DNA from: an uncultured Armatimonadota bacterium
Lineage (GTDB): Bacteria; Armatimonadota; Fimbriimonadia; Fimbriimonadales; Fimbriimonadaceae
Length of the DNA stretch: 64,000 nucleotides
Assembly: GCA_903899015.1 (NCBI GenBank)
Contig: CAIUHP010000043.1
Span: 124,001 to 188,000, forward strand
Direction of reading: 5' to 3'
In this document: piece after piece, positions 1-64,000 of the stretch
Numbering within the stretch: position 1 is the first letter of the stretch
How the letters are laid out: each line of letters opens with the position of its first letter
Notes under the pieces: model-generated
What the model saw: the letters and a program-made list of their open reading frames with translations, nothing else
Told to the model about the DNA's origin: nothing
Databases searched by the model: none
Position numbers and translations under genes: made by a program

Positions 1-1826
1 GGATCATGGAGAGCGTCGCAGATGACAGAATCCGAGTTATGCGAACCTAACCACCGCAATGCTTGTAGTGCTGAACGACGCAAATCGGGATCATTTGGAT
101 CCGCCGCCGCCCGATTCAGCGCATGGGTAGCAAAGTCAGAACTGGGGTCCGCAATTCGACCCAGAGCATTCGCAGCCGCCCGTCGAAGAAATGGACGAGG
201 ACTTTCAAGCGTCTTCACAAGCGCAGGAATGGCATGAGGATCACCCAAGATACCGAGCGCCCAAATTGTTTCCTCTTCCAGAAGATCTGGATGATCTTCG
301 ATTTGGTGGATGAGTTCACTAGTTGCTCTCGGGTCCCTCAGCCGAGCGAGGGCCGAAGCAGCTTGACGACGAACTCTGGGAAGTGGGTCGTGTAAGGCCT
401 TGATAATCTCGTCGGAAGCAAGGGCCGTGCCTTCTGCTCCAACACTCTCAATTGCGTGCTCTCGCACGCTTGCATCTGAGGTTCGACTCAATTCGCGCAT
501 CGCGCGATAGCCTCTCGGCGTGATGGTTCGCAGGTCCCGCCATGTGGTCTTTACTCCGCTTGCCCCTTCTTCTTGGACTTGAAGCAGGACAATAACAGTG
601 ACAATGCGCATGAGTGCGCCAACGACAAAGACTGTTTTGTAAGCGACTTCAGGAATCTCGTGCGCTCGCAGGGCTGCCATTAGGAAGGCACCCAAGAGCG
701 GCGAGATACCACCCATGATCGCTGTCACTGTCATTCCTGAGCCAATATAGTTGGCTCGATCACGCACGTTTGCCGTCGTCAACATGATGTTGAACTGGCA
801 AATATTGATGCCGCTCCAGGCGATCCCCATGAAAAAGCTCGTTGTGAGCAAAATCCATTCGTTATAGGCGGTTCGACCAGGAACGCAAAAAACCCATGGT
901 AGCGGATTAAGCGCGAGAGCAAGCCCGGCGATGATTAGTGCGGGTTTATTCCCATACTTGTCTGAGAGAAATCCCCAGAATTTTGCAGACAGTACTTGGC
1001 CTACCGCTTGCACGGTCGTTGCGCCGACTAAAACGACGAAACTAAGCGATAGTGTCTCGCGACCAAATGCGAAGTAGAAGTTTCCCGCAAACGTCTGCCC
1101 CATCGTCGCGACACCCAGAAAGAGAAGAACGCCGCGGAATTGCTTGTCGCCGAATGGAGCACCTATCGCAAGAATGCCATCCTTCAAGCCTTGTCGAATT
1201 GGATTTTCGCGAGGAAGATCTTGCATCCGAGAAAAGGCAATAAAACTAATTACGGAGAACCCAATTCCGATGGCGTAGATCAGAGCAAATCCGACGTCAG
1301 GATTTCCACCCGTTCGAATCATGTCTAGGACAAATGCACCCAGAATTCCAACCGTGGCACCCACCGCAGTCAAAACCGCGTTTCTACGACTGAAATAGAA
1401 TCCAATCGAATTGGCTGGGACCATCTCCGCTAGCCAATCGTTGTAGATCGGATTGACCATCATGGACGACACCGACGCAATCAGGACGCAAGCCGTAAGC
1501 AGAGTTAATTTGGCCGCGTTCGGGATGTGAAGGAAAGGCAGTATGACGAGTGGGACATACATAACCCTCCAAATCAAGCCTCCCGGCAAAACATATCGTT
1601 TGTAAGAGGGAAAACTGCGTCCCCAAATTGCACCTGGAATCTGAAGAATTCCAACCAGGTTTGGAATCGCGGTTAGTAAGCCAATCCAGAGGTCCGAACC
1701 CCCAAGCCTCTGGACGAATCCGACGAGGAAAGCTCCGGTCACGAGTGTGCCAAATGCCGTCGCAAAAGCGCCGTCGGCATTTGCCAACCGAAGACTCCTT
1801 AGATTTTCAAGGCGATTGACTGCCAC
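1..1826 (-). CDS. MFS transporter with C-terminal HEAT repeats (partial, runs off the left edge)
   Basis: An open frame on the minus strand starts at a GTG at 1826, which follows an in-frame TAG, and stays open to base 1, so the 3' end is missing. The first ~425 residues are hydrophobic and alternate in the manner of a 12-helix major facilitator permease; stretches such as FLSDKYGNKPALIIAGLALAL look like the conserved MFS cytoplasmic loop followed by a helix. From about residue 430 the chain turns soluble and consists of ~30-residue HEAT/PBS-lyase repeats (LPRVRRQAASALARLRDP; PRPFLRRAAANALGRIADP). The substrate cannot be read from the sequence. The fusion of an MFS permease to a HEAT array is unusual; the array is probably cytoplasmic and could bind a partner protein. 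No strong Shine-Dalgarno precedes the GTG, so the exact start is uncertain. Confidence 0.8.
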   Translation of the reverse strand, partial: MAVNRLENLRSLRLANADGAFATAFGTLVTGAFLVGFVQRLGGSDLWIGLLTAIPNLVGILQIPGAIWGRSFPSYKRYVLPGGLIWRVMYVPLVILPFLHIPNAAKLTLLTACVLIASVSSMMVNPIYNDWLAEMVPANSIGFYFSRRNAVLTAVGATVGILGAFVLDMIRTGGNPDVGFALIYAIGIGFSVISFIAFSRMQDLPRENPIRQGLKDGILAIGAPFGDKQFRGVLLFLGVATMGQTFAGNFYFAFGRETLSLSFVVLVGATTVQAVGQVLSAKFWGFLSDKYGNKPALIIAGLALALNPLPWVFCVPGRTAYNEWILLTTSFFMGIAWSGINICQFNIMLTTANVRDRANYIGSGMTVTAIMGGISPLLGAFLMAALRAHEIPEVAYKTVFVVGALMRIVTVIVLLQVQEEGASGVKTTWRDLRTITPRGYRAMRELSRTSDASVREHAIESVGAEGTALASDEIIKALHDPLPRVRRQAASALARLRDPRATSELIHQIEDHPDLLEEETIWALGILGDPHAIPALVKTLESPRPFLRRAAANALGRIADPSSDFATHALNRAAADPNDPDLRRSALQALRWLGSHNSDSVICDALHD

Positions 1827-1968
1827 GTGATTAGGGAGATTGTGACACTTTGTCTAAGGATCTAGGGGCAGAAACGTGATCTTCCCGACGAACGTTTAAT
1901 ACTCAAACGAACATTTCTGCTCGGCATTCCCAAGTCATATTTCAGAATCCTGAGCCCAGACCACATTG

Positions 1969-1974
1969 TAATAT
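1969..1974 (+). promoter_or_regulatory. -10-like element (TAATAT) six bases before the GTG start
   Basis: TAATAT lies exactly six bases upstream of the GTG at 1981, with no Shine-Dalgarno between. The same TANNNT-N6-start layout recurs at several other genes in the window and suggests a leaderless transcript. No clear -35 box is seen. Confidence 0.45.
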
Positions 1975-1980
1975 AGACGG

Positions 1981-3318
1981 GTGACCTCCCTTATATGCGT
2001 GGCTCTTGCGCTTCTCGTTCCCACTCAAACCGACGCTCGCCTCACTAACAGCTCGAGAACAGACCAAGCCGGGTGGATTGTCCTCCATTTACAAGGCAAA
2101 CCTCGGGACATTGGGTTTCAATACGGCAGTTTGGCAGCCAAGGAAATTGACGATGCTCATAAGGCGTTGCTCCTAAGCTTTAGCCGCGCTCCGTACGATT
2201 GGGAATGGTGCCGTAAATCGGCGAGAGACTTGTTCTGGAAGAAGCTCGATACGGAATATCAGGAAGAAATGCTTGGCCAAGCCGAGGCTCTCCAACAGAA
2301 AGGGTTCAAGTATGACCAGTGGGACGTTCTCGCCTACAATGCGTACATCGAGCTAAAGGATTATTATCTGCCTTACGTCCTCTCCCATCAGCCGGGAGGC
2401 ACTCGCCAAGGAACCACAAGGGAATCTTGTAGCGCTTTTATCGCTACTGGTTCCACTACAAAGGATGGCAAGATCGTGATGGGACACAACCTTTGGTGGG
2501 ACTACTTGATGGGCCAACGATGCAACGTCCTTCTTGACATAACACCCGAAAAAGGCAATCGGGTCATCATGGATGCTTTTTGTGGTTTCATCCATAGCGG
2601 TAGCGACTACGCTCTGAATTCTGCGGGAATGGTTTTGTGCGAAACCACCATTTCAGGTTTCTCTGGCTTCGATCCAAAGGGCACTCCTGAGTTCATGAGA
2701 ATGCGCAAAGCGATCCAATATTCCAACAATCTTGACGACATCAAATCGATCTTTGTTGAAGGAAATAATGGGGGCTATGCCAACACTTGGCTGATGGGAG
2801 ACACCAAGACAAATGAAATCGGAAAGCTTGAACTTGGACTAAAAAACGTCGACTTCGTTCGCAAGAAGGACGGATTCTTTGTCGGAAGTAACTTCCCAGA
2901 GAGCCCGAAACTGATTGCAGAAGAGGTCCCTGGAGGATGGAATGCGGATCCAATGTCGAACGGTTGCGAACGCCGCCGAGTCCGATGGACCAGCCTCCTT
3001 ACAAAGAATAAGGGGCAGGTTGATGCTGAAATGGCGAAAACTTTCCTCGCCGACACCTTTGACGAAGTCCTTAATCGACAAGGGGCTAGCGACAGCACTC
3101 TGTGCGGTGTAAGCGGACTCTCTGGCGCCGTCAACACGAAGGTCATAGATAGCTCGATGGCTTCGTCCATGCAGCTTTGGGCTCGTATGGGAATTTCCAA
3201 CGGTAGCACCTTTTCAGCCAATACATTCTTCAGTCAGAACTCTGGCTATGATGCGTTGAAGCCGTTCCTTCACGATATCCCTACTCAACCATGGAAGATA
3301 CTTCCCGAAAAGAAGTAG
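1981..3318 (+). CDS. Secreted C45-type Ntn hydrolase (acyltransferase/phospholipase B-like)
   Basis: The 445-residue product starts at GTG and opens with a short hydrophobic signal segment (LICVALALLVPTQTDA), so it is probably exported. The block RESCSAFIATGSTTKDGKIV followed by MGHNLWW is the hallmark of the N-terminal-nucleophile C45 group (acyl-CoA:6-aminopenicillanic acid acyltransferase and phospholipase B-like proteins): autocleavage would expose Cys150 as nucleophile. The downstream HSGSDYALNSAGMVLCETT segment fits the same fold. The enzyme would cleave an amide or ester bond; the substrate is unknown. It is monocistronic: a bidirectional terminator separates it from the convergent propeller gene. 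Confidence 0.75.
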   Translation: MTSLICVALALLVPTQTDARLTNSSRTDQAGWIVLHLQGKPRDIGFQYGSLAAKEIDDAHKALLLSFSRAPYDWEWCRKSARDLFWKKLDTEYQEEMLGQAEALQQKGFKYDQWDVLAYNAYIELKDYYLPYVLSHQPGGTRQGTTRESCSAFIATGSTTKDGKIVMGHNLWWDYLMGQRCNVLLDITPEKGNRVIMDAFCGFIHSGSDYALNSAGMVLCETTISGFSGFDPKGTPEFMRMRKAIQYSNNLDDIKSIFVEGNNGGYANTWLMGDTKTNEIGKLELGLKNVDFVRKKDGFFVGSNFPESPKLIAEEVPGGWNADPMSNGCERRRVRWTSLLTKNKGQVDAEMAKTFLADTFDEVLNRQGASDSTLCGVSGLSGAVNTKVIDSSMASSMQLWARMGISNGSTFSANTFFSQNSGYDALKPFLHDIPTQPWKILPEKK

Positions 3319-3336
3319 TCAAAGCCCGAGAAAAGT

Positions 3337-3366
3337 GGGCCGCCATCAACAGGCGGCCCGATTTTC
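3337..3366. terminator. Bidirectional terminator
   Basis: GGGCCGCC (3337-3344) pairs perfectly with GGCGGCCC (3352-3359) around a 7-base loop and is followed by GATTTTCTTT. It sits in the 49-bp space between two convergent genes. Confidence 0.8.
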
Positions 3367-3367
3367 T

Positions 3368-6300
3368 TTAAGGGGTGACCGTTACGGTAGCGGTCTTAGT
3401 GATTCCACTATAAGTGGCGCTCAAGGTCACTGATTTCTGTGAGGTCACCTTCACATGGCTGACTTTGAACGTCGCGGTTGTCTTGCCAGCCGGAATCGTT
3501 ACCGAGACCGGAACCGTCGCCCCCGTGGTGTCAGTGCTCGACAATTTGACCACCGCGCCTCCGGTCGGAGCAATGCTACTGATCGTAACCGTACCAGTGA
3601 CGACCGTCGTAGCACTTCCCTTCACCGTCGTAGGCGAAACGGTCAACGATACTAACACAGGTGCCACGACCGTTACGGAAGCTTGCTGAGTGCTCGTCCC
3701 TACCTTTGCGGTCAGGATGGCCGTCGTGTTACTTGCCTGAGCAACCGTGTTTACCGTAAATTTCGCCGAGTCTGCGCCGACCGGAATTGAAACCGTCAGC
3801 GGGAATGTAATCGCCTTCGACGACGAAGTCATCTTAACGGCAATTGCGCCACTCTTGGCACCAGCCTTGGTGTTTATCGTCACCACGCCACTGACGCTCG
3901 TACCTCCGTTGACGGAAGTCGGAGTCAGGACGAGTGAAGTCACTTCGTAAGGCTTAACATCCAAAACTGCAGAACGGGTTACTCCTCCAAACGCTGCCGA
4001 TATGGATACTTGCGTTTCAGAGGCAACCAGCAAGTGAGTCACGGCAAATGTGCCGCTCATTGCACCACTCGGAATCTTGATCGTTGCAAGCACGGTCGCG
4101 ATCTTCGTGTTTCCACTCGTAAGCTTGATAACCGCCCCAGTCGATGGCGCTGGACCAGTGAGATAAACCGTTCCTCCAACTGCAGTTGCCGATCCACCGA
4201 TTACGCTCGTGGGGGTAATCGAAACGCCGTCCAAGCTCGACGGCTGAATCGTTAAAGTTGCCGACTGAATGGTGGTCCCTAATTGGCCCGAGATCTTTAC
4301 GGATGTCGCAGCCGAAACGACCTTGGTGTTGATCGTAAATGTTGCCGACGAGGACCCAGCCGCAACCGTCACCGAAGCGGGGACTGTCGCACTGGTCGAT
4401 GTCGACGAAAGCTTAACGATCGATCCTCCCGACGGCGCAATTCCCGAAAGGGTAACCGTTCCTGTCGAGGGTGTCCCACCTGCAACGGTAGCTGGGTCGA
4501 GCGATACAGACACAAGCGATACTGGCTGAACAGTGAGAGTTGTGCTGACTGTCGTGCCCGAATGTGATGCCGTAATGGTATTGACAAGCTGATTCGCCTC
4601 ACCGACGGTTCCAACGTTGAAGTTCACCGTAGTGGATCCCGCAGCAACAGTTACGGTCGCAGGAACCGTTACGTCTGCACTGCTCGACGTCAGAGACACT
4701 ACAACGCCTCCTGCCGAAGCGGCCCGAGACAATGTCACTGTTCCGGTGGATGTGCTTCCGCCCGCCACAGTTGTCGGCGAGACGGAAACACTCTGGAGGA
4801 GCGGAGTGAGTATCGTGAGCGGTGCCGTTTGAGTCACTCCGCCTTGCGATGCAGAAATGGTCGCGGTAGTCGTGGTGGCTACCGAAACGGTCGTCAACGT
4901 GAAGTTCGAAGATGTTGCTCCTGCTGGCACGACCACACTAGCGGGTGGAGTCGCACTTGCCGAGCTTGATGAAAGAACCACCGAGGTGCCTCCAGTGGGG
5001 GCAGCACCGTTTAGCGTAACCGTTCCGATCGATGACGAACCACCGATCAGTGTGTTTGGAGCCAAGCTCAAGCTCGCCAACACTGCAGGGTTGATCGTTA
5101 GCGTTGCATTCTTTGAGCTCGATCCTAGAGTTCCGGTGATTGTCGCGGTTGTTACGGCGGAAACGGCGTTAGTCGATATGGCGAATGTAGCGGTTGCGGA
5201 ACCGCTCGGAACCGTCACGGCTGCCGGAATCGTTGCGCTCGAACTATTTGAATTCAGCGTAACAATTGTGCCTCCGGTTGGAGCGTTTCCACTCAACGTA
5301 ACCGTCCCCGTCGATCCCATACTACCCAGCACGGTGTTTGGCGATACCGACAAAGAAGTGACCCCCAGAACGGTCACTGTAAGCGTTTGGTTGAGCTTGA
5401 CGCCATTGTAAGTCGCACTGATAACCGATGTTCCTTGAGCAGCCAACGCAGCGTTCGTGTTGATATTAAAGGTTGCCGAGGACGATCCAGCAGGAATGGT
5501 TACGGATGCTGGCACAGTGGCGACTGAAGTCGTCCCCGACGCCAACGTCACTAAGATCCCGCCAGCAGGTGCAGCCGCACCCAATGCGACCGTACCGACG
5601 GAAATGCTTCCTGCCGAGACGGTTGAAGGATTAAGTGTCAATGTTGTAAGCGTTGGATTGACGACACCGCCAATTTGCAATCGCCACATACCCCGCCCAT
5701 AAGTTCCTGCGTTAAGGTAACCCGTTGCGGGGACTGCAACCAATTCATCTACGATGACACTTGGTAAACCGAGAGCTGAGCCTGCATTCGACCATGTGTT
5801 CCCTGAGTCAGACGTTACAAAGACGCCGACGTCCGTGCCAACCCACCACTTGGTTCCCGGGACTAACGGGTCTCGGGCAATCGTGTTGAGTGAGACGTCC
5901 GGCAGTCCGGTTACTCCCGAACCAGCAACGTTTGAAAATACCGGAGTCGTAGCTTGTGTATCACTGCAACGGAAGATGTGGCCAGTGTTCGATCCACTTC
6001 CCGAAAGACCAACGAGTATGTCGCTCGGGTTGGTCGCACTAACCGTAATTGAGGTAATCGCAAGCTTAGGAAGCGAACCGGTTCCATTACTCAGTTGCTT
6101 CCATGTGGAGCCCTGGTTGGTTGTCATCCAGAGCGCACCATCGTCGGAACCCGTATAAATTCGATTCGAATCCGTCGGGGAAACGGCAATTGCTTGGATA
6201 CTTCTTCCGCCTCCTCCGTTCGTCAGAACCGTAGAACCAAGCGGTCCATTCCATGATTGAGTGTTCTCATTCCATTGGTACAAGTAGCTTGAGCCGCTAT

Positions 6301-8317
6301 ACATCAGGTTGGGTTTGAGAGAATCAATCGTGATCACCGGAACAAAAGGCAAATTCCCCGAGAACGTTGCACTTCCGTTTCCAATGGTTTGCCGTGTGTT
6401 CCAACCGTCACCCGTCCGATAGATCGTCATGTAATCCACGGACGTGTATTGGATAAGCGGATTCGTTTGGTTGATAGCGCTACCGCCTCCATCGCCCGCA
6501 CCAACATTGAACCAATTGGAAAGATCACCGATCGTAATCGGTGATGCATTATCCTGAGTCCCTCCCAAAGCGTAATTTGCATTGGTTGGGTGCATCGCGA
6601 TGTGGGTGAACATCGAATTGCCGAGGTTCTTGCTCAAGGGTGTTACGGTCGCGGACGAGAATGCGCTGTTGAAAAGAACGCTGTAGACACCACCGTCATT
6701 ACTAAAAACCAAAAGGTTAGGGTTTGTCGGGCAAACAGCCAAACAGTGCTGATCGTTATGCAGAACCGCTCCATTTGAATAACTGCCGCCGCCCGGAACG
6801 AAATCGGACCAAGTCAGCCCTCCGTCAACCGAATAGTTGACGTTAATCTCCCCTAGGTAAAGCACGTCGCTCGTCGTTCCACCGACAACTTTAGAGCCGC
6901 ACTCCAAGTGGTAGTCGTAATTGTTCTGCGAAAAGTTTGGATCTTGGGACGGGCCTTGAGGGAGATGCGAGCTCACATCCGTCCAAGTTGCTCCTTGGTC
7001 ACCGCTGGTGTACAAGGCAGTATTTTCTGAATCAAGCACGTAAACCGCTTTTGAATTCGTCGGTGATGTCGCAACTTCGTAGGCTATGTTGTATGCCCCG
7101 GAAATGGTGACCGGACTAGCAAGTGCTTGCCATGTCGCTCCGTGATCGTCTGATTTGTAGAGGCGGGTATTGATCGTATTGTTCGCCGCATAACCACCGG
7201 CAACCGCATAAAATCGGACGTTGCCCGAACTTGGCACGGATGACGCAATCGTCGGCCAAACGTAATACTGCCCCCCGACTGAGAGCTTTGTCCACGTGCT
7301 TCCACCATCGGTGGAGCGAAACAGATTTCCCGTCCCGGTCGAATAATCTCCAGTTCCTGCAATGAGAATCTGACTGTTTGCCGGGTCAATCATCACGTGA
7401 TTGACTCCCACCTTCCCAAGGCTGTTGATGGCAATTTCAGTCCAAGTCTGACCGCCATCCGTCGATTTCATAATTCCATAACTTCCAAAAATGAAGCCAT
7501 GAAAATCTCCACGAGCGACATATATCGTGTTGGAGTTATTGGGATCGACAACAATGTTGTTGACCGCCAGCTGAGTCCAGCTGCTTGACAGCCAACTCCA
7601 ATTGACACCCGCATCCGTAGTCTTCCAGAGTCCACCTTGAGCACCACCGGCGTAGAAAATGTTTGGGTTGGTGGGATCAAAGGCAACGGCGTTCACGCGT
7701 CCGTTGATGGGAGTAACACCGTAATATGTCTGATAGGGCACGCGCAAATTGGTTGGCCCCATAAACGACCAACTATTAGCACCAGGGGCAAATCTGCTTC
7801 CGGGGAAGTTGACTAACGCCTGATTCATTCGAGCGGCATGCTGTCGACCTCGCTCAAAGGAATCCCAGTCCACCGTATCGTTCGGAAATGCGCGGACTTG
7901 TACGAAATGAAGGTAAGCCTGAAGGTAGTCGGCTTTTTCCTTTTCGTATTCAGCTTTCTTGTTATTGTGTTCAAGACGTTCCCGCGCCTCGTCCGCCTTG
8001 AGATGAGCGATCTTGCGATCAATAGATCGAATCGACCTCATATTTACCGGCTCTTCGTCTGCATCTAAAATGTGCAGGCCAGGTATCTGATTAAGGCGTG
8101 ACTTCGCTTTTTCGACGCTTGAACCAGGGTTCAGCTGAATAAGATAGGTAGAGGATCCGCGTTCTCGGGACTCGATCTTCCCCATCGGACGTACAGATAC
8201 CGCAAGTTCTTCTGCCGAGACTTTCGCTTGAACCCTAACATAGAACTCCGCTCGTTCCTGATTCTGCTTGCTGACTGCGCCCGTAAAGGCCAAAAATGCT
8301 GCTAGTAAGATCGTCAA
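3368..8317 (-). CDS. Giant secreted BNR/Asp-box beta-propeller protein with eight Ig-like repeats
   Basis: The 1649-residue product starts at TTG (8317) with a signal peptide (MTILLAAFLAFTGAVS). Residues ~25-90 form a small alpha/beta domain, ~95-150 a charged helical segment, and ~190-890 a sialidase/Vps10-like propeller carrying at least eight Asp-boxes (KSTDGGQTW, RSTDGGSTW, KSDDHGATW, TSGDQGATW, YSVDGGLTW, MTTNQGSTW, VTSDSGNTW). From ~895 to the end are eight tandem ~94-residue Thr/Ser/Val-rich Ig-like repeats with the core pattern SVSPTTVxGG...GTVTLxxxAPxGG...VTVPAGxxxATFxINT. There is no LPXTG, PEP-CTERM or obvious outer-membrane anchor; the chain ends in TVTVTP. A role in binding at the surface is inferred; no catalytic sialidase residues were recognised. 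The repeat family is shared with the disrupted gene at 53.7-58.9 kb. Confidence 0.85.
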   Translation of the reverse strand: MTILLAAFLAFTGAVSKQNQERAEFYVRVQAKVSAEELAVSVRPMGKIESRERGSSTYLIQLNPGSSVEKAKSRLNQIPGLHILDADEEPVNMRSIRSIDRKIAHLKADEARERLEHNNKKAEYEKEKADYLQAYLHFVQVRAFPNDTVDWDSFERGRQHAARMNQALVNFPGSRFAPGANSWSFMGPTNLRVPYQTYYGVTPINGRVNAVAFDPTNPNIFYAGGAQGGLWKTTDAGVNWSWLSSSWTQLAVNNIVVDPNNSNTIYVARGDFHGFIFGSYGIMKSTDGGQTWTEIAINSLGKVGVNHVMIDPANSQILIAGTGDYSTGTGNLFRSTDGGSTWTKLSVGGQYYVWPTIASSVPSSGNVRFYAVAGGYAANNTINTRLYKSDDHGATWQALASPVTISGAYNIAYEVATSPTNSKAVYVLDSENTALYTSGDQGATWTDVSSHLPQGPSQDPNFSQNNYDYHLECGSKVVGGTTSDVLYLGEINVNYSVDGGLTWSDFVPGGGSYSNGAVLHNDQHCLAVCPTNPNLLVFSNDGGVYSVLFNSAFSSATVTPLSKNLGNSMFTHIAMHPTNANYALGGTQDNASPITIGDLSNWFNVGAGDGGGSAINQTNPLIQYTSVDYMTIYRTGDGWNTRQTIGNGSATFSGNLPFVPVITIDSLKPNLMYSGSSYLYQWNENTQSWNGPLGSTVLTNGGGGRSIQAIAVSPTDSNRIYTGSDDGALWMTTNQGSTWKQLSNGTGSLPKLAITSITVSATNPSDILVGLSGSGSNTGHIFRCSDTQATTPVFSNVAGSGVTGLPDVSLNTIARDPLVPGTKWWVGTDVGVFVTSDSGNTWSNAGSALGLPSVIVDELVAVPATGYLNAGTYGRGMWRLQIGGVVNPTLTTLTLNPSTVSAGSISVGTVALGAAAPAGGILVTLASGTTSVATVPASVTIPAGSSSATFNINTNAALAAQGTSVISATYNGVKLNQTLTVTVLGVTSLSVSPNTVLGSMGSTGTVTLSGNAPTGGTIVTLNSNSSSATIPAAVTVPSGSATATFAISTNAVSAVTTATITGTLGSSSKNATLTINPAVLASLSLAPNTLIGGSSSIGTVTLNGAAPTGGTSVVLSSSSASATPPASVVVPAGATSSNFTLTTVSVATTTTATISASQGGVTQTAPLTILTPLLQSVSVSPTTVAGGSTSTGTVTLSRAASAGGVVVSLTSSSADVTVPATVTVAAGSTTVNFNVGTVGEANQLVNTITASHSGTTVSTTLTVQPVSLVSVSLDPATVAGGTPSTGTVTLSGIAPSGGSIVKLSSTSTSATVPASVTVAAGSSSATFTINTKVVSAATSVKISGQLGTTIQSATLTIQPSSLDGVSITPTSVIGGSATAVGGTVYLTGPAPSTGAVIKLTSGNTKIATVLATIKIPSGAMSGTFAVTHLLVASETQVSISAAFGGVTRSAVLDVKPYEVTSLVLTPTSVNGGTSVSGVVTINTKAGAKSGAIAVKMTSSSKAITFPLTVSIPVGADSAKFTVNTVAQASNTTAILTAKVGTSTQQASVTVVAPVLVSLTVSPTTVKGSATTVVTGTVTISSIAPTGGAVVKLSSTDTTGATVPVSVTIPAGKTTATFKVSHVKVTSQKSVTLSATYSGITKTATVTVTP

Positions 8318-8472
8318 ATAAACACCAGAAGGCCAAAGGCCAGTAGGGTCTTATCTTACGTTAAATCGAGCCTTAGCCCAGTAATCTGGAGTGGAATTGT
8401 CTGGATTTTGATTCTAGATCGGGCAACGTTTTGCACCAACCCGAAGTCTTCCGTTTTGAAAGACGAGTCCTT

Positions 8473-8503
8473 GAGTCTGATTACGATGATTGTAATCAGA
8501 CTC
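8473..8503. terminator. Perfect 12-bp hairpin, probable terminator of the sugar ABC operon
   Basis: GAGTCTGATTAC (8473-8484) and GTAATCAGACTC (8492-8503) form a 12-bp stem with a 7-base loop, ten bases beyond the stop of the permease gene. There is no T-tract on the minus-strand side, so it may stabilise the 3' end of the mRNA rather than terminate. Confidence 0.55.
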
Positions 8504-8513
8504 TGTCAAGCAA

Positions 8514-10259
8514 CTATCTGCCACCAAGTCCGCTAAGCGTTACGCCTTCGATGAAGTATCGCTGTGCGAAGAAGAAGACTGCAAGGACCGGAACGATACA
8601 AAGGGTTGCGAAAGCCATCAATAGCCCTGGTTCGTTGGTTCGATCGCCCTGGAATAGCTGAAGTGCGTAGCTCAGCGGCATATTTTCCGGCGAGTTCACG
8701 TAAATCAGGGGGCCCATGAAGTTGTTCCATGCTCCCATGAAAGTCCAGACCGCAATAACCGCGAGGGCAGGCTTAATTTGGGGCAGCATGACTGACCAAA
8801 ACGTCTTCAGATAGGTGCAACCGTCTATCTTCGCGGCATCTTCAAGCTCCATAGGGATTCCCTTAAAGAACTGGCGGAGGAGGAAGACGTTGAAGGCACT
8901 CGCAAAGAATGCAGGAACCCAAAGCGGATACAAAGTATCGATCCAGCCCAAGGTGCGGAAGATGAGGAACTGCGGCAAGAGCGTAACCGCAGCCGGCAAC
9001 ATCATCGTGCTAAGCAACACCGCAAACATCGCTTCTCTTCCGGGAAATCTCATTCGAGAGAATGCGTAAGCGACGATGGACGAGCTAAGAATCGTGCCCA
9101 GGACGGACATCACAACGAGAATCAGGGTGTTCTTCAAGTACACCAATCCACTGTGAGTCTCAGGGGGAAGGAACTGAATCGCATCCGTGTAGTTCTGGAA
9201 ACGCAAGCCAACGTGGCGAACATTCTCCACTTCGGCCGGAGCAAAAACTTGCTCTTTCCCAGCTAGCGAGGCAGGCTTAAGAAATGCTACTCGTCTGTGA
9301 CCGTCATCCATTTCCTCGATGACTTTGCCCTCGAATTCAATCCCGTTTGTCTTGCCTGAAACGATCGGAATGTCGCGCGGCACTTCCTTGAGGGCGGCCT
9401 TAGCCGCGACAAAAGTCGTTCCTCGAATGGCCATCGGCTTGATAATGTCAATCTTGATCGACCCATCAGGGTTGGTTTCAATGGGTGTTCCCTGGACCGT
9501 TTCTCCTTGGAACTGCCCTTCATACAATGGCTTCTTCTTGTCGAAATACGGCACCGTCTGCTGAACTTTTGGAATCCATACGATGCCATTCGGCGAAGAC
9601 ATGTCCTTATCTTCTTTGAAGCTCGTGATAACCAGAAAGGCGAACGGTAAACCGAAAACCACTGACCCAGCAAGCAATGCAGCTTGAGTGACGATGGTCT
9701 TCGCATAGCCTCGAGTCTTCGTCGATCGTCCTGCTATAACCATTGCCGCCATCCCCGCCGCAGCAAGGAAGACGATGGCGAACATCGTTTGAGGTACGAG
9801 CCAAAGTCCACCGGTTAGAATCGTGATCTTATTAGCAGGGTCCCCTCGGTAGAGCCAAACAAACGCGACTGTGACGAGCAGCCAGATCCCGCAAGACTTC
9901 ATCCGCTCGATCCGATCATCCTTGTCGATCCCTAAAAAGGCTTGCACGGATCGATAGGCACCCATGAATAGGCAGTAGACGCCCAGCCATGCCGAATAGG
10001 GCATCACGAACCAAACAAGAGGAACCCTAAATCCGGTTGCATCCTTCGTCGCGGCGTGCATCGGAAGTATCGCCGTTGCGAGAAGTGAGAGCCCCGCAAT
10101 CAAACCAGAGATCATCAGCGAGCGCATATTACGCTTGCTGTCAAGCCCGACATTGTCAAACGTCAGCTTGAAGATCGTGAACAGGGCGGTTGCACCCATG
10201 ATCCAACCAACCCAAGAGATAAGCGTTCCAAGGGCAAAAATGGCGTTCGCAGTGGTCAT
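8514..10259 (-). CDS. Carbohydrate ABC transporter permease, MalG type, with N-terminal membrane extension
   Basis: The 581-residue protein ends in a MalG-like inner-membrane permease: the ATPase-docking EAA loop is EDAAKIDGCTYLKTFWSVML with following PQIKPAL, and the last helices are typical (VIAVWTFMGAWNNFMGPLIY). It is about twice the family's usual ~280 residues. Residues 1-~190 add about five hydrophobic segments not found in MalG, and ~215-350 hold a soluble, probably periplasmic insert (after VFGLPFAFLVITSFKED) between the first permease helix and the rest. It follows the fused binding-protein/permease gene by 49 bp and should form the heterodimer partner of that MalF-like half. No ATPase gene is adjacent, so a shared MsmX/UgpC-type ATPase elsewhere is likely. 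Substrate: a sugar, by family; not resolvable further. Confidence 0.88.
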   Translation of the reverse strand: MTTANAIFALGTLISWVGWIMGATALFTIFKLTFDNVGLDSKRNMRSLMISGLIAGLSLLATAILPMHAATKDATGFRVPLVWFVMPYSAWLGVYCLFMGAYRSVQAFLGIDKDDRIERMKSCGIWLLVTVAFVWLYRGDPANKITILTGGLWLVPQTMFAIVFLAAAGMAAMVIAGRSTKTRGYAKTIVTQAALLAGSVVFGLPFAFLVITSFKEDKDMSSPNGIVWIPKVQQTVPYFDKKKPLYEGQFQGETVQGTPIETNPDGSIKIDIIKPMAIRGTTFVAAKAALKEVPRDIPIVSGKTNGIEFEGKVIEEMDDGHRRVAFLKPASLAGKEQVFAPAEVENVRHVGLRFQNYTDAIQFLPPETHSGLVYLKNTLILVVMSVLGTILSSSIVAYAFSRMRFPGREAMFAVLLSTMMLPAAVTLLPQFLIFRTLGWIDTLYPLWVPAFFASAFNVFLLRQFFKGIPMELEDAAKIDGCTYLKTFWSVMLPQIKPALAVIAVWTFMGAWNNFMGPLIYVNSPENMPLSYALQLFQGDRTNEPGLLMAFATLCIVPVLAVFFFAQRYFIEGVTLSGLGGR

Positions 10260-10308
10260 GGTTGGTCCTCCATTTGCGGCATCTGGTTAAGCATCGTTAG
10301 GAGTCCCA

Positions 10309-12762
10309 TCATTTGTCACTCTCGTAATGAACCCATCTTGGCGCGAGCTTGAATTGGGTGAAAGTCAAAACCAGAATGATGCCGAAGATAAGCCATGCGA
10401 TCGCTGACGAATATCCCATCTTAAAGTAGGCAAATCCGTTGTTGAACAGGAGATAAACCGGCGTGAGCAACGAATCGTCGGGCCCAACGGGTCCATCGGA
10501 GGATGGCTTCATGATATAGATTCGGTCGAATTCCTGCATCGCACCTATGAATCCCATCACCGCGTTGAAGAAAATGATCGGACTCAGCTGCGGGAAAGTA
10601 ATCGACCAGAATGTCTGGCGAGGATTCGCTCCGTCAATACTGGCCGCTTCATAAAGCGTCGAAGAGATTCCTTTCAAGCCCGCGAGCCAGAGAATCATTC
10701 CGCTTCCGGCTGCCCACATACTCATGACAACGAGCGCATTTTTCGACCAATCAGCACTCTGAACCCAACCGGGAGGATTGAGACCAAGCAGTGGCGTGAC
10801 AATTTTCAACCAGGCAGCGTTTAGCAAGCCTTTGTTAGGATCTGGGGTGAGAACCCATGTCCAGAGCACAGCGCTCGCAACGCCAGGAACGATCGCTGGC
10901 ATGTAAAAGAAGGTTCGGTAGAACCGCATTCCTTTCGTTGCCTGATTTAGGAGAAGCGCAATTGCAAGGCCGACTGCAAGCGACATCGGCACAGTAAGGG
11001 CCGCAAGGAATACCGCGTTTCCAAGCCCTTTCGAAACGTTATTCCAGTCTGCACCGCCTAAGTCTTGATAGTTCTTAAAACCAACCCATCGCGCTTCATT
11101 CAATACGTCGTACTGAGTGAAACTAAAGAACAGGGACGCAACCATGGGCCCAATGACGAGAAGCAAAAATCCGATAAGCCATGGGGAAACAAAGAGGTAG
11201 GCCCACCAAGCTTCCGTTCTTTCCAGGTTCCCCATTCGATGGCGTAGGAAGAGAACGACGAGGGTTGCCAGGACTATAAAGCCGATTCCGAGTCCAACGT
11301 AGAGTGGAATGCTCAGGTTAATAATCGGATAGTTCGCTTTGTTGAAGTAGGCGTCTAGGTCCCGTTGAACTACGTTTTGAGCCGCAAGTAGCGCCTCTTT
11401 GGGGCTGAGCTTGTGATAACAAGCCGATTCCATCGCCTTAACGTGGTTATCCCAAAGGGTTTGTCCCACAAATGTTACGGGGCGAATTTTGCCATGGGGC
11501 ATTAAGTCAATGTGCTGCCTCAGGGCTGCGGCGAATTTCGGATCAGCCGGCTTAAAAGCCTTGAAAAGTGCTTCATTTGCCTCCATGCTGCCTTGCTGAC
11601 GGGGGATGAAGGCCCGTCCACGAAGCTGCTCCCACTTCTTTTGGGCGGTGTTTTCAATCATTCGCCCTTCGGTGCTCGTGGCGAATTTGATATATTCCCA
11701 GCCGTCTTGCATGTTGCGAGCGCCGCGTGGAACTGCGTAGCAAAAACCACCTACCCAAGTCACATAGGTTTCTTTTTCATTTGCGAATCGGCCTGTGTGG
11801 TTGTAGCGGTCATCGGGAATAGGAGGAGGAGCAACGCCGATTTCTAGCGCTGGGCCGTAGCGCGAAAGGGCATTCAGAATCCAGTCGCCGTCGATTTTCA
11901 TCGCGACTTTCCCTAGAACGAATGGATCGTTTTCATTCGACAGGAACCCGGATTCAAACTCTTTACACTTTTCGTATCCACCAATCTGGTCGTAGCCATC
12001 GACGATGAATTTGAGAGCCTGCTCAGCTTCAGGGGTATCCATCGTGCAGACTCGGCCCGAAATTCCGTCTCGATCCCCCATGAAGACCGCGTTGTTCTGA
12101 AACGCGTACATGTAAAGCCAGGCATTTCCAAAATTCGGAAGGAATCCAACACTCTTAAATTGACCGGTGTTTTTGTCAACTTCGGTCAGCACCTTGCCGT
12201 ACTTTAGGAGTTCAGACCAAGTTCGGGGTGCCCGATCGGGATCCAGTCCGGCTGCCCGGAGTAAATCTGCTTTCTCTCGGAAAATCGCCTTGTTATAGTA
12301 GAGAATTCGGTTATCGGCTCCCGTGGGGATGCCATAAACCTTGCCGCCGTAGGAAGCTTCTTTCCAAACTTCAGGATAATATTGTTCCTTGCGAGGACAC
12401 AACGGGTCTTTGCCTGAATCCCGAGCAATCAAATCGTCGAGAGGCTGAAAGGCTCCGCGGCTGGCCCAGTCAGAAACCGAAAAACGATCTTGAGCAATAA
12501 CGTCGGGTGCAACGTTGCCGACAATGCTTGTCATCAGCTTTTGCGGGTTCATCGTTCCCGCACCCATGCTTAGGACGCGCACATTGATATCGGGGTGACG
12601 TCGGGCGAACTTGCGAATAATCGCTTCCGTCCCTTTGGTCTCCGGTCCTAAGCTAACGCCCCAGACAACGAGGTCGCGTTTTTTTTGCGCCTGAGCTGCC
12701 GAAAAGGCAGGCAACAAGAACAATGCGCTAACGAGCGCGAGGGCAATACGTGGACTCTTCAT
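10309..12762 (-). CDS. Fusion of sugar-binding protein and MalF-type ABC permease
   Basis: The 817-residue product begins with a signal peptide (MKSPRIALALVSALFLLPAF, cleaved near AQAQ) and a family-1 extracellular solute-binding domain, residues ~28-475 (DLVVWGVSLGPETKGTEAII; GKVYGIPTGADNRILYYNKA; YVTWVGGFCYAVP). A helix (LYVGLGIGFIVLATLVVLFL) at ~490 then enters the membrane and a complete MalF-like permease follows (~515-817) with its EAA loop YEAASIDGANPRQTFWSITF. Binding protein and permease are normally separate chains; here the receptor is tethered to the channel, giving one receptor per transporter. It is the first gene of a two-gene operon with the MalG-like permease. The SBP half carries no lipobox, consistent with being held by the permease. 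Both domains look intact. Confidence 0.9.
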   Translation of the reverse strand: MKSPRIALALVSALFLLPAFSAAQAQKKRDLVVWGVSLGPETKGTEAIIRKFARRHPDINVRVLSMGAGTMNPQKLMTSIVGNVAPDVIAQDRFSVSDWASRGAFQPLDDLIARDSGKDPLCPRKEQYYPEVWKEASYGGKVYGIPTGADNRILYYNKAIFREKADLLRAAGLDPDRAPRTWSELLKYGKVLTEVDKNTGQFKSVGFLPNFGNAWLYMYAFQNNAVFMGDRDGISGRVCTMDTPEAEQALKFIVDGYDQIGGYEKCKEFESGFLSNENDPFVLGKVAMKIDGDWILNALSRYGPALEIGVAPPPIPDDRYNHTGRFANEKETYVTWVGGFCYAVPRGARNMQDGWEYIKFATSTEGRMIENTAQKKWEQLRGRAFIPRQQGSMEANEALFKAFKPADPKFAAALRQHIDLMPHGKIRPVTFVGQTLWDNHVKAMESACYHKLSPKEALLAAQNVVQRDLDAYFNKANYPIINLSIPLYVGLGIGFIVLATLVVLFLRHRMGNLERTEAWWAYLFVSPWLIGFLLLVIGPMVASLFFSFTQYDVLNEARWVGFKNYQDLGGADWNNVSKGLGNAVFLAALTVPMSLAVGLAIALLLNQATKGMRFYRTFFYMPAIVPGVASAVLWTWVLTPDPNKGLLNAAWLKIVTPLLGLNPPGWVQSADWSKNALVVMSMWAAGSGMILWLAGLKGISSTLYEAASIDGANPRQTFWSITFPQLSPIIFFNAVMGFIGAMQEFDRIYIMKPSSDGPVGPDDSLLTPVYLLFNNGFAYFKMGYSSAIAWLIFGIILVLTFTQFKLAPRWVHYESDK

Positions 12763-12935
12763 TGCGTCTTGAACATCCTACACTGTTTTCCAACAAATCT
12801 GAACCGTGGATACGTATTCATGAACTTTCAAGACTCCTCGAAGCTGGGAATTTAGTAGGAAAAAGCTAAGAATTTATTCAAACGGATGCTCATTCCGGTA
12901 ACGTCTTAATTGTGAAGCAATGGGGCTTCCCAATA

Positions 12936-13087
12936 CCAAGGCTTAATGACGGTAAACGTCAGCGGGGGACCCAATCCTGGGGTGAACTCCTTCATATATT
13001 GAAGGGGCGGATAGTTCTTGATCCGAATCCGACAGCTAACTTCGCAAGCCAAAAGCAAGGACCACTGAGCGGTCAGCAATCGCTTGG
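12936..13087 (+). ncRNA. Cyclic-di-AMP riboswitch (ydaO/yuaA type)
   Basis: The leader carries the signature blocks of the ydaO/yuaA element in order and at normal spacing: GGCTTAAT with a small hairpin (GACG/CGTC), GCGGGGGACCCA (12962-12973), GGGGTGAA (12979-12986), and the long 3' block from CCGAATCCG through CAGCTAAC, TTCG and AAGC (13023-13049). A short closing stem is possible between CCAAG (12936-12940) and CTTGG (13083-13087). This element binds c-di-AMP and usually represses expression when the ligand is bound. Its 3' closing strand ends only six bases before the GGAGG ribosome-binding site (13093-13097) of the 94-residue gene, so control of translation initiation is plausible. Exact boundaries and expression platform are inferred. 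Confidence 0.9.
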
Positions 13088-13104
13088 ATGGTGGAGGTTA
13101 TTGA

Positions 13105-13389
13105 ATGCTAACTGAATACGAAGTCCGGTGCCAAATGGAAATCATCCAGACTTCAAAAATGTCCCCGCACCTAAAGGCGCGTAAGCTCCTGAGGCTCAGT
13201 CGCTCCCTCGAGCGGCAGTCGAAGATTTTGAATCAAGCCAAACGTCAAATCGCGAAGACACCCGACCGAAATGCTGTATCCGGTTTAACCAGACTAATCA
13301 TGCGCACGCAACAACTTCTGTTCGAAGTGCGCGATGCGGCTTACGAAGCGCTTCAAAATGGATTCCGAACCCCATCACTTTCTGTGTGA
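13105..13389 (+). CDS. Small helical protein of unknown function under a c-di-AMP riboswitch
   Basis: The ATG is preceded by GGAGG seven bases upstream, a strong ribosome-binding site that fixes the start. The 94-residue product is basic, almost entirely helical by composition (MSPHLKARKLLRLSRSLERQ; LTRLIMRTQQLLFEVRDAAY) and has no signal peptide or membrane segment. I do not recognise a family. Its position directly behind a c-di-AMP riboswitch suggests involvement in osmotic, potassium or cell-wall homeostasis, the usual regulon of that element, but this is inference. A stable hairpin follows nine bases after the stop, so it seems to be a single-gene transcript. Confidence 0.75.
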   Translation: MLTEYEVRCQMEIIQTSKMSPHLKARKLLRLSRSLERQSKILNQAKRQIAKTPDRNAVSGLTRLIMRTQQLLFEVRDAAYEALQNGFRTPSLSV

Positions 13390-13397
13390 TGGAACAA

Positions 13398-13439
13398 GCC
13401 CCTCGTCTCACCAGTCTCCAACAAGTGAAGACGAGGGGC
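13398..13439 (+). terminator. Hairpin after the riboswitch-controlled gene
   Basis: GCCCCTCGTCT (13398-13408) pairs perfectly with AGACGAGGGGC (13429-13439) across a 20-base loop. No T-tract follows, so intrinsic termination is uncertain. Confidence 0.5.
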
Positions 13440-13648
13440 ACCGACATCCACTCAAGATCTTCCACCAACTAGGACTCCTGCGCTTTCGAGAACAAGGTTT
13501 TGAGCTTCAAAGTGCTGGTTACTGTATTTCATGCTAACTTTTGAACTACAAAGTTGGATCGGAGACTTGAGTTAGAAATCAAATCCTTCCGTCACAACGT
13601 CATAAACTCGATGATTTGGATCACAGACCGCACTTCAGTGCGCACTCT
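13440..13648. other. Intergenic stretch without recognisable gene
   Basis: No open frame here has a convincing start or composition. Only a small hairpin (CGCAC-TTCA-GTGCG near 13630-13643) is visible just before the promoter of the following gene. Confidence 0.4.
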
Positions 13649-13678
13649 TTGGACAATTCAACGTCAAGAATTTATAAT
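13649..13678 (+). promoter_or_regulatory. Sigma-70-type promoter
   Basis: TTGGAC (13649-13654) and TATAAT (13673-13678) are separated by 18 bases, a near-consensus housekeeping promoter ~54 bases before the ATG of the small membrane-protein gene. Confidence 0.65.
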
Positions 13679-13731
13679 GACCGTACTCGAAGCGACGCCA
13701 GCGACTCCCACGGTTACTAGCCGGAGGAATC

Positions 13732-14061
13732 ATGGCTGCTAGCACCAATTCGCAAGTTCAATCACATCGTGATTTTGCAGGTTCCTTTATCGGAATCATC
13801 GTCTTTTTAGGCGGTATTGGATTGCTTGTATTTGTCTTCAAGCTTGCCTTCGAGATGTTCACTGTCCCTGAGAAAACAGCACTTGGTATTGAGCATGGTA
13901 AGAAGCTAGATTTGCCAGCCGCAGGCTCATCCCTCACTACAATCATTCTCCGGATATTCCTTCTCTTGCTTATGGGTTTGGTGGGATCTTGGATTGCTAA
14001 TCGAGGGATTTCGCTTTACACCCATTCTCGTGGAATTAAAGTTAGAGTTGACGAAGCGTAG
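13732..14061 (+). CDS. Small membrane protein of unknown function
   Basis: The ATG follows a good ribosome-binding site (GGAGG, six bases upstream) and a near-consensus promoter. The 109-residue product has two hydrophobic segments, residues ~18-41 (FIGIIVFLGGIGLLVFVFKL) and ~70-90 (IILRIFLLLLMGLVGSWIA), with a ~28-residue soluble loop between them and a short basic tail. No family was recognised. It precedes, but is not obviously co-transcribed with, the gene ahead of secA. Confidence 0.75.
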   Translation: MAASTNSQVQSHRDFAGSFIGIIVFLGGIGLLVFVFKLAFEMFTVPEKTALGIEHGKKLDLPAAGSSLTTIILRIFLLLLMGLVGSWIANRGISLYTHSRGIKVRVDEA

Positions 14062-14132
14062 AATCACGGTTTTCCGTGTCCCAGAGGCCAAGTACCCATT
14101 CCTAGTGGCACCGCCAGCAACCCCGAAACGTC

Positions 14133-14138
14133 TATAAT
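14133..14138 (+). promoter_or_regulatory. -10 element (TATAAT)
   Basis: A perfect TATAAT lies 21 bases before the ATG at 14160; no clear -35 box is present at 16-18 bases upstream. Confidence 0.4.
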
Positions 14139-14159
14139 CTTTGAGATCAATCGTTTCGT

Positions 14160-14540
14160 ATGCTTCCGCTTTTACCAGCTCTGATTCTCCTGCTTCTACA
14201 AGGTCCTTCGAACTTCGAAAGACTGGTGGTTGATGGGCGATTACCAGCAGCGCTTGAAGCGATTCATCGACAGATGGCGAGTTCGGAATCCGAGCAGCTA
14301 TCCGATCGAGATCAACAGGAACTTGCATCCCTACTAAGTGGTGGAATCGATTCGCAGCTTTCACACGCTTTTCTGGCGCTGTTCAAGAAGCACGAGCCAG
14401 CCAATCAACCCCGCCAAGTTGCAAGCAACTCACAGAACTCTCGCGTTCCGGACTTAGATTTACCAAACGGTCCGAGGGACGGATTTGAACGCTCACAACG
14501 CTCGCGTGACGGTCCATTTGCGTTCGGCTCAGTACGCTGA
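14160..14540 (+). CDS. Small hypothetical protein with hydrophobic N-terminus
   Basis: The 126-residue product starts with a leucine-rich hydrophobic stretch (MLPLLPALILLLLQG) that looks like a signal peptide or anchor, followed by a helical region (~20-85) and a polar low-complexity C-terminus. No family is recognised. It has a TATAAT upstream and ends 70 bp before secA, so the two may share a transcript. An antisense open frame (13927-14364, minus) covers part of it, but the hydrophobic N-terminus and promoter favour this strand. Confidence 0.5.
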   Translation: MLPLLPALILLLLQGPSNFERLVVDGRLPAALEAIHRQMASSESEQLSDRDQQELASLLSGGIDSQLSHAFLALFKKHEPANQPRQVASNSQNSRVPDLDLPNGPRDGFERSQRSRDGPFAFGSVR

Positions 14541-14610
14541 CGCCAGCAAATCTCTGTGAATTACCGGGCCACTACGCGCCCGCCTGCACGCATCCCCCTT
14601 TGATAACCTA

Positions 14611-17600
14611 ATGAATTTCCTAAGAAAGTTTTTTGATACAAGTAAGAAGGACGTTGAACTACTCAACCCAATCGTCCAACAGATCAACGCACTCGAACCG
14701 CAAGTCTCAGCCTGGTCCGACGAGCAACTCCGCGCGAAAGCTGACGAATTAAGAGCTCGCGCAAAATCGGGTGAAAGCCTGGATAAGCTGATGGCAGAAG
14801 TGTTTGCGATTACCAGAGAATTCGGTAAGCGAACTCTCGGTATGCGACTCTTCGACGTTCAGCTCATCGGAGGCGCGGTCCTTCACCAGGGCCGAATCGC
14901 TGAGATGAAAACGGGTGAAGGTAAGACCCTTGTGGCCGTCGCACCCATCATCCTCAACGCTTTAAGCGGAAGAGGAGCCCACCTCGTCACCGTTAACGAT
15001 TACTTGGCTCGCCGCGACGCAGTTTGGATGGGACCGATCTATCACTCATTCGGCCTGTCAGTCGGAATTATTCAGGGACAATCACCTGACTCCGATGAAC
15101 TCGGCGGTTCCTATTACTATCAACCGGGAGCTGAGCACGAAGACCCTCGCTACATGAACCTCATTCCATGTTCGCGAAGAGAAGCTTACGGATGCGACAT
15201 CACCTACGGTACCAACCACGAATTTGGATTTGACTACCTTCGAGACAATATGGCCTTCTCGGAAGAGGACTTGGTCATGCGCGAACTCAACTACGCGATG
15301 ATCGACGAAGTTGACTCGATTTTGATTGACGAAGCACGAACACCCCACATCATTTCGGGCCCGTCGATGGAAGATGTTTCTGTCTATAACGTGGTTGACA
15401 AGGTCGTTCGACAGCTTCAAAAGGAAGTGCACTGGACCGCTGACAAGAAGAATCACTCCGCATCTCTTACCGAAGAGGGTATGGACTACTGCGAAGAGCT
15501 CCTCGGCATCGACAACATTGCCGCTGACCCTAAGCTTTTCCACCACGTCAACGCAGCCACTAAGGCCTACGCACTCTTCGATAAGGACATTGACTATGTC
15601 GTGCGAAGTGGCGAAGTCGTCATCGTGGACGAAAACACAGGACGAATGATGTTCGGCCGACGCTTTGGAGATGGCTTGCACCAGGCCCTTGAAGCCAAAG
15701 AAAAGGTCCAAGTACAGCGCGAAAGTCAAACAATCGCCACGATCACGTTCCAAAACCTCTTCCGTCTTTATAACAAGCTTGCCGGAATGACGGGTACGGC
15801 CAAAACCGAAGAAGACGAGTTCCGTAAGATTTATGGCTTGGATGTCGTATCCGTTCCGACTCACCGCCCCATGCAGCGTGTGGACCAGCCCGACATCATC
15901 TACAAGACGCTTGAAGCGAAGTTCCGAGGTATCGGCTGGGAGATCCTTCGCTTGTTCACGAAGCAACAGCCCTGCTTGGTAGGTACTCGCTCAATCGAAA
16001 TGTCGGAAAAAGTCTCGACCAGACTTTCCGCCGACCTACTTCAGAGATTGGTTATCGCACAGCGCCTCAAAGATCGACTTGAAATCAAGAAAGACCTCAA
16101 GGGCGAGAATAAGGACGAAGCTAGCCGACTCTACACGACCGATTTACAAGACTTGGATCGAAGAGCGCTAAGTAGCCTTCTCAGTAAGATTGATTTGTCA
16201 GGTGACGTGCTAAAGGGCGACTGGATCGACTGGTGCCTCGAGGAGTGGAAGCTTCCTGCCGAGAACCGAGAATTCTTGGAAGAAGCGCTCAAGCACGGCA
16301 TTCCACACAACGTCCTCAACGCTAAATTCCACGAGCAGGAAGCGGTCATCATTGCCGAAGCGGGACGAAAAGGGCAGGTTACGATTGCTACTAACATGGC
16401 CGGGCGTGGTGTAGACATCCTTCTTGGCGGACGCGTCGAAGACGAACTCGTTAAGCTTGCTCGCAAGGAAGACGAATCGGAGGACGAAGGTGCGGTCGAT
16501 GCTTACGGTGACACCTTTGTCAGCTACCGTCGTGGCGGTAAGGAGCGAGCTGCTCCACCACTTCCGCTCGACGATCAAGAGCGAAGAGAACGAGCCGAAG
16601 AAGTTCGAGCCCTCGGCGGACTCTTTATCCTCGGTACCGAACGACACGAGAGTCGCCGAATCGATAACCAACTTCGTGGACGTGCAGGACGACAGGGTGA
16701 CCCTGGTGAAAGCCGATTCTATGTTGCTTTGGAAGATCAACTTTGGAAGATCTTTAACGCAAACATGATGGAGAATCCGGCGCTCAAGATGTGGCCACCG
16801 ATGGAAGAGGTGACGGCTGGATTCTTGAGCCGAATGATTCAGAAAACTCAGGAACGAATCGAGAACCACTTCTTCGAGGCTAGAAAGAACGTTCTGGAAT
16901 ATGACGACGTTCTCAATGCTCAACGCGAACACATTTATGGTCTTCGACGAGAGATCCTTCTTGGCAAAGACATTCGAACCGAGATCAAGACTTACATCCG
17001 CGACCTCATCGTGGAAGTCGTCGAGAACGCATGGATGATTGAGGAAGATGGCACGAAGTCCTACGACTACGGCGTACTTTTCGAAGATCTGAACGAAGTG
17101 TTCCCGCTTGTGGACTATGCCACTGTCGACGATTTATCTAAGCTGAAGCCGGGAGCCGAACTGGTTTCTTTCCTTCAGAAGATCGCCAATGAAGCTTACG
17201 ATGCCAAGATTGCCGAGACCGGCGAGCCGATGAAACTGCTGGAGCAGCACGTTCTACTCCGTGCGGTTAATGATCGCTGGATGGAGCATTTGCAGACCAT
17301 CGAATACATCCGAGAAGGTATCGGTCTCCGAGGTTACGGCCAAACGGATCCTCTCGTTGCCTATAAGAAGGAAACATACGACACGTTCCAAATCACGTTG
17401 AAGAACATCCGAGATCAGGCGTCCAAGATGATCTTCCACATGAGAATCCAGCCGCAAGAAGTTCAGCAGATTGAAGAAGAACTCGACTCCGCACCGTTGA
17501 TGTACAACATGGACGATCTTCCTCCAGAACTGCAAGAACAGCACGGCATGCAAACTCAAGTCGCTCCTACGCCAATCTCACCAGTTGCTCTCGGCAACAT

Positions 17601-17703
17601 TGATTGGACTCGGGTTGGACGAAACGACGCTTGCCCATGCGGAAGCGGCAAGAAGTTCAAGGCTTGCCACTACCCGACGCTTCGTGCAGAAGGCGTCATC
17701 TAA
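14611..17703 (+). CDS. secA: Protein translocase subunit SecA
   Basis: SecA is the ATPase motor that drives preproteins through SecYEG. The 1030-residue product has the N-terminal helical region, Walker A MKTGEGKT near residue 100, the DEAD-like DEVD near 232-235, the preprotein cross-linking region, the second helicase domain ([40 protein letters not shown]) and the C-terminal zinc motif [13 protein letters not shown] (C-x-C-x8-C-H) that binds SecB or lipids. It is longer than the E. coli protein (901): about 95 extra residues sit between SEKVS and [15 protein letters not shown] in NBD2, and ~40 extra charged residues follow [14 protein letters not shown]. A strong intrinsic terminator closes the gene. 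Identity is certain; the insertions are probably lineage-specific. Confidence 0.98.
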   Translation: [1030 protein letters not shown]

Positions 17704-17724
17704 ATCCTGATTGACAGCAAGCGA

Positions 17725-17763
17725 AAGCCAGTAAGGGTGCATATTGCCCTTGCTGGCTTTTTT
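17725..17763 (+). terminator. Rho-independent terminator of secA
   Basis: AAAGCCAG...CTGGCTTT with an inner AAGGG/CCCTT stem, then a run of T residues ending at 17763, 22 bases past the secA stop. Confidence 0.85.
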
Positions 17764-17771
17764 ATGAATGA

Positions 17772-18569
17772 CTACTCACTGGTTGCGAGAGTCTCACCCA
17801 CCCGAATTTGCCCCAAACGGTCTGGCACGAAATACGCACCAAAGTTTATGCTCTGATCTCTCAATCGATAAGATGCCAAGGTCTTCAACGGCTCAATTCC
17901 TACTTCCCCGGTCTCCTGGTTGGTCGCCGTGACAGAACACCGTCCACATAGCTTGGTAGAGCGCAGTTCCACTTCACCTGTTTTGCAGGACTTCCAAATG
18001 TCCTCCTCAAATGGAGCCGAGCCACTTACGATGATATTCGGTCGAAACCTGTTCATAGGAAGCGGCACTTCGAGGCGACCATTTAGGTCTTCCAACGAAC
18101 TTTCGCCTGCGATCATGACGGGGTATCCGTCCGCAAAACTGACCATGTCATCCGGTTTCGAAAAACTAGGGCTTGTTGGCCGAACGGAATCGTCGGGCAT
18201 AAAGACTAATGAGCATCGAATCCCCAGAAAGTCGGAAAACCATTCGTCAACGGTAGCGTTGACCTGAACAGCGTCACAATGGCTGCTCCAGATCTGGACC
18301 ATTCTTCGATCTCCCTCCGGAACATAGGGAATGACCATTCTTTCTTTATTAGGATTGGATACTACTAAACCGTTCGAGGAACACTCAGTTCGATAAAGCG
18401 CCATTCGAGTGTCAGACCTCTGAGTCAGGAATACATTGTTTTCGTCAACCAACAGCCATCGGCGATCGTATTGAAACCCTCGCTTTTCGACTTGAACCCA
18501 ATCTGATTCAAATCCTCCGAGCGACTTAATGGGATACGTTCGAAGACCGGTAATGACAATTGACGACAT
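17772..18569 (-). CDS. MOSC domain protein
   Basis: The 265-residue protein has an N-terminal MOSC beta-barrel (ITGLRTYPIKSLGGFE; FQYDRRWLLVDENNVFLTQR) and a C-terminal MOSC domain with the conserved LCGRCSVTATNQETGEVG block and a GAYFVP segment near the end. MOSC proteins (MOCOS C-terminal, YcbX, YiiM) bind molybdenum cofactor and reduce N-hydroxylated compounds or transfer sulfur; the paired cysteines fit that role. A TAGGAT six bases upstream of the ATG resembles a leaderless promoter. It is convergent with secA. Confidence 0.88.
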   Translation of the reverse strand: MSSIVITGLRTYPIKSLGGFESDWVQVEKRGFQYDRRWLLVDENNVFLTQRSDTRMALYRTECSSNGLVVSNPNKERMVIPYVPEGDRRMVQIWSSHCDAVQVNATVDEWFSDFLGIRCSLVFMPDDSVRPTSPSFSKPDDMVSFADGYPVMIAGESSLEDLNGRLEVPLPMNRFRPNIIVSGSAPFEEDIWKSCKTGEVELRSTKLCGRCSVTATNQETGEVGIEPLKTLASYRLRDQSINFGAYFVPDRLGQIRVGETLATSE

Positions 18570-18626
18570 CGTGTGATCCTACCGCCTCTAAACGCCTGAA
18601 CGATTAGCCATGCGCGCAGAGACCTA

Positions 18627-19808
18627 CTAGAACCAACTTCTCGGATTCACGGCATGGTTATTCACGTGAACTTCCCAGTGAAGATGGGGACCCGCCGCAA
18701 GACCCGTTGCACCCGAAGCCGCAATCGTTTGTCCACGATGAACCGTTTCTCCATCTCCGACAAGTAAGCGTGAGCAGTGTGCATAGACAGTCGTGATTCC
18801 ACCGCCATGGTCGATCATGACTACGTTGCCGAAACTTGTCGAGTAGTGGGCGCTAATAACTCTGCCGTCTGCAGCGGCATGAATCGGAGTTCCCGAACGA
18901 ACACCAAAATCGATGCCCGCATGAATGCGTGTGTAGTGAAGGATAGGATGATATCTCATGCCGAAGCCGCTGGTAATGGGTCCGTCAACCGGACGCATAA
19001 ACCGGCCATGAAAGGCTGGGAGTTGCTTCTCACCAGGTCGTAACTTTCGACGCGCGTAGGCCGCAATTTCGGATGCAATCTCTCGCTCGTCGTTTTCGTA
19101 CTGCGCAATCAACCCTTGAAGTCGTCCCTGTTTATCTCGAAGGCCTTTTAGGACATTTCCTTTCTCGTCGCGCGTATCCTGCAGTTCCGACTCTTGATCC
19201 GCTTGTTTTTTCGCTAAACCACGAATCCTCACCACAAGCTCATCCTGTCGCTTCTTGCGAGTGGCAACTAGATTTCTCAGATTTTGATAATCGGTAAAAA
19301 GCTGACGATCCTTCTTAGCAATCATCTGCATCAGAAACCGTCTTGAGGCGACTTCCCCAACCGACTTAGTGCCTACCAGCGCCGAGATGAAAGAAGCATT
19401 TCCATGCACATACATGTGCCGTAATCGGTTCGCGACCTGAACGCGCGTGGCTTCTAGCTTGGCCGTCGCACCCTTTAGCTCTTTGTCGAGCCTGACTTGC
19501 TCATCTCGGCTACCTTCCAGCCGAGTGGTGGTCTGATCCAATTCTTCTTGAACTTTGCCTAGCTTCAGATCGACTTGGTAGATGTCGGTTATGACGGCTT
19601 GCTTCTGGACTTTGGTGGCTTTCAGCTGTTTTTGAAGTTGCTCTTTTTGGCTACGTAAGTTGCTAAGATCCTTTCGTAACTGGCTTGGGCTCTGCCCCTT
19701 ATGGCTATGCGAAGCTTTGTGCCTGTGAGAACGACTTTGCGCATGGACACCGCTGGATAAACCAATTGTCAGGAGGCCCACCACGAGCAACCCGAGGATA
19801 TTCCTCAT
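18627..19808 (-). CDS. EnvC-like murein hydrolase activator / M23 peptidase
   Basis: The ATG at 19808 overlaps the TGA of the ftsX-like gene as ATGA, so this start is preferred over the upstream in-frame one; it gives 393 residues with a signal peptide (MRNILGLLVVGLLTIGLSSG, cleaved after VHAQ). Residues ~35-230 are coiled coil (QLRKDLSNLRSQKEQLQKQL; TTRLEGSRDEQVRLDKELKG), followed by a C-terminal LytM/M23 domain with HAGID and HLHWE. These zinc-ligand motifs are present, so unlike E. coli EnvC the domain may be an active endopeptidase. In FtsEX systems such a protein is recruited by FtsX to license septal peptidoglycan cleavage; the operon position supports that role. Confidence 0.9.
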   Translation of the reverse strand: MRNILGLLVVGLLTIGLSSGVHAQSRSHRHKASHSHKGQSPSQLRKDLSNLRSQKEQLQKQLKATKVQKQAVITDIYQVDLKLGKVQEELDQTTTRLEGSRDEQVRLDKELKGATAKLEATRVQVANRLRHMYVHGNASFISALVGTKSVGEVASRRFLMQMIAKKDRQLFTDYQNLRNLVATRKKRQDELVVRIRGLAKKQADQESELQDTRDEKGNVLKGLRDKQGRLQGLIAQYENDEREIASEIAAYARRKLRPGEKQLPAFHGRFMRPVDGPITSGFGMRYHPILHYTRIHAGIDFGVRSGTPIHAAADGRVISAHYSTSFGNVVMIDHGGGITTVYAHCSRLLVGDGETVHRGQTIAASGATGLAAGPHLHWEVHVNNHAVNPRSWF

Positions 19809-20680
19809 TGAGAGCGATTTGGCGCCATCACCGCCAACCAAGAACAAATTAATCCGTAAACCCCACCCACCCCGCCAAGGATCGCCATTGCAATAAGCAC
19901 GGGAAAGGCTGATACCTGGACCCGGGCATCCAAATCCATAAGAAACTTCTGAAAGACTTGTTGCCCACCGGCAAGCATCCAGGCGGCAATAAACCCTCCT
20001 AGAATCCCTTGAACGGTCCCTTCGATAAGGAAAGGAAAGCGCACGGTAAACCTCGAGGCACCCACCAACTGCATAATCCGAATTTCACGACGGCGATGCG
20101 TAATCGTCAGTTTTATGGCATTGAAAATCAAGATCCCCGCCGTGACAAACAGTAAGCCCGCGATGAACAGTCCGAGCCAACGCATGACTTGAAGTCCCTC
20201 GTCAATAAGGTGCTGTTCATCTTTCAAGTACACAACACCCGGATCAGGATCGATTACAGGAAGACTTCGAAGCTTGTCCGCAACGTTATCACTATCTTTC
20301 AGGCTTTTAATCGTAATCTTGAAAGCATCGGGGTAAGGATTCTCAATTCCAACCGTGTTGGCGGGATCATCTTTGACTTCTTTTGCCCAAGCCTTTTCCT
20401 TGGGAATCCAAGCGACCGAAGCAACCCCTGGAAACGCTCGGACTTGGGAAGCGGTTTCGCTTATCTTGGCCGCACTTGTCCCGGGACGCAAGTAGACTCG
20501 CATGTCAAATTTGCCTGGAATGGCTTGTGCATACTCAACTGCGCGCAGGTAAGAGTAGCCAAGTCCACCAAGCAAGAAAAGCGACACCGCTACCGTACTG
20601 ATCGCCGCGAACGTCATAAACCCGTTTCGTCGAAGGGCGATCATCGCTTCACCAATCACAAAACTCAGGCGGTCAAGCAT
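19805..20680 (-). CDS. ftsX: Cell-division ABC permease FtsX
   Basis: FtsX is the membrane half of the FtsEX complex that links the divisome to peptidoglycan hydrolases. The ATG at 20680 lies inside the end of ftsE (8-bp overlap) and gives 291 residues, the usual length. The first helix (FAAISTVAVSLFLLGGLGYS), a periplasmic loop (~45-150, with AWIPKEKAWAKEVKD), and three C-terminal helices (LGLFIAGLLFVTAGILIFNA and others) match the family, as does RREIRIMQLVGAS after the second helix. It is translationally coupled to both neighbours. Confidence 0.95.
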   Translation of the reverse strand: MLDRLSFVIGEAMIALRRNGFMTFAAISTVAVSLFLLGGLGYSYLRAVEYAQAIPGKFDMRVYLRPGTSAAKISETASQVRAFPGVASVAWIPKEKAWAKEVKDDPANTVGIENPYPDAFKITIKSLKDSDNVADKLRSLPVIDPDPGVVYLKDEQHLIDEGLQVMRWLGLFIAGLLFVTAGILIFNAIKLTITHRRREIRIMQLVGASRFTVRFPFLIEGTVQGILGGFIAAWMLAGGQQVFQKFLMDLDARVQVSAFPVLIAMAILGGVGGVYGLICSWLAVMAPNRSQ

Positions 20681-21380
20681 CGAGTTCGACCTCCGTGTTT
20701 GCCGAGTCACTCACAATTGCTCCACCGTCGAGGGTTACGATGCGACGTGCCATTCGGTGAATCACCATCATGTCGTGACTGGCAACTAGAACGGTCGTTC
20801 CCTTAAGATTCAGCGATTTAAGCAACTCCATGATTTCCCAAGATCGTTCGGGGTCCAAGTTGCCGGTTGGCTCATCTGCAATAAGGAGTGGAGGGTTATT
20901 GATGAGGGCGCGGGCGATGGCGACTCGTTGCTGCTCACCACCCGATAGCTGATGCGGAAATGCATCGGCTCGATGCCCAATGTTGACGCTATCGAGGATC
21001 GCGGGGACCTTCAATCGCACTTCTGAGCGAGAGTGTCCAACCGCCCGCATGGCGTAGGCGACGTTTTCCCAAACCCGCTTCCTGGGAAGCAATCCAAAAT
21101 CTTGTGGCACGATCCCCATTTCGCGTCTCAGAGCTGGAATCTCTCGCTCTTTGAGCTTGCCTAAATCCCGCCCGGCGAGAGTCACTAGTCCACCGGTGTG
21201 AAGAACTTCTCGCGTGAGCACTTTGATCAGAGTGCTTTTGCCAGCTCCCGTCTTACCGACGAAGAACACAAAATCGCCTTTCTGGATTTGGAGAGACACA
21301 TGGTCTAAGCCGGTCACATGGCCGGGATATTCGACTTGAACATCTTTGAACTCTATGTAAGGAGAGGAGAGGCTACTCAA
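20673..21380 (-). CDS. ftsE: Cell-division ABC ATPase FtsE
   Basis: The 235-residue ATPase has Walker [10 protein letters not shown], the Q-loop [19 protein letters not shown], the signature [15 protein letters not shown], Walker [13 protein letters not shown] and the switch histidine [11 protein letters not shown]. These, the short length and the partner genes identify FtsE. The start is a TTG at 21380 with no clear Shine-Dalgarno. It is the first gene of the ftsE-ftsX-envC-like operon and is divergent from mntR across ~220 bp. Confidence 0.95.
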
Positions 21381-21604
21381 CAGTTTGGTTTCGCTTTGTT
21401 AAATGGAGACTACCTTGTTCGAGACGAACCGGACCCCGCTTCAAGTTGCTCAATTCTCAACCATTGGATAGGAGTTTTACAGGGACTCTTACGCTTAACT
21501 CGGCCCATGGATTCGCTAAAATGCTAATCTGTTTTCCTATTCAATCGGTCCGCATTCTCACTCCGATAACTTGTTCCTTCAATGAGCCCGATTCACCACC
21601 CTCC

Positions 21605-22009
21605 ATGACAACAAATCGTTTTCAGCGAACCCGTGACGATCACAGACTCGAACGAGCCGAAGATTACGTGGAGTTGATTGACTCACTCATTCAGCAAGTC
21701 GGTGAAGCTCGCGCCGTGGATCTTGCCGAGCGATTGGGGATTAGTCACGTTACGGTCTCAAAAACCGTGCAACGTTTACAGCGCGATGGATATGTCACAT
21801 CTCAACCCTACCGAAGCATCTTCCTAACCCCTAAGGGAACGGAACTTGCCCGAGCGGCTCGAGAAAGGCATGCTTTGGTCTACGGATTCTTAATTGCCTT
21901 AGGAATTGACGAAGAGCACGCTGAAGCAGATGCCGAGGGCATCGAGCACCACGTGAGCGAACAGACGCTCGACGCGATGCGAGGATTCTTGAAGAGTAAA
22001 GGCCCCTAA
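21605..22009 (+). CDS. mntR: Manganese-responsive regulator MntR (DtxR/MntR family)
   Basis: From the ATG at 21605 the product has 134 residues: a winged helix (AVDLAERLGISHVTVSKTVQ, RLQRDGYVTSQPY) and the helical metal-binding/dimer domain with AEADAEGIEHHVSEQTLDAM, nearly the consensus of proteobacterial MntR. It represses Mn/Fe uptake genes when manganese is bound. An upstream in-frame extension to 21446 exists but adds no homologous sequence. No manganese transporter lies in the window. Its stop codon falls in the loop of a bidirectional terminator shared with rnj. Confidence 0.9.
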   Translation: MTTNRFQRTRDDHRLERAEDYVELIDSLIQQVGEARAVDLAERLGISHVTVSKTVQRLQRDGYVTSQPYRSIFLTPKGTELARAARERHALVYGFLIALGIDEEHAEADAEGIEHHVSEQTLDAMRGFLKSKGP

Positions 22010-22026
22010 TCGTGGCCTTTACTCTT
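21992..22026. terminator. Bidirectional terminator overlapping the mntR stop codon
   Basis: AAGAGTAAAGGCC (21992-22004) pairs with GGCCTTTACTCTT (22014-22026), a perfect 13-bp stem with a 9-base loop that contains the TAA of mntR. It lies 8 bp from the end of the convergent rnj gene. Confidence 0.8.
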
Positions 22027-22033
22027 AAGCGAA

Positions 22034-23680
22034 TCAGACTTCTACGACGATCGGCAAAACCAACGGCCTAAGACCAGTTCGCTTCTGAATCAATCGTTTC
22101 ACGACATCTCCTGCGTCATGCTTGACCCGCGTGGTGTCCTTTAACTCATCTTTACTCAGTGCAGAAAGCGCGTCGAAGAGTACATCGTAAGCAGCATTCA
22201 AAATGCCCTCGGGCCCAGAGAAAGCACGTGCCTGAATCTCAGGATCGCCCGCCATCTGCCCCGTCGTTGTATCGACAGGAATGGTAATGACGACGATACC
22301 GTCATTGGCTACGTTGTTTCGATCTCTCAGAACCTCGTCTGGAACGCCAGGAGTGCCGCTGTTATCGACCAAGACACGTCCACAAGGGACTCGCTCTCCA
22401 AAGCTGGCGCTCGTGTCGTCCATGCAAAGAGGAATGCCATCTTTCATCGTGAACATCCGATGTTGCGGATAACCCATATCGCCGGCAATCTTGTTATACA
22501 AAAACTGGTGTCGCGGTTCGCCGTGTACCGGAGCGATGTAGTAAGGTCGAGTCAGGTTGATCATCATCTTGAGCTCTTCCTGATAGGCATGTCCACTTAC
22601 GTGAATCGGCTTAGCGGAATCATAAATGACCCGGCATCCCTGATTAAAGAGCCGATTGATGGTTCGCCAGATCGCTCCCTCGTTTCCAGGGATTGGACGA
22701 GCCGAATAGATCAGTGTGTCTCCCTGTTTGACCTGCAATCTGCCATATTCACCCTTCGACATCTGAACGAGTGCAGACATTGGCTCGCCTTGGCTTCCGG
22801 TAGTAAGAATTGCCAATTGCTTGTCGGGGAACATCTTTGTATCTCGAAGATCGATGCGTGTTCCCTTTGGGATCTTCACATAGCCCATTCTCTCGCAGGT
22901 ATCGAGATTCTGTTCCATGCGGCGGCCCACCACTGCGACCTTGCGTCCCATTTCAGCCGCTACTTCGTAAACCTGCTGCATGCGGTGGATGTTGCTCGCA
23001 AACGTCGTGAGAAGGACTCGGCCTTCAGCTTCGGCGAAGACACTTCTCAGCCCTTCACTTACCACTCGCTCGCTTGGACCCCAACCGGGTCGCTCTACGT
23101 TGGTTGAGTCACTAAGGAGGAGAAGAACGCCTTCTTGTCCCAACTCACCGATTCGAGTGATGTTCGCAAGTTTGCCGTCCACCGGCGTAAAGTCGAATTT
23201 GAAGTCGCCAGTGAAAAAGACGATTCCGTGGGATGTCCTCACTGCCATCGAACAGTTCTCAGGAATAGAGTGAGTGACTCGCACTGGCTCAACTTCGAGC
23301 TTGCCTGCGGCAATTCGGTCGCCAGGCTTGAAGATGCGAATATCAATCTTCTTGTGAGGTAGCTTCTCTTCTAACTTATTCTTGATTAAAGCCTGCGTAA
23401 ATTCCGTGCAGTAAATCGGAACGTCAATCTGAGCAAGCAGATACGGCAAGCCCCCAACGTGATCTTCATGAGCGTGCGTAATGAAGACACCGCGCACTTT
23501 TTCCTTGTTTTCGACAAGGTACGTAAAATCCGGAACGACGATGTCGATGCCGAGCATCTCCTCGTTCGGAAAGCTTAATCCGCAGTCCACGACGACGATA
23601 TCGTCGTCTTCTCGAACCACGCTACAGTTCTTTCCAATCTCTCCGACGCCACCTAAGGCGATAACTTGAACCAATCCCAT
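22034..23680 (-). CDS. rnj: Ribonuclease J
   Basis: RNase J is a metallo-beta-lactamase/beta-CASP nuclease with 5'-3' exo- and endonuclease activity in mRNA decay and rRNA maturation. From the ATG at 23680 the product has 548 residues, the usual size; the longer frame adds non-homologous sequence. The motif HAHEDHVGG (HxHxDH) is intact, as are SDSTN, LLTTFASNIHR, TGSQGEP and the late GHAYQEEL and PVHGEPRH histidines of the beta-CASP region. It is convergent with mntR and divergent from the HAD gene. Confidence 0.96.
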   Translation of the reverse strand: MGLVQVIALGGVGEIGKNCSVVREDDDIVVVDCGLSFPNEEMLGIDIVVPDFTYLVENKEKVRGVFITHAHEDHVGGLPYLLAQIDVPIYCTEFTQALIKNKLEEKLPHKKIDIRIFKPGDRIAAGKLEVEPVRVTHSIPENCSMAVRTSHGIVFFTGDFKFDFTPVDGKLANITRIGELGQEGVLLLLSDSTNVERPGWGPSERVVSEGLRSVFAEAEGRVLLTTFASNIHRMQQVYEVAAEMGRKVAVVGRRMEQNLDTCERMGYVKIPKGTRIDLRDTKMFPDKQLAILTTGSQGEPMSALVQMSKGEYGRLQVKQGDTLIYSARPIPGNEGAIWRTINRLFNQGCRVIYDSAKPIHVSGHAYQEELKMMINLTRPYYIAPVHGEPRHQFLYNKIAGDMGYPQHRMFTMKDGIPLCMDDTSASFGERVPCGRVLVDNSGTPGVPDEVLRDRNNVANDGIVVITIPVDTTTGQMAGDPEIQARAFSGPEGILNAAYDVLFDALSALSKDELKDTTRVKHDAGDVVKRLIQKRTGLRPLVLPIVVEV

Positions 23681-23757
23681 TACAGACAGGGTACCTAAGC
23701 AAAACGAATTGCAACGTAGTTCCACTCGGGATGGTCCCATTCTTAACCACTTGCTGA

Positions 23758-23763
23758 TATGAT
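23758..23763 (+). promoter_or_regulatory. -10-like element (TATGAT) six bases before a GTG start
   Basis: TATGAT is followed by exactly six bases and the GTG at 23770; there is no Shine-Dalgarno. Same layout as at 1969-1981. Confidence 0.45.
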
Positions 23764-23769
23764 GATGTT

Positions 23770-24438
23770 GTGCCACTCGACGCGCTTATTTTCGATTTCG
23801 ACGGTCTGATCATCGACACGGAAACTCCCGAAGTTTTGGTGTGGCGTGAAGTTTTTCGAGAGTACGGGCAGGACTATCCCGACGAGATTTGGATGAATGC
23901 TGTCGGACGAGGCGCTGAACAAACAAAGGAGAGCCCTCTACAGCTCCTGAACAAACTTACTGAAGGCAAACTCGACCTCGAAGAGGTTGACCGAGCGCGT
24001 CAGCGGCGACTCTATAACATGATCGCCGCGGAGCCAACCCGCCGAGGAGTTGTTTCACTCATCAAGGAAGCCAAGTCTGCTGGCCTGAGACTTGGAGTGG
24101 CATCCAGTTCCAAACATGCTTGGGTTGATGGCCATTTACAGCGGTTGGGGATTGCCCATTACTTCGACCAAGTGTTATGCGCCGACGATGCCCCACGATC
24201 TAAGCCGTTTCCTGACATCTACCTTCGCGCTGTTAGCCAACTCAAAGTCGGCACCGCCGAAGTGATCGCTTTCGAAGACTCTCCAACCGGAATCGAAGCA
24301 GCCAAGGCTGCTGGTCTCTTCGTCATTGCCGTCCCGAACTCGATGACTGCCAATATGGATCTCACTAAGGCAGACGCCCGATTCGAATCCCTTGATGGAG
24401 TTGGAATCGGTCGCCTAGCAGAGATCTTCCATTACTGA
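23770..24438 (+). CDS. HAD-superfamily hydrolase (beta-phosphoglucomutase/phosphatase-like)
   Basis: The 222-residue product shows HAD motif I FDFDGLIIDTETP, with nucleophile and acid/base aspartates, motif II in GVASSSKHAW, motif III lysine in DAPRSKPFPDIYL and motif IV in AFEDSPTGIEAAKAAG. A helical cap lies at ~15-80 (class C1). Members act on small phosphorylated metabolites such as sugar phosphates; the substrate is not determinable here. Start is GTG with a leaderless-type TATGAT six bases upstream. It overlaps the convergent DUF1003 gene by 7 bp. Confidence 0.9.
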   Translation: MPLDALIFDFDGLIIDTETPEVLVWREVFREYGQDYPDEIWMNAVGRGAEQTKESPLQLLNKLTEGKLDLEEVDRARQRRLYNMIAAEPTRRGVVSLIKEAKSAGLRLGVASSSKHAWVDGHLQRLGIAHYFDQVLCADDAPRSKPFPDIYLRAVSQLKVGTAEVIAFEDSPTGIEAAKAAGLFVIAVPNSMTANMDLTKADARFESLDGVGIGRLAEIFHY

Positions 24439-25004
24439 GTGGACTTGTCCTCGGATGTACTAAAGCGCGTTTCGAGGCTCGCCGCTACTATCTCAGGATC
24501 GGTCGAACCCTGCATTTCTTCCGCTTCAAGGTCGATTCGATTCTTTAGCTGAGGAGAATCTTTTCTCATTTCTTCGATCAGTTGGATCACCTTGGCGACC
24601 TTTTGCTCAACCAGCATATTGAGTTGAAGGTCCAAGTGTGCTCTTCGGTGGGCAATTTGGGATTGACGGTACTGAGTAATAAGAATGACGGTTGCCAAAA
24701 GGAAAGCCGCAATCGACATAGCTCCCTGCAAATAGGAAAAGGGTGGGGGATCCAAAGCATGCCTACCAGATTGCTTGAGTACGACATTCCCGCAAATCCA
24801 CACCGTAATCGAAGAGATTGATAAGGCAAGAAACGTTGGGCACGAAATGACGAAGACGAGTTTCTCAATACCTCGTTGATAACGGTTAATCGCGAGTTCT
24901 TCCCTCTCGACCATGGCACCAATTGCATCCACGTTCTGGGCAACTTTGGAAACTACTGGAACCGCTTCGATTGGTTTGGTACGCACTTTACGATTTGCTG
25001 ACAT
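24432..25004 (-). CDS. DUF1003 family membrane protein
   Basis: The 190-residue protein has two membrane segments (~48-70 FVISCPTFLALSISSITVWI; ~95-112 GAMSIAAFLLATVILITQY) followed by RQSQIAHRRAHLDLQLNMLV, the arrangement typical of DUF1003 (PPFSYLQGAMS matches the family's P-F-L-N pattern loosely). The cytoplasmic C-terminal tail is helical and acidic. Function in the family is unknown. Confidence 0.8.
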   Translation of the reverse strand: MSANRKVRTKPIEAVPVVSKVAQNVDAIGAMVEREELAINRYQRGIEKLVFVISCPTFLALSISSITVWICGNVVLKQSGRHALDPPPFSYLQGAMSIAAFLLATVILITQYRQSQIAHRRAHLDLQLNMLVEQKVAKVIQLIEEMRKDSPQLKNRIDLEAEEMQGSTDPEIVAASLETRFSTSEDKSTQ

Positions 25005-25112
25005 GGAACACCTATTAACGCCTTTGACGACAAAACTGAACGCTCGGAACTAACTTCGCGGCAATTAAGTCAAATCGACGCACCAACAAGTTGGTTCAAG
25101 GAAAAGAAGCTC

Positions 25113-25262
25113 ATGTTAGAACTAATTATTGTCGTCCTCGTCGTTATGTGGATCCTCGGATTTGGTGTTCTCCATGTTGGAGGCGGCCTCGTACACATCC
25201 TTCTCGTTATCGCGCTTATCGTAATCGTTTTAAGGCTCCTGCAAGGAAGGCGCGTCCTCTAA
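25113..25262 (+). CDS. lmo0937-family small membrane protein
   Basis: A 49-residue frame starts at ATG 25113 with AAGGAAAAG upstream. It has two hydrophobic helices (LELIIVVLVVMWILGFGVLH; LVHILLVIALIVIVLRLL) joined by VGGG and ends in QGRRVL, the signature of the short lmo0937 family (residues GGxIHILLVIAIIVxLxRLLQGRRxx). The family is often linked to envelope stress; its function is not known. An intrinsic terminator follows, so it is a single-gene unit. Confidence 0.85.
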   Translation: MLELIIVVLVVMWILGFGVLHVGGGLVHILLVIALIVIVLRLLQGRRVL

Positions 25263-25286
25263 ACCTGTCGCGTTTGATAAGTTCCT

Positions 25287-25320
25287 AATTCCATTGGGGC
25301 TCTGCCTCACTGGAATTTTT
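25287..25320 (+). terminator. Rho-independent terminator
   Basis: AATTCCA (25287-25293) pairs with TGGAATT (25311-25317) around a GGGG/CCTC-containing inner region and ends in TTTTT, 25 bases after the lmo0937-type gene. Confidence 0.7.
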
Positions 25321-25352
25321 GCGTCCCGTTTTGACCGTGTACCGATAGAACT

Positions 25353-26573
25353 ATGAGACAAATAGTGATTCCCTATCCCGAAGCCCAGCTAGTACGTGCC
25401 TGGGCCATAAAAGGTCTTTTCGTAGGACTTATCCTCTACGTCTGCTTTATTGTTCGAGATATTTGGCTTCCGCTTGGTATTGCCTTTCTTATCGCCATGG
25501 TTCTTGACCCAGTAGTCGACCGAATGCAGCGACGAGGGTGGAGCAGACAAAGGGCAAGTATTTTCATTTTTGGAAGTTTCCTGATTATTGTCGGAGGTTT
25601 GTGCGTACTAGCCGAGCCTTATCTTGTCGATCAAGTGTCTTCACTTGAAAAACAGTTCGGTCGATATTTCCCGGACACTAGCCACAAGGGACTAGAAGCG
25701 GCGGTTCTGAAACTCAAGATTCCGGCATGGATCGGCACGATTGGAATCCGCGGGTATGAAGGATTTCAGGCCGGACTGCAAAAGTCATCGTCGTGGTTTA
25801 CCGACTACGGAATGAGATTTATCAGCAACCTCATCTGGGTCGTGATTGTTCCGATCGTGGCTTTCTATGGCCTCCGAGATTTCCATTTAATTCTCGCAAA
25901 AGCACTCTTACTAGTGCCTAGTAAGAATCGCCATGCAGTTCAAACCGGTGTCACAGAGATAACTGCCGTCTTTGCTAAATACCTTCGTGGCTTGATGATC
26001 GTGACCCTCCTGAATGGAGTTTGCACCGCAGTACTCCTAATGATTCTACACGTTCCGAGCGCCCTGATTTTGGGGATCGTTGCCGGTCTGCTCTATGCAG
26101 TTCCGTATATCGGAGCCATGATGACGATAGTATTAACCGCTGCATTCGCCTTTGTTGGCGGGGGCCCCCAAGCTGCGGTCGTCGCAGTGGTTGCTAGCTT
26201 CATCCTCCACCAAGTCGTTTTCGATCAAATGGTCACCCCGAGAGTTTTGGGGAGTCAAGTCGGGCTGCACCCTATCATCAGTATCATAGCGTTACTATCG
26301 GGCAATCTATTGTTAGGAATTGTGGGAATGATCCTGGCTGTTCCGGTCGCCGCGTGTATCCAAATCGCGATCTTCTCGGTCCTACCGAAACTTGCCCAAG
26401 TCGTTGAGGTGACTTTAACTTCCTCTCATATTGAGGCTGTCACAAGCTCTAATGAGCAAAGTATCTCTGAAACAACGGTCGTAATCGATGTAACTCAAGA
26501 GATGCATGCCCAAGTTGTTGATTCAGTCGACGTGATGGAGCAGATATTCGAATTGGAACACGAAACTAAATAG
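25353..26573 (+). CDS. AI-2E family transporter (PerM-like)
   Basis: The 406-residue protein has about eight membrane segments in the AI-2E/PerM pattern: an N-terminal pair (GLFVGLILYVCFIVRDIWLP; GIAFLIAMVLDPVVDRM), a long soluble region (~95-150), and a C-terminal block with the family marker PYIGAMMTIVLTAAFAFVGG and QMVTPRVLGSQVGLHPIIS. Members export autoinducer-2, ions or are Na+/H+ antiporters; the substrate here is unknown. The last ~45 residues are a charged, Val/Glu-rich cytoplasmic tail. It overlaps deoB by 8 bp tail to tail. Confidence 0.9.
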   Translation: MRQIVIPYPEAQLVRAWAIKGLFVGLILYVCFIVRDIWLPLGIAFLIAMVLDPVVDRMQRRGWSRQRASIFIFGSFLIIVGGLCVLAEPYLVDQVSSLEKQFGRYFPDTSHKGLEAAVLKLKIPAWIGTIGIRGYEGFQAGLQKSSSWFTDYGMRFISNLIWVVIVPIVAFYGLRDFHLILAKALLLVPSKNRHAVQTGVTEITAVFAKYLRGLMIVTLLNGVCTAVLLMILHVPSALILGIVAGLLYAVPYIGAMMTIVLTAAFAFVGGGPQAAVVAVVASFILHQVVFDQMVTPRVLGSQVGLHPIISIIALLSGNLLLGIVGMILAVPVAACIQIAIFSVLPKLAQVVEVTLTSSHIEAVTSSNEQSISETTVVIDVTQEMHAQVVDSVDVMEQIFELEHETK

Positions 26574-27708
26574 CCGATTTCCCGACGGTCCACGTAACTC
26601 CCAGATGCGCAGCGACCGTTGCCCCAACCGTCGTCATTCCCTCAAGGTCTCCAATAGAGTGAGTGACGACATCCTTGCCGATCACGCAAATCGGCACGTA
26701 TTCGCGCGAATGGTCGGTCGACTTGGAGGTTGGATCATTGCCGTGATCTGCGGTTAGAATAAGCAGATCATCCTCAGTCAAATGCTTCAGCACTTTACCT
26801 AAGGTCTCATCGAAACGAGTCAAGGCACCTCCAAATCCAACCGGATCGTTGCGATGGCCAAAAAGCATGTCGAAGTCCTCGAAATTGGCGAAGATGAATC
26901 TCGCGTCAGATTCCAAAGCCACCCAGAGCATTTTCTCATGCTCCGTGTTGTTCTGGGTCCTCTTCACTGTTCGAAAACTTCGCCCGCCAAAGAGCTCGGG
27001 AATCACACCGATGCCAAAGACATCACCGACCGCATCCACAAGGTTTGGGGGAGCGGTCAACGGAAAATCCTTTCGATGTTCGGTCCTCACATAGCCAACT
27101 CCTGCGGTACCCACAAAGGGACGTGCGATCACTCGTTGAACATTGTTCGGAGCCACGCAAAGCTCCCGACCAATGCGGCACATTTCGTAAAGCTCGTCCA
27201 ACGGGATTACGTCCTCATGGCAGGCAACTTGGAAAACACTATCTGCGCTCGTGTAGAGAATCGGTTTGCCGGTCGCGACATGCTCGGGACCTAGCTCATC
27301 AATGATCTGCGTGCCGCTCGCGGGCTTGTTTCCAAGGACTTTACGTCCGATCGTCTCTTCAAAAGCACTCACTAGATCGACAGGAAAGCCATTTGGGTAA
27401 GTCGGGAAAGCGACCGGTGTCACCACTCCCATGAGTTCCCAATGCCCCGTCACCGAATCCTTGCCCATGGACAATTCCCGCAACCGGCCGTACCGTACTC
27501 CGAAGCCAGACGGTGGGGTAACGCCTAGACCAGGAACACCGCAAGAATCTAAAAATCCAACCGCTTGCAGGTTTGGAAGCGGCAATGGCCCGGCTTTCTC
27601 CCAAACGTGCTTGATTGTCGCCGGATGATCAAGATCATTAAACGCCGCCGCATCTGGCGCTTCGCCTGCACCACATCCGTCCAGAACAATCACAATCGCA
27701 CGTTTCAT
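26566..27708 (-). CDS. deoB: Phosphopentomutase
   Basis: DeoB interconverts ribose-1-phosphate and ribose-5-phosphate (and the deoxy forms) in nucleoside salvage. The 380-residue product has the alkaline-phosphatase-fold metal site: VLDGCGAGEAPDA near the start, KDSVTGHWELMG with the phosphorylated Thr, the YTSADSVFQVACHE cap block, FANFEDFDMLFGHRNDP and LTADHGNDPTSKSTDHSRE. Length and motif order match the family. A TATAAC lies six bases upstream of the ATG. No other nucleoside-salvage gene is adjacent. Confidence 0.96.
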   Translation of the reverse strand: MKRAIVIVLDGCGAGEAPDAAAFNDLDHPATIKHVWEKAGPLPLPNLQAVGFLDSCGVPGLGVTPPSGFGVRYGRLRELSMGKDSVTGHWELMGVVTPVAFPTYPNGFPVDLVSAFEETIGRKVLGNKPASGTQIIDELGPEHVATGKPILYTSADSVFQVACHEDVIPLDELYEMCRIGRELCVAPNNVQRVIARPFVGTAGVGYVRTEHRKDFPLTAPPNLVDAVGDVFGIGVIPELFGGRSFRTVKRTQNNTEHEKMLWVALESDARFIFANFEDFDMLFGHRNDPVGFGGALTRFDETLGKVLKHLTEDDLLILTADHGNDPTSKSTDHSREYVPICVIGKDVVTHSIGDLEGMTTVGATVAAHLGVTWTVGKSAI

Positions 27709-27726
27709 AGGTAGGTTATAGACTCA

Positions 27727-29148
27727 ATGGGAACCTCAAAATCCAGCGTTGCGGTACTCGTAGACGTGAAGTTCGTTTTTCCGTTGGCTTTGCTTGCCCT
27801 TTCTGCGTCTGCCATTGCAGATTCCATCGACGATTACGTGAAATCGGAGATGAAACGATTAGACATACCAGAAGTGACGATCGGGATCGTCAAAGACGGG
27901 CGGCTTGTGCGATCTCAAGCTTACGGCTTCTCTGACCCCAAAGCAAAAGTAGCCGGCCGGATTGACGACGTTTTTGAGGTTGGATCCATCACAAAACAAT
28001 TCACCGCACTTGGCACGCTCATGCTGGTTGAATCAGGTCGAGTTGATCTCGAAGATTCCATCGCGAAGTTCCTGCCTGATATCCCTGACTCTTGGGCCAA
28101 TGTGAAAGTCAGGAATCTTCTGAATCAGAATTCCGGACTTCCCGAATATGCCCTCGTCAACGGAATTGGCCTGCTCGACACGTTCGACCGCAAAAAATTC
28201 ATGGAGACGATCTCCAAACAGCCGGTCGATTTCCAGCCAGGCGAAGCTTGGGCTTATAGCAATACCAATTACGCTTTGCTCGGATGGATCATCGAGAAAG
28301 TAACCGGCGAGCCCTACATCAAATTCATGAAGGAGAACGTCCTCAACCCGCTGGGAATGACTCACTCAAGTTTCGCTGAGCACGGCGTGGACGTACCTGG
28401 GCTGCCAAAAGGATTCATCAAGCAAGGAAGACGAACGGTTCCCTGCCCACGCGGCGGAGCAAGCATCAAGGCAGACGGAGCCCTGATGACCACACTTGCT
28501 GACATGGTTAAGTGGGATGCCGCCCTATCTGACCGACGACTCCTATCGCGTAAGTCGTATCAACTGCTTTGGAGCCCGGGGCGATTGAATAACGGCCGTA
28601 CGCGTTCCTACGGCATGGGCTGGTTCCTGAACATGCCTGGCACGGGAGAATATGAGGGACACGGAGGCAACGATGCTGGCTACAGCGCCGGAATAAGTCG
28701 CTTCCCCGGAAAGCATCTTTCAGTTTTTATGTTCTGTAATCTCTATCCCGTTGGCGGCGAAGTCATGACGAAAGCAATCGCCGAGCTCTACGATCCGAGC
28801 CTTAAGATGCGGCCGCTCAAGGAAACCACTGATCCAAATCCCGCTCGCACAGAGCGAGTCAAGCTGGCGATTGGTTGCATGGCAACCGGAAAAGCAGACG
28901 ACACGATTCTTGAACCTGAAATGTCAGCGCCACTAAAAACGAGCCGCGTCGTCAAGCTCGGCGTCGGACCATGGGCTCAAATCGCAAAGATCGATCGAAT
29001 TGCTTTCGCAGGGGCTCGTGCACAAGGGAGCGACACATGGTTAACCTATTCGGTGACCGCTCAGAATAAAAAGTACATCCTCATGGTCTTGTGGAGCAAC
29101 CAGAATAAATTGGCTCAGGGTTCGGTCTATCCCGCGCCCGAGAAATAA
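27727..29148 (+). CDS. Serine hydrolase of the class C beta-lactamase / penicillin-binding family
   Basis: The 473-residue frame has the SxxK nucleophile motif in VGSITKQFTALG, the YxN motif in WAYSNTNYALLG and a late GHGGNDAGYSAGISR block in place of KTG, as in serine hydrolases of Pfam Beta-lactamase (PF00144). A C-terminal ~110-residue domain follows (~355-473). The true start may be the GTG at 27766, which would give a clean signal peptide (KFVFPLALLALSASAIA, cut before DSID); the ATG at 27727 puts 13 polar residues ahead of it and lies only 18 bp from the divergent deoB start. Substrate unknown: likely D-Ala peptides or esters. Confidence 0.88.
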   Translation: MGTSKSSVAVLVDVKFVFPLALLALSASAIADSIDDYVKSEMKRLDIPEVTIGIVKDGRLVRSQAYGFSDPKAKVAGRIDDVFEVGSITKQFTALGTLMLVESGRVDLEDSIAKFLPDIPDSWANVKVRNLLNQNSGLPEYALVNGIGLLDTFDRKKFMETISKQPVDFQPGEAWAYSNTNYALLGWIIEKVTGEPYIKFMKENVLNPLGMTHSSFAEHGVDVPGLPKGFIKQGRRTVPCPRGGASIKADGALMTTLADMVKWDAALSDRRLLSRKSYQLLWSPGRLNNGRTRSYGMGWFLNMPGTGEYEGHGGNDAGYSAGISRFPGKHLSVFMFCNLYPVGGEVMTKAIAELYDPSLKMRPLKETTDPNPARTERVKLAIGCMATGKADDTILEPEMSAPLKTSRVVKLGVGPWAQIAKIDRIAFAGARAQGSDTWLTYSVTAQNKKYILMVLWSNQNKLAQGSVYPAPEK

Positions 29149-29161
29149 TCACTCGATAAGT

Positions 29162-29198
29162 ACCGATTACAGCTTGTGAATCATAAGCTGTAATCGGT
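29162..29198. terminator. Bidirectional terminator
   Basis: ACCGATTACAGCTT (29162-29175) pairs perfectly with AAGCTGTAATCGGT (29185-29198), a 14-bp stem with a 9-base loop between two convergent genes. Confidence 0.8.
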
Positions 29199-29209
29199 TT
29201 GCGAAGCCC

Positions 29210-29866
<657 letters not shown>

Positions 29867-29868
29867 GA

Positions 29869-30573
29869 TTACTGCTCCCTCGGTCGAGTGGTTCGCCGTT
29901 CGATTCGCTTCTCACAGTTTTGAGACAAGATAATCCGCTGAACAAATATGCTTGGAGTATGAATTTGATCGGGATCGAGTTCGCCAACCTCAACAACCTC
30001 CTCAACTTCGGCGATGCAGACTTTTCCAGCGGTTGCCATCATCGGGTTAAAGTTACGGGCCGACATCCGGTAAACCAAATTGCCTGAACGGTCAGCTTTC
30101 CAGGCTTTCACGATGGATAAGTCGGCGGTTAGGCCGGTTTCCATAACATACATCTCGCCGTTGAATTCTCGAGTTTCTTTGCCTTCTGCAACAAGTGTTC
30201 CGTAACCTGTTTTGGTGTAGAAGGCAGGGATTCCCGCACCACCCGCTCGAATGCGTTCTCCGAGGGTGCCTTGAGGATTGAATTCAAGCTCAAGCTCTCC
30301 ACTCAGGAATTGACGCTCAAATTCCGCATTCTCTCCTACGTAAGAGGAGAGCATCTTCTTAATCTGGCGGGTCTGTAGCATGAGCCCGAGTCCAAAATCA
30401 TCGACACCGCAATTGTTGCTGATGACGGTGAGATCTTTCACACCCGAGTCTCGAATCGCTGTGATCAGGTTCTCGGCGATTCCGCAGAGCCCGAAACCTC
30501 CCGACATGATGGTCATTCCATCGAATAAAAGCCCTTCAAGGGCTGCCCGAGCGTCCGGATATACCTTTTGCAT
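29869..30573 (-). CDS. scoA: 3-oxoacid CoA-transferase subunit A
   Basis: The 234-residue product has the CoA-binding [16 protein letters not shown] motif (consensus GGFG-x-G-x-P/A), [20 protein letters not shown], and [20 protein letters not shown], all typical of the A subunit, plus [20 protein letters not shown]. It is the promoter-proximal gene of scoAB; a GGGGAC ribosome-binding site lies just upstream of the ATG. Confidence 0.95.
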
Positions 30574-30733
30574 TTACTGTCCCCAGATATGGGAGTAGGA
30601 CAGCCATACGGTCATCCTCGCCCGCAATCTCATTCTACTCTTCAGACGAGTACCTGATTCGGTGTTTCAGATGAATGCCACTTGAGACTCGCACACAAAC
30701 GCCTAGAGCCTCCTGCCGGAGCTTTGCGGACAC

Positions 30734-30761
30734 AAAAAAAGGGAGCCCGTACTGAGCTCCC
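30734..30761 (-). terminator. Rho-independent terminator of the queF/receiver operon
   Basis: On the minus strand GGGAGC pairs with GCTCCC and is followed by seven T residues (plus-strand A run 30734-30740). It ends the transcript of the minus-strand run to its right. Confidence 0.8.
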
Positions 30762-30846
30762 AACTAGCTGTTTACTGCTTATCTCTCCTTTACAGGCTTT
30801 GACACAGGGAGAGACGACGTACTTGAGTCACAGTTCAGTAATTCTC

Positions 30847-31194
30847 TTAAGTTTTCGGAAAATTCTCGATAATTCGATCGAGCATTGCTTCGATCTTGAA
30901 TGTGAGTTCACTATTCGTCGCAATCGTGTCGCACCCTGCTTGGCGTCCGAGTTCAAGAACTTCTTTTTCCTTATGCCCAGCATGACCAATCACGTGTATT
31001 CCGTGAGACTTCAGCTGAGGAACGAGGCTGGACGCATCGATCTTTGGCGACCCCAAATTAACGATCGCAATTTGATAGCCCGCAACATCATCGGGTAGCG
31101 CGACCTTTACGGCTGGCTCATGACCGAAAGCACGCAAGGTCTTTACAAGTCGCGAACTCCAAAGCAGATTGTCTTCGAAAACGAAGATCTTCAC
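30847..31194 (-). CDS. Degenerate CheY-like receiver domain protein
   Basis: The 115-residue product has the alternating beta/alpha pattern of a stand-alone receiver (MKIFVFEDNLLWSSRLVKTL; GYQIAIVNLGSPKID; IHVIGHAGHKEKEVLELGRQ; CDTIATNSELTFKI). The acidic pair is kept (FEDN), but the phosphate-accepting aspartate expected after the third strand is replaced by Asn (IVNLG), and the conserved Thr/Ser and Lys positions read His and Asn. It is therefore probably not phosphorylated and may serve as a protein-interaction module. Start is GTG, one base after the queF stop, so the two are co-translated. What it partners with is unknown. Confidence 0.7.
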   Translation of the reverse strand: MKIFVFEDNLLWSSRLVKTLRAFGHEPAVKVALPDDVAGYQIAIVNLGSPKIDASSLVPQLKSHGIHVIGHAGHKEKEVLELGRQAGCDTIATNSELTFKIEAMLDRIIENFPKT

Positions 31195-31195
31195 G

Positions 31196-31546
31196 CTAGT
31201 TACCTGGCTTAGTCGCGGTTTCTGCGACGATCACGGAACTGATTCCGCCTCGAACATTGAAGATGCCCGTGACGCGCATCCACCTAGGGTCGCACGCTTC
31301 AACTAATTCATCCAGCAATCGGTTTGTGACTGCTTCATAGTAGATTCCCTCGTTTCGGAACGAGTAGTAATACAGCTTCAGAGCCTTCAGCTCTAAGCAA
31401 ACTTTATCGGGAATGTACTCAAGTTCAATCGTCGCAAAATCTGGCTGACCAGTCTTCGGACAAACACTGGTGAATTCAGGACAGATATGCTTGATGGTGT
31501 AGTTGCGGCTTGGGGACGGATTAGGAAAGACTTCTATTTCAGGCAT
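31196..31546 (-). CDS. queF: NADPH-dependent preQ0 reductase QueF (type I)
   Basis: QueF reduces the nitrile of 7-cyano-7-deazaguanine to preQ1 in queuosine biosynthesis. The 116-residue product is of the short, unimodular type. Catalytic Cys29 and Asp36 lie in [20 protein letters not shown], and the substrate-binding [20 protein letters not shown] block (E-L-K-S-x-K-x-Y consensus) follows. The other queuosine genes are not in the window. It is co-translated with a receiver-like gene. Confidence 0.95.
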
Positions 31547-31580
31547 AAGGGAAGTCTTATTTTAGCATTTTGGTTCTTCC

Positions 31581-33269
31581 CTACTCTTTGACTGGAATTC
31601 TATAGATCGTCGCTTCACTGGCAGTTGCCCCAAACACAAGATCTTGACCCTCGCGAGTGGCCGCATTGACCTTGACCTGATCGGTCCGCATGATGAAACC
31701 AAGTCCTCTCGCATCGCCAGTCTGAGCCAACCTTAAAAGCGTCGGCAGGAACGATCCTTGCGTGGCATCGAAGAAAATTCCTTCCACCGAGGCTGTAATA
31801 AACGCTTGGCGAAGCGAACTCGACATTTGCCCATACGAAATCCCGTTTTCGGTTGCCTTAGCAATAAGCTGAGAGTCGAGCCCCGAATAAAACCTCAAAG
31901 CAGGAAGTCCCACTTCCAAGGGAACAGTGTCGAATTTTGCCAAGGTGGCTTCCGGCAAAGAGAAGGGCTTAGCTTGCTCTGCCGACAACTTGGAGACAAA
32001 AGCTCCGTACTGTTCAAGAGTCGGTCCCGTCTTTGAGACTTTGCTTTCGAGCTCCGCATAAAGCTCTTCCGGCGTTTCGAATTTCCTCAATCTCCAAAAC
32101 CCACCATGACGGACCATGATGAATCCGTCTTCAAAATGAGTGGTCAGGTGATTATCGGCCTTGAGAGTTGCTAACCAACTCGACAAGGAACCAACACCTC
32201 GGTCTAGGCTCTTAGCAGCAGCCGGAACCCTAAAAGCGTCCGCAACGATGGGAAGATGAGTCTGGTCAAATGCCTTCTCTAAAAAGTCGGCCACGGAAAA
32301 CCGTCCGTTGGCATAAGTCGACTTATCCTTGGTCTGGCTCACGCTTGCCTTGGCAATCTCGCCATCCGTTGGAACGTCTTGGTCCCATTCTAAAACTTCC
32401 TTGCCAAAGGGCATTTTCGCCAGCGAGCCAGTCGGTAATGGCTCGGTTACGACTGTGCTGAGTCTCGTCGCAACGTTCCGGACTCCAAAACCCTGAAAGA
32501 CTCTCAGTCTGAACAGTAGTGGATCGTATTGAATGAACGACGGCATCCCGTCGGGTGTGGTCCCAGGCTGGAACCGCTTGTTGCGCTGCACGGGTGCTGG
32601 AAGTCGACTATCGGAGCTTGTTGGATCCAAACTCTGGGCCAGCAATGCGGGGGTGGCCGGAATGATATCTCCTCGCCAGAAAGAGCTGACTTTGTCGGCC
32701 GACATGCTCGACAGAAACCGTCCGAGCATAACATCCTGCCGATTGATCGCCCGTTTCAGGAACTCAATCCTGTCCTGATCTTTACTTTTTGCTTCGGTTA
32801 ATTCGAGCAGTTCTTTTCGAGCCGCAGTCGGATTCACGTAGGCTAATTTGCTAATCAGCACGATCTCGTCCGCTACTTCTTTCTGCGCGATGCTTTCTTC
32901 CGAATCTACATACCGATTTCGAGCCGCTTGCTCATCGGGCGTCATCACCAATCGATATGTCGGACCGTCCGCTTTCCATGCACACCCCAAAGTCGAAGCG
33001 ATCTTATCGAGCACAAGCGACGTCGTTACGTCCTGGACTAGAACCGTGACCTTAAGATCCTTGATGGACGGGGACCGATCCAACACGACTCCGGAAGCTT
33101 TCGAGATTTGAGAAAGTGTGTCGGTGATCGCTCCGATCTTAATGTGCAAGCTAATCGGTTTTTGAAGACGAGGGTCAGCCTTGATATCACTCGCCTGAGC
33201 TCCTGCTACAGAACATATGCCAGCGAAGCTACCGAGCCAGGCGATGCGAAAACAAGGAGACCAAGCCAT
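31581..33269 (-). CDS. Secreted protein with STN (secretin/TonB short N-terminal) domain
   Basis: The 562-residue product begins with a signal peptide (RIAWLGSFAGICSVAGAQAS). Residues ~38-110 form an STN domain (ISLHIKIGAITDTLSQISKA; LVLDKIASTLGCAWKADGPT), normally found at the N-terminus of secretins and TonB receptors, where it binds signalling partners. The remainder has no beta-barrel or secretin domain; a second STN-like copy may lie at ~315-370 (VADFLEKAFDQTHLPIVADA). It is probably a periplasmic protein; function not recognised. Confidence 0.65.
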   Translation of the reverse strand: MAWSPCFRIAWLGSFAGICSVAGAQASDIKADPRLQKPISLHIKIGAITDTLSQISKASGVVLDRSPSIKDLKVTVLVQDVTTSLVLDKIASTLGCAWKADGPTYRLVMTPDEQAARNRYVDSEESIAQKEVADEIVLISKLAYVNPTAARKELLELTEAKSKDQDRIEFLKRAINRQDVMLGRFLSSMSADKVSSFWRGDIIPATPALLAQSLDPTSSDSRLPAPVQRNKRFQPGTTPDGMPSFIQYDPLLFRLRVFQGFGVRNVATRLSTVVTEPLPTGSLAKMPFGKEVLEWDQDVPTDGEIAKASVSQTKDKSTYANGRFSVADFLEKAFDQTHLPIVADAFRVPAAAKSLDRGVGSLSSWLATLKADNHLTTHFEDGFIMVRHGGFWRLRKFETPEELYAELESKVSKTGPTLEQYGAFVSKLSAEQAKPFSLPEATLAKFDTVPLEVGLPALRFYSGLDSQLIAKATENGISYGQMSSSLRQAFITASVEGIFFDATQGSFLPTLLRLAQTGDARGLGFIMRTDQVKVNAATREGQDLVFGATASEATIYRIPVKE

Positions 33270-33327
33270 ACAATATACGACGTTTCAATGCGCATCCAGT
33301 TACCCTTTTGGCTCCTAGATTTCCGAA

Positions 33328-33714
33328 TCAATTCCACGCGAATAGGCTGATTTCATTACCATCAGGGTCCAAAACGATCGCGTAACGCTGTCCCCAAAAT
33401 GCATCCCACGGCGCAGTTTTGCCGCGGAAACCTTCGGCAATGACTCGTTCGTACGCAGCATCCACTTCCGAAGGAGAATCGCATTGAAAACCCAAACCCA
33501 ACCGCTGCCCCGTAGGCTCGACCCAGGAAGGGTCGATTTCTTTCATCATGCTCAGAGCGTCAAATGCAAGCCGGAGACCGTTTGGCAGAGTGACTTCCAC
33601 GTGATCTTCGCTGTGGGGTAAGTCCGGGAATTCGACTCCAAGTACTCGATAGAATCTTATCGAGTCGTTGATGTTGGCGGAGACGATTCCGATGTAATCG
33701 AATTTCAGGCCCAT
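33328..33714 (-). CDS. VOC-family (glyoxalase/bleomycin-resistance-like) protein
   Basis: The 128-residue product has two beta-alpha-beta-beta-beta modules: DYIGIVSANINDSIRFYRVL and GVEFPDLPHSEDHVEVTLPN, then GLGFQCDSPSEVDAAYERVI and DAFWGQRYAIVLDPDGNEIS. That is the VOC fold; the late Glu in GNEIS is a typical metal ligand. Members include dioxygenases, isomerases and resistance proteins; a specific role cannot be assigned. Confidence 0.85.
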   Translation of the reverse strand: MGLKFDYIGIVSANINDSIRFYRVLGVEFPDLPHSEDHVEVTLPNGLRLAFDALSMMKEIDPSWVEPTGQRLGLGFQCDSPSEVDAAYERVIAEGFRGKTAPWDAFWGQRYAIVLDPDGNEISLFAWN

Positions 33715-33759
33715 TGTATTTTCACGAGATGCAAAAACCTTTGACGGTCTTGGTCCGCC

Positions 33760-34623
33760 TTAAAATTCAGACTTAGCAACCAAACGACGGATATCTTCCC
33801 AAGCACTTTGAAGATCGGAAAGCAAAGGCGATTGAGCCCGCGAGATCGCCACCAAGTAAGGATCAATTTCCGCGATCAGGAGGTGCTCTTCGGCCACCGG
33901 CCCTTCTGCCAACACCTTTCCAAACGGGTCGACAATCATTGAACCGCCAATGAAGCCCTTTCCACCTTCGAATCCGCAAAGCTGGGCGCTTGCACAGAAA
34001 ACTCCGTGCTCTTCCGAAATACTTCTGAACAATCGGCGATAGCGATCGTGATTCTCAACGTCGGTGCCACCGAAGCCACGGCCCGGTGACGCAGCCGGAA
34101 CGAGGATCAATTGAGCCCCGTTAACAGCACACAAAGTGGGCAAGACTCCATGCCAAACATCTTCGCAAATCAAAACCGCAATCTTTCCTAATCGAGTATC
34201 GAATACGCCAAGATCTCGACCTCGGCTGACAAATCGCTCTTCATCGAATACTCCATATGTGGGTAGGAAGAACTTGCGATAGTTTCCAACTAATCGCGGG
34301 CCATCTGGGGAAAGCTCAATGTAGGCCGAGCTGTTGTACAGCGTGCCGTCATGGTTTTCGTAAAAGCCCAGGACGACGTCGATCGTCTCGTGAAGCTGCT
34401 TGCCAATCCTCTTCCAAATCGCGGCCAGCAATTGAGTCGAGGTTAACGAGGATTCCAGAACGCCACCCTCTAGGAAGTAACCACTCGTACACGCTTCTGG
34501 AAGAAGGACGAGGTCGGCACCTTCAGATTGAGCCTGAACAACGATTTCACAAATCGTGTCCAAGTTCTTCTCAACTTCGGCCTTAAGTGGGGCAAATTGT
34601 GCGCAAGCGACCTTGAAGGCCAT
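33760..34623 (-). CDS. Carbon-nitrogen hydrolase (nitrilase/amidase superfamily)
   Basis: The 287-residue enzyme carries the Glu-Lys-Cys triad: LLPEACTSGYF, GNYRKFFLPTYGVFDE and VLICEDVWHGV, in a fold of normal length. The KFFLPTYGVFDEERFVS block resembles amidase domains of glutamine-dependent NAD synthetase and related omega-amidases. It hydrolyses an amide or nitrile in the cytoplasm. It starts nine bases after the helicase gene and TAAACT lies six bases before its ATG, so it may have its own leaderless transcript as well as read-through. Confidence 0.88.
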   Translation of the reverse strand: MAFKVACAQFAPLKAEVEKNLDTICEIVVQAQSEGADLVLLPEACTSGYFLEGGVLESSLTSTQLLAAIWKRIGKQLHETIDVVLGFYENHDGTLYNSSAYIELSPDGPRLVGNYRKFFLPTYGVFDEERFVSRGRDLGVFDTRLGKIAVLICEDVWHGVLPTLCAVNGAQLILVPAASPGRGFGGTDVENHDRYRRLFRSISEEHGVFCASAQLCGFEGGKGFIGGSMIVDPFGKVLAEGPVAEEHLLIAEIDPYLVAISRAQSPLLSDLQSAWEDIRRLVAKSEF

Positions 34624-34632
34624 GCTCTGAGT

Positions 34633-36966
34633 TTACACCTTAGGAGCTTGAGGTTCGAAACGAGATCGCACCTTTATTCCCGGCATTTGGCCAGGATCGA
34701 TCAATCCTTCCACCAACTTCGAAACCGTAGCGCTATTTCCTGGAGGCACCAATACGACACACAGCCGATTTTGAGCGCGCGTGAGTGCCACATACAGGAT
34801 TCGTCGCTCTTCTTCCTCATCACCCGCTTTTTTGCGATGAGTTAGAAGCTTGTGCATAAGGCTCTGCCCCTTTGAGAACTTAGTCGCTGCGATTCCCAGC
34901 GATGGATCGACCACTAAGTCCCGCATCTTCGGAACAATCGGTCGATCCGTTTGGGCAAGGATAACAACCGGCCACTCCAGACCTTTTGCCTTGTGCACCG
35001 TCATGATCTTAACTAAGTCTGCATCGTTCTCGTCCGCTGGAGCATCCCCTTCTTTGTGACGGAGATTCTGAATCTCCCTAATTCGCTCAGAGTATTCCTT
35101 TGGTCCCAATTCGGGCTCTTCGGTTGCGAGGGTTAAGAGTTTGCGCGCATTGGCAAGCATCTGTTCGCCCTTTGAACGCCGGGCTAACGCAGGCAGATAA
35201 TCCGATTGAGCATAGATTTCCGCAAGGACTTCCCAAGCCGAAAGCCGGTCCGCCATTTTGGAGAGCGGAACGAACCAAGCAAGGAACGCGGCCAACTTGG
35301 CCCGGTCGGCTTCAACTGGAGATTCAAATGCTTCCAGCTGATCAAAGATGAACGGATGAAGGCCAAGGAGCGCAATTGCATCCAGCGATAATCCAACCAT
35401 GGGGCTTCGCAAAGTCGCCAGCAACGCAAAGTCGTCGTATGGGTCGGCGACGCTACGAAGTGTATTGGCAAGGTCTCGCACCTCGAGCCGGGTATAGAAT
35501 TTTTCCGAACCACCGGCAATGCGACTTGGGATGCCTTGATTATCCAGCGCCTTCTTCATCGCGATTGCGGCTTGCCCCGCTCTCACTAAAATCGCGATGT
35601 CCCGATACTCAACCCCTTCCCCTTTGAGTTCCAAAATGTATCCCGCAGTGGCTGCCGGATTTTTGGCCGGTTGTCGCCACAACTCAACCCCGTCATAGTT
35701 CGGGACTCCATCGTCATCAAAATCCATCGGTCCCGTTTTCAGCTGCATCGGCGAGTACTCGCTGCTCCACATTCGGCTGAACACGAGATCTACAAAATTC
35801 AAAATGCCTGGGTCCGATCGCCAGTTCTTAGTAAGTTTCTTTGTATGGGTGTCAAGAACTCGCCTCTTAAAGAGCCGAACATCCGCCTGTCGGAATCCAT
35901 AGATAGATTGCTGGGCATCGCCTACCATCATCGTCCTTGGACAGCCAAGGTTGTCGAGCAGTTTGTACTGAATCGGATTTACATCTTGTGACTCGTCGAC
36001 CATCACCACTTGGTATTGATCACGAACTCGCTGACGGGTGACTTCTGACTTCTCAAGCAAGCGGTTAGCTTTAATCTCTAGCGCCGTAAAGTCCAATGCT
36101 TGCCGCTCATGCATATCTCGGTCGAGTCGCCACCAAGCCTCGCAGGCCAATTGAACGAGACCACATGTGAACCGAAGCGAATCTTCCTCTGCTTCCAGGT
36201 CCCCCTTGCCCTTTGCCCAAGCCGGAACCGAAACACCGTTTTGCTTACAAGCTTTCTGAACTCGGTCATTCCAATCCACAAACTCGACAGTGTCGAAAGT
36301 TTCCCAGCACGATTCCGGAAGCTGCTCCTTGATCGTTTGCTCCCATGCCGCCTTCAGAGTGGTGACGTTTTGATACCAAAGCGATATGACGTCTCGATCG
36401 TAGCGTGAACTTCTAAGCTCACTCAGAACCGTTTCCACTGACGATTCCAAGCGAACATAAGGAGACTGGTTCTCTCCATATCCAAGCCGTTTGCCCGCCA
36501 AATAGCGAATCAGTCCTTCCGCTTCCGGTGCATCGTCAAGATCGGAGGCCATTGCTTCCCGTATGCAAGCCGTGACCATCCTCGCCGCCTGATCTTCGGC
36601 CAAGATCTCATATTTAGGATCCAAACCCGCTTCAAGTGCATTTTCGCGTAGAAGTCGCTCGCAAAACGAGTGGATTGTTTGGATCGGCCCCGTCTCTGCG
36701 ATTTGCGCTTCGTCGAAACGCCCCAGATCTCTGAGGCGCCGAACGATCCGTTCTTTCATCTCAGCAGCGGCTTTCTTCGTAAACGTGATCGTTAGGATCT
36801 GGTCGGGAGTCATTCCCTCATCCGCAACGTGACGGAGATATCGCTCGACCAGCACGAATGTTTTGCCCGCCCCAGCAGAAGCTACAACGGTAAAGCTATT
36901 CTCGCTTGCCTCAATGACCGATTTTTGTTCGGGTGTTGGGGTTCGGGAGGGTACGTGTTGGCTCAT
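34633..36966 (-). CDS. UvrD/AddA-like ATP-dependent DNA helicase
   Basis: The 777-residue superfamily 1A helicase has motif I VVASAGAGKTFVLVERY, motif Ia TITFTKKAAAEMKERI, motif II VMVDESQDVNP, motif III MMVGDAQQSIYGFRQADV, motif V VKIMTVHKAKGLEWPVV and motif VI ILYVALTRAQNRLCVVL. It resembles AddA/RecB but is much shorter and lacks the C-terminal PD-(D/E)XK nuclease domain. It sits 24 bp downstream of an AddB-like gene, so the two likely form a heterodimeric break-resection helicase. All helicase motifs are intact. Confidence 0.9.
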   Translation of the reverse strand: MSQHVPSRTPTPEQKSVIEASENSFTVVASAGAGKTFVLVERYLRHVADEGMTPDQILTITFTKKAAAEMKERIVRRLRDLGRFDEAQIAETGPIQTIHSFCERLLRENALEAGLDPKYEILAEDQAARMVTACIREAMASDLDDAPEAEGLIRYLAGKRLGYGENQSPYVRLESSVETVLSELRSSRYDRDVISLWYQNVTTLKAAWEQTIKEQLPESCWETFDTVEFVDWNDRVQKACKQNGVSVPAWAKGKGDLEAEEDSLRFTCGLVQLACEAWWRLDRDMHERQALDFTALEIKANRLLEKSEVTRQRVRDQYQVVMVDESQDVNPIQYKLLDNLGCPRTMMVGDAQQSIYGFRQADVRLFKRRVLDTHTKKLTKNWRSDPGILNFVDLVFSRMWSSEYSPMQLKTGPMDFDDDGVPNYDGVELWRQPAKNPAATAGYILELKGEGVEYRDIAILVRAGQAAIAMKKALDNQGIPSRIAGGSEKFYTRLEVRDLANTLRSVADPYDDFALLATLRSPMVGLSLDAIALLGLHPFIFDQLEAFESPVEADRAKLAAFLAWFVPLSKMADRLSAWEVLAEIYAQSDYLPALARRSKGEQMLANARKLLTLATEEPELGPKEYSERIREIQNLRHKEGDAPADENDADLVKIMTVHKAKGLEWPVVILAQTDRPIVPKMRDLVVDPSLGIAATKFSKGQSLMHKLLTHRKKAGDEEEERRILYVALTRAQNRLCVVLVPPGNSATVSKLVEGLIDPGQMPGIKVRSRFEPQAPKV

Positions 36967-36990
36967 GGGTGGATGCCTCGGGCTTCGTTA

Positions 36991-39885
36991 CTACTCATCG
37001 TCACGTTCCAAATCCACACCAAATGGCGAATCGTCCTCACCGAAAGTCTTGGATCTTCGGCAAAGTTCTCCAAAGTCACAAACATCGCAATGCTCACCCT
37101 TAATCGCCTCGACCTTGCCTTCTCGAATGCGTTGAGACGCAACCTCTAGGAGGGACTTGACCTTGGTGTAGAACTCCTTTTTAGCAACCGTTAAGTCTTC
37201 GCTCTTAGCTAAGTCAATGACTTGAAGCCCATCCTCAACACTTGAAGCGAGCGCACGAGAACCCCCACGGCCCATAACCATCAAAGTTCTCTTTCCACTC
37301 ATCGTTTCAAGTTCGATGGCTCCATCTCGACCTGGCTCATAAATGGCAAGTAAGTGCAGACCGTAATACAACTGTTCAGTCTCGGAAATTTCACGACCAC
37401 CCGATAAAGACGCCCCATAAAGGTGAGCAACGTTGTAATTTTCGAGCCGAGAAACTCCTGCAATCGCTCCTTCCAGTTTCACACCATGCGGCATTTGATT
37501 GTTGATGCCGTGGGTACCGAAAGCCACGTTCGCGTGAATACTCCCGGCATCTTTCTGCCACTCTCTTCTCGACACAGATTCTCGGTCGAGCCAGTCGCGA
37601 ATCAACCGTTCTCCTCCCGCTCGAAGCAACTGCATTTCCCAATCGGGCACTTCCGAGTAGAGTCGATCGAGTTCAACTTGAAGCGCAAGTTGCAGTGCAC
37701 GCTCAGCGTCTGTCAAATCCTTCTTCGAGAGTAGTTGGGCCGCTTGAGGGAGCTTTCTAAGCGCACTCCACCTTTCCGACTGCCGTTTCACACGAAGCTT
37801 GAGCACATGTCGCACGAGGTACTGAAATGGGCATTGAAAGGCATCGCGTAAGACATTCGGTTGGTAGGCCCTTCCTTCGATGGGTAACAACGCCTGTTTA
37901 GCTTCTTCCGTGACGATCTCGATTGACAGCGGAAGCTCTCGATCTCCGTCCATTGCGGCCCGAAGCTTCACATCGGCGGCAGAAACACACTCTGCTGGGC
38001 TCGGAGCAAATTCTAACCGGGGATAGTTGTGTAAATACACCCTATCTTCCCCGCCCGATGCCCGCTGAGCTTCTGTTAGATAAAAAGCAGGAATATTGTC
38101 TTTCTGGTCGTCTGCAAGCGGATAGCTGAAGACGATCGCTTTCTTGCCCGCCGCGCAGACTCGATAAAACTCGTCTCTCTCAGCTTTAGCTTTATCATGA
38201 GAATTAGGCAGGGCCGGTTGACCTTCTCGCATGGCGCTAATCTCCGCCCTTTCGGCATCCGTTAAGATCGGATCCTCCGACCTTCGACGAGGGAACACAC
38301 CTTCGAGCATTCCCAAAACGTGAAGTCGATCAATATCCCCAAACACCGTGGGGTCTGCCGCGACCCGAATGCCGTCCTCTGAGGTCGGAATGCTTACGTC
38401 CCCTTCGGTCCAGAGTCTTTCGCATAGCTGGACGAAGGCTCCAATCGTCATGGACGAGCTCTCCGTCACGATATCAACTGAAATCGTATTCGCAAGAATT
38501 CTTTCCAACTGGTTGAGCGCACGGCGGTCTCTTTCGTCCATCGCGCCCCCTTTGTTTTCGAGTCGGGCCCACGGCAACCTCTGGTCACGATTAAATTCTT
38601 GGAGTAAGGCATACCATTCCGGTAGCTTGAGCCCACCTTCGGTTGCCCTTCTTCGCCACTCAAGAATCGCAACCAGCCATGCATGAGTTTCTGCATTCTC
38701 AACGGCCCATGCTTCAAGCGTGGTCCATTGCGCTTCTCTCGCGGCATAGCAAATTCTTAGCTGCCCCTCAAGTTCGTTCTGAGCCTTTCCTGGCAAGCGA
38801 AGGTAACTGCTGTGTAACACGGAAGACAGCGTTCTCACATCGTTCGAAGCGCAAAAACGTAAGGCACCCAAGGTAAGTCGCGCGAAGGAATTCGTCAAAA
38901 GAGGAGCGCGCCGAGCCATCCGAATCGGCACGCCGAGTCGCTTTGCGACCGATTCTAATAGAGGTGAATATGACTCAAGGTCTCGAACATAGATCCCGCA
39001 TCTTGAAGGATCACCGTCCACCATGCATCCGCGTATCGCCCATTCAACCTCTGCGAGAGGATCGGCGGCGCTGATGATCGAAACCTCGACCGCATCGTCT
39101 TCCTCAAAATGATCCTTAAACAGGTTTCTAAGCAGCCGGTTCATCGGACCAAGCTGATCCGGTGGAACACCTATTTGTTCGACGATTCGACGAGCGCCAG
39201 TGAAGATGTCCGCATAGGTTGCGTGACGATCCACAACGACGGTTACTTCAATGCCCTGATCCGCCGCCCACTTTAACCAATCGATTCGCATGGGGCATTC
39301 TTCGGCCCCGGCAAACACAAGCAACCGAGACGAGTCACCATCCAGTTCTAGGGTGGAACCGAGACAGCTCAGAATTTGGTGAGAGTGCTGATGCCTGCCA
39401 AGTTGATCTAAGACCGAACTGACTTTCCGGTCGATCACCGCCAAGTCCTTTAGCTTCAAAGCCAGCCGAGGCTGAGCAAGCGTAGCCAAACCCTCCATCT
39501 CGTCACTCGTGAGTCCCCACATATGCAGTTCGTCCAGGGTTTGGCCAAGGGCCTCATGAAATCCGGCAAATTTGCTACTCGCATAGAAGGGCGAATGAAT
39601 GTCGACTTCTCCGCAGGCGTACGCAATCGCAGCCTTCTTATGTCCGCTCTGGCAAAGGTTCAAGACCTCCTCACCGCACAGGATCAGAAAACTCCGAACG
39701 ACATCTGAAAATGAACTAACCTCGATGGGTGAGCCGTCTCCTAATTCTTGCCGAAAGACGGGCAGAAGCGAATCCGAGAAAGCAGTGACAATGCCATCAC
39801 CTTTCCGCGAGTAGTCACGAAGTATCGTTCCAAGGCTCAACGAGCCGGGGATCGCCCTCAGAACCCTTATTCGGCCGTTCGCCAT
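36991..39885 (-). CDS. AddB-like helicase-nuclease subunit, nuclease site apparently degenerate
   Basis: From the ATG at 39885 the product has 964 residues. The core resembles AddB: inactivated helicase folds with DRLHVLGMLEGVFPRRRSED and LTDAERAEIS, then a C-terminal RecB-type nuclease region. The four Fe-S cluster cysteines are present (FQCPFQYLVRHVL; CDVCDFGELC). However, where AddB has G-x-I-D-R-V-D and V-D-Y-K-T-G, this protein reads LEGAIAGVSRLEN and YNVAHLYGASL, without the catalytic Asp and Lys. Its partner, the UvrD-like gene, follows at 24 bp. So this AddAB-like pair may unwind DNA but lack its own nuclease. No Walker A is seen near the N-terminus. Confidence 0.75.
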   Translation of the reverse strand: MANGRIRVLRAIPGSLSLGTILRDYSRKGDGIVTAFSDSLLPVFRQELGDGSPIEVSSFSDVVRSFLILCGEEVLNLCQSGHKKAAIAYACGEVDIHSPFYASSKFAGFHEALGQTLDELHMWGLTSDEMEGLATLAQPRLALKLKDLAVIDRKVSSVLDQLGRHQHSHQILSCLGSTLELDGDSSRLLVFAGAEECPMRIDWLKWAADQGIEVTVVVDRHATYADIFTGARRIVEQIGVPPDQLGPMNRLLRNLFKDHFEEDDAVEVSIISAADPLAEVEWAIRGCMVDGDPSRCGIYVRDLESYSPLLESVAKRLGVPIRMARRAPLLTNSFARLTLGALRFCASNDVRTLSSVLHSSYLRLPGKAQNELEGQLRICYAAREAQWTTLEAWAVENAETHAWLVAILEWRRRATEGGLKLPEWYALLQEFNRDQRLPWARLENKGGAMDERDRRALNQLERILANTISVDIVTESSSMTIGAFVQLCERLWTEGDVSIPTSEDGIRVAADPTVFGDIDRLHVLGMLEGVFPRRRSEDPILTDAERAEISAMREGQPALPNSHDKAKAERDEFYRVCAAGKKAIVFSYPLADDQKDNIPAFYLTEAQRASGGEDRVYLHNYPRLEFAPSPAECVSAADVKLRAAMDGDRELPLSIEIVTEEAKQALLPIEGRAYQPNVLRDAFQCPFQYLVRHVLKLRVKRQSERWSALRKLPQAAQLLSKKDLTDAERALQLALQVELDRLYSEVPDWEMQLLRAGGERLIRDWLDRESVSRREWQKDAGSIHANVAFGTHGINNQMPHGVKLEGAIAGVSRLENYNVAHLYGASLSGGREISETEQLYYGLHLLAIYEPGRDGAIELETMSGKRTLMVMGRGGSRALASSVEDGLQVIDLAKSEDLTVAKKEFYTKVKSLLEVASQRIREGKVEAIKGEHCDVCDFGELCRRSKTFGEDDSPFGVDLERDDE

Positions 39886-39896
39886 ATGTCCGGTGA

Positions 39897-40508
39897 GTGT
39901 ATCATCTTCGTGTGGCACCAACAGTTTGGACTTCAAGGAGAAAACTGCTTGGCAATTTGGTGCCTGCCATTTTCTGGTTCCCATTGGCATCTATCGGAGT
40001 GTTCTTAATCGCAAAGCAGGGACAATACCTTGGCTCCGGACTTTGGTTCCTAGTTGCATCGACGATCGTCGGCTGGTTTGCCGTCAATCAATTTGGCTTT
40101 TTCGAGAACGAGAAGATGCGAAAACACCTTGAGAGAATCCTCAAGGCTCAAGAAAGACCCATTGAGGGCGAATTCATCTTCACCGGCTTCGCAACTCCCA
40201 AATATTCAAGCATGGTGGACGCCCACGAAGACGTAGGATTCCTACGGATCATGCCTGACCGTCTTCAATTCATCTCCGAGACTCGCTCGATGGAGATTCT
40301 CAAATCGGATGTCAAAGAAGTGGGATATCGGGCCAATGTTCACTCTATCCTGGGCCTGGGAGGCTGGGTAAGCGTTGATGCCACCGTGGGAAATCGAAAG
40401 TTCCGACTCCTCGTCGAGCCAAGAGAGCGCAACACAATGCTGACGAGTAAAAAATTCCGGCGCAGACTCGTCACCCGATTAAATGGGTGGCTTAAGGGAG
40501 AAGAATGA
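39897..40508 (+). CDS. Membrane-anchored protein of unknown function
   Basis: The 203-residue product has two hydrophobic segments near the start (~19-39 NLVPAIFWFPLASIGVFLIA; ~48-64 GLWFLVASTIVGWFAVN) and a soluble C-terminal domain (~70-203) of beta character with KYSSMVDAHEDVGFLRIMPD and LGGWVSVDATVGNRKFRLLV, reminiscent of a PH-like fold. I do not recognise it. The GTG start has TATGTC six bases upstream; a GTG at 39912 is an alternative. It is divergent from the AddB-like gene with starts 12 bp apart and overlaps the next gene by ATGA. Confidence 0.6.
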   Translation: MYHLRVAPTVWTSRRKLLGNLVPAIFWFPLASIGVFLIAKQGQYLGSGLWFLVASTIVGWFAVNQFGFFENEKMRKHLERILKAQERPIEGEFIFTGFATPKYSSMVDAHEDVGFLRIMPDRLQFISETRSMEILKSDVKEVGYRANVHSILGLGGWVSVDATVGNRKFRLLVEPRERNTMLTSKKFRRRLVTRLNGWLKGEE

Positions 40509-40921
40509 GCCTCAATTCCTTTGCATCGGATCTGCGCCTGAGAATTCTGAGCGACCTTAAAGCGTGCAAGCCACCCAGTGAAGGCGAGTTTTCAGACTCA
40601 ATTTTCCGGGATGCCGTATCTAAGGGACATCCTCAACTTGGTGCAACGCGATTTGAGCAGAACTCGATCACCATCGAATTCATCTATCCCAACCCAAGCG
40701 CCGCTTCAATCGTACTGACAGTTAAGGTCCCCTCGCCCGAGAGAATTGTCTTCTTGCCGGTGCCCGATTGGGTGGTCGAATCCATTTGGCAAGGCGAAAT
40801 TGACGGAAGCTTTCATTTCGAAACTGACGCCCGCAACTTGGTGGCAGATTTCGCATCAAAATTGACTCCCGAACACAATGCGGAACTGTTCGGACCGAAA
40901 GCTCCAACAAAGCGCGGTTAA
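40505..40921 (+). CDS. Hypothetical protein coupled to the preceding membrane protein
   Basis: The ATG overlaps the upstream stop codon (4-bp overlap), indicating translational coupling. The 138-residue product is soluble, with a short helical start and a beta-rich middle (FEQNSITIEFIYPNPSAASI; GEIDGSFHFETDARNLVADF). No family recognised; likely works with the membrane protein encoded just before it. Confidence 0.65.
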   Translation: MSLNSFASDLRLRILSDLKACKPPSEGEFSDSIFRDAVSKGHPQLGATRFEQNSITIEFIYPNPSAASIVLTVKVPSPERIVFLPVPDWVVESIWQGEIDGSFHFETDARNLVADFASKLTPEHNAELFGPKAPTKRG

Positions 40922-40951
40922 CTCACCACCCTCCCGGTATTCTCTTGTGCG

Positions 40952-41836
40952 ATGACAACTTTCCTCGCGACGTGGCGGGAGCCCGGGAAAACTGCCGTTG
41001 AGACGGCTTGGAAGCACCGACAACAAGGTGCAGACCTGATGACATGCATTGAGATGGGGCTTGCCGAATGTGAGCTCGATCCCGATTTCCTTGCCATCGG
41101 ACTAGGATCGCTCCCAAATTCAGACGGCGAAATCGAACTGGACGCCTCCATCATGGATGGCGCGGACCTATCGGCTGGTGCCGTATGCTCCGTTCAAAAC
41201 ATCTGCCCTGTAATCTCAGTGGCGCGAAAGGTGTTAGAAGACACTCCTCACGTCATGCTCGCTGGCGACCAAGCCAAGCGATTCGCGATTGAGAAAGGGT
41301 TCGAGCCAAGGAACTTGATGACAGCGGAGTCGATCAAGCACCTGGAAGAGTGGAAGGCGGGCAACGCACCGTACAAGTACATTCACGTCACCGAAGAGCA
41401 TCTGCACGGCGACACGGTCACCATGCTTGGACTAGAAGAACCGGGCCACCTGATCGCAGCAAGTGCAACCAGCGGGCTCGCCTGGAAATTGCCAGGCCGG
41501 GTTGGAGACTCCCCCATTATTGGGGCAGGAATCTATGCCGATGATGAGACCGGCGCGGCAGGCGCGACGGGGCTCGGAGAAGAATTATGGAAAGCTTGCG
41601 CTTCCTTCCGGACCGTCGAGGCCATGAAGCGAGGGTTGTCGCCACAAGAGGCCTGTGAAGAAACCATTCTTCATATGATTCGTCGGCAGCCAGGCGCAAC
41701 AGAACATGCGTGTGTTGTCTTCGCGATGAACAAGGCAGGCGAGTACGGCGCCGCAACCACTCAAGGCGTGTTCCATCTGTGGATCTGCCAAGACGGAGTC
41801 ATTACCGTCAAAGAATATAGCGAGTTGAGTCTCTAA
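40952..41836 (+). CDS. N4-(beta-N-acetylglucosaminyl)-L-asparaginase-like Ntn hydrolase
   Basis: The 294-residue protein matches glycosylasparaginase/isoaspartyl peptidase (family T2): LDASIMDGADLSAGAVCSVQ, PHVMLAGDQAKRFAIEKGFE, and RVGDSPIIGAGIYADDETGA followed by GATGLGE. Autocleavage would occur before the Thr of HGDTVTMLGLEE, where most relatives have HDT. The cytoplasmic enzyme (no signal peptide) would hydrolyse beta-aspartyl amides. A TATTCT lies eight bases before the ATG. Confidence 0.88.
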   Translation: MTTFLATWREPGKTAVETAWKHRQQGADLMTCIEMGLAECELDPDFLAIGLGSLPNSDGEIELDASIMDGADLSAGAVCSVQNICPVISVARKVLEDTPHVMLAGDQAKRFAIEKGFEPRNLMTAESIKHLEEWKAGNAPYKYIHVTEEHLHGDTVTMLGLEEPGHLIAASATSGLAWKLPGRVGDSPIIGAGIYADDETGAAGATGLGEELWKACASFRTVEAMKRGLSPQEACEETILHMIRRQPGATEHACVVFAMNKAGEYGAATTQGVFHLWICQDGVITVKEYSELSL

Positions 41837-41907
41837 AGGAGCCTGTTTCGAAAAACGATCACAAAGAAGATATTCTGAATTCAGTTGGTGACAATCCCAA
41901 CGGTCGG

Positions 41908-42621
41908 TTGACCGAAGTTATTTGCCGCCAACTGAAACTGACTCCGCAAGAATTAGGCACCGACTTTGAAGCACTCAAAGCGGAGGAAAAACTAATCGGT
42001 TTTGCTGGCATGTGGATCACACCGGCCGCTTTCGCCGTTGGCAAAGTTCGCTTCCTAGAAGCTCTCGGACAGATGCAATCAGAAGGGCCAACCGTGCCAG
42101 GCTTCCCGCCCGAATCCGTTGCGACTGAAGCGAAGCTTCATTGGAACGGCAAACCGCTCGACCGAATTGTTGCGAAACTGATAGCCGACAAAGAGATCGA
42201 GCAAACGCCAACCGGCATTCGATCATCCGACGTCGTTTTGCAACTCAGCGAACGTCAAGCAGCCCTGCTCGCTCGCGTCATTGAAGTACTTGAATCGGAA
42301 CCCGTCAACACTCCGACACCATTTTCAATTGCTCAGGGGATGGGATTACCGAGACAGGCGATTGACGAAATCGTGCGTCTCGGCATAATGTCCAAGCAAC
42401 TCGTTCAACTTGACGAAGCGGTTTTGTACACCCCGGCTCAGATAAAAAATCTCAAAGCCCTCGTTGCAGAAATGACGAAAGGCGAACCGTTCGCCATGAC
42501 CGATTTGCGCGACCAACTCGGTACGACTCGAAAATACTTGGTGCCGATTCTGGATTACTTCGACCAAATCGGATTCACGCTCGGAAATTCCAGCGAGCGC
42601 AAAGTGATCGGAAAACTCTAG
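41908..42621 (+). CDS. Stand-alone SelB C-terminal winged-helix protein (start uncertain)
   Basis: The frame encodes tandem winged helices like those at the C-terminus of the selenocysteine elongation factor SelB; the last one (FAMTDLRDQLGTTRKYLVPI then LDYFDQIGFTLG) fits the SelB SECIS-binding domain closely. There is no GTPase domain. The first recognised start is TTG at 41908, but the frame is open upstream and the extra residues (NDHKEDILNSVGDNPNGRLT) look like the first helix of the domain. An AAAGGAG at 41835-41841 is followed at start-codon distance by GTT and TCG in this frame, not ATG/GTG. An ATT at 41872 is another candidate. Either a rare start codon is used or the gene is a decaying SelB fragment. 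Confidence 0.6.
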   Translation: MTEVICRQLKLTPQELGTDFEALKAEEKLIGFAGMWITPAAFAVGKVRFLEALGQMQSEGPTVPGFPPESVATEAKLHWNGKPLDRIVAKLIADKEIEQTPTGIRSSDVVLQLSERQAALLARVIEVLESEPVNTPTPFSIAQGMGLPRQAIDEIVRLGIMSKQLVQLDEAVLYTPAQIKNLKALVAEMTKGEPFAMTDLRDQLGTTRKYLVPILDYFDQIGFTLGNSSERKVIGKL

Positions 42622-43445
42622 AAGAGAGAGAGGAGAGATTCTTCTAGGGACTGGGTTTTCGTCACCAAGAACTGCACATCGCCGTACCCTTCAAGCAGGA
42701 GCTTGGCTGCAAGCTCTTGCCCTTCCGTGGTTGAAAACCGAAAACCGTCTTCCGTCTTATCAACGCTCACTTGAAAGGGCGAAACGAGGGCCCGAACTCC
42801 TTGCTGCCGCTCTGTCGACACTTGAACGGTCTGTATCGGACCTAACCGCTTGAGATCTTCCAAACTCCCCGCAAAACGAATTTGCTTGTCCTTCAGGACG
42901 ATCAGAGCATCAAAATGAGCAAGCAAATCGGATCGGTTGGTCGCAACGACAAAAGTCGAACCGGATGATTGTAGAAGCCGAATAACTTTCAAGACTTCTC
43001 GCAGAGTCCAAGGATCGAGCATGTCTAACTGTCCATCGACCAGGATGAGATCCGCATCGCTCAGCAACGGCGCCAGGAGTTCGCACGCCGCATACTGCCC
43101 CGGCGAGAGTTCGCTAATCGGTCGGTGACGCACTTCTCCCAGGCGCATCATATAAAGCAAATCGTTGATGCGAATGCCTTTCGGTGACAGCTCTCCACGA
43201 GGGATCATCGCCTGTACCTTTGTTCGGCGCGAAATTCCGTCAGAGGAAGCGGCAGCCATGCGGGCGTGGATCTTAACCGAGCCTTGGGAAGCACGTTCTA
43301 CCCCTGCAATAACTTGCAAAAAATGGGTTTTCCCGCTTGCAGCCGGCCCGATGAGGGCCAGCGATTGGCCAGACGCAATACTGAGCGACAAGGTCGGCCC
43401 AGTCGAGACGATGGCCAAATGTTCAAGCGAGAGAACCTCTGTCAT
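42618..43445 (-). CDS. ABC-type ATPase with degenerate catalytic motifs
   Basis: The 275-residue protein has an intact Walker A (LIGPAASGKTHFLQVI), but a variant signature (ISELSPGQYAACELLAP), Walker B ending LILVDGQLDMLD where Glu of D-E is replaced by Gly, and an H-loop VATNRSDL with Asn in place of His. It may bind ATP but hydrolyse it poorly, as in asymmetric ABC pairs or regulatory ATPases. It is the last of five overlapping genes, overlapping the M24 peptidase start by 4 bp, and has no transporter partner nearby. Confidence 0.75.
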   Translation of the reverse strand: MTEVLSLEHLAIVSTGPTLSLSIASGQSLALIGPAASGKTHFLQVIAGVERASQGSVKIHARMAAASSDGISRRTKVQAMIPRGELSPKGIRINDLLYMMRLGEVRHRPISELSPGQYAACELLAPLLSDADLILVDGQLDMLDPWTLREVLKVIRLLQSSGSTFVVATNRSDLLAHFDALIVLKDKQIRFAGSLEDLKRLGPIQTVQVSTERQQGVRALVSPFQVSVDKTEDGFRFSTTEGQELAAKLLLEGYGDVQFLVTKTQSLEESLLSLF

Positions 43446-44518
43446 GCCTTTGGCAGAATCATCATTTCTTTCGGCGAATGAGTGAGGATTTCGATTCCGG
43501 TTTCGGTGATGAGAACGTCGTCCTCAATTCGAACTCCGCCGAACCCTTCAATGTAGACGCCTGGTTCGATGGTCCAAATTTGGCCAACCTCAATTACATT
43601 GGGGCTGGATGGGCTTAACCGTCCTCCGTCATGAACGACTCTTCCCAAACCATGGCCCAAGCCATGTCCGAAGTATTTTGCAAGATCGTACTTACCTAAA
43701 ATTTCTCTCGCCAGAGTGTCGACATCCTTGGCAAGCGCTCCCGCACGAATGGCACCTAGAGCTCCAAGCTGAGCTTCTAAAACGGCGTTATAAACTTCAT
43801 GGTGACGGTCGGTGGCCGCGCCGACGACGACTGTGCGTGTCATGTCGGAGTTATAACCATCCACTCGTGCTCCAAAGTCCATGGTCACGAAATCGCCTAC
43901 CTCGAGCTTTTTCTCACTGGGTTTCCCGTGAGGCCGAGCACTGCGATTGCCGCTTACCACGATTGATGGGAAAGCTACCTCCGCACCCTGACGTCGCATG
44001 AAGAACTCGAGATCCAGGCAAACATCCATTTCCGTAACTCCCGGCTGGATCATTCGCGTGATGTGCTCAAATGCAGCATCCGCGATGCCACAAGCGGCCC
44101 GAATCTTGGTGATTTCATCATCGGACTTCACCATTCGAATATCGGAAAGAATGTCGTTGATCGGTATTAGCTGCACGCCGCTGAATTTAGGAATGGATTT
44201 TTCCCAAGTCAAATAAGTGGTCGAAGCCGCCTCAAACCCTAAACTCTTCACTCCCAGTTCTTGGGCTTTCTTAGCGACAAATTCATCACCGTCCACCGGT
44301 GAGGCAAAGGAAACAACCGGCATATTGGAGATCTCTTCCCCAGCCTGAATCGTGTAGCGACTATCGGTAACAAAAACGGCCGCGTTTCCAGTCACAATCG
44401 CTCGGCCGAAGGTTCCTGTAAATCCGGTCAGCCATCCCACGTTCACTGGGTCGGAAACCATGATTGCTTCGATCCCGTCTTGGCTCATTCGAGCCCTTAA
44501 TCTTGATAATGAATCCAT
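43442..44518 (-). CDS. M24 metallopeptidase (Xaa-Pro aminopeptidase/dipeptidase type)
   Basis: The 358-residue enzyme has a creatinase-like N-terminal domain (IEAIMVSDPVNVGWLTGFTG) and a pita-bread catalytic domain with all five metal ligands in order: Asp in VTMDFGARVDG and YNSDMTRTV, His in GHGLGHGLGRVVHDGG, Glu in IEPGVYIEGFGGVRIEDDV. It removes N-terminal residues preceding proline from peptides. Its ATG shares a base with the aroQ stop (TAATG), so it is co-translated. Confidence 0.93.
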   Translation of the reverse strand: MDSLSRLRARMSQDGIEAIMVSDPVNVGWLTGFTGTFGRAIVTGNAAVFVTDSRYTIQAGEEISNMPVVSFASPVDGDEFVAKKAQELGVKSLGFEAASTTYLTWEKSIPKFSGVQLIPINDILSDIRMVKSDDEITKIRAACGIADAAFEHITRMIQPGVTEMDVCLDLEFFMRRQGAEVAFPSIVVSGNRSARPHGKPSEKKLEVGDFVTMDFGARVDGYNSDMTRTVVVGAATDRHHEVYNAVLEAQLGALGAIRAGALAKDVDTLAREILGKYDLAKYFGHGLGHGLGRVVHDGGRLSPSSPNVIEVGQIWTIEPGVYIEGFGGVRIEDDVLITETGIEILTHSPKEMMILPKA

Positions 44519-44973
44519 TACACAACCTCCTTGTCTAAGTTCAGTAGCGCATTAAGCGCCATAACATATCCGTAGCCACCAAAGCCTACAACTTGCCCAA
44601 TCGTTATGGGTGAAATAACGGACGTTCGCCGAAATTCTTCACGAGCGTGCACATTACTCAAGTGAACTTCCACAACTGGGAGCCGAACGCTTACGAGCGC
44701 ATCCCGCAAAGCGATTGAATAGTGAGTCAAGCCTCCTGGATTGATGACAATCGCGCTTGCCCACCTACGATGCTCCTGAATCGTGTCGATCAACACTCCC
44801 TCCGAGTTCGACTGAAGGATACGAACATCAACGCCGAGGGATGCTGCCGCGGTAGAGATATCCTTATCAATCTCTTCTAACGGCTTCTTACCGTAGACGT
44901 CCGGTTCACGAAATCCGGTGAGGTTTAAGTTGGGACCGTGAAGCACCAAAACGTTTAATTTACTGTTTGCCAA
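44518..44973 (-). CDS. aroQ: Type II 3-dehydroquinate dehydratase
   Basis: AroQ dehydrates 3-dehydroquinate to 3-dehydroshikimate in aromatic amino-acid synthesis. The 151-residue protein has LVLHGPNLNLTGFREPDVYG (catalytic Arg22 and Tyr27), LQSNSEGVLIDTIQEH, AIVINPGGLTHYSIALRDAL and PVVEVHLSNVHAREEFRRTS with the catalytic His. Length is normal. It overlaps the Trm112-like gene by 14 bp and the peptidase gene by 1 bp. Confidence 0.97.
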   Translation of the reverse strand: MANSKLNVLVLHGPNLNLTGFREPDVYGKKPLEEIDKDISTAAASLGVDVRILQSNSEGVLIDTIQEHRRWASAIVINPGGLTHYSIALRDALVSVRLPVVEVHLSNVHAREEFRRTSVISPITIGQVVGFGGYGYVMALNALLNLDKEVV

Positions 44974-45157
44974 CGAGAAGCTCCTTTAGCTTTTCAACCG
45001 GAATGACGTCTTCGGGAAGCAGATGAGGAATGCCCTCGATGACCGGGAATCCGTGGCCCTCAACCGTGCAGACGAGGTAATCCCCTTCTTGGACAAAAGG
45101 CGGGCGATCTGGATGGAGAGGACATCCGAGAATCTTAAGAAAATCTGGTTCGATCAT
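44960..45157 (-). CDS. Trm112-family small protein
   Basis: The ATG at 45157 overlaps the TGA of the glycosyltransferase gene (ATGA), favouring it over a longer frame, and gives 65 residues: MIEPDFLKILGCPLHPDRPP, a beta-rich middle with two further sites (LVCTVEGHGFPVIEGIPHLL) and PEDVIP. This is the YcaR/Trm112 pattern. Bacterial members have a zinc-ribbon-like fold and activate methyltransferases or have unknown roles; the usual later cysteine pair is incomplete here. Confidence 0.85.
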   Translation of the reverse strand: MIEPDFLKILGCPLHPDRPPFVQEGDYLVCTVEGHGFPVIEGIPHLLPEDVIPVEKLKELLVGKQ

Positions 45158-46236
45158 GCTGCTACTTCGCGATAGACGGCGAGCGTTCTTTCTGCAGTTT
45201 CCTTCCAGGTAAACCACTTTTCTCGCTCGAATCCACGTGTTTTCAGAAGCTCAAGTTTACTCGGATCGTCGAGCAAGGACTCGATTGATTCCGTCCAACT
45301 TGAAGGTTCCCAAGAGTCCTGAATGAGACCAGCGGCATCCACTACCTCTGGCAACGCTCCTCCTGTACTACTTATCACCGGACAGCCACACCGAAACGCC
45401 TCCAGAACGGGAATTCCAAAACCCTCATGTCGACTGGGAGCTATGTAAAGCGTGGCGGCCGAATAGAGACAGGACAGGAGTTCCGTGCTTACGTAACCAA
45501 CCGCCCGCCCGCGACTCCCCAGTCCATCATCACCCCACCCAAATTTTCCGGTGACGGCCAGAGAATGGGGGAATCGCTCGGCAAGAGCTGAAACCGCGTC
45601 AACTGCCAATTTCATGTTCTTGCGAGGCCAACGAGTTCCAACCGTAAGCAAGAATGGACTCTCAAGCCCAAGTTCCTTGGCAACTCGTTCCTTAGCTTCG
45701 AGAGGGTTAACCGCCTGAATCCACGGTGGACAGGCATTATAAGTAACGACAGTTTTCCCTTTTGATCTCGGTAAGAATCGCTCGATTTCTCCCTTGCACG
45801 TTTCCGATACTGCGAGAATTCGCTTAGCTCGCCTTACCGCGATCGGCACGCTTTGGCCCAGGATCAAGCGATCTTTGGGTTTAAACCACTCTGGTCCGAT
45901 AAGGAACGAAACATCGTGGATCGTCGTTACTCCTCGAGTTCCTACCAAAGGGCTGAGACTGTATTGGGTGTGAATCGATCTCGCACCCAATTTTCTGGCT
46001 TTGAGCGGAAAGAGCACCATGCTCCACCAGCGAGGCGAAGAAGATGGTAACGACACCCAGTTGAATCGTTCATCCAAATCAAGGCTAGCTGGCTTCGCTC
46101 CCATCCCTATCAGGTGGATGCGTACATCAGCATCGGTTTGCTTAAGACCGTGTAGCAAGCCCGTCCAATATGTGCTGTCACCAGTGCTTGTTCCATGAAC
46201 AAGTCGGGCGTCAATGGCGACGTTTAGGGTTGTCAA
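45154..46236 (-). CDS. Glycosyltransferase family 4 (GT-B)
   Basis: The 360-residue product shows the GT-B fold of GT4 enzymes: an N-terminal domain with LVHGTSTGDSTYWTGLLHGL and GVTTIHDVSFLIGPEWFKPK, then the nucleotide-sugar domain (FLLTVGTRWPRKNMKLAVDA; YIAPSRHEGFGIPVLEAFRC with the E-x7-E motif; GCPVISSTGGALPEVV). It would add a sugar to a glycan or lipid at the cytoplasmic face. The start is TTG at 46236 with no clear Shine-Dalgarno. It heads the five-gene overlapping operon. Confidence 0.9.
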   Translation of the reverse strand: MTTLNVAIDARLVHGTSTGDSTYWTGLLHGLKQTDADVRIHLIGMGAKPASLDLDERFNWVSLPSSSPRWWSMVLFPLKARKLGARSIHTQYSLSPLVGTRGVTTIHDVSFLIGPEWFKPKDRLILGQSVPIAVRRAKRILAVSETCKGEIERFLPRSKGKTVVTYNACPPWIQAVNPLEAKERVAKELGLESPFLLTVGTRWPRKNMKLAVDAVSALAERFPHSLAVTGKFGWGDDGLGSRGRAVGYVSTELLSCLYSAATLYIAPSRHEGFGIPVLEAFRCGCPVISSTGGALPEVVDAAGLIQDSWEPSSWTESIESLLDDPSKLELLKTRGFEREKWFTWKETAERTLAVYREVAA

Positions 46237-46326
46237 ATGTTGCTCACTAAAAACACGGAACGCTTAACAACGATATCATGGTTCACAATAGTGATAGCAA
46301 TCATTGTCTACGCGGATTGACCATAC

Positions 46327-46692
46327 ATGAAGAAACAGAAAAAGCCAATCGTATTAGTATTACTCCTCGCCGCACTTTTTGGCGGTGTCGCTTTCATGAA
46401 TCGCCCTGCACCTAAGCTAGGAGACGAGAATCCTCAGCAGCAGCAACCTGACCAAACGGCTAAGAGCGAAACAGCGAAAGACGTTGCAAACGATGTTTCG
46501 AAGGCCCTTGACGAACCAGTAAAGATGTCGACTCCACAAGCCCACGGCAACCACGGTGGTCCGACGGGACCCAATGGAGCAGGTGGAATCGGTTCATCGA
46601 TGATTAAAGTCGATCATGGTCCCACCAAGCCAAAGCCGAACACGAGCAGCACTTCCGCTCAGTGGTACACCGACGAAGCGAACAAAAAGTAA
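46327..46692 (+). CDS. Small membrane-anchored, low-complexity protein
   Basis: The 121-residue product starts with a lysine-rich N-terminus and one hydrophobic helix (IVLVLLLAALFGGVAFM), followed by a polar, Gln/Pro/Gly-rich extracytoplasmic tail with AHGNHGGPTGPNGAGGIG. No family recognised. It is flanked by genes on the opposite strand. Confidence 0.6.
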   Translation: MKKQKKPIVLVLLLAALFGGVAFMNRPAPKLGDENPQQQQPDQTAKSETAKDVANDVSKALDEPVKMSTPQAHGNHGGPTGPNGAGGIGSSMIKVDHGPTKPKPNTSSTSAQWYTDEANKK

Positions 46693-46783
46693 GCTTCAAG
46701 CTAGACAGTCAGCCGCAGTTCATTCAGAACCCGTTTCATTCGAATCTCATTCACCATGGGGCTCAAGAAAGGGGTTTTGAATG

Positions 46784-47560
46784 TTAAATTCGGGTTGGGA
46801 AAACCGCTAACCGCCCATTCTCCAAGCGAACACGCGTGAATCGGACTTTATAGACGTCGTCCAGTAGTGGGCTTTCCAATACTTCCTGAATCGACGAGTC
46901 CATGCCAATCTTGCCTTCATGAATCAAAACCGCCCGATTTGCCACTAACGGAGCAAGGTTCAAATCGTGAATCGCGGTAACGGTAGACCGCCCCTGCTTC
47001 GCTAATCCTCGAACGAGAGAGGCCACCGCAAGCTGATGTTCCACATCCAAGTGAGACGTTGGTTCATCGAACAATACAAGAGGAGCACCCTGGGCGAGGG
47101 CGCGTGCAATGAGCACACGCTGCTTTTCACCGCCGCTCAATTCCATTACGGAACGATCTTCTAGAAATAGGCAATCAGCTTCTTTCATTGCCTCAGTGGC
47201 CGCCTCAACATCAGCGGGAGTATCCCAGAGGGATCGAGAGATGGGCAGCCTTCCCATCGTGACGACGTCTCGCACTTTAAACTCAAATTTGAAGCTTTCT
47301 TCTTGAGGAACGAACGCGACTCGCAAAGCAACATCCCGGTGGCTTAGGCCGCTAATGTCGTCTCCTCCTAAGTAAATTCCACCATGTACGAGTTGAAGCC
47401 CCTTTGAGACTGACTTCAACAGGGTGGACTTCCCGCTTCCATTGGGTCCCAGCAGAACCACCGTTTCACCAGGAATGATGGTGAGGTCGACCTTGGATAA
47501 AACTGCGTGAGAACCGTAGCCGCACGATAGGTTTCGGCATTCGAGCAACGGTTGTGCCAT
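46784..47560 (-). CDS. ABC transporter ATPase, FecE/BtuD type
   Basis: The 258-residue ATPase has Walker A LLGPNGSGKSTLLKSV, Q-loop AFVPQEESFKFEFKV, signature ELSGGEKQRVLIARALAQ, Walker B LVLFDEPTSHLD and switch His in VTAIHDLNLAPLVA. RDVVTMGRLPISRSLWDTPA and the overall order are characteristic of iron-siderophore, heme or cobalamin importers. No matching permease or binding protein lies in the window. It begins five bases after the MsbA-like gene, an odd partner for an importer ATPase. Confidence 0.9.
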   Translation of the reverse strand: MAQPLLECRNLSCGYGSHAVLSKVDLTIIPGETVVLLGPNGSGKSTLLKSVSKGLQLVHGGIYLGGDDISGLSHRDVALRVAFVPQEESFKFEFKVRDVVTMGRLPISRSLWDTPADVEAATEAMKEADCLFLEDRSVMELSGGEKQRVLIARALAQGAPLVLFDEPTSHLDVEHQLAVASLVRGLAKQGRSTVTAIHDLNLAPLVANRAVLIHEGKIGMDSSIQEVLESPLLDDVYKVRFTRVRLENGRLAVFPTRI

Positions 47561-47565
47561 GGTTC

Positions 47566-49602
47566 TTACTCCAGGAGTCCGCCACTAAACGCTCGGAACA
47601 GCGACGCGTAGGCTCCGTTTTGGTCCATGAGCTGACTGTGGCTACCGGTCTCAATCACTTCCCCTTTTCGAAGAAGCAAGATGCGATCGGCGCGAGCGGC
47701 GGTTGTCAGCCGGTGGGCAATAAAGAGCGAAGTTCGCTCCTTCATGATTACGTCGAGCGCTTCTGTAACGGCCTTTTCGCTCGAAGCGTCCAGAGCGCTG
47801 GTGGCTTCGTCCAACAACAAGATCGCCGGCTGGCGTACCAAGGCTCGAGCAATCGCAATCCGCTGCCTCTGACCACCACTTAAGCGAATACCGCTTTCTC
47901 CAAGTTGACTGTCGTACCCTTCATCCATCGACATGATGAATTCGTCTGCATAGGCGGCCTTGGCTGCTTCCGTAACCTCATAATCGGTCGCTTCTTCCTT
48001 GCCGAGCCGAATGTTCTCGGCAACCGAACCGGCAAAGAGAAACGTTTGCTGCGGCACGACACCAATTTGGCGACGAAGCCACGAGATCTGAAGTTCTCTC
48101 AGATCGATTCCGTCAAGCAATATCTGCCCTTCTGATGGGTCATAGAAGCGTAACAAGAGATCGGCAATCGTGCTCTTACCCGCTCCACTGGGCCCCACAA
48201 GCGCCAGCGAGGTGCCCGGCTCAATCACAAAACTAACGTTTGAGAGCGCTTCGGTTCCGTCTGGGTACCGGAAAGTAACGCCTTTGAATTCAACTCGCCC
48301 CTGGGCGTTTTCAATGATCTTTCCGACCGAAAGATCCTGAACCTGGTCTGGCACACCTAACACCTCGGTGTGAATGCGGTCCGATGCCGCTTCAACCTGC
48401 TTATAAGAACTCGCCACCGAACCAATCGACTTCAGCGATTGATTGACTCGATCGAGTGCGAGAAGAAGTGCGGCGACCGTGCCAAGCTCAAGCTTGTCCA
48501 TGTAAGAAAGGTAACCGCTCGCAAAAATCACCGCAGCCAAACTGCAAGCTCCAACTAATTCAACCATCGGTCGGAGCGAAGCTACCGTTCGGGCAGACCA
48601 CATTTGGCTGTCATAGCTGGCTTCGACATGCTTTCGATAAAGCTTCTCAATCCGCTCTTCTCCCGAAAAGGCTTTGATGACCCGCGTTCCCAATAGAGAT
48701 TCCGTTGTAACGGCGCTAACGTCCGAAAGATCGTCCTGAACCTTGGCCTGGGCTCGTTTCATCTTGCGACTGTTACGCTGAATGATCAGAACCATGGGTG
48801 GCAAGAAAAGAGCCGCGACGATTGCCAGTCGCCATTCCATGATGACCACGTATCCCAGCGAGATCGTCATCCGGATGGGAGCTTCGATGCTGTCTCGCAA
48901 GATGGCAACCGCGTTCTGGTACACGTTCACATCGTTTGTCAAAACGCTTTGAATCGCACCCGCACGCTTGTCACTGAAATAAGAAACGGGAAGCTTTTGA
49001 AGCTTAGCGAAGAGCCGTTCACGAAGATCGCTTGTAAGCCGAGCGCTTGCCCGAGTCAAATAGTAGATTTGACCACGAATAAACCAGTAGCGCAACCCAA
49101 AAATAACAACAACCAATAAGCAAACCCACGCAAGCTTATGAAGGGCATCTTTGTTCCCTTCCGGATTGAAGTCTGTCTTGTTAAGTGAGGCAAGTATCTG
49201 ACTTGCCGGAACCTTAAGTTCTGGGCTCAATAATTCGGCGGTCTTATGACTTACTTCCGAAGCTGAAGTCTTATTGATAGCCGCAATACTGGGCTGGACA
49301 TGGTCGAAGGCAACTCGAACATCCTCGACTCTCCTTCCAAGATCAGGCGCGATCTTATCGGCCTCTTTGTAAAGTTGTGCCGTCAGATCCTTGGCCTCGG
49401 CTCGCTCATGAGCACTCGTTGGTGCGGCGGCGACAATCAAGCTGATGCTAGCCGCAATCAAAGGGAGGACTGCAAGGTCGAAGAGATTGCTGACAATGAC
49501 ACAGCCCAATCCCGTAACAAGGGACTTGCGCTGCTGTCGCAGTTCCGCCGCAAGGCGCGGATCAAATCGGCGAAAAAGCCTCAGCTTGGCGAGAATCTTC
49601 AA
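47566..49602 (-). CDS. ABC exporter, fused membrane/ATPase (MsbA-like)
   Basis: The 678-residue half-transporter has a type IV exporter membrane domain (~25-395) with SVSYFSDKRAGAIQSVLTND-like coupling helices (VLTNDVNVYQNAVAILRDSI) and a C-terminal ATPase: Walker A LVGPSGAGKSTIADLLL, Q-loop IGVVPQQTFLFAGSV, signature RLSGGQRQRIAIARALVR, Walker B AILLLDEATSALD, H-loop FIAHRL. A ~120-residue insert with helical, charged sequence (AHERAEAKDLTAQLYKEADK) sits after the first helix, likely extracytoplasmic. Substrate: lipid, LPS precursor or drug, by family. TTG start. Confidence 0.92.
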   Translation of the reverse strand: MKILAKLRLFRRFDPRLAAELRQQRKSLVTGLGCVIVSNLFDLAVLPLIAASISLIVAAAPTSAHERAEAKDLTAQLYKEADKIAPDLGRRVEDVRVAFDHVQPSIAAINKTSASEVSHKTAELLSPELKVPASQILASLNKTDFNPEGNKDALHKLAWVCLLVVVIFGLRYWFIRGQIYYLTRASARLTSDLRERLFAKLQKLPVSYFSDKRAGAIQSVLTNDVNVYQNAVAILRDSIEAPIRMTISLGYVVIMEWRLAIVAALFLPPMVLIIQRNSRKMKRAQAKVQDDLSDVSAVTTESLLGTRVIKAFSGEERIEKLYRKHVEASYDSQMWSARTVASLRPMVELVGACSLAAVIFASGYLSYMDKLELGTVAALLLALDRVNQSLKSIGSVASSYKQVEAASDRIHTEVLGVPDQVQDLSVGKIIENAQGRVEFKGVTFRYPDGTEALSNVSFVIEPGTSLALVGPSGAGKSTIADLLLRFYDPSEGQILLDGIDLRELQISWLRRQIGVVPQQTFLFAGSVAENIRLGKEEATDYEVTEAAKAAYADEFIMSMDEGYDSQLGESGIRLSGGQRQRIAIARALVRQPAILLLDEATSALDASSEKAVTEALDVIMKERTSLFIAHRLTTAARADRILLLRKGEVIETGSHSQLMDQNGAYASLFRAFSGGLLE

Positions 49603-49652
49603 GTAACCCTAAAGTTTGACAGATCTAGCATGCGAGTAAACCGAGATTTGCC

Positions 49653-50891
49653 TTACAGGATCGGATCCAAGACTTCAATCAACCGATCAATCTCCTCGGG
49701 AGTGTTGTAATGAACAAGACTCACGCGGACTACTCCTGCTTCCAGATCAATTCCTAGCGCTTCGCAGAGTCTGACGGCGTACATATGCCCAAATCGAATT
49801 CCAATGTTGCAAGCGTCCACGCGATCGGAAATCTCAATGCTCGAGATGGACTCATGGACAAAACTGATCGTCCCGACGCTATTGCACCCCTCGTCTCCCA
49901 GCCCAATGATTTTAACGCTCTTCTTGCCGCGAAGAAATCGAAGCAACTTAGTCTGAAGCGGTAACTCCAGACCGGTCATGACTTCAAAAGCAGATTCCAC
50001 TGTTTGACGATCGTCGACCTCTCGACCGGCTAGGAACCGAAGATAAGGTTGCAAAGCAAGGAGCCCAGCACACCCTTCATGCGAAATCGATCCCAGCTCA
50101 AATTTATAAGGAATGGAGTCTTTGGGGATAAAGAAATGGTTGGGTCCCGTCAGAGGTTCAAACGCCTCGTAAGTACCAAATAGAGCTGCCATGTGCGGGC
50201 CGTAAACCTTGTATGTGCTGTAAACGTACCAATCCACACCCCACGATTTGACATCGATGGCTCGATGAGGAGCATAGGCCACTCCGTCAACAACCACTTT
50301 GGCCCCTGCTTCATGAACCAAATCGGTGATGGCTTTCACATCCACGATCTCACCCAGCAAATTAGACACGTGTGGAAACGCGACGATTTGGGTTCGTTCG
50401 GTTAGCAGTTCTTTGAGTGATTCAAGCGAGCATTGATAAGTCTCGGGATCGACCGGCCAGGTTTTGAGAACAATTCCTCGCTTCGTGAGCTTGGCCCATG
50501 AGCCCGCATTTGCTTCGTGATTGGTCTCCGCAATGATGACTTCATCTCCGGCTTCCCAAATATCCATGTATGCGTCCGCTAAAACATGGAGTAGTGAAGT
50601 TGTCGAGCCGCCGAGTACCACTTTCCCGATTCCTTCCGCATTCATGAGTCGCTCAACAAATGCATGTGCATCCGCCACAACCTTCGTCGCCTCGATCGAA
50701 TGTCGGTACCCGGCACCTAGCTGGACATATCGTTCCACCATGTAGTCCCGAATCGCGTCCGCAACCACTCCTGGAACCTGTGACCCACCCGCGTTTTCCA
50801 AGAAAGCAAAGTCCGATTTCAAACTTGGAAACCAAGACCGAACCGCCGAGCGTTCAGGAATCGCAGGCAAGACGTGAGGGGAGGAACTCAT
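49653..50891 (-). CDS. Cysteine desulfurase-like class V aminotransferase
   Basis: The 412-residue PLP enzyme has the fold-type I class V pattern: FAFLENAGGSQVPGVVADAI, HEANAGSWAKL, VVDGVAYAPHRAIDVKSWGV and the PLP lysine in WYVYSTYKVYGPHMAALFG. It matches the 'cysteine desulfurase-like' subgroup (often TIGR01976), whose members are not proven sulfur donors. A TAACAT lies six bases before the ATG with no Shine-Dalgarno. No suf or isc genes are adjacent. Confidence 0.88.
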   Translation of the reverse strand: MSSSPHVLPAIPERSAVRSWFPSLKSDFAFLENAGGSQVPGVVADAIRDYMVERYVQLGAGYRHSIEATKVVADAHAFVERLMNAEGIGKVVLGGSTTSLLHVLADAYMDIWEAGDEVIIAETNHEANAGSWAKLTKRGIVLKTWPVDPETYQCSLESLKELLTERTQIVAFPHVSNLLGEIVDVKAITDLVHEAGAKVVVDGVAYAPHRAIDVKSWGVDWYVYSTYKVYGPHMAALFGTYEAFEPLTGPNHFFIPKDSIPYKFELGSISHEGCAGLLALQPYLRFLAGREVDDRQTVESAFEVMTGLELPLQTKLLRFLRGKKSVKIIGLGDEGCNSVGTISFVHESISSIEISDRVDACNIGIRFGHMYAVRLCEALGIDLEAGVVRVSLVHYNTPEEIDRLIEVLDPIL

Positions 50892-51192
50892 GTTTTCATG
50901 TTAGAACAAAATCCAGCCGCAAGACAGTTCAAGTTGCCATCGCAACCGCCGCATGAGCCCGAATTCGATTCGGGCCGAACCCGGAATCGTGATTTCACCA
51001 CAATGTTCCGCTGCCAAAACGTAGATGCTGAATGGTTCGTACCAGCGATTTACGTTTTGAAATTGAGCCAGAAGGTAAGCGTGTTTCGTTTCGCAAGATC
51101 AAAGGCACTGGCCCCCAAAAGCCGTCACCCAGAAGTCGGTCAGAATGCTGCAGCCCGGAACGTAGCTGCCGGGTCTCAAGGCAGAACACAAA
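50892..51192. other. Intergenic stretch, no gene recognised
   Basis: Contains a hairpin at 50957-50975 (GCCCGAA/TTCGGGC) and the TAACAT promoter-like element at 50898-50903 of the leftward gene. A 64-residue minus frame at 50995-51189 has no homology that I recognise and no ribosome-binding site. Confidence 0.4.
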
Positions 51193-51987
51193 TTAAAACC
51201 GCAATTCGGACAGATAGTCCCAACTGGACCGGAGGCAGTCGACAGGATCGCGGCGGCAGTCATCTTGCTCGACCACGTACCATTCGGTTCCAGCGTCTTC
51301 ACAAACACGAACGATATGCGGCCAATCAAGGTTGCCTTCACCGACCGGGCACATGACCGAACCGACTTTGGCGACCACTTCCATGTCCTTTACGTGAATC
51401 ACAGGCACTCGGCCCTTACAGCGCTCGAAAAGCGCCGACGGATCGACGCCAGCAACGACTGCCCAGTAAGTATCGACTTCGAGCATCAAATCAGGCGCCC
51501 CTTCTTCGATGAGGATGTCGTAGCATGGTTTCCCGGTCGCAGGATTTCGGATGAATTCGTTGCTGTGGTTATGGAACCCGAACCGAATGCCCTCCGCTTT
51601 AAACTGCTCGATGATCGGACGAACATCTTCAAGAAAGCGACGGTAGCCGTCTGGTTCAATTCCGTAATCGCCACCGATGCTTCCAACCGCTGTGTAATCG
51701 CATCCCAGGGTTTTGTGGAACTGGATCTCTTCGTCGATATTCTCGACATATCGCTTCCAGGGCCGATGAGTCGCACAGCAAATCAGGCCCGAATTTTCAA
51801 GCATCTCTTTTGCCTGAGAAGCGGAAACCTCAGGGTTGTCGCCGTTCATGCAACCCACTGCTGATAGCTGAACACCGGCGTAGCCTATCTCGTGGCACAC
51901 CTGCAAACATGCCTGGAACATCGCGGCAGTTTTCGTGTATTCGCGCAAAGTGTACATCTGAGCGGCGAGCTTGCTGATCATGTGCAA
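51193..51987 (-). CDS. Sugar phosphate isomerase/epimerase (xylose-isomerase-like TIM barrel)
   Basis: The 264-residue protein has the AP-endonuclease-2/xylose-isomerase barrel: LAAQMYTLREYTKTAAMFQA, GYAGVQLSAVGCM, RFGFHNHSNEFIRNPAT, LMLEVDTYWAVVAGVDPSAL, RVPVIHVKDMEVVAKVGS and MCPVGEGNLDWPHIV. The His, Glu/Asp and His residues at strand ends fit a metal site. GGAGGT precedes the start; TTG at 51987 sits six bases after GGAGG, ATG at 51981 twelve, so either is possible. Substrate unknown; often tied to inositol or uncommon-sugar breakdown. Confidence 0.88.
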   Translation of the reverse strand: MHMISKLAAQMYTLREYTKTAAMFQACLQVCHEIGYAGVQLSAVGCMNGDNPEVSASQAKEMLENSGLICCATHRPWKRYVENIDEEIQFHKTLGCDYTAVGSIGGDYGIEPDGYRRFLEDVRPIIEQFKAEGIRFGFHNHSNEFIRNPATGKPCYDILIEEGAPDLMLEVDTYWAVVAGVDPSALFERCKGRVPVIHVKDMEVVAKVGSVMCPVGEGNLDWPHIVRVCEDAGTEWYVVEQDDCRRDPVDCLRSSWDYLSELRF

Positions 51988-52033
51988 GGTTTACCTCCAA
52001 ATAACCTTTCCCTGCGTGATATGATGAGCAATC

Positions 52034-53620
52034 TTGAAGCGACTCGCTTTCCCTTTCCTTCTCGTCAGTTTCCTAGTTGCAGGATGCAATAAAGGCGGAT
52101 TCTCAGAACGTCAAGCGGCGGGCAAAGTAAATACTTTCCGATACGCCATGGCGGCGACTCCAACGACGTTTGACCCCGGCATGGTTCAAGATGTCGACAC
52201 CACCGACGTCATTACGAACCTTTATGATGGTTTGGTCGCTTACGGTACGAAGAACACAATCGAACCTCGGATTGCCGAAAGCTACTCATCGCCCGACGGT
52301 GGAAAGACTTGGGTTTTCAAGCTAAGAAAAGGGGTCAAATTCCACAATGGCCGCGAAGTTACCGCCGAAGACTTTAAGTGGACTCTCGACCGAAACTGCT
52401 CCAAAGAGATCGCTTCACCAACGTCACGAGATTATTTGAGCGACATCGTCGGGGTCGAAGATCGGTTCTCGGGTAAGTCAGATCACATTGCAGGCGTCAA
52501 GGCGATTGACGCGAACACACTTCAGATTGAGTTGGATAAGCCTCGGGCCTACTTTATTGGCAAACTCACCTACCCGTGCGCCTTTGTTCTGTGTAAAGAG
52601 GCAGTCGGTAAGGGAGTGATTGACAAAGCCTCTCAGATTGTCGGCACCGGACCATTCAAGCTAGAGAACTACCTGCCCGAGCAGCAAGTGAACTTGGTTG
52701 CGAACAAAGACTACTATCTCGGAGCTCCGAAGGTTGAAAGAATCGAGCGACCGATCATCAAAGACGGCGCCACTCGACTCAACAAATTCAAAGCGGGCGA
52801 AGTGGACGTCTTGACCCTCGACCGCAAAGATATTCCTGGTGTGATTCGAGATGCGACCCTCAAATCACAGCTTCAACCTCAGCCAAGACCAGCCGTTTAC
52901 TACATCGGTCTCAATCAGTATCAAAACCCTTCCCTCCGCAACGTCAAAGTGCGTCGAGCGATCGCGATGGCAATTGATCGCAAGCGAATCGCCAAAGACC
53001 TGCTCGGAGGAATGCCAGAAGCCCAAAGCCTTCTTGCTCCCGGTGTCATCGGATTCCGTGAAACCTATCCTGGTCTGCCTTACGATCCCACAAAAGCAAA
53101 AGCCGAACTTGCTTCGGCCGGATACCCAGATGGCAAAGGCCTTCCACCCATCGAACTAGCCATGCGAGAACAGACGGGCGACTCACAAATCGTTTGCGAA
53201 GCCGTACAGCAGAACCTCAAGCAGAACTTAGGAATCGCCGTCAATGTGCGTTCGATGGAATGGAGCGCGATGCTTCACGCCCGTAATCAAAATAAGCTGG
53301 AGATGTACTTCATCTCTTGGTATGCCGACTATCTTGATCCCCAGAATTTCTTGAGCTTCCTCTTCATCAGCGATGCCAAGATGAATCACGACGGATACAA
53401 GAACCTCCAATTCGACAAGCTCTGTAATGAAGCAGATTCGATTACCGACGAAGCCAAGCGGCTCGATCTATACCATCAAGCGGAAGATATTCTTGTTCAG
53501 GATGCCGGCCGTGTTCCGATCTATTACCAAGTAGATGCGGTCCTCGTTAACCCTCGCGTGAAAGGACTCCGCAGCAACCTCTTCGGCCAAATGCCTAATC
53601 TAACTGTTTCGGTTGAGTAA
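52034..53620 (+). CDS. Oligopeptide-binding lipoprotein (SBP family 5)
   Basis: The 528-residue product has a lipoprotein signal peptide ending in the lipobox LVAGC at residue ~18 and then a DppA/OppA-type binding protein: FRYAMAATPTTFDPGMVQDV, VITNLYDGLVAYGTKN, WVFKLRKGVKFHNGREVTAE followed by DFKWTLDR, and the late RRAIAMAIDRKRIAKDLLGG. It captures peptides for an ABC importer, but no permease or ATPase genes accompany it. The start is TTG, chosen because it begins the signal peptide exactly; TATGAT lies eight bases upstream. A strong terminator follows. Confidence 0.92.
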   Translation: MKRLAFPFLLVSFLVAGCNKGGFSERQAAGKVNTFRYAMAATPTTFDPGMVQDVDTTDVITNLYDGLVAYGTKNTIEPRIAESYSSPDGGKTWVFKLRKGVKFHNGREVTAEDFKWTLDRNCSKEIASPTSRDYLSDIVGVEDRFSGKSDHIAGVKAIDANTLQIELDKPRAYFIGKLTYPCAFVLCKEAVGKGVIDKASQIVGTGPFKLENYLPEQQVNLVANKDYYLGAPKVERIERPIIKDGATRLNKFKAGEVDVLTLDRKDIPGVIRDATLKSQLQPQPRPAVYYIGLNQYQNPSLRNVKVRRAIAMAIDRKRIAKDLLGGMPEAQSLLAPGVIGFRETYPGLPYDPTKAKAELASAGYPDGKGLPPIELAMREQTGDSQIVCEAVQQNLKQNLGIAVNVRSMEWSAMLHARNQNKLEMYFISWYADYLDPQNFLSFLFISDAKMNHDGYKNLQFDKLCNEADSITDEAKRLDLYHQAEDILVQDAGRVPIYYQVDAVLVNPRVKGLRSNLFGQMPNLTVSVE

Positions 53621-53635
53621 GCCGCACCATCCATG

Positions 53636-53676
53636 AATTGGCCCCTCGAAGCTTTTGCTACTTCGAGGGGCCAATT
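53636..53676. terminator. Strong bidirectional hairpin terminator
   Basis: A 16-bp perfect stem: AATTGGCCCCTCGAAG (53636-53651) with CTTCGAGGGGCCAATT (53661-53676), loop of nine. It separates the convergent SBP gene and the disrupted repeat gene. Confidence 0.75.
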
Positions 53677-53697
53677 GATGTACGAGAAGCACCAGCT

Positions 53698-55857
53698 TTA
53701 CGGCGTAACTTGGAAACTAGTGAACGCCGAGATGGCTTTCACGGTTGCCTTGATCGTTGTGACCTTAGTGAGAGTGCCGTGAGTTACGGTGAATACGCCT
53801 GACGATGCTTTCGGAGCAACCGTCATTGTCGAAGGCACCTTCGCAACGAGTGGGTTCGAACTTACAAGGGCGACCACGGTTCCGGAAGGGCCTGCCTGGC
53901 CATTCAATTGAACTGTTCCCGTTATCGCTGCAGTCGACGCCGACGGAACACTATTTGGCGAGATCACAACACTCATGATCGTGGCGGGCAATACCGTCAC
54001 CGTACATGTCTTGAGCGAGGGGCCGAGTGATCCAAAGAGGACAACCGTTGTTTTCGCATCGACACCCGATGTCGTAATCGAAAACTTTGCGGTCTTCGCT
54101 CCCGCTGGCACAGTTACTGACGCAGGCACCGATACCGCCTGATTGGCTGAGCTAAGCGCGACAAAAGCACCGCCCGCTGGGGCAGGTGAATCCAAGGTGA
54201 CAAGTCCGCCAGTTGAGTTGTTACCTCCAACAATCGAAGCTGGAGAAACCGTGATACTCGCAATTCCAGGAGGATTAACCGTCAAGGTTGCCGTTTCGGT
54301 GACCCCACTCAAAGTGGCTGAGATGGTAACGGCCGTGCTTGATCCCACCCCGGATGTCTTGATCACAAAGGTCCCGCTGGATTTACCAGCCACCACCGAC
54401 ACCGTTGAAGGCACGCTTGCTAACTCAGAGTTAGAGCTAGATAGGGTCACTACCCGACCTCCCGTTCCGGCTTTGCCGTTCAAAGTAACCGTTCCAATCG
54501 GATTGGGACTGATTCCACCCGGTGTCGCGGTCGGAGTAACCGTAAGGCTCACAAGGTCAGCCGGTAACACCGTCAATGAACAAGTCTTTGTCGAACTGCC
54601 AGCAACTGCGGTCACCGTCACCGGCGTACTGGAATTCACACCCTGAGTCGTAACGGTAAATGCAGCCGAAATGGCTCCGGCTGGAATGGAAACGATGGGA
54701 GGTACTGAAGCAGAGGCACCGTTCGACGTGAGGTGAACAACAATTCCGCCCACCGGCGCGGCACCATTCAAAGTAACCAAGCCGCCCTTTGAACTTGTTC
54801 CACCGACGATGGAACTTGGATCAACTGAGACACTCGACAAGCTAGCTGGATTCACAGTAAGCGTGGCAGTCGTTGTTTTTCCGCCAAGGTTGGTAGTAAT
54901 CGTAACGGTCTTTGCCGCGGTAACTCCCAAAGTGTTGATCGTAAACGTGGCGCTACTCGCGCCAGAGGCGATAGTCACCTTAGCTGGAACTGTGGCCGCA
55001 GATGGCATCGAACTAGTCAAAGTAACAACTGCTCCAAACGGCCCTGCTTGACCGTTGATCGAAACAGTCCCCGTCACTGTATTGTTAGAACCACCAACAA
55101 CTGAATTCGGTGATACCGAAAGGTTGGAGATGCCAGCAGGCAACAACGTGACCACACAAGTCTTGAGGGTCGAACCGTAAGTTGCGGTGACCGTTACCAA
55201 TGAAGTCGCTGATACTCCCAGAGTCGTAACCGAAAAGTTTGCACTTGTTGAGCCTGCGGGAATCGTCAGCGACGTGGGGGTCTTGACTGATAGACTTGCC
55301 GAACTCAGGTTGATTACGGCACCGCCTGTCGGTGCAGCGGTCGCAAGCGTCACCGTGCCAACACTGGTGTTCGTACCACCAACAACCGATGAAGGAGCGA
55401 TCGAGACAGAGGCGAGATTAGCAGGATTAACCGTGAGTGTTCCTGTCGCGGTGTCGCCATTGATCGTTGCGGAAATTGTGACCGCTTGAGTCGCGCCAGG
55501 CGAAGCAGTGTTGATCGTAAACGTCGCCGATGTTCTTCCCGCTGGAATCGTCACGCTTGCTGGAACCGTCGCGGTCTTGCTATCCGAGGATGAAAGTGCA
55601 ACCGCAGTCCCCGAAGGACCTGCGGGCGATGACAACACAACCGTTCCCGCAGAGTTTTGGCCACCCACAACCGTTGCTGGATCAATATAAACCGAGGTCA
55701 GTCCTGCGACCTGAACGGTCAGAGCCGCAGTTGTATTCACTCCCCCTGAGGACGCGGTGATGATCGCAGTGGTGTTCTGGGAAACCGAATTGGTGTTGAT
55801 CGCAAACGAAGCGGCCGAAAGACCACTTCCGACATAAACGAACGGCGGCACAACCAC
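53698..55857 (-). pseudogene. C-terminal fragment: Ig-like repeats of the disrupted gene
   Basis: The frame encodes 719 residues from its first possible start (ATG 55857) and is really the downstream part of the disrupted gene. It holds the second half of one and seven complete ~94-residue Ig-like modules (for example SVDPSSIVGGTSSKGGLVTL; SVPASVTVPAGAKTAKFSIT). Two alternating module types end in ATLTVNPA or KTCxVTVLPA, the latter carrying a lone Cys. There is no signal peptide, so the fragment cannot be exported if translated. Confidence 0.8.
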
Positions 55858-55870
55858 CGCAGGGTCACCG

Positions 55871-55878
55871 CTAAGAAG
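55871..55878. repeat. Target-site duplication, left copy
   Basis: CTAAGAAG directly abuts the left inverted repeat of the insertion sequence. Confidence 0.9.
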
Positions 55879-55902
55879 GGCAATAACATACTTGGATCAC
55901 CC
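55879..55902. repeat. Left terminal inverted repeat of the IS
   Basis: 24 bases beginning GGCAATAACATACTTGG and ending ACCC; one mismatch with the right end (A versus C at position 18). Confidence 0.9.
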
Positions 55903-55945
55903 GGTCTTTCGGGTTGAAGGCCCGTTGTTGAGTCAACAGGCCTTC
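55900..55945 (-). terminator. Paired hairpins at the end of the IS passenger gene
   Basis: ACCCG/CGGGT (55900-55915) and GAAGGCC/GGCCTTC (55916-55922 with 55939-55945, with an inner TGTTGA/TCAACA) follow the lipoprotein stop and would end its transcript inside the element. Confidence 0.55.
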
Positions 55946-55950
55946 GTCAG

Positions 55951-56370
55951 CTATTTAGACAGTGGCAGTAATTTCCCAAAGGATTGGTGCATCGGGGGTC
56001 CTCCGTACGCGAATGCTTCCGACTGAGTGATATTTCCAGTTGGGGCGAATACAGTGATAGAAACACCAACCTCTGTCGCTGACAATACCGTCAATGAGCC
56101 GTTGAACCTGAAGTGAGATCCAGGAATAGATGTTATCGTCACCGTTCCTGAGATCGCCCCGCTCTGGCTGGCAGATCCACGGTAAGCATCCGTACCGGCT
56201 CCATCGGGCGCATTAATTGATAGCGATCCACCCGAAGAAATCCGCATAGCTGAGCCAGATGTTTCTCCCGTAAAGGTCCCCGCGAACGGGTTCGGCGTTC
56301 CGCCACCTCCTCCTCCACCACAACCCACTGCGATCAAACCCGAACCAAACAGAATCGCAAACTTTTTCAT
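55951..56370 (-). CDS. Small lipoprotein carried as an IS passenger
   Basis: The ATG at 56370 has AAGGAG at ideal spacing and opens a lipoprotein signal peptide (MKKFAILFGSGLIAVGC, lipobox IAVGC), so it is preferred over the longer frame. The mature protein (139 residues in all) starts with a poly-Gly linker and has a beta-rich body (AFAYGG and TVTITSIPGSHFRFNGSLTV). No family recognised. It lies entirely between the IS ends, divergent from the XRE gene across 45 bp. A cell-envelope lipoprotein is not a normal transposition function, so it is probably captured chromosomal cargo. Confidence 0.75.
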   Translation of the reverse strand: MKKFAILFGSGLIAVGCGGGGGGGTPNPFAGTFTGETSGSAMRISSGGSLSINAPDGAGTDAYRGSASQSGAISGTVTITSIPGSHFRFNGSLTVLSATEVGVSITVFAPTGNITQSEAFAYGGPPMHQSFGKLLPLSK

Positions 56371-56415
56371 TGAAAACTCCTTCGTCTCGCCACAATGTAG
56401 CGAAGATGATTCTAA

Positions 56416-56718
56416 GTGAGCATACACCCGAGAGTCAAGACTCCGGGCGTGAGAAACCCATCAGGGACGATAATTCGAGCAGAATATGACGTGCTTCTCC
56501 GGCTTTTGATTGATGCTCGTAAAGAATCAGGCGTATCTCAAAGGGAACTTGCTAGGCGATTGAAGAAAACTCAGCCCTACGTCTCTAAGATAGAGAACGG
56601 GCAACAACGCATAGATGTGCTCGAATTCTTGGACTACGTGCGAGCAATCGGCAAAGAACCGGCCATGTTAATGCTGCGCCTAGATATGGCCACTAAGACC
56701 CCGCAGGATCAGATTTAA
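56416..56718 (+). CDS. XRE-family HTH regulator in the IS
   Basis: The 100-residue product has a Cro/C1-type helix-turn-helix at ~30-85 (LLIDARKESGVSQRELARRL; KKTQPYVSKIENGQQRID). GTG at 56416 or 56449 may be the start. It overlaps the 60-residue gene tail to tail by 26 bp and is divergent from the lipoprotein gene, so it may regulate that promoter or the transposase. HTH passengers of this type accompany some IS1595 elements. Confidence 0.8.
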   Translation: MSIHPRVKTPGVRNPSGTIIRAEYDVLLRLLIDARKESGVSQRELARRLKKTQPYVSKIENGQQRIDVLEFLDYVRAIGKEPAMLMLRLDMATKTPQDQI

Positions 56719-56875
56719 GGCGCTTTATGCGGTCTTCTTCGACTCTGCGGTCTATTTCCTCTTTCGGTACCTTCAAGAGTTCGCGCATGAAGCCAGCGAA
56801 CTGTTGAAACTCAGGATTTTTTGGAAGATCCACGACCTTCTCTGGCTGTACCTTTGGTTTTCGCTTTGCCATCAT
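56693..56875 (-). CDS. Small IS-encoded protein following the transposase
   Basis: The 60-residue, charged product (MMAKRKPKVQPEKVVDLPKN; NPEFQQFAGFMRELLKVPKE) starts at an ATG that overlaps the transposase stop by 4 bp. Similar short genes follow the transposase in other ISXO2-like elements; their role is unknown. Confidence 0.7.
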   Translation of the reverse strand: MMAKRKPKVQPEKVVDLPKNPEFQQFAGFMRELLKVPKEEIDRRVEEDRIKRLKSDPAGS

Positions 56876-57513
56876 ATTTTTCCGGTTAGCGACTTGTAGG
56901 TTACTCGCTTGCCTGAGACTTGGGATAGAGCCATCGTGAACCGGATTGCATCCGTTCCCTTCCTTTCGTTGAATCGGAATGCCTGCTCATCGAGGTAGCG
57001 GTGAAGGTGGAACGGTTCGACCGAAACATAGGTTCCACCGATGGTTCTCTTTAAGAGTGACCAGAAGTTCTCTAGGCCATTGGTGTGAACCAATCCCTCT
57101 ACGTATGCCATTGAATGGTCAATGACTTGGTGGCGATACGTTTCGCCCAAATCGTTGTATGACGGGAGCGCATCCGTGTAAACCCGTGATCCTGGCATTA
57201 CTGTCTGATCAATGATTGCTTCAAGGGTCTTCTTCTTTGGTCGGTCTACGTGCTGCAATCGAACTTCACCGCCGCGCTCCAACACTCCGACTACGACGGC
57301 TTTATCCTTTCCGCCCGTTCCGGTGATCTTTCGGGCCTTAACCTGCTTGTGCATGTTGCGAGCCTTTCCACCGATGTACGTTTCATCAATCTCTACGTCA
57401 TCACCGAGTGTCGCATAGACGCGGAAGAATGCAAGGGACGCGAATAAATCACGCGGGAAACAGTGCAAATGTCTACGGTTATCGCGCAATGCGTTGCGCG
57501 GCTCACCTTGCAC
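56872..57513 (-). CDS. ISXO2-like (IS1595 family) transposase, N-terminally truncated
   Basis: The 213-residue frame contains the DDE catalytic domain: EIDETYIGGKARNMHKQVKA (first Asp), SRVYTDALPSYNDLG (second Asp) and HTNGLENFWSLLKRTIGGTY (Glu). IS1595 transposases normally carry ~90-100 further N-terminal residues with a zinc ribbon and HTH before the first Asp; here only ~40 unrelated residues precede it and there are just 59 bp left to the IS end, so that part is deleted. The protein may fold as a DDE domain but probably cannot bind the ends; the element would need help in trans. Confidence 0.85.
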   Translation of the reverse strand: MQGEPRNALRDNRRHLHCFPRDLFASLAFFRVYATLGDDVEIDETYIGGKARNMHKQVKARKITGTGGKDKAVVVGVLERGGEVRLQHVDRPKKKTLEAIIDQTVMPGSRVYTDALPSYNDLGETYRHQVIDHSMAYVEGLVHTNGLENFWSLLKRTIGGTYVSVEPFHLHRYLDEQAFRFNERKGTDAIRFTMALSQVSGKRVTYKSLTGKI

Positions 57514-57517
57514 TGTT
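57459..57517. repeat. Nested palindrome at the truncated 5' end of the transposase gene
   Basis: AACAGTGCAA (57459-57468) pairs with TTGCACTGTT (57508-57517), and inside it CGCGCAA (57483-57489) pairs with TTGCGCG (57494-57500). It lies where the missing transposase N-terminus should be and may mark the deletion junction. Confidence 0.65.
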
Positions 57518-57548
57518 ATTCTGGGCTTTCCGCGCCGTCCCCCGGTTT

Positions 57549-57572
57549 GGGTGAGCCAAGTATGTTATTGCC
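57549..57572. repeat. Right terminal inverted repeat of the IS
   Basis: Reverse complement of the left end with one mismatch; the last bases are TTATTGCC. Confidence 0.9.
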
Positions 57573-57580
57573 CTAAGAAG
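57573..57580. repeat. Target-site duplication, right copy
   Basis: CTAAGAAG directly abuts the right inverted repeat; identical to 55871-55878. Confidence 0.9.
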
Positions 57581-58472
57581 CGTGATAATGTCGCCGCCTT
57601 CTGGTGCAGGCGACGAAAGCGTCACGTAACCGGTCGAGCGAGCGCCTCCGATTACAGTGGTCGGATTGACAGACATGGCTCCTACCGGAACGGTATTCAC
57701 CTGCGTGCCGATAGCATGCAAGTTGCCGTCTCCGCACCCAACGTAAACAACGCCATCCGCCCCAATCGCAGGACTGGAAGTGATAGGTCCGTTCGCGAGA
57801 ACGTACCAAAGCCCCCAGCCGCCGAGCGCGGTGGCTGACAAGTGACCGGTGTTGTCGCCAACGTAGATGATGCCGTCTGACCCGATAGCGGGAGACGAGA
57901 CCGTCTGACCGTCAGTTACGTCCCACCACTTTAAAAATCCGTCCGCGGTAAAAGCGTTTAGGGTGTTGCCCGAACCCACATATACGGTTCCATCCGCTGC
58001 AATTGCGGGCGAGGAGTAGATTGGCGAATAGGTATAGAAGGACCACTGTAGGTCTCCCTTAGAATTCACCGCGTAGATATTTCCGTCTTCAGACCCGATG
58101 TAGATAAAGCCGTTTGGTCCGATCGCGGGCGAAGATACAATTCCACTGTTTGTAGGGAATGCCCAATTCAAAGTGCCGTTTGGAGCGACCGAGTAGAGGT
58201 AATTGTCGATCGAGCCTACGTAGATCGTGCCGTCGCTTGAAACCGCAGGAGAAGATTGAACCGGATTTCTAGTGGCATAGCTCCATTTAAGCGTCCCGTT
58301 AGGCTTGAGCGCATACAAACTGTTGTCGTTGGAACCGACATAGATCGTGCCATCTGGTCCGATCGCCGGTGACGATTGAACAATTCCGCCGGTGCCATAG
58401 CTCCACTTTAGCGTCCCATCAGAGTTGATGGCGTAAATGCTCTGGTCATTTGAGCCAACATAAATGGTTCCG

Positions 58473-58901
58473 TCAGTGCCGATCGCGGGAGCCGAGACAA
58501 CAGCCCCCCCCGGTCGCAAAACTCCATTTCTTAGTTCCGTCTGGGTTAATGGCGTATAGATTCGTGTCATTTGACCCAACGTAAATCGTTCCGTCGGAAC
58601 CTATCGACGGTGACGATTGAACAGAGTTGATCGTGGTATAGCTCCACTTCAGGATTCCGTTAGCTCCCCCTCCTTGGGCTTGAGCTTGGTTGAGATTGGT
58701 GTTCCGAAATTTCGGCCACGCGGCATTCACCTGAAGGCTTAACCGCTTAAACCGGGAGGCAGCTTCACGCGTTTGGCGCGTCGCAACCTGACTCCCAGCC
58801 AAGTGATCATGTTTGGAATCTGTGCTTCTTGACGCTTGGGCTTGCGCACCAAACGTTAATCCGAGCACACCAAGAACGAGCAAGGTCCTTAAGCAGTTCA
58901 T
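58473..58901 (-). pseudogene. N-terminal fragment with signal peptide of the disrupted gene
   Basis: From ATG 58901 the frame gives a signal peptide (cut near GAQAQA), a charged linker (HDHLAGSQVATRQTREAASR) and the first PQQ repeats (SIGSDGTIYVGSNDTNLYAI). After the G8 run at 58504-58511 it goes out of frame (GGGCCLGSRDRH). Removing one G restores GGAVVSAPAIGTDGTIYVGS. Confidence 0.8.
58504..58511. other. G8 homopolymer (C8 on the plus strand) with frameshift
   Basis: The propeller frame is disrupted exactly here; seven Gs would keep it open. Either a slippage mutation, a phase-variable tract or a sequencing error. Confidence 0.8.
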
Positions 58902-59132
58902 TTTTCCTACAACAATTTGTTTAATCAAAAGTAATCCTTTACCTTTATTTCATGAGACGCACTTACGCCTTGAAGCGCAAAGAGCCTTAACGACAGGACG
59001 TTCTAAAAGTCGCTTGTGGTGCTAAATGGTGATTTCACGCGGGCAATCTTGAGAACGTATGATCGTGCATCGAATAAGGTTTCTTAATGACCCCTATCGC
59101 GAAAACCTCAAAGCGTGTAAATCTTAGAAGTA

Positions 59133-61553
59133 ATGACTGGAAAAAGCTTGGTTCTATCCGGGGTTGTGATGACCGTCACGGCGACGGTTTTGGTGGCATC
59201 TACCGCGATTACGCGTGGAAGAATTCCAAACACCAATCGCGCTGATGGTAGCCTTCTCCTTCCAAATGGTTGGAGTATCTCGCCTGCCGGTAAGCCGATT
59301 GGGCTCGCGGGAGACTTCCCGCTCAAAATGCTTTTCTCGTCCGACGGCTCCAAGCTTTTTATAGTTACAGGCGGATGGCATAACCAATCCCTTAATGTGA
59401 TCGATGCCGCGACCCAAGAAAGCGAGCAAGTGGTCGATCTTGGCAGCGCCTGGGCCGGACTTGCCTCCGATAATAATGCGCTTTATATCTCCGGGGGAGG
59501 TTCGCCCATTCGAACCCTTTCACTTAGTTCCCATTACTCTCGCCAAGCCGAAATTAAGCCATTTGACCAAGACAAGGGCCGTAAAGATGTGGGATCGAAA
59601 TATATCGGTGGACTCGTCGCTCGGTCGGGTGATCTGTTCGCGGTGGACATTAACGGCGATTCCATTCTCAAACTGAGTGGCAGTCCGTTCTCCGTTGTAT
59701 CCAAAATAAGGGTCGGATACCACCCTTACAGCCTTGTTCTTTCCCCAGACGGCCGATCACTTGCTGTTTCCAATTGGGGCGATTCAAGTGTCAGCTTGAT
59801 CGACATTCAGGCTCTCAAGGAGACTTCACGAATCAAGGTCGGAAGTCATCCCAATGAATTGGTATGGAGCAAAGATGGTCGGATATTCGTTGCGAATGCT
59901 GGATCGAATGATGTTTCTGTGATCAGCGACGGCAAGGTTGTCGAAACAATCAAAACCAGTTTGAGCCCCCGCGACTTAGTTGGTTCCACTCCCGATGCCT
60001 TGGCAATTTCTCCCGATGGGAAGTCACTTTACGTTGCCAACGCCGACAACAACAACGTCGCAGTCATCGATGTTGCCGGGAAGCAATCCAATGTGAAAGG
60101 CTTCATTCCAACCGGCTGGTATCCTTCCGCACTTGCTGTTACGCCTGATGGGAAAAAGCTCTATATCGGCACCGGAAAGGGTCTGAAATTCGACGCCAAT
60201 GCACCCAGTAAAACCAAATTCAATCGAACGGAATATAGCAAGAAGCTCAAATACGACTATATCGGCGGCGTTCTCTCGGGCCACGTCAACGTCGTTGATA
60301 TCCCTGATTCCTCCCAGTTAGCGACTTACACCCATCAAGTCGCCATGAATATTCCCAACCCACAAGCGGGAGGTGTGAGTAAGAAGCAGGCTGATGAGAT
60401 CACGAAGACCGCGCTCAAAAGGATCAAACACGTCGTGTATGTCATCCGTGAGAACCGCACTTACGACCAAGTCTTCGGCGACCTTCCCCGAGGCAACAAC
60501 GATCCTAATTTGTGCCTGTTTGGAGAAGAAATCACGCCCAATGCCCATGCCCTCGCCAAGCAGTTCGTACAGTTCGACAATCTTTATTGCAACGGCGAAG
60601 TATCGGAAGACGGCCACCAATGGTGTGATTCCGCGTACTGCACTGATTTCACCGAGAAAGCCTGGGTGAATTCATATTCAGGGAAGGGTGAGCCAAGCGG
60701 TGATGATCGCCTGACAGCTTCTCCCGCTGGATATCTTTGGGACAACTGCCGAGCTCACGGAGTAAGTTTCTTGAGCTATGGCGAAAGCTCAGGGTTCGTT
60801 AGCGATCCCAATTCGCCCCCTCGATTTACCGGACAAAAGGGCCTCGAAGGACACGCTAGCCTCGCTTGGTCCATGTTCCAAAAAGGAGACGATTTCGGAC
60901 GTGACTACCAAAAGGTCAATGTCTTCATCGACGATCTCAAACAGAGCGAGCAAACAGGCAAATGGCCCGCGTTCATGGTGATGTCCCTTGGAGAAGATCA
61001 CACCAGTGGATTAAAAACGGGAGCTCATACGCCTCAGGCTTCAGTGGCATCGAACGATCTAGGCATCGCCAAAATGATCGATGCCGTGAGCCATTCAACC
61101 TACTGGAAAGACACTGCATTCTTCATCATCGAAGATGACGCCCAAAACGGCCCCGACCACGTGGATGCCCATCGGACCGTTGGACTTATTGTCTCTCCTT
61201 ACATCAAGCGCGGCACTCTCGACAGCACTCAATACACGACTGCGAGCTTTGTCCGAACAATGGAATTGATCCTAGGATTGCCTCCCATGACTCAGTTTGA
61301 TCAGCGAGCGACACCGGTATTTGCTCCGTTCACCGCTAAAGCTGACTTTTCTCCCTATTCCACAATTCAGGAAACAGTGGCACTCGATGCCACCAATCAT
61401 GTCGATAATTCCCTTGCCCGTGCCAGCAATAAGCTGGATTGGAGCGAATATGATCGCGCTGACCCAGCTATCTTGAATGAGATTCTGTGGAAATCGATTA
61501 GGCCCGGCAAACCGGTACCATCTGCAACTCGCAGTTCGCACGTCATTCGTTGA
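59133..61553 (+). CDS. Bifunctional YncE-like beta-propeller / phosphoesterase protein
   Basis: The 806-residue product starts with a signal anchor (LVLSGVVMTVTATVLVASTA). Residues ~60-400 form a seven-bladed YVTN/YncE propeller (HPYSLVLSPDGRSLAVSNWG; DALAISPDGKSLYVANADNN; YPSALAVTPDGKKLYIGTGK). From ~430 a phosphoesterase domain of the phospholipase C/acid phosphatase family follows, with VVYVIRENRTYDQVFGDLPR (nucleophile/metal site) and DTAFFIIEDDAQNGPDHVDA with HR following. It would be a secreted phosphate-ester hydrolase. Architecture matches annotated 'YncE/alkaline phosphatase family' proteins. Confidence 0.9.
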   Translation: MTGKSLVLSGVVMTVTATVLVASTAITRGRIPNTNRADGSLLLPNGWSISPAGKPIGLAGDFPLKMLFSSDGSKLFIVTGGWHNQSLNVIDAATQESEQVVDLGSAWAGLASDNNALYISGGGSPIRTLSLSSHYSRQAEIKPFDQDKGRKDVGSKYIGGLVARSGDLFAVDINGDSILKLSGSPFSVVSKIRVGYHPYSLVLSPDGRSLAVSNWGDSSVSLIDIQALKETSRIKVGSHPNELVWSKDGRIFVANAGSNDVSVISDGKVVETIKTSLSPRDLVGSTPDALAISPDGKSLYVANADNNNVAVIDVAGKQSNVKGFIPTGWYPSALAVTPDGKKLYIGTGKGLKFDANAPSKTKFNRTEYSKKLKYDYIGGVLSGHVNVVDIPDSSQLATYTHQVAMNIPNPQAGGVSKKQADEITKTALKRIKHVVYVIRENRTYDQVFGDLPRGNNDPNLCLFGEEITPNAHALAKQFVQFDNLYCNGEVSEDGHQWCDSAYCTDFTEKAWVNSYSGKGEPSGDDRLTASPAGYLWDNCRAHGVSFLSYGESSGFVSDPNSPPRFTGQKGLEGHASLAWSMFQKGDDFGRDYQKVNVFIDDLKQSEQTGKWPAFMVMSLGEDHTSGLKTGAHTPQASVASNDLGIAKMIDAVSHSTYWKDTAFFIIEDDAQNGPDHVDAHRTVGLIVSPYIKRGTLDSTQYTTASFVRTMELILGLPPMTQFDQRATPVFAPFTAKADFSPYSTIQETVALDATNHVDNSLARASNKLDWSEYDRADPAILNEILWKSIRPGKPVPSATRSSHVIR

Positions 61554-61586
61554 AATGCGGACTCAAACCACCTCCACTGTTTGCCC

Positions 61587-62963
61587 ATGAGATGCACCCT
61601 TGCTTGCCTACTGTCGGCCATTGTCGTTCCCTTCGTTAACGCACAAGATCTAGGAATCGGTGATGCTACTTTTCCGGCTCTTGGGACTAAGAGCTTTAAC
61701 GCAACTCACTACCGTCTCAAACTTCAATACGATCCCGCCTCCCACCTTCTAAAGTCAGATGTCGCGATGACGGCTACAGCAAACACCGCCTTATCTGCAA
61801 TAAATCTGGACTTCAAAGGCTTTCAAATCTCGAAAATTACGGTTGACGGCATTCCGGCAACCTATTCCCGAAAATCCAGCAAATTGAAAGTCAATCTTGG
61901 CAAGCGAATTTCCGCGAACCACTCGTTCGAGGTCGAGACCTTTTATTCGGGTAAGCCCACAACCGAGCAATCGCCGGCCCTGCCCACCGGAATGAAGTCT
62001 GGCTGGATTACATTCGAGGGCGGCGTTGCAGCCGTCTGCGAACCTGATTTAGCGCATACGTGGTTCCCTTCGAACGATCACCCGCTCGATAAGGCAACTT
62101 TCTCATTCGAAATTCGAGTGCCCGCCAATTTCGTCGCGATCGCCAACGGCATTCGGAAGCCATCCGCGGACCGAGTTTTCCGCTATGAACTAGATAAACC
62201 TAGTTCAACTTGCATGGCAACCGTGATCGTTGGCAGGTTCTCCAAACTGAGCCAAGTGGGGCCAAATAACCTGCCGATTGTGAGTTACCTACCTAGTGGC
62301 CAAGAGCCGCAATTTCAAGACGAAGTAAAGAAGGTTCCTGAATATGTCAAGTTCCTCACCAAGAAGCTTGGCCCGTATCCTTATTCCAGCTTTGGAGTCG
62401 TTGTTCTGCCAAAGTCAGTTGCCCAAGTCAACACGTTAATGGGCTCAAGCGCACTTGAAACCACTGCGATACCCGTATTCGGTCCCGACTCCGTCTCATC
62501 CTCGACTCTCGTCCATGAACTCGCCCACCAATGGATGGGAAATTGTGTCAGCGTCCGAAATTGGGGCGACGACATTTGGTGGGTGGAAGGGTTCGCCCAA
62601 TATTCCGAATGGCTCCTGCTTGAGAAAGATCAAGGCAGAGAGGCATATAACCGCCAAGTTAAAGCCGTAATGGATCAAGTCACTTCGCTCCCTCGTTGGC
62701 TGAAACCCGGTCACCTTACTGCGGAAAACCTTTTTAGCGAACGCAGCTACATTGCCGGGGCGATCGTTTTCCATGCCTTGCGTCAAGAACTTGGTGACGA
62801 GAAATTTTTCCAAACCCTCAAAGGATTCATCGCCAAAAACCGATTCGGAAACGCCTCTGCCAAAGATTGGATTGAAACCGCCTCCAGCGTTTCGGGCCAA
62901 AACATGAAGCCCTTCTTTGACACTTGGCTCTACAGCGACACGATGCCAAAAATCAGACCGTGA
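61587..62963 (+). CDS. Secreted M1-family metallopeptidase
   Basis: From the ATG at 61587 the product (458 residues) has a signal peptide (MRCTLACLLSAIVVPFVNAQ), an N-terminal beta-domain typical of M1 aminopeptidases (HYRLKLQYDPASHLLKSDVA), and a thermolysin-like catalytic core with HELAHQWMGN (His310, Glu311, His314) and VEGFAQYSEW, whose Glu334 is the third zinc ligand. The spacing is one residue longer than the usual HExxH-x18-E. The GxMEN exopeptidase motif is not recognisable (NTLMGSSALETT in that place), so it may not be a classical aminopeptidase. It follows the YncE protein by 33 bp and may be co-transcribed. Confidence 0.88.
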   Translation: MRCTLACLLSAIVVPFVNAQDLGIGDATFPALGTKSFNATHYRLKLQYDPASHLLKSDVAMTATANTALSAINLDFKGFQISKITVDGIPATYSRKSSKLKVNLGKRISANHSFEVETFYSGKPTTEQSPALPTGMKSGWITFEGGVAAVCEPDLAHTWFPSNDHPLDKATFSFEIRVPANFVAIANGIRKPSADRVFRYELDKPSSTCMATVIVGRFSKLSQVGPNNLPIVSYLPSGQEPQFQDEVKKVPEYVKFLTKKLGPYPYSSFGVVVLPKSVAQVNTLMGSSALETTAIPVFGPDSVSSSTLVHELAHQWMGNCVSVRNWGDDIWWVEGFAQYSEWLLLEKDQGREAYNRQVKAVMDQVTSLPRWLKPGHLTAENLFSERSYIAGAIVFHALRQELGDEKFFQTLKGFIAKNRFGNASAKDWIETASSVSGQNMKPFFDTWLYSDTMPKIRP

Positions 62964-63122
62964 GTTAGTTAAAGATTCATTTCTGGCGATTATGTCCAGT
63001 GAATTCTCTAAGTTACGGCGTGTGCCGCTGCCCGACCTTTCAAAATCGATCTCATATAGCGTAAGCGTTTCGTTTTGAATAGAGAGTCAGTTGTTGAAAG
63101 CGAGTGAGGAAACCAATAGAGC

Positions 63123-64000
63123 ATGAAATACACACTTAGAGCGATTGCCATTCGTCCCTTAAAGATCGTGTCGTCAACCCTTTTTCTCGCGTCAATCGTG
63201 GTTGCCCACGCCGCCCTTCAAGAGCAATTACCAGCCCATCCGCTCTCGGTGGACGAGGCTATTTCGATTGGGCTCCATCACAATCCGCAAATCCAGTCGG
63301 CCAGCGCAGGTATCGCAGCTGCCATGGCAACCTATCAGGCTCTCGGAGAGATTCCCAATTTTCTATTCGGCGTCTCGCAAGTGCAAGGGTCCAGTAGTGC
63401 TCCATCACTCACCGGTGATACTCGCGACACAATCCTGAGCCTCTCCACAACCGTGGATCTAAGTGGTCAGAGACGGTATCAAGCAGCAGGAGCCAATTCG
63501 ACCTACCAAGCGAATCGGTATCAGTTTCAGGAAACGATTCTCTCGCTCGAACAGCAAATTCGCGACGCATATTGGACCCTCGTTGCCGCCCAAGCCAGCC
63601 TATCACTCGGGGAGAAAAGCGTCGCCGATGCCCAGAAGATCTATGACCTCACGGTTGTTCAAGAAAAGGTCGGGACCTCTCCCAAGGGCGATGTTATTCG
63701 GTCGTCCATCGACCTAGCAAACGCCAAACAAAACCTTCTTACCGCACAAAATAGCGAGACAACGGCCCTGATCGCGTTCAATACTTTGCTGGCTCGTCCG
63801 CCAAAATCGGCAATCAAACTGGCCGGCATCATTGACGAAGGTGCCCCAGCAATGGATCTCGACACCAGCAACATGCCCTCGCTGGTTGATCTCACTCGCA
63901 AGGCGATTGACAACCGCCCCCTTCTAAAATCATCCACTGAACAGATACAGTCTGCTCGGTTCGCCGTACGTCAAGCAGAGTCTGCAAGGTTGCCAGACCT
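63123..64000 (+). CDS. TolC-family outer-membrane efflux protein (partial, runs off the right edge)
   Basis: An ATG with GAGG upstream opens a frame that stays open to the end of the window. It has a signal peptide (IVSSTLFLASIVVAHAALQE), the TolC start motif LSVDEAISIGLHHNPQIQSA, and long alpha-helical coiled-coil stretches (IRDAYWTLVAAQASLSLGEK; KGDVIRSSIDLANAKQNLLT) typical of the periplasmic helical barrel. The second TolC repeat begins near the end of the window (LVDLTRKAIDNRPLLKSSTE). It forms the outer-membrane duct of a tripartite efflux or type I secretion system, whose other genes presumably lie to the right. Confidence 0.93.
   Translation, partial: MKYTLRAIAIRPLKIVSSTLFLASIVVAHAALQEQLPAHPLSVDEAISIGLHHNPQIQSASAGIAAAMATYQALGEIPNFLFGVSQVQGSSSAPSLTGDTRDTILSLSTTVDLSGQRRYQAAGANSTYQANRYQFQETILSLEQQIRDAYWTLVAAQASLSLGEKSVADAQKIYDLTVVQEKVGTSPKGDVIRSSIDLANAKQNLLTAQNSETTALIAFNTLLARPPKSAIKLAGIIDEGAPAMDLDTSNMPSLVDLTRKAIDNRPLLKSSTEQIQSARFAVRQAESARLPD

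Follow-up and report, generated by a model that had tools for sequence, protein, structure and literature searches.

The window analysed here, a 64,000-nucleotide stretch (G000:C43:124001-188000) of a 4.94-Mb assembly that is 99.9% complete (G000), carries a small gene preceded by a c-di-AMP riboswitch of the ydaO/yuaA class (Table 1). These are flanked on the opposite strand by an 817-codon frame (10309-12762) containing both solute-binding protein and ABC permease domains, that is, a fused binding protein-permease, and on the same strand by a frame (13732-14061) encoding a 109-residue small membrane protein, upstream of secA, with no Pfam family. The latter is conserved in L004, where it is also found before secA, in L177 and in L095, where no other clear ORF separates it from a preceding c-di-AMP riboswitch. 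The palindrome TGGATACGTATTCA, a probable LacI-type operator, is situated at 12807-12820, ~45 nt from where the divergent sugar-ABC gene begins; two adjacent copies of it are found at G000:C78:132211-132239. A role as operator for the small gene was considered and rejected, as the palindrome keeps a similar distance from the divergent ABC gene (32-45 nt in six loci, with or without a riboswitch), making it more likely to belong to the latter.

Table 1. Coordinates of the features associated with the riboswitch-preceded gene, numbered from the first base of the window.
Feature	Position	Strand	Evidence or remark
Conserved leader segment GTGAAGCAATGGGGCTTC, directly 5' of the aptamer	12912-12929	+	comparison with L004 and L005
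c-di-AMP (ydaO/yuaA) riboswitch aptamer	12930-13064	+	RF00379, 84.4 bits (cut-off 38)
Aptamer P1 stem	12940-12943/13047-13050	+	42 nt before GGAGG
Expression-platform hairpin, 13 bp with one bulge	13061-13092	+	RNAfold z -3.0
Shine-Dalgarno sequence GGAGG	13093-13097	+	7 nt before the ATG; from sequence
Gene for a 94-residue basic three-helix protein of an undescribed family	13105-13389	+	homologues, dN/dS, AlphaFold2 model, riboswitch linkage
Hairpin 3' of the stop codon, no U-tract	~13398-13439	+	RNAfold -29.6 kcal/mol for 13387-13449

A cmscan search of the entire window returned a single match above the gathering cut-off, to RF00379, which covers the full length of the model (positions 1-134, E 3.4e-18). 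By this covariance model the aptamer is bona fide, and the diagnostic ydaO/yuaA blocks that had been claimed for it in an earlier, sequence-only reading of this DNA are indeed present. It resembles the Bacillus thuringiensis kdp riboswitch (PMC6488665) in being a full-length aptamer with all conserved blocks and, in common with other ydaO/yuaA elements, is found 5' of a gene plausibly involved in c-di-AMP physiology, the ATG of which is on the same strand and 40 nt from the end of the aptamer. The adjoining leader segment is nearly identical in L004, and is retained in L005 despite the loss of the aptamer there. A single diadenylate cyclase domain (PF02457, 130 bits) is encoded in the genome, which also hosts a second copy of RF00379 (C81:45727, 90.4 bits); this copy is followed by a gap of ~315 nt without a convincing gene and then a sulfotransferase-like ORF (PF13469; L001:1501-3101). 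In many Fimbriimonadaceae, a c-di-AMP riboswitch is also found ~240-480 nt upstream of hisB (L180:2547-2897 on the reverse strand, L071, L072, L073, L094, L097, L108, L109, L113 and L135); at L180, the one such locus scanned, an intrinsic terminator (GGGGCTCTCCGAAAGGGGAGCCTC) with a T-run lies between the two, and hisA is found further downstream. To our knowledge, histidine biosynthesis is not among the usual targets of c-di-AMP riboswitches.

The expression-platform hairpin is separate from P1, and its last base immediately precedes the Shine-Dalgarno (SD) sequence. An equivalent SD-adjacent hairpin, built from differing sequences, was identified in 12 species; the arms pair with their own partners at a mean of -11.6 kcal/mol, compared with -5.9 kcal/mol when combined with the arms of other species, and this excess was equalled in 0 of 20,000 permutations (P < 5e-5), indicating covariation. 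In some members of a second family, f5, the hairpin pairs with the SD itself, as in L022. Since no terminator was found by a scan of the aptamer-to-gene interval on the strand of the gene, and since the SD-adjacent hairpin covaries, control of the gene at the level of translation is plausible. The same mode had been proposed from a closing stem said to lie six bases from the SD; the true spacing from P1 is far greater (Table 1), such that the proposal stands as plausible while the measurement behind it does not. Two other pairings were tested and discarded: a helix between the aptamer's 5' flank ('AACC') and the SD ('GGTT'), in which own pairs had no advantage over swapped pairs (P 0.61), and an outer stem joining the aptamer tail to the region after the SD (P 0.29).

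The kdp riboswitch of B. thuringiensis represses at high c-di-AMP through termination (PMC6488665), and the nlpC riboswitch of Corynebacterium glutamicum, which has no terminator, also represses at high c-di-AMP, probably through translation (PMC9960051). On the precedent of these two systems, the switch in the window would most likely be OFF at high c-di-AMP, with the protein made when the messenger is low. The locus differs from ydaO/yuaA systems such as kdp in that no intrinsic terminator was found and in that its target is a small helical protein, rather than a transporter or wall hydrolase. It is more akin to nlpC, likewise terminator-less and presumed to regulate its first gene at translation, although the target there is a wall peptidase and here a small protein behind an SD-abutting hairpin. 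The SD was slightly more open with the 3' strand of P1 held (mean 0.49 versus 0.39), an effect that is strong in only a few leaders, and this estimate of SD accessibility does not decide between ON and OFF.

The ORF begins with ATG, and a protein search detected homologues in 22 of 101 genomes, including that of the window (21 of the 100 others). Across 291 genomes of the phylum Armatimonadota, a 21-row profile found the family in 32, every one within the same order. Among the named records, Fimbriimonas sp., Fimbriimonadaceae and Armatimonadetes metagenome-assembled genomes predominate, which puts the window in that phylum; one record, SJ84, is named as an archaeon, and its locus groups with the same family (G030). 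A search of phages and viral contigs found no homologues. On account of this conservation and a dN/dS of ~0.08 in two close pairs (L011/L013, 0.028/0.352; L052/L053, 0.053/0.635), the ORF is, by sequence comparison, a real coding gene under purifying selection. The claim that the protein has no known family is upheld: when a match was defined as scoring above a curated cut-off or having E below 0.001, the window protein matched no family in Pfam, NCBIfam or PHROGs (best E 0.097, 0.015 and 0.2, respectively), and the sole match below 0.001 for the 21 members was an isolated one to Cas3f (best 1.4e-4, two members).

The description of the product as basic and helical is also correct. The window protein has a pI of 10.7, and most members of the family fall between 10 and 12; basicity is nevertheless not conserved throughout, since some members lean towards neutrality (L049, pI 7.0; L126, pI 8.0). 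Modelling with AlphaFold2 from the window protein plus eight homologues (mean pLDDT 89, pTM 0.76) predicts helices at residues 4-16, 21-49 and 55-87, arranged as a short helix followed by two long antiparallel helices. The sequence points to no biochemical activity, and the matches listed in structure searches with this model were generic helical bundles only, with neither Acb2 nor Tad1 among them; Foldseek gave nothing at E < 0.001, and the best match, T4 UvsY (Z 10.8), was set aside because helical bundles are trusted only at higher scores. Beyond the stop codon, the strong hairpin that had been said to close the gene is present, though it lacks a U-tract and was not among the results of the terminator scan, and it probably marks the 3' end of a transcript carrying this gene alone.

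Across genomes, the riboswitch and the gene occur together. RF00379 was found directly upstream, on the same strand, at 28 of 33 loci identified by protein similarity alone, these being all places returned by the profile search other than the second gene of a tandem pair in G031 and a partial match within a 692-codon frame of G002. Two weak protein matches (G013:C63, E 1e-6; G006:C4, E 8e-4) both turned out to be preceded by the riboswitch. Chance cannot explain this linkage, as element-bearing genomes of the order contain just 1-5 copies of RF00379. Neither of the outcomes named in advance as refuting, the absence of an RF00379 match or homologues never preceded by the element, was observed. 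The five exceptions (L005, L009, L012, L015 and L016, searched to E 0.01) indicate that the gene can persist without a riboswitch. Three of them, L005, L009 and L012, lack it although the locus itself is syntenic, with the same ABC transporter alongside; L005 is a window-type locus next to the divergent sugar-ABC gene, at which the aptamer has been lost and both the preceding leader and the gene have been kept. Such synteny, with the divergent transporter adjoining the gene in six genomes, would be expected if the linkage merely reflected descent from one ancestral locus, without functional meaning for the gene. This is highly improbable, given that the pair recurs in many other contexts and in f5, and that the genomes G013, G025 and G070 contain second copies with low protein identity. 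As the genes 3' of the pair vary from genome to genome, it is the riboswitch and the gene that form the conserved unit.

Inspection of the first genes behind some 80 further copies of RF00379 in the order revealed divergent relatives of the family (L067, L089, L099, L126 and L139), as well as tandem pairs of members within one operon (G031, G025:C26 and G013:C63). In about a dozen genomes from six genera, a divergent relative is found between the riboswitch and a gene for a protein of 104-121 residues resembling Acb2 and Tad1. For instance, in G042 the riboswitch is followed by a family member (E 3e-25) and, after ~24 nt, by the Acb2-like gene; weaker members occupy the same position in G029 (E 9e-8), G167 (E 1.5e-7) and G002 (E 7.5e-4), and in G036 the member (E 2e-5) is the second of two small genes. 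Within a single genus (g30), seven genomes have similar operons in which the small gene belongs to an MSFVSQ subfamily, the E values of which (9e-5 to 5e-3) are only suggestive of homology. Candidates of 119-142 residues that are first genes at L096 (G030), L104 (G021) and L134 (G012) were rejected, their homology not being supported by profiles; by eye, they share a GF.Y..P....W-like C-terminal tail with L050, L051 and L161. The first gene at L070 (G026) likewise gave no profile signal as a relative.

The operon partner is, from profile comparison, homologous to the C-terminal region of Tad1 (PDB 8kbb, E 2.3e-10; 7uav, E 1.6e-7; single sequence, 5e-5), and a single sequence also matches phrog_2428 (E 1.1e-18). 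Sequestration of cyclic nucleotides is the role, in phages, of both the Thoeris anti-defence protein Tad1 and Acb2; the latter binds 3',3'-cAA, and T4 Acb2 binds 2',3'-c-di-AMP with a Kd of ~62 nM (PMC12043709, PMC12657218). By contrast, the Armatimonadota Acb2-like genes are widespread in a bacterial order, with some linked to c-di-AMP riboswitches; because they are chromosomal and occur in 68 of 113 genomes from the order, the product is apparently a host protein and not a phage sponge only. They are no commoner in family-positive genomes (~20 of 31), and hence appear to be a linked but not obligate partner. The genome of the window has a copy, L176:1016-1363 (C111), with no Pfam match and unlinked to the window gene.

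The small protein could itself be an Acb2-like sponge or receptor that binds c-di-AMP, forming a direct feedback loop with the riboswitch. It is basic, its 94 residues and helix order (one short, two long and antiparallel) are as described for Acb2 (PMC12043709), and in G030 and G057 an Acb2-like gene takes the place of the small gene immediately behind the riboswitch. Nevertheless, the window protein shows no sequence relation to Acb2 or Tad1: an hhalign comparison of the extended family with the Acb2-like family gave no signal (probability 0.2, 13 columns), and the window-family profile A1 matched no Acb2 or Tad1 in the PDB. With Acb2 also missing from the structure matches listed, and three-helix bundles being generic, such an identity is unlikely.

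The locus is instead probably, albeit with some reserve, part of a lineage-specific module for c-di-AMP response or homeostasis, in which a riboswitch controls a basic three-helix protein. It would represent a one-gene c-di-AMP regulon unit, the ydaO-class element acting most likely at translation initiation, and its product belongs to an undescribed superfamily whose small helical members, in Fimbriimonas-related Armatimonadota, are usually encoded by the first gene behind such a riboswitch. The protein probably partners with or modulates a c-di-AMP-binding protein, which would be the Acb2/Tad1-like protein where this is present; on a change in the messenger, the cell would thereby adjust free c-di-AMP or its output. 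The operons shared with the Acb2/Tad1-like gene strengthen the tie to cyclic-dinucleotide signalling and, together with the riboswitch linkage, make a dedicated small effector under c-di-AMP control, as first suggested from the window sequence, the best-supported reading.

A stress effector with no part in c-di-AMP homeostasis, such as a basic protein binding RNA, ribosomes or membrane proteins, the synthesis of which the riboswitch times to the potassium or osmotic state, is less probable yet a serious contender. Genes for potassium, amino-acid transport, wall and osmotic functions are among the known ydaO targets (PMC7266159), most members of the family are strongly basic, the gene usually stands alone with unrelated genes downstream, and family-positive genomes are not enriched for the Acb2-like gene. 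The several divergent relatives in operons with that gene point rather to nucleotide signalling, and, given the near-neutral members, basicity is not a conserved trait. A more specific form of the favoured c-di-AMP module, offered tentatively as a rather doubtful extension, is that these riboswitches control both the small helical proteins and chromosomal Acb2/Tad1-type proteins, with the sponge fold serving as a host c-di-AMP buffer or receptor and the window protein partnering or modulating it.

Work on c-di-AMP signalling has mostly concerned Firmicutes and Actinobacteria, and the riboswitch targets known so far are for the most part transporters and wall enzymes. A literature search that covered few subscription journals turned up no report of c-di-AMP riboswitches in Armatimonadota. 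The riboswitch class is an established one; what appears to be new is the protein family under its control and the tie of that family to Acb2/Tad1-like genes. Here a known RNA sensor points to a family of small, unannotated proteins in a different phylum, and the operons lead on to a fold that is known from phage sponges for immune messengers and of which the host carries its own copies. If these host Acb2/Tad1-like proteins bind c-di-AMP, they would constitute a testable new branch of the c-di-AMP network, and would suggest a possible origin of the phage sponges.
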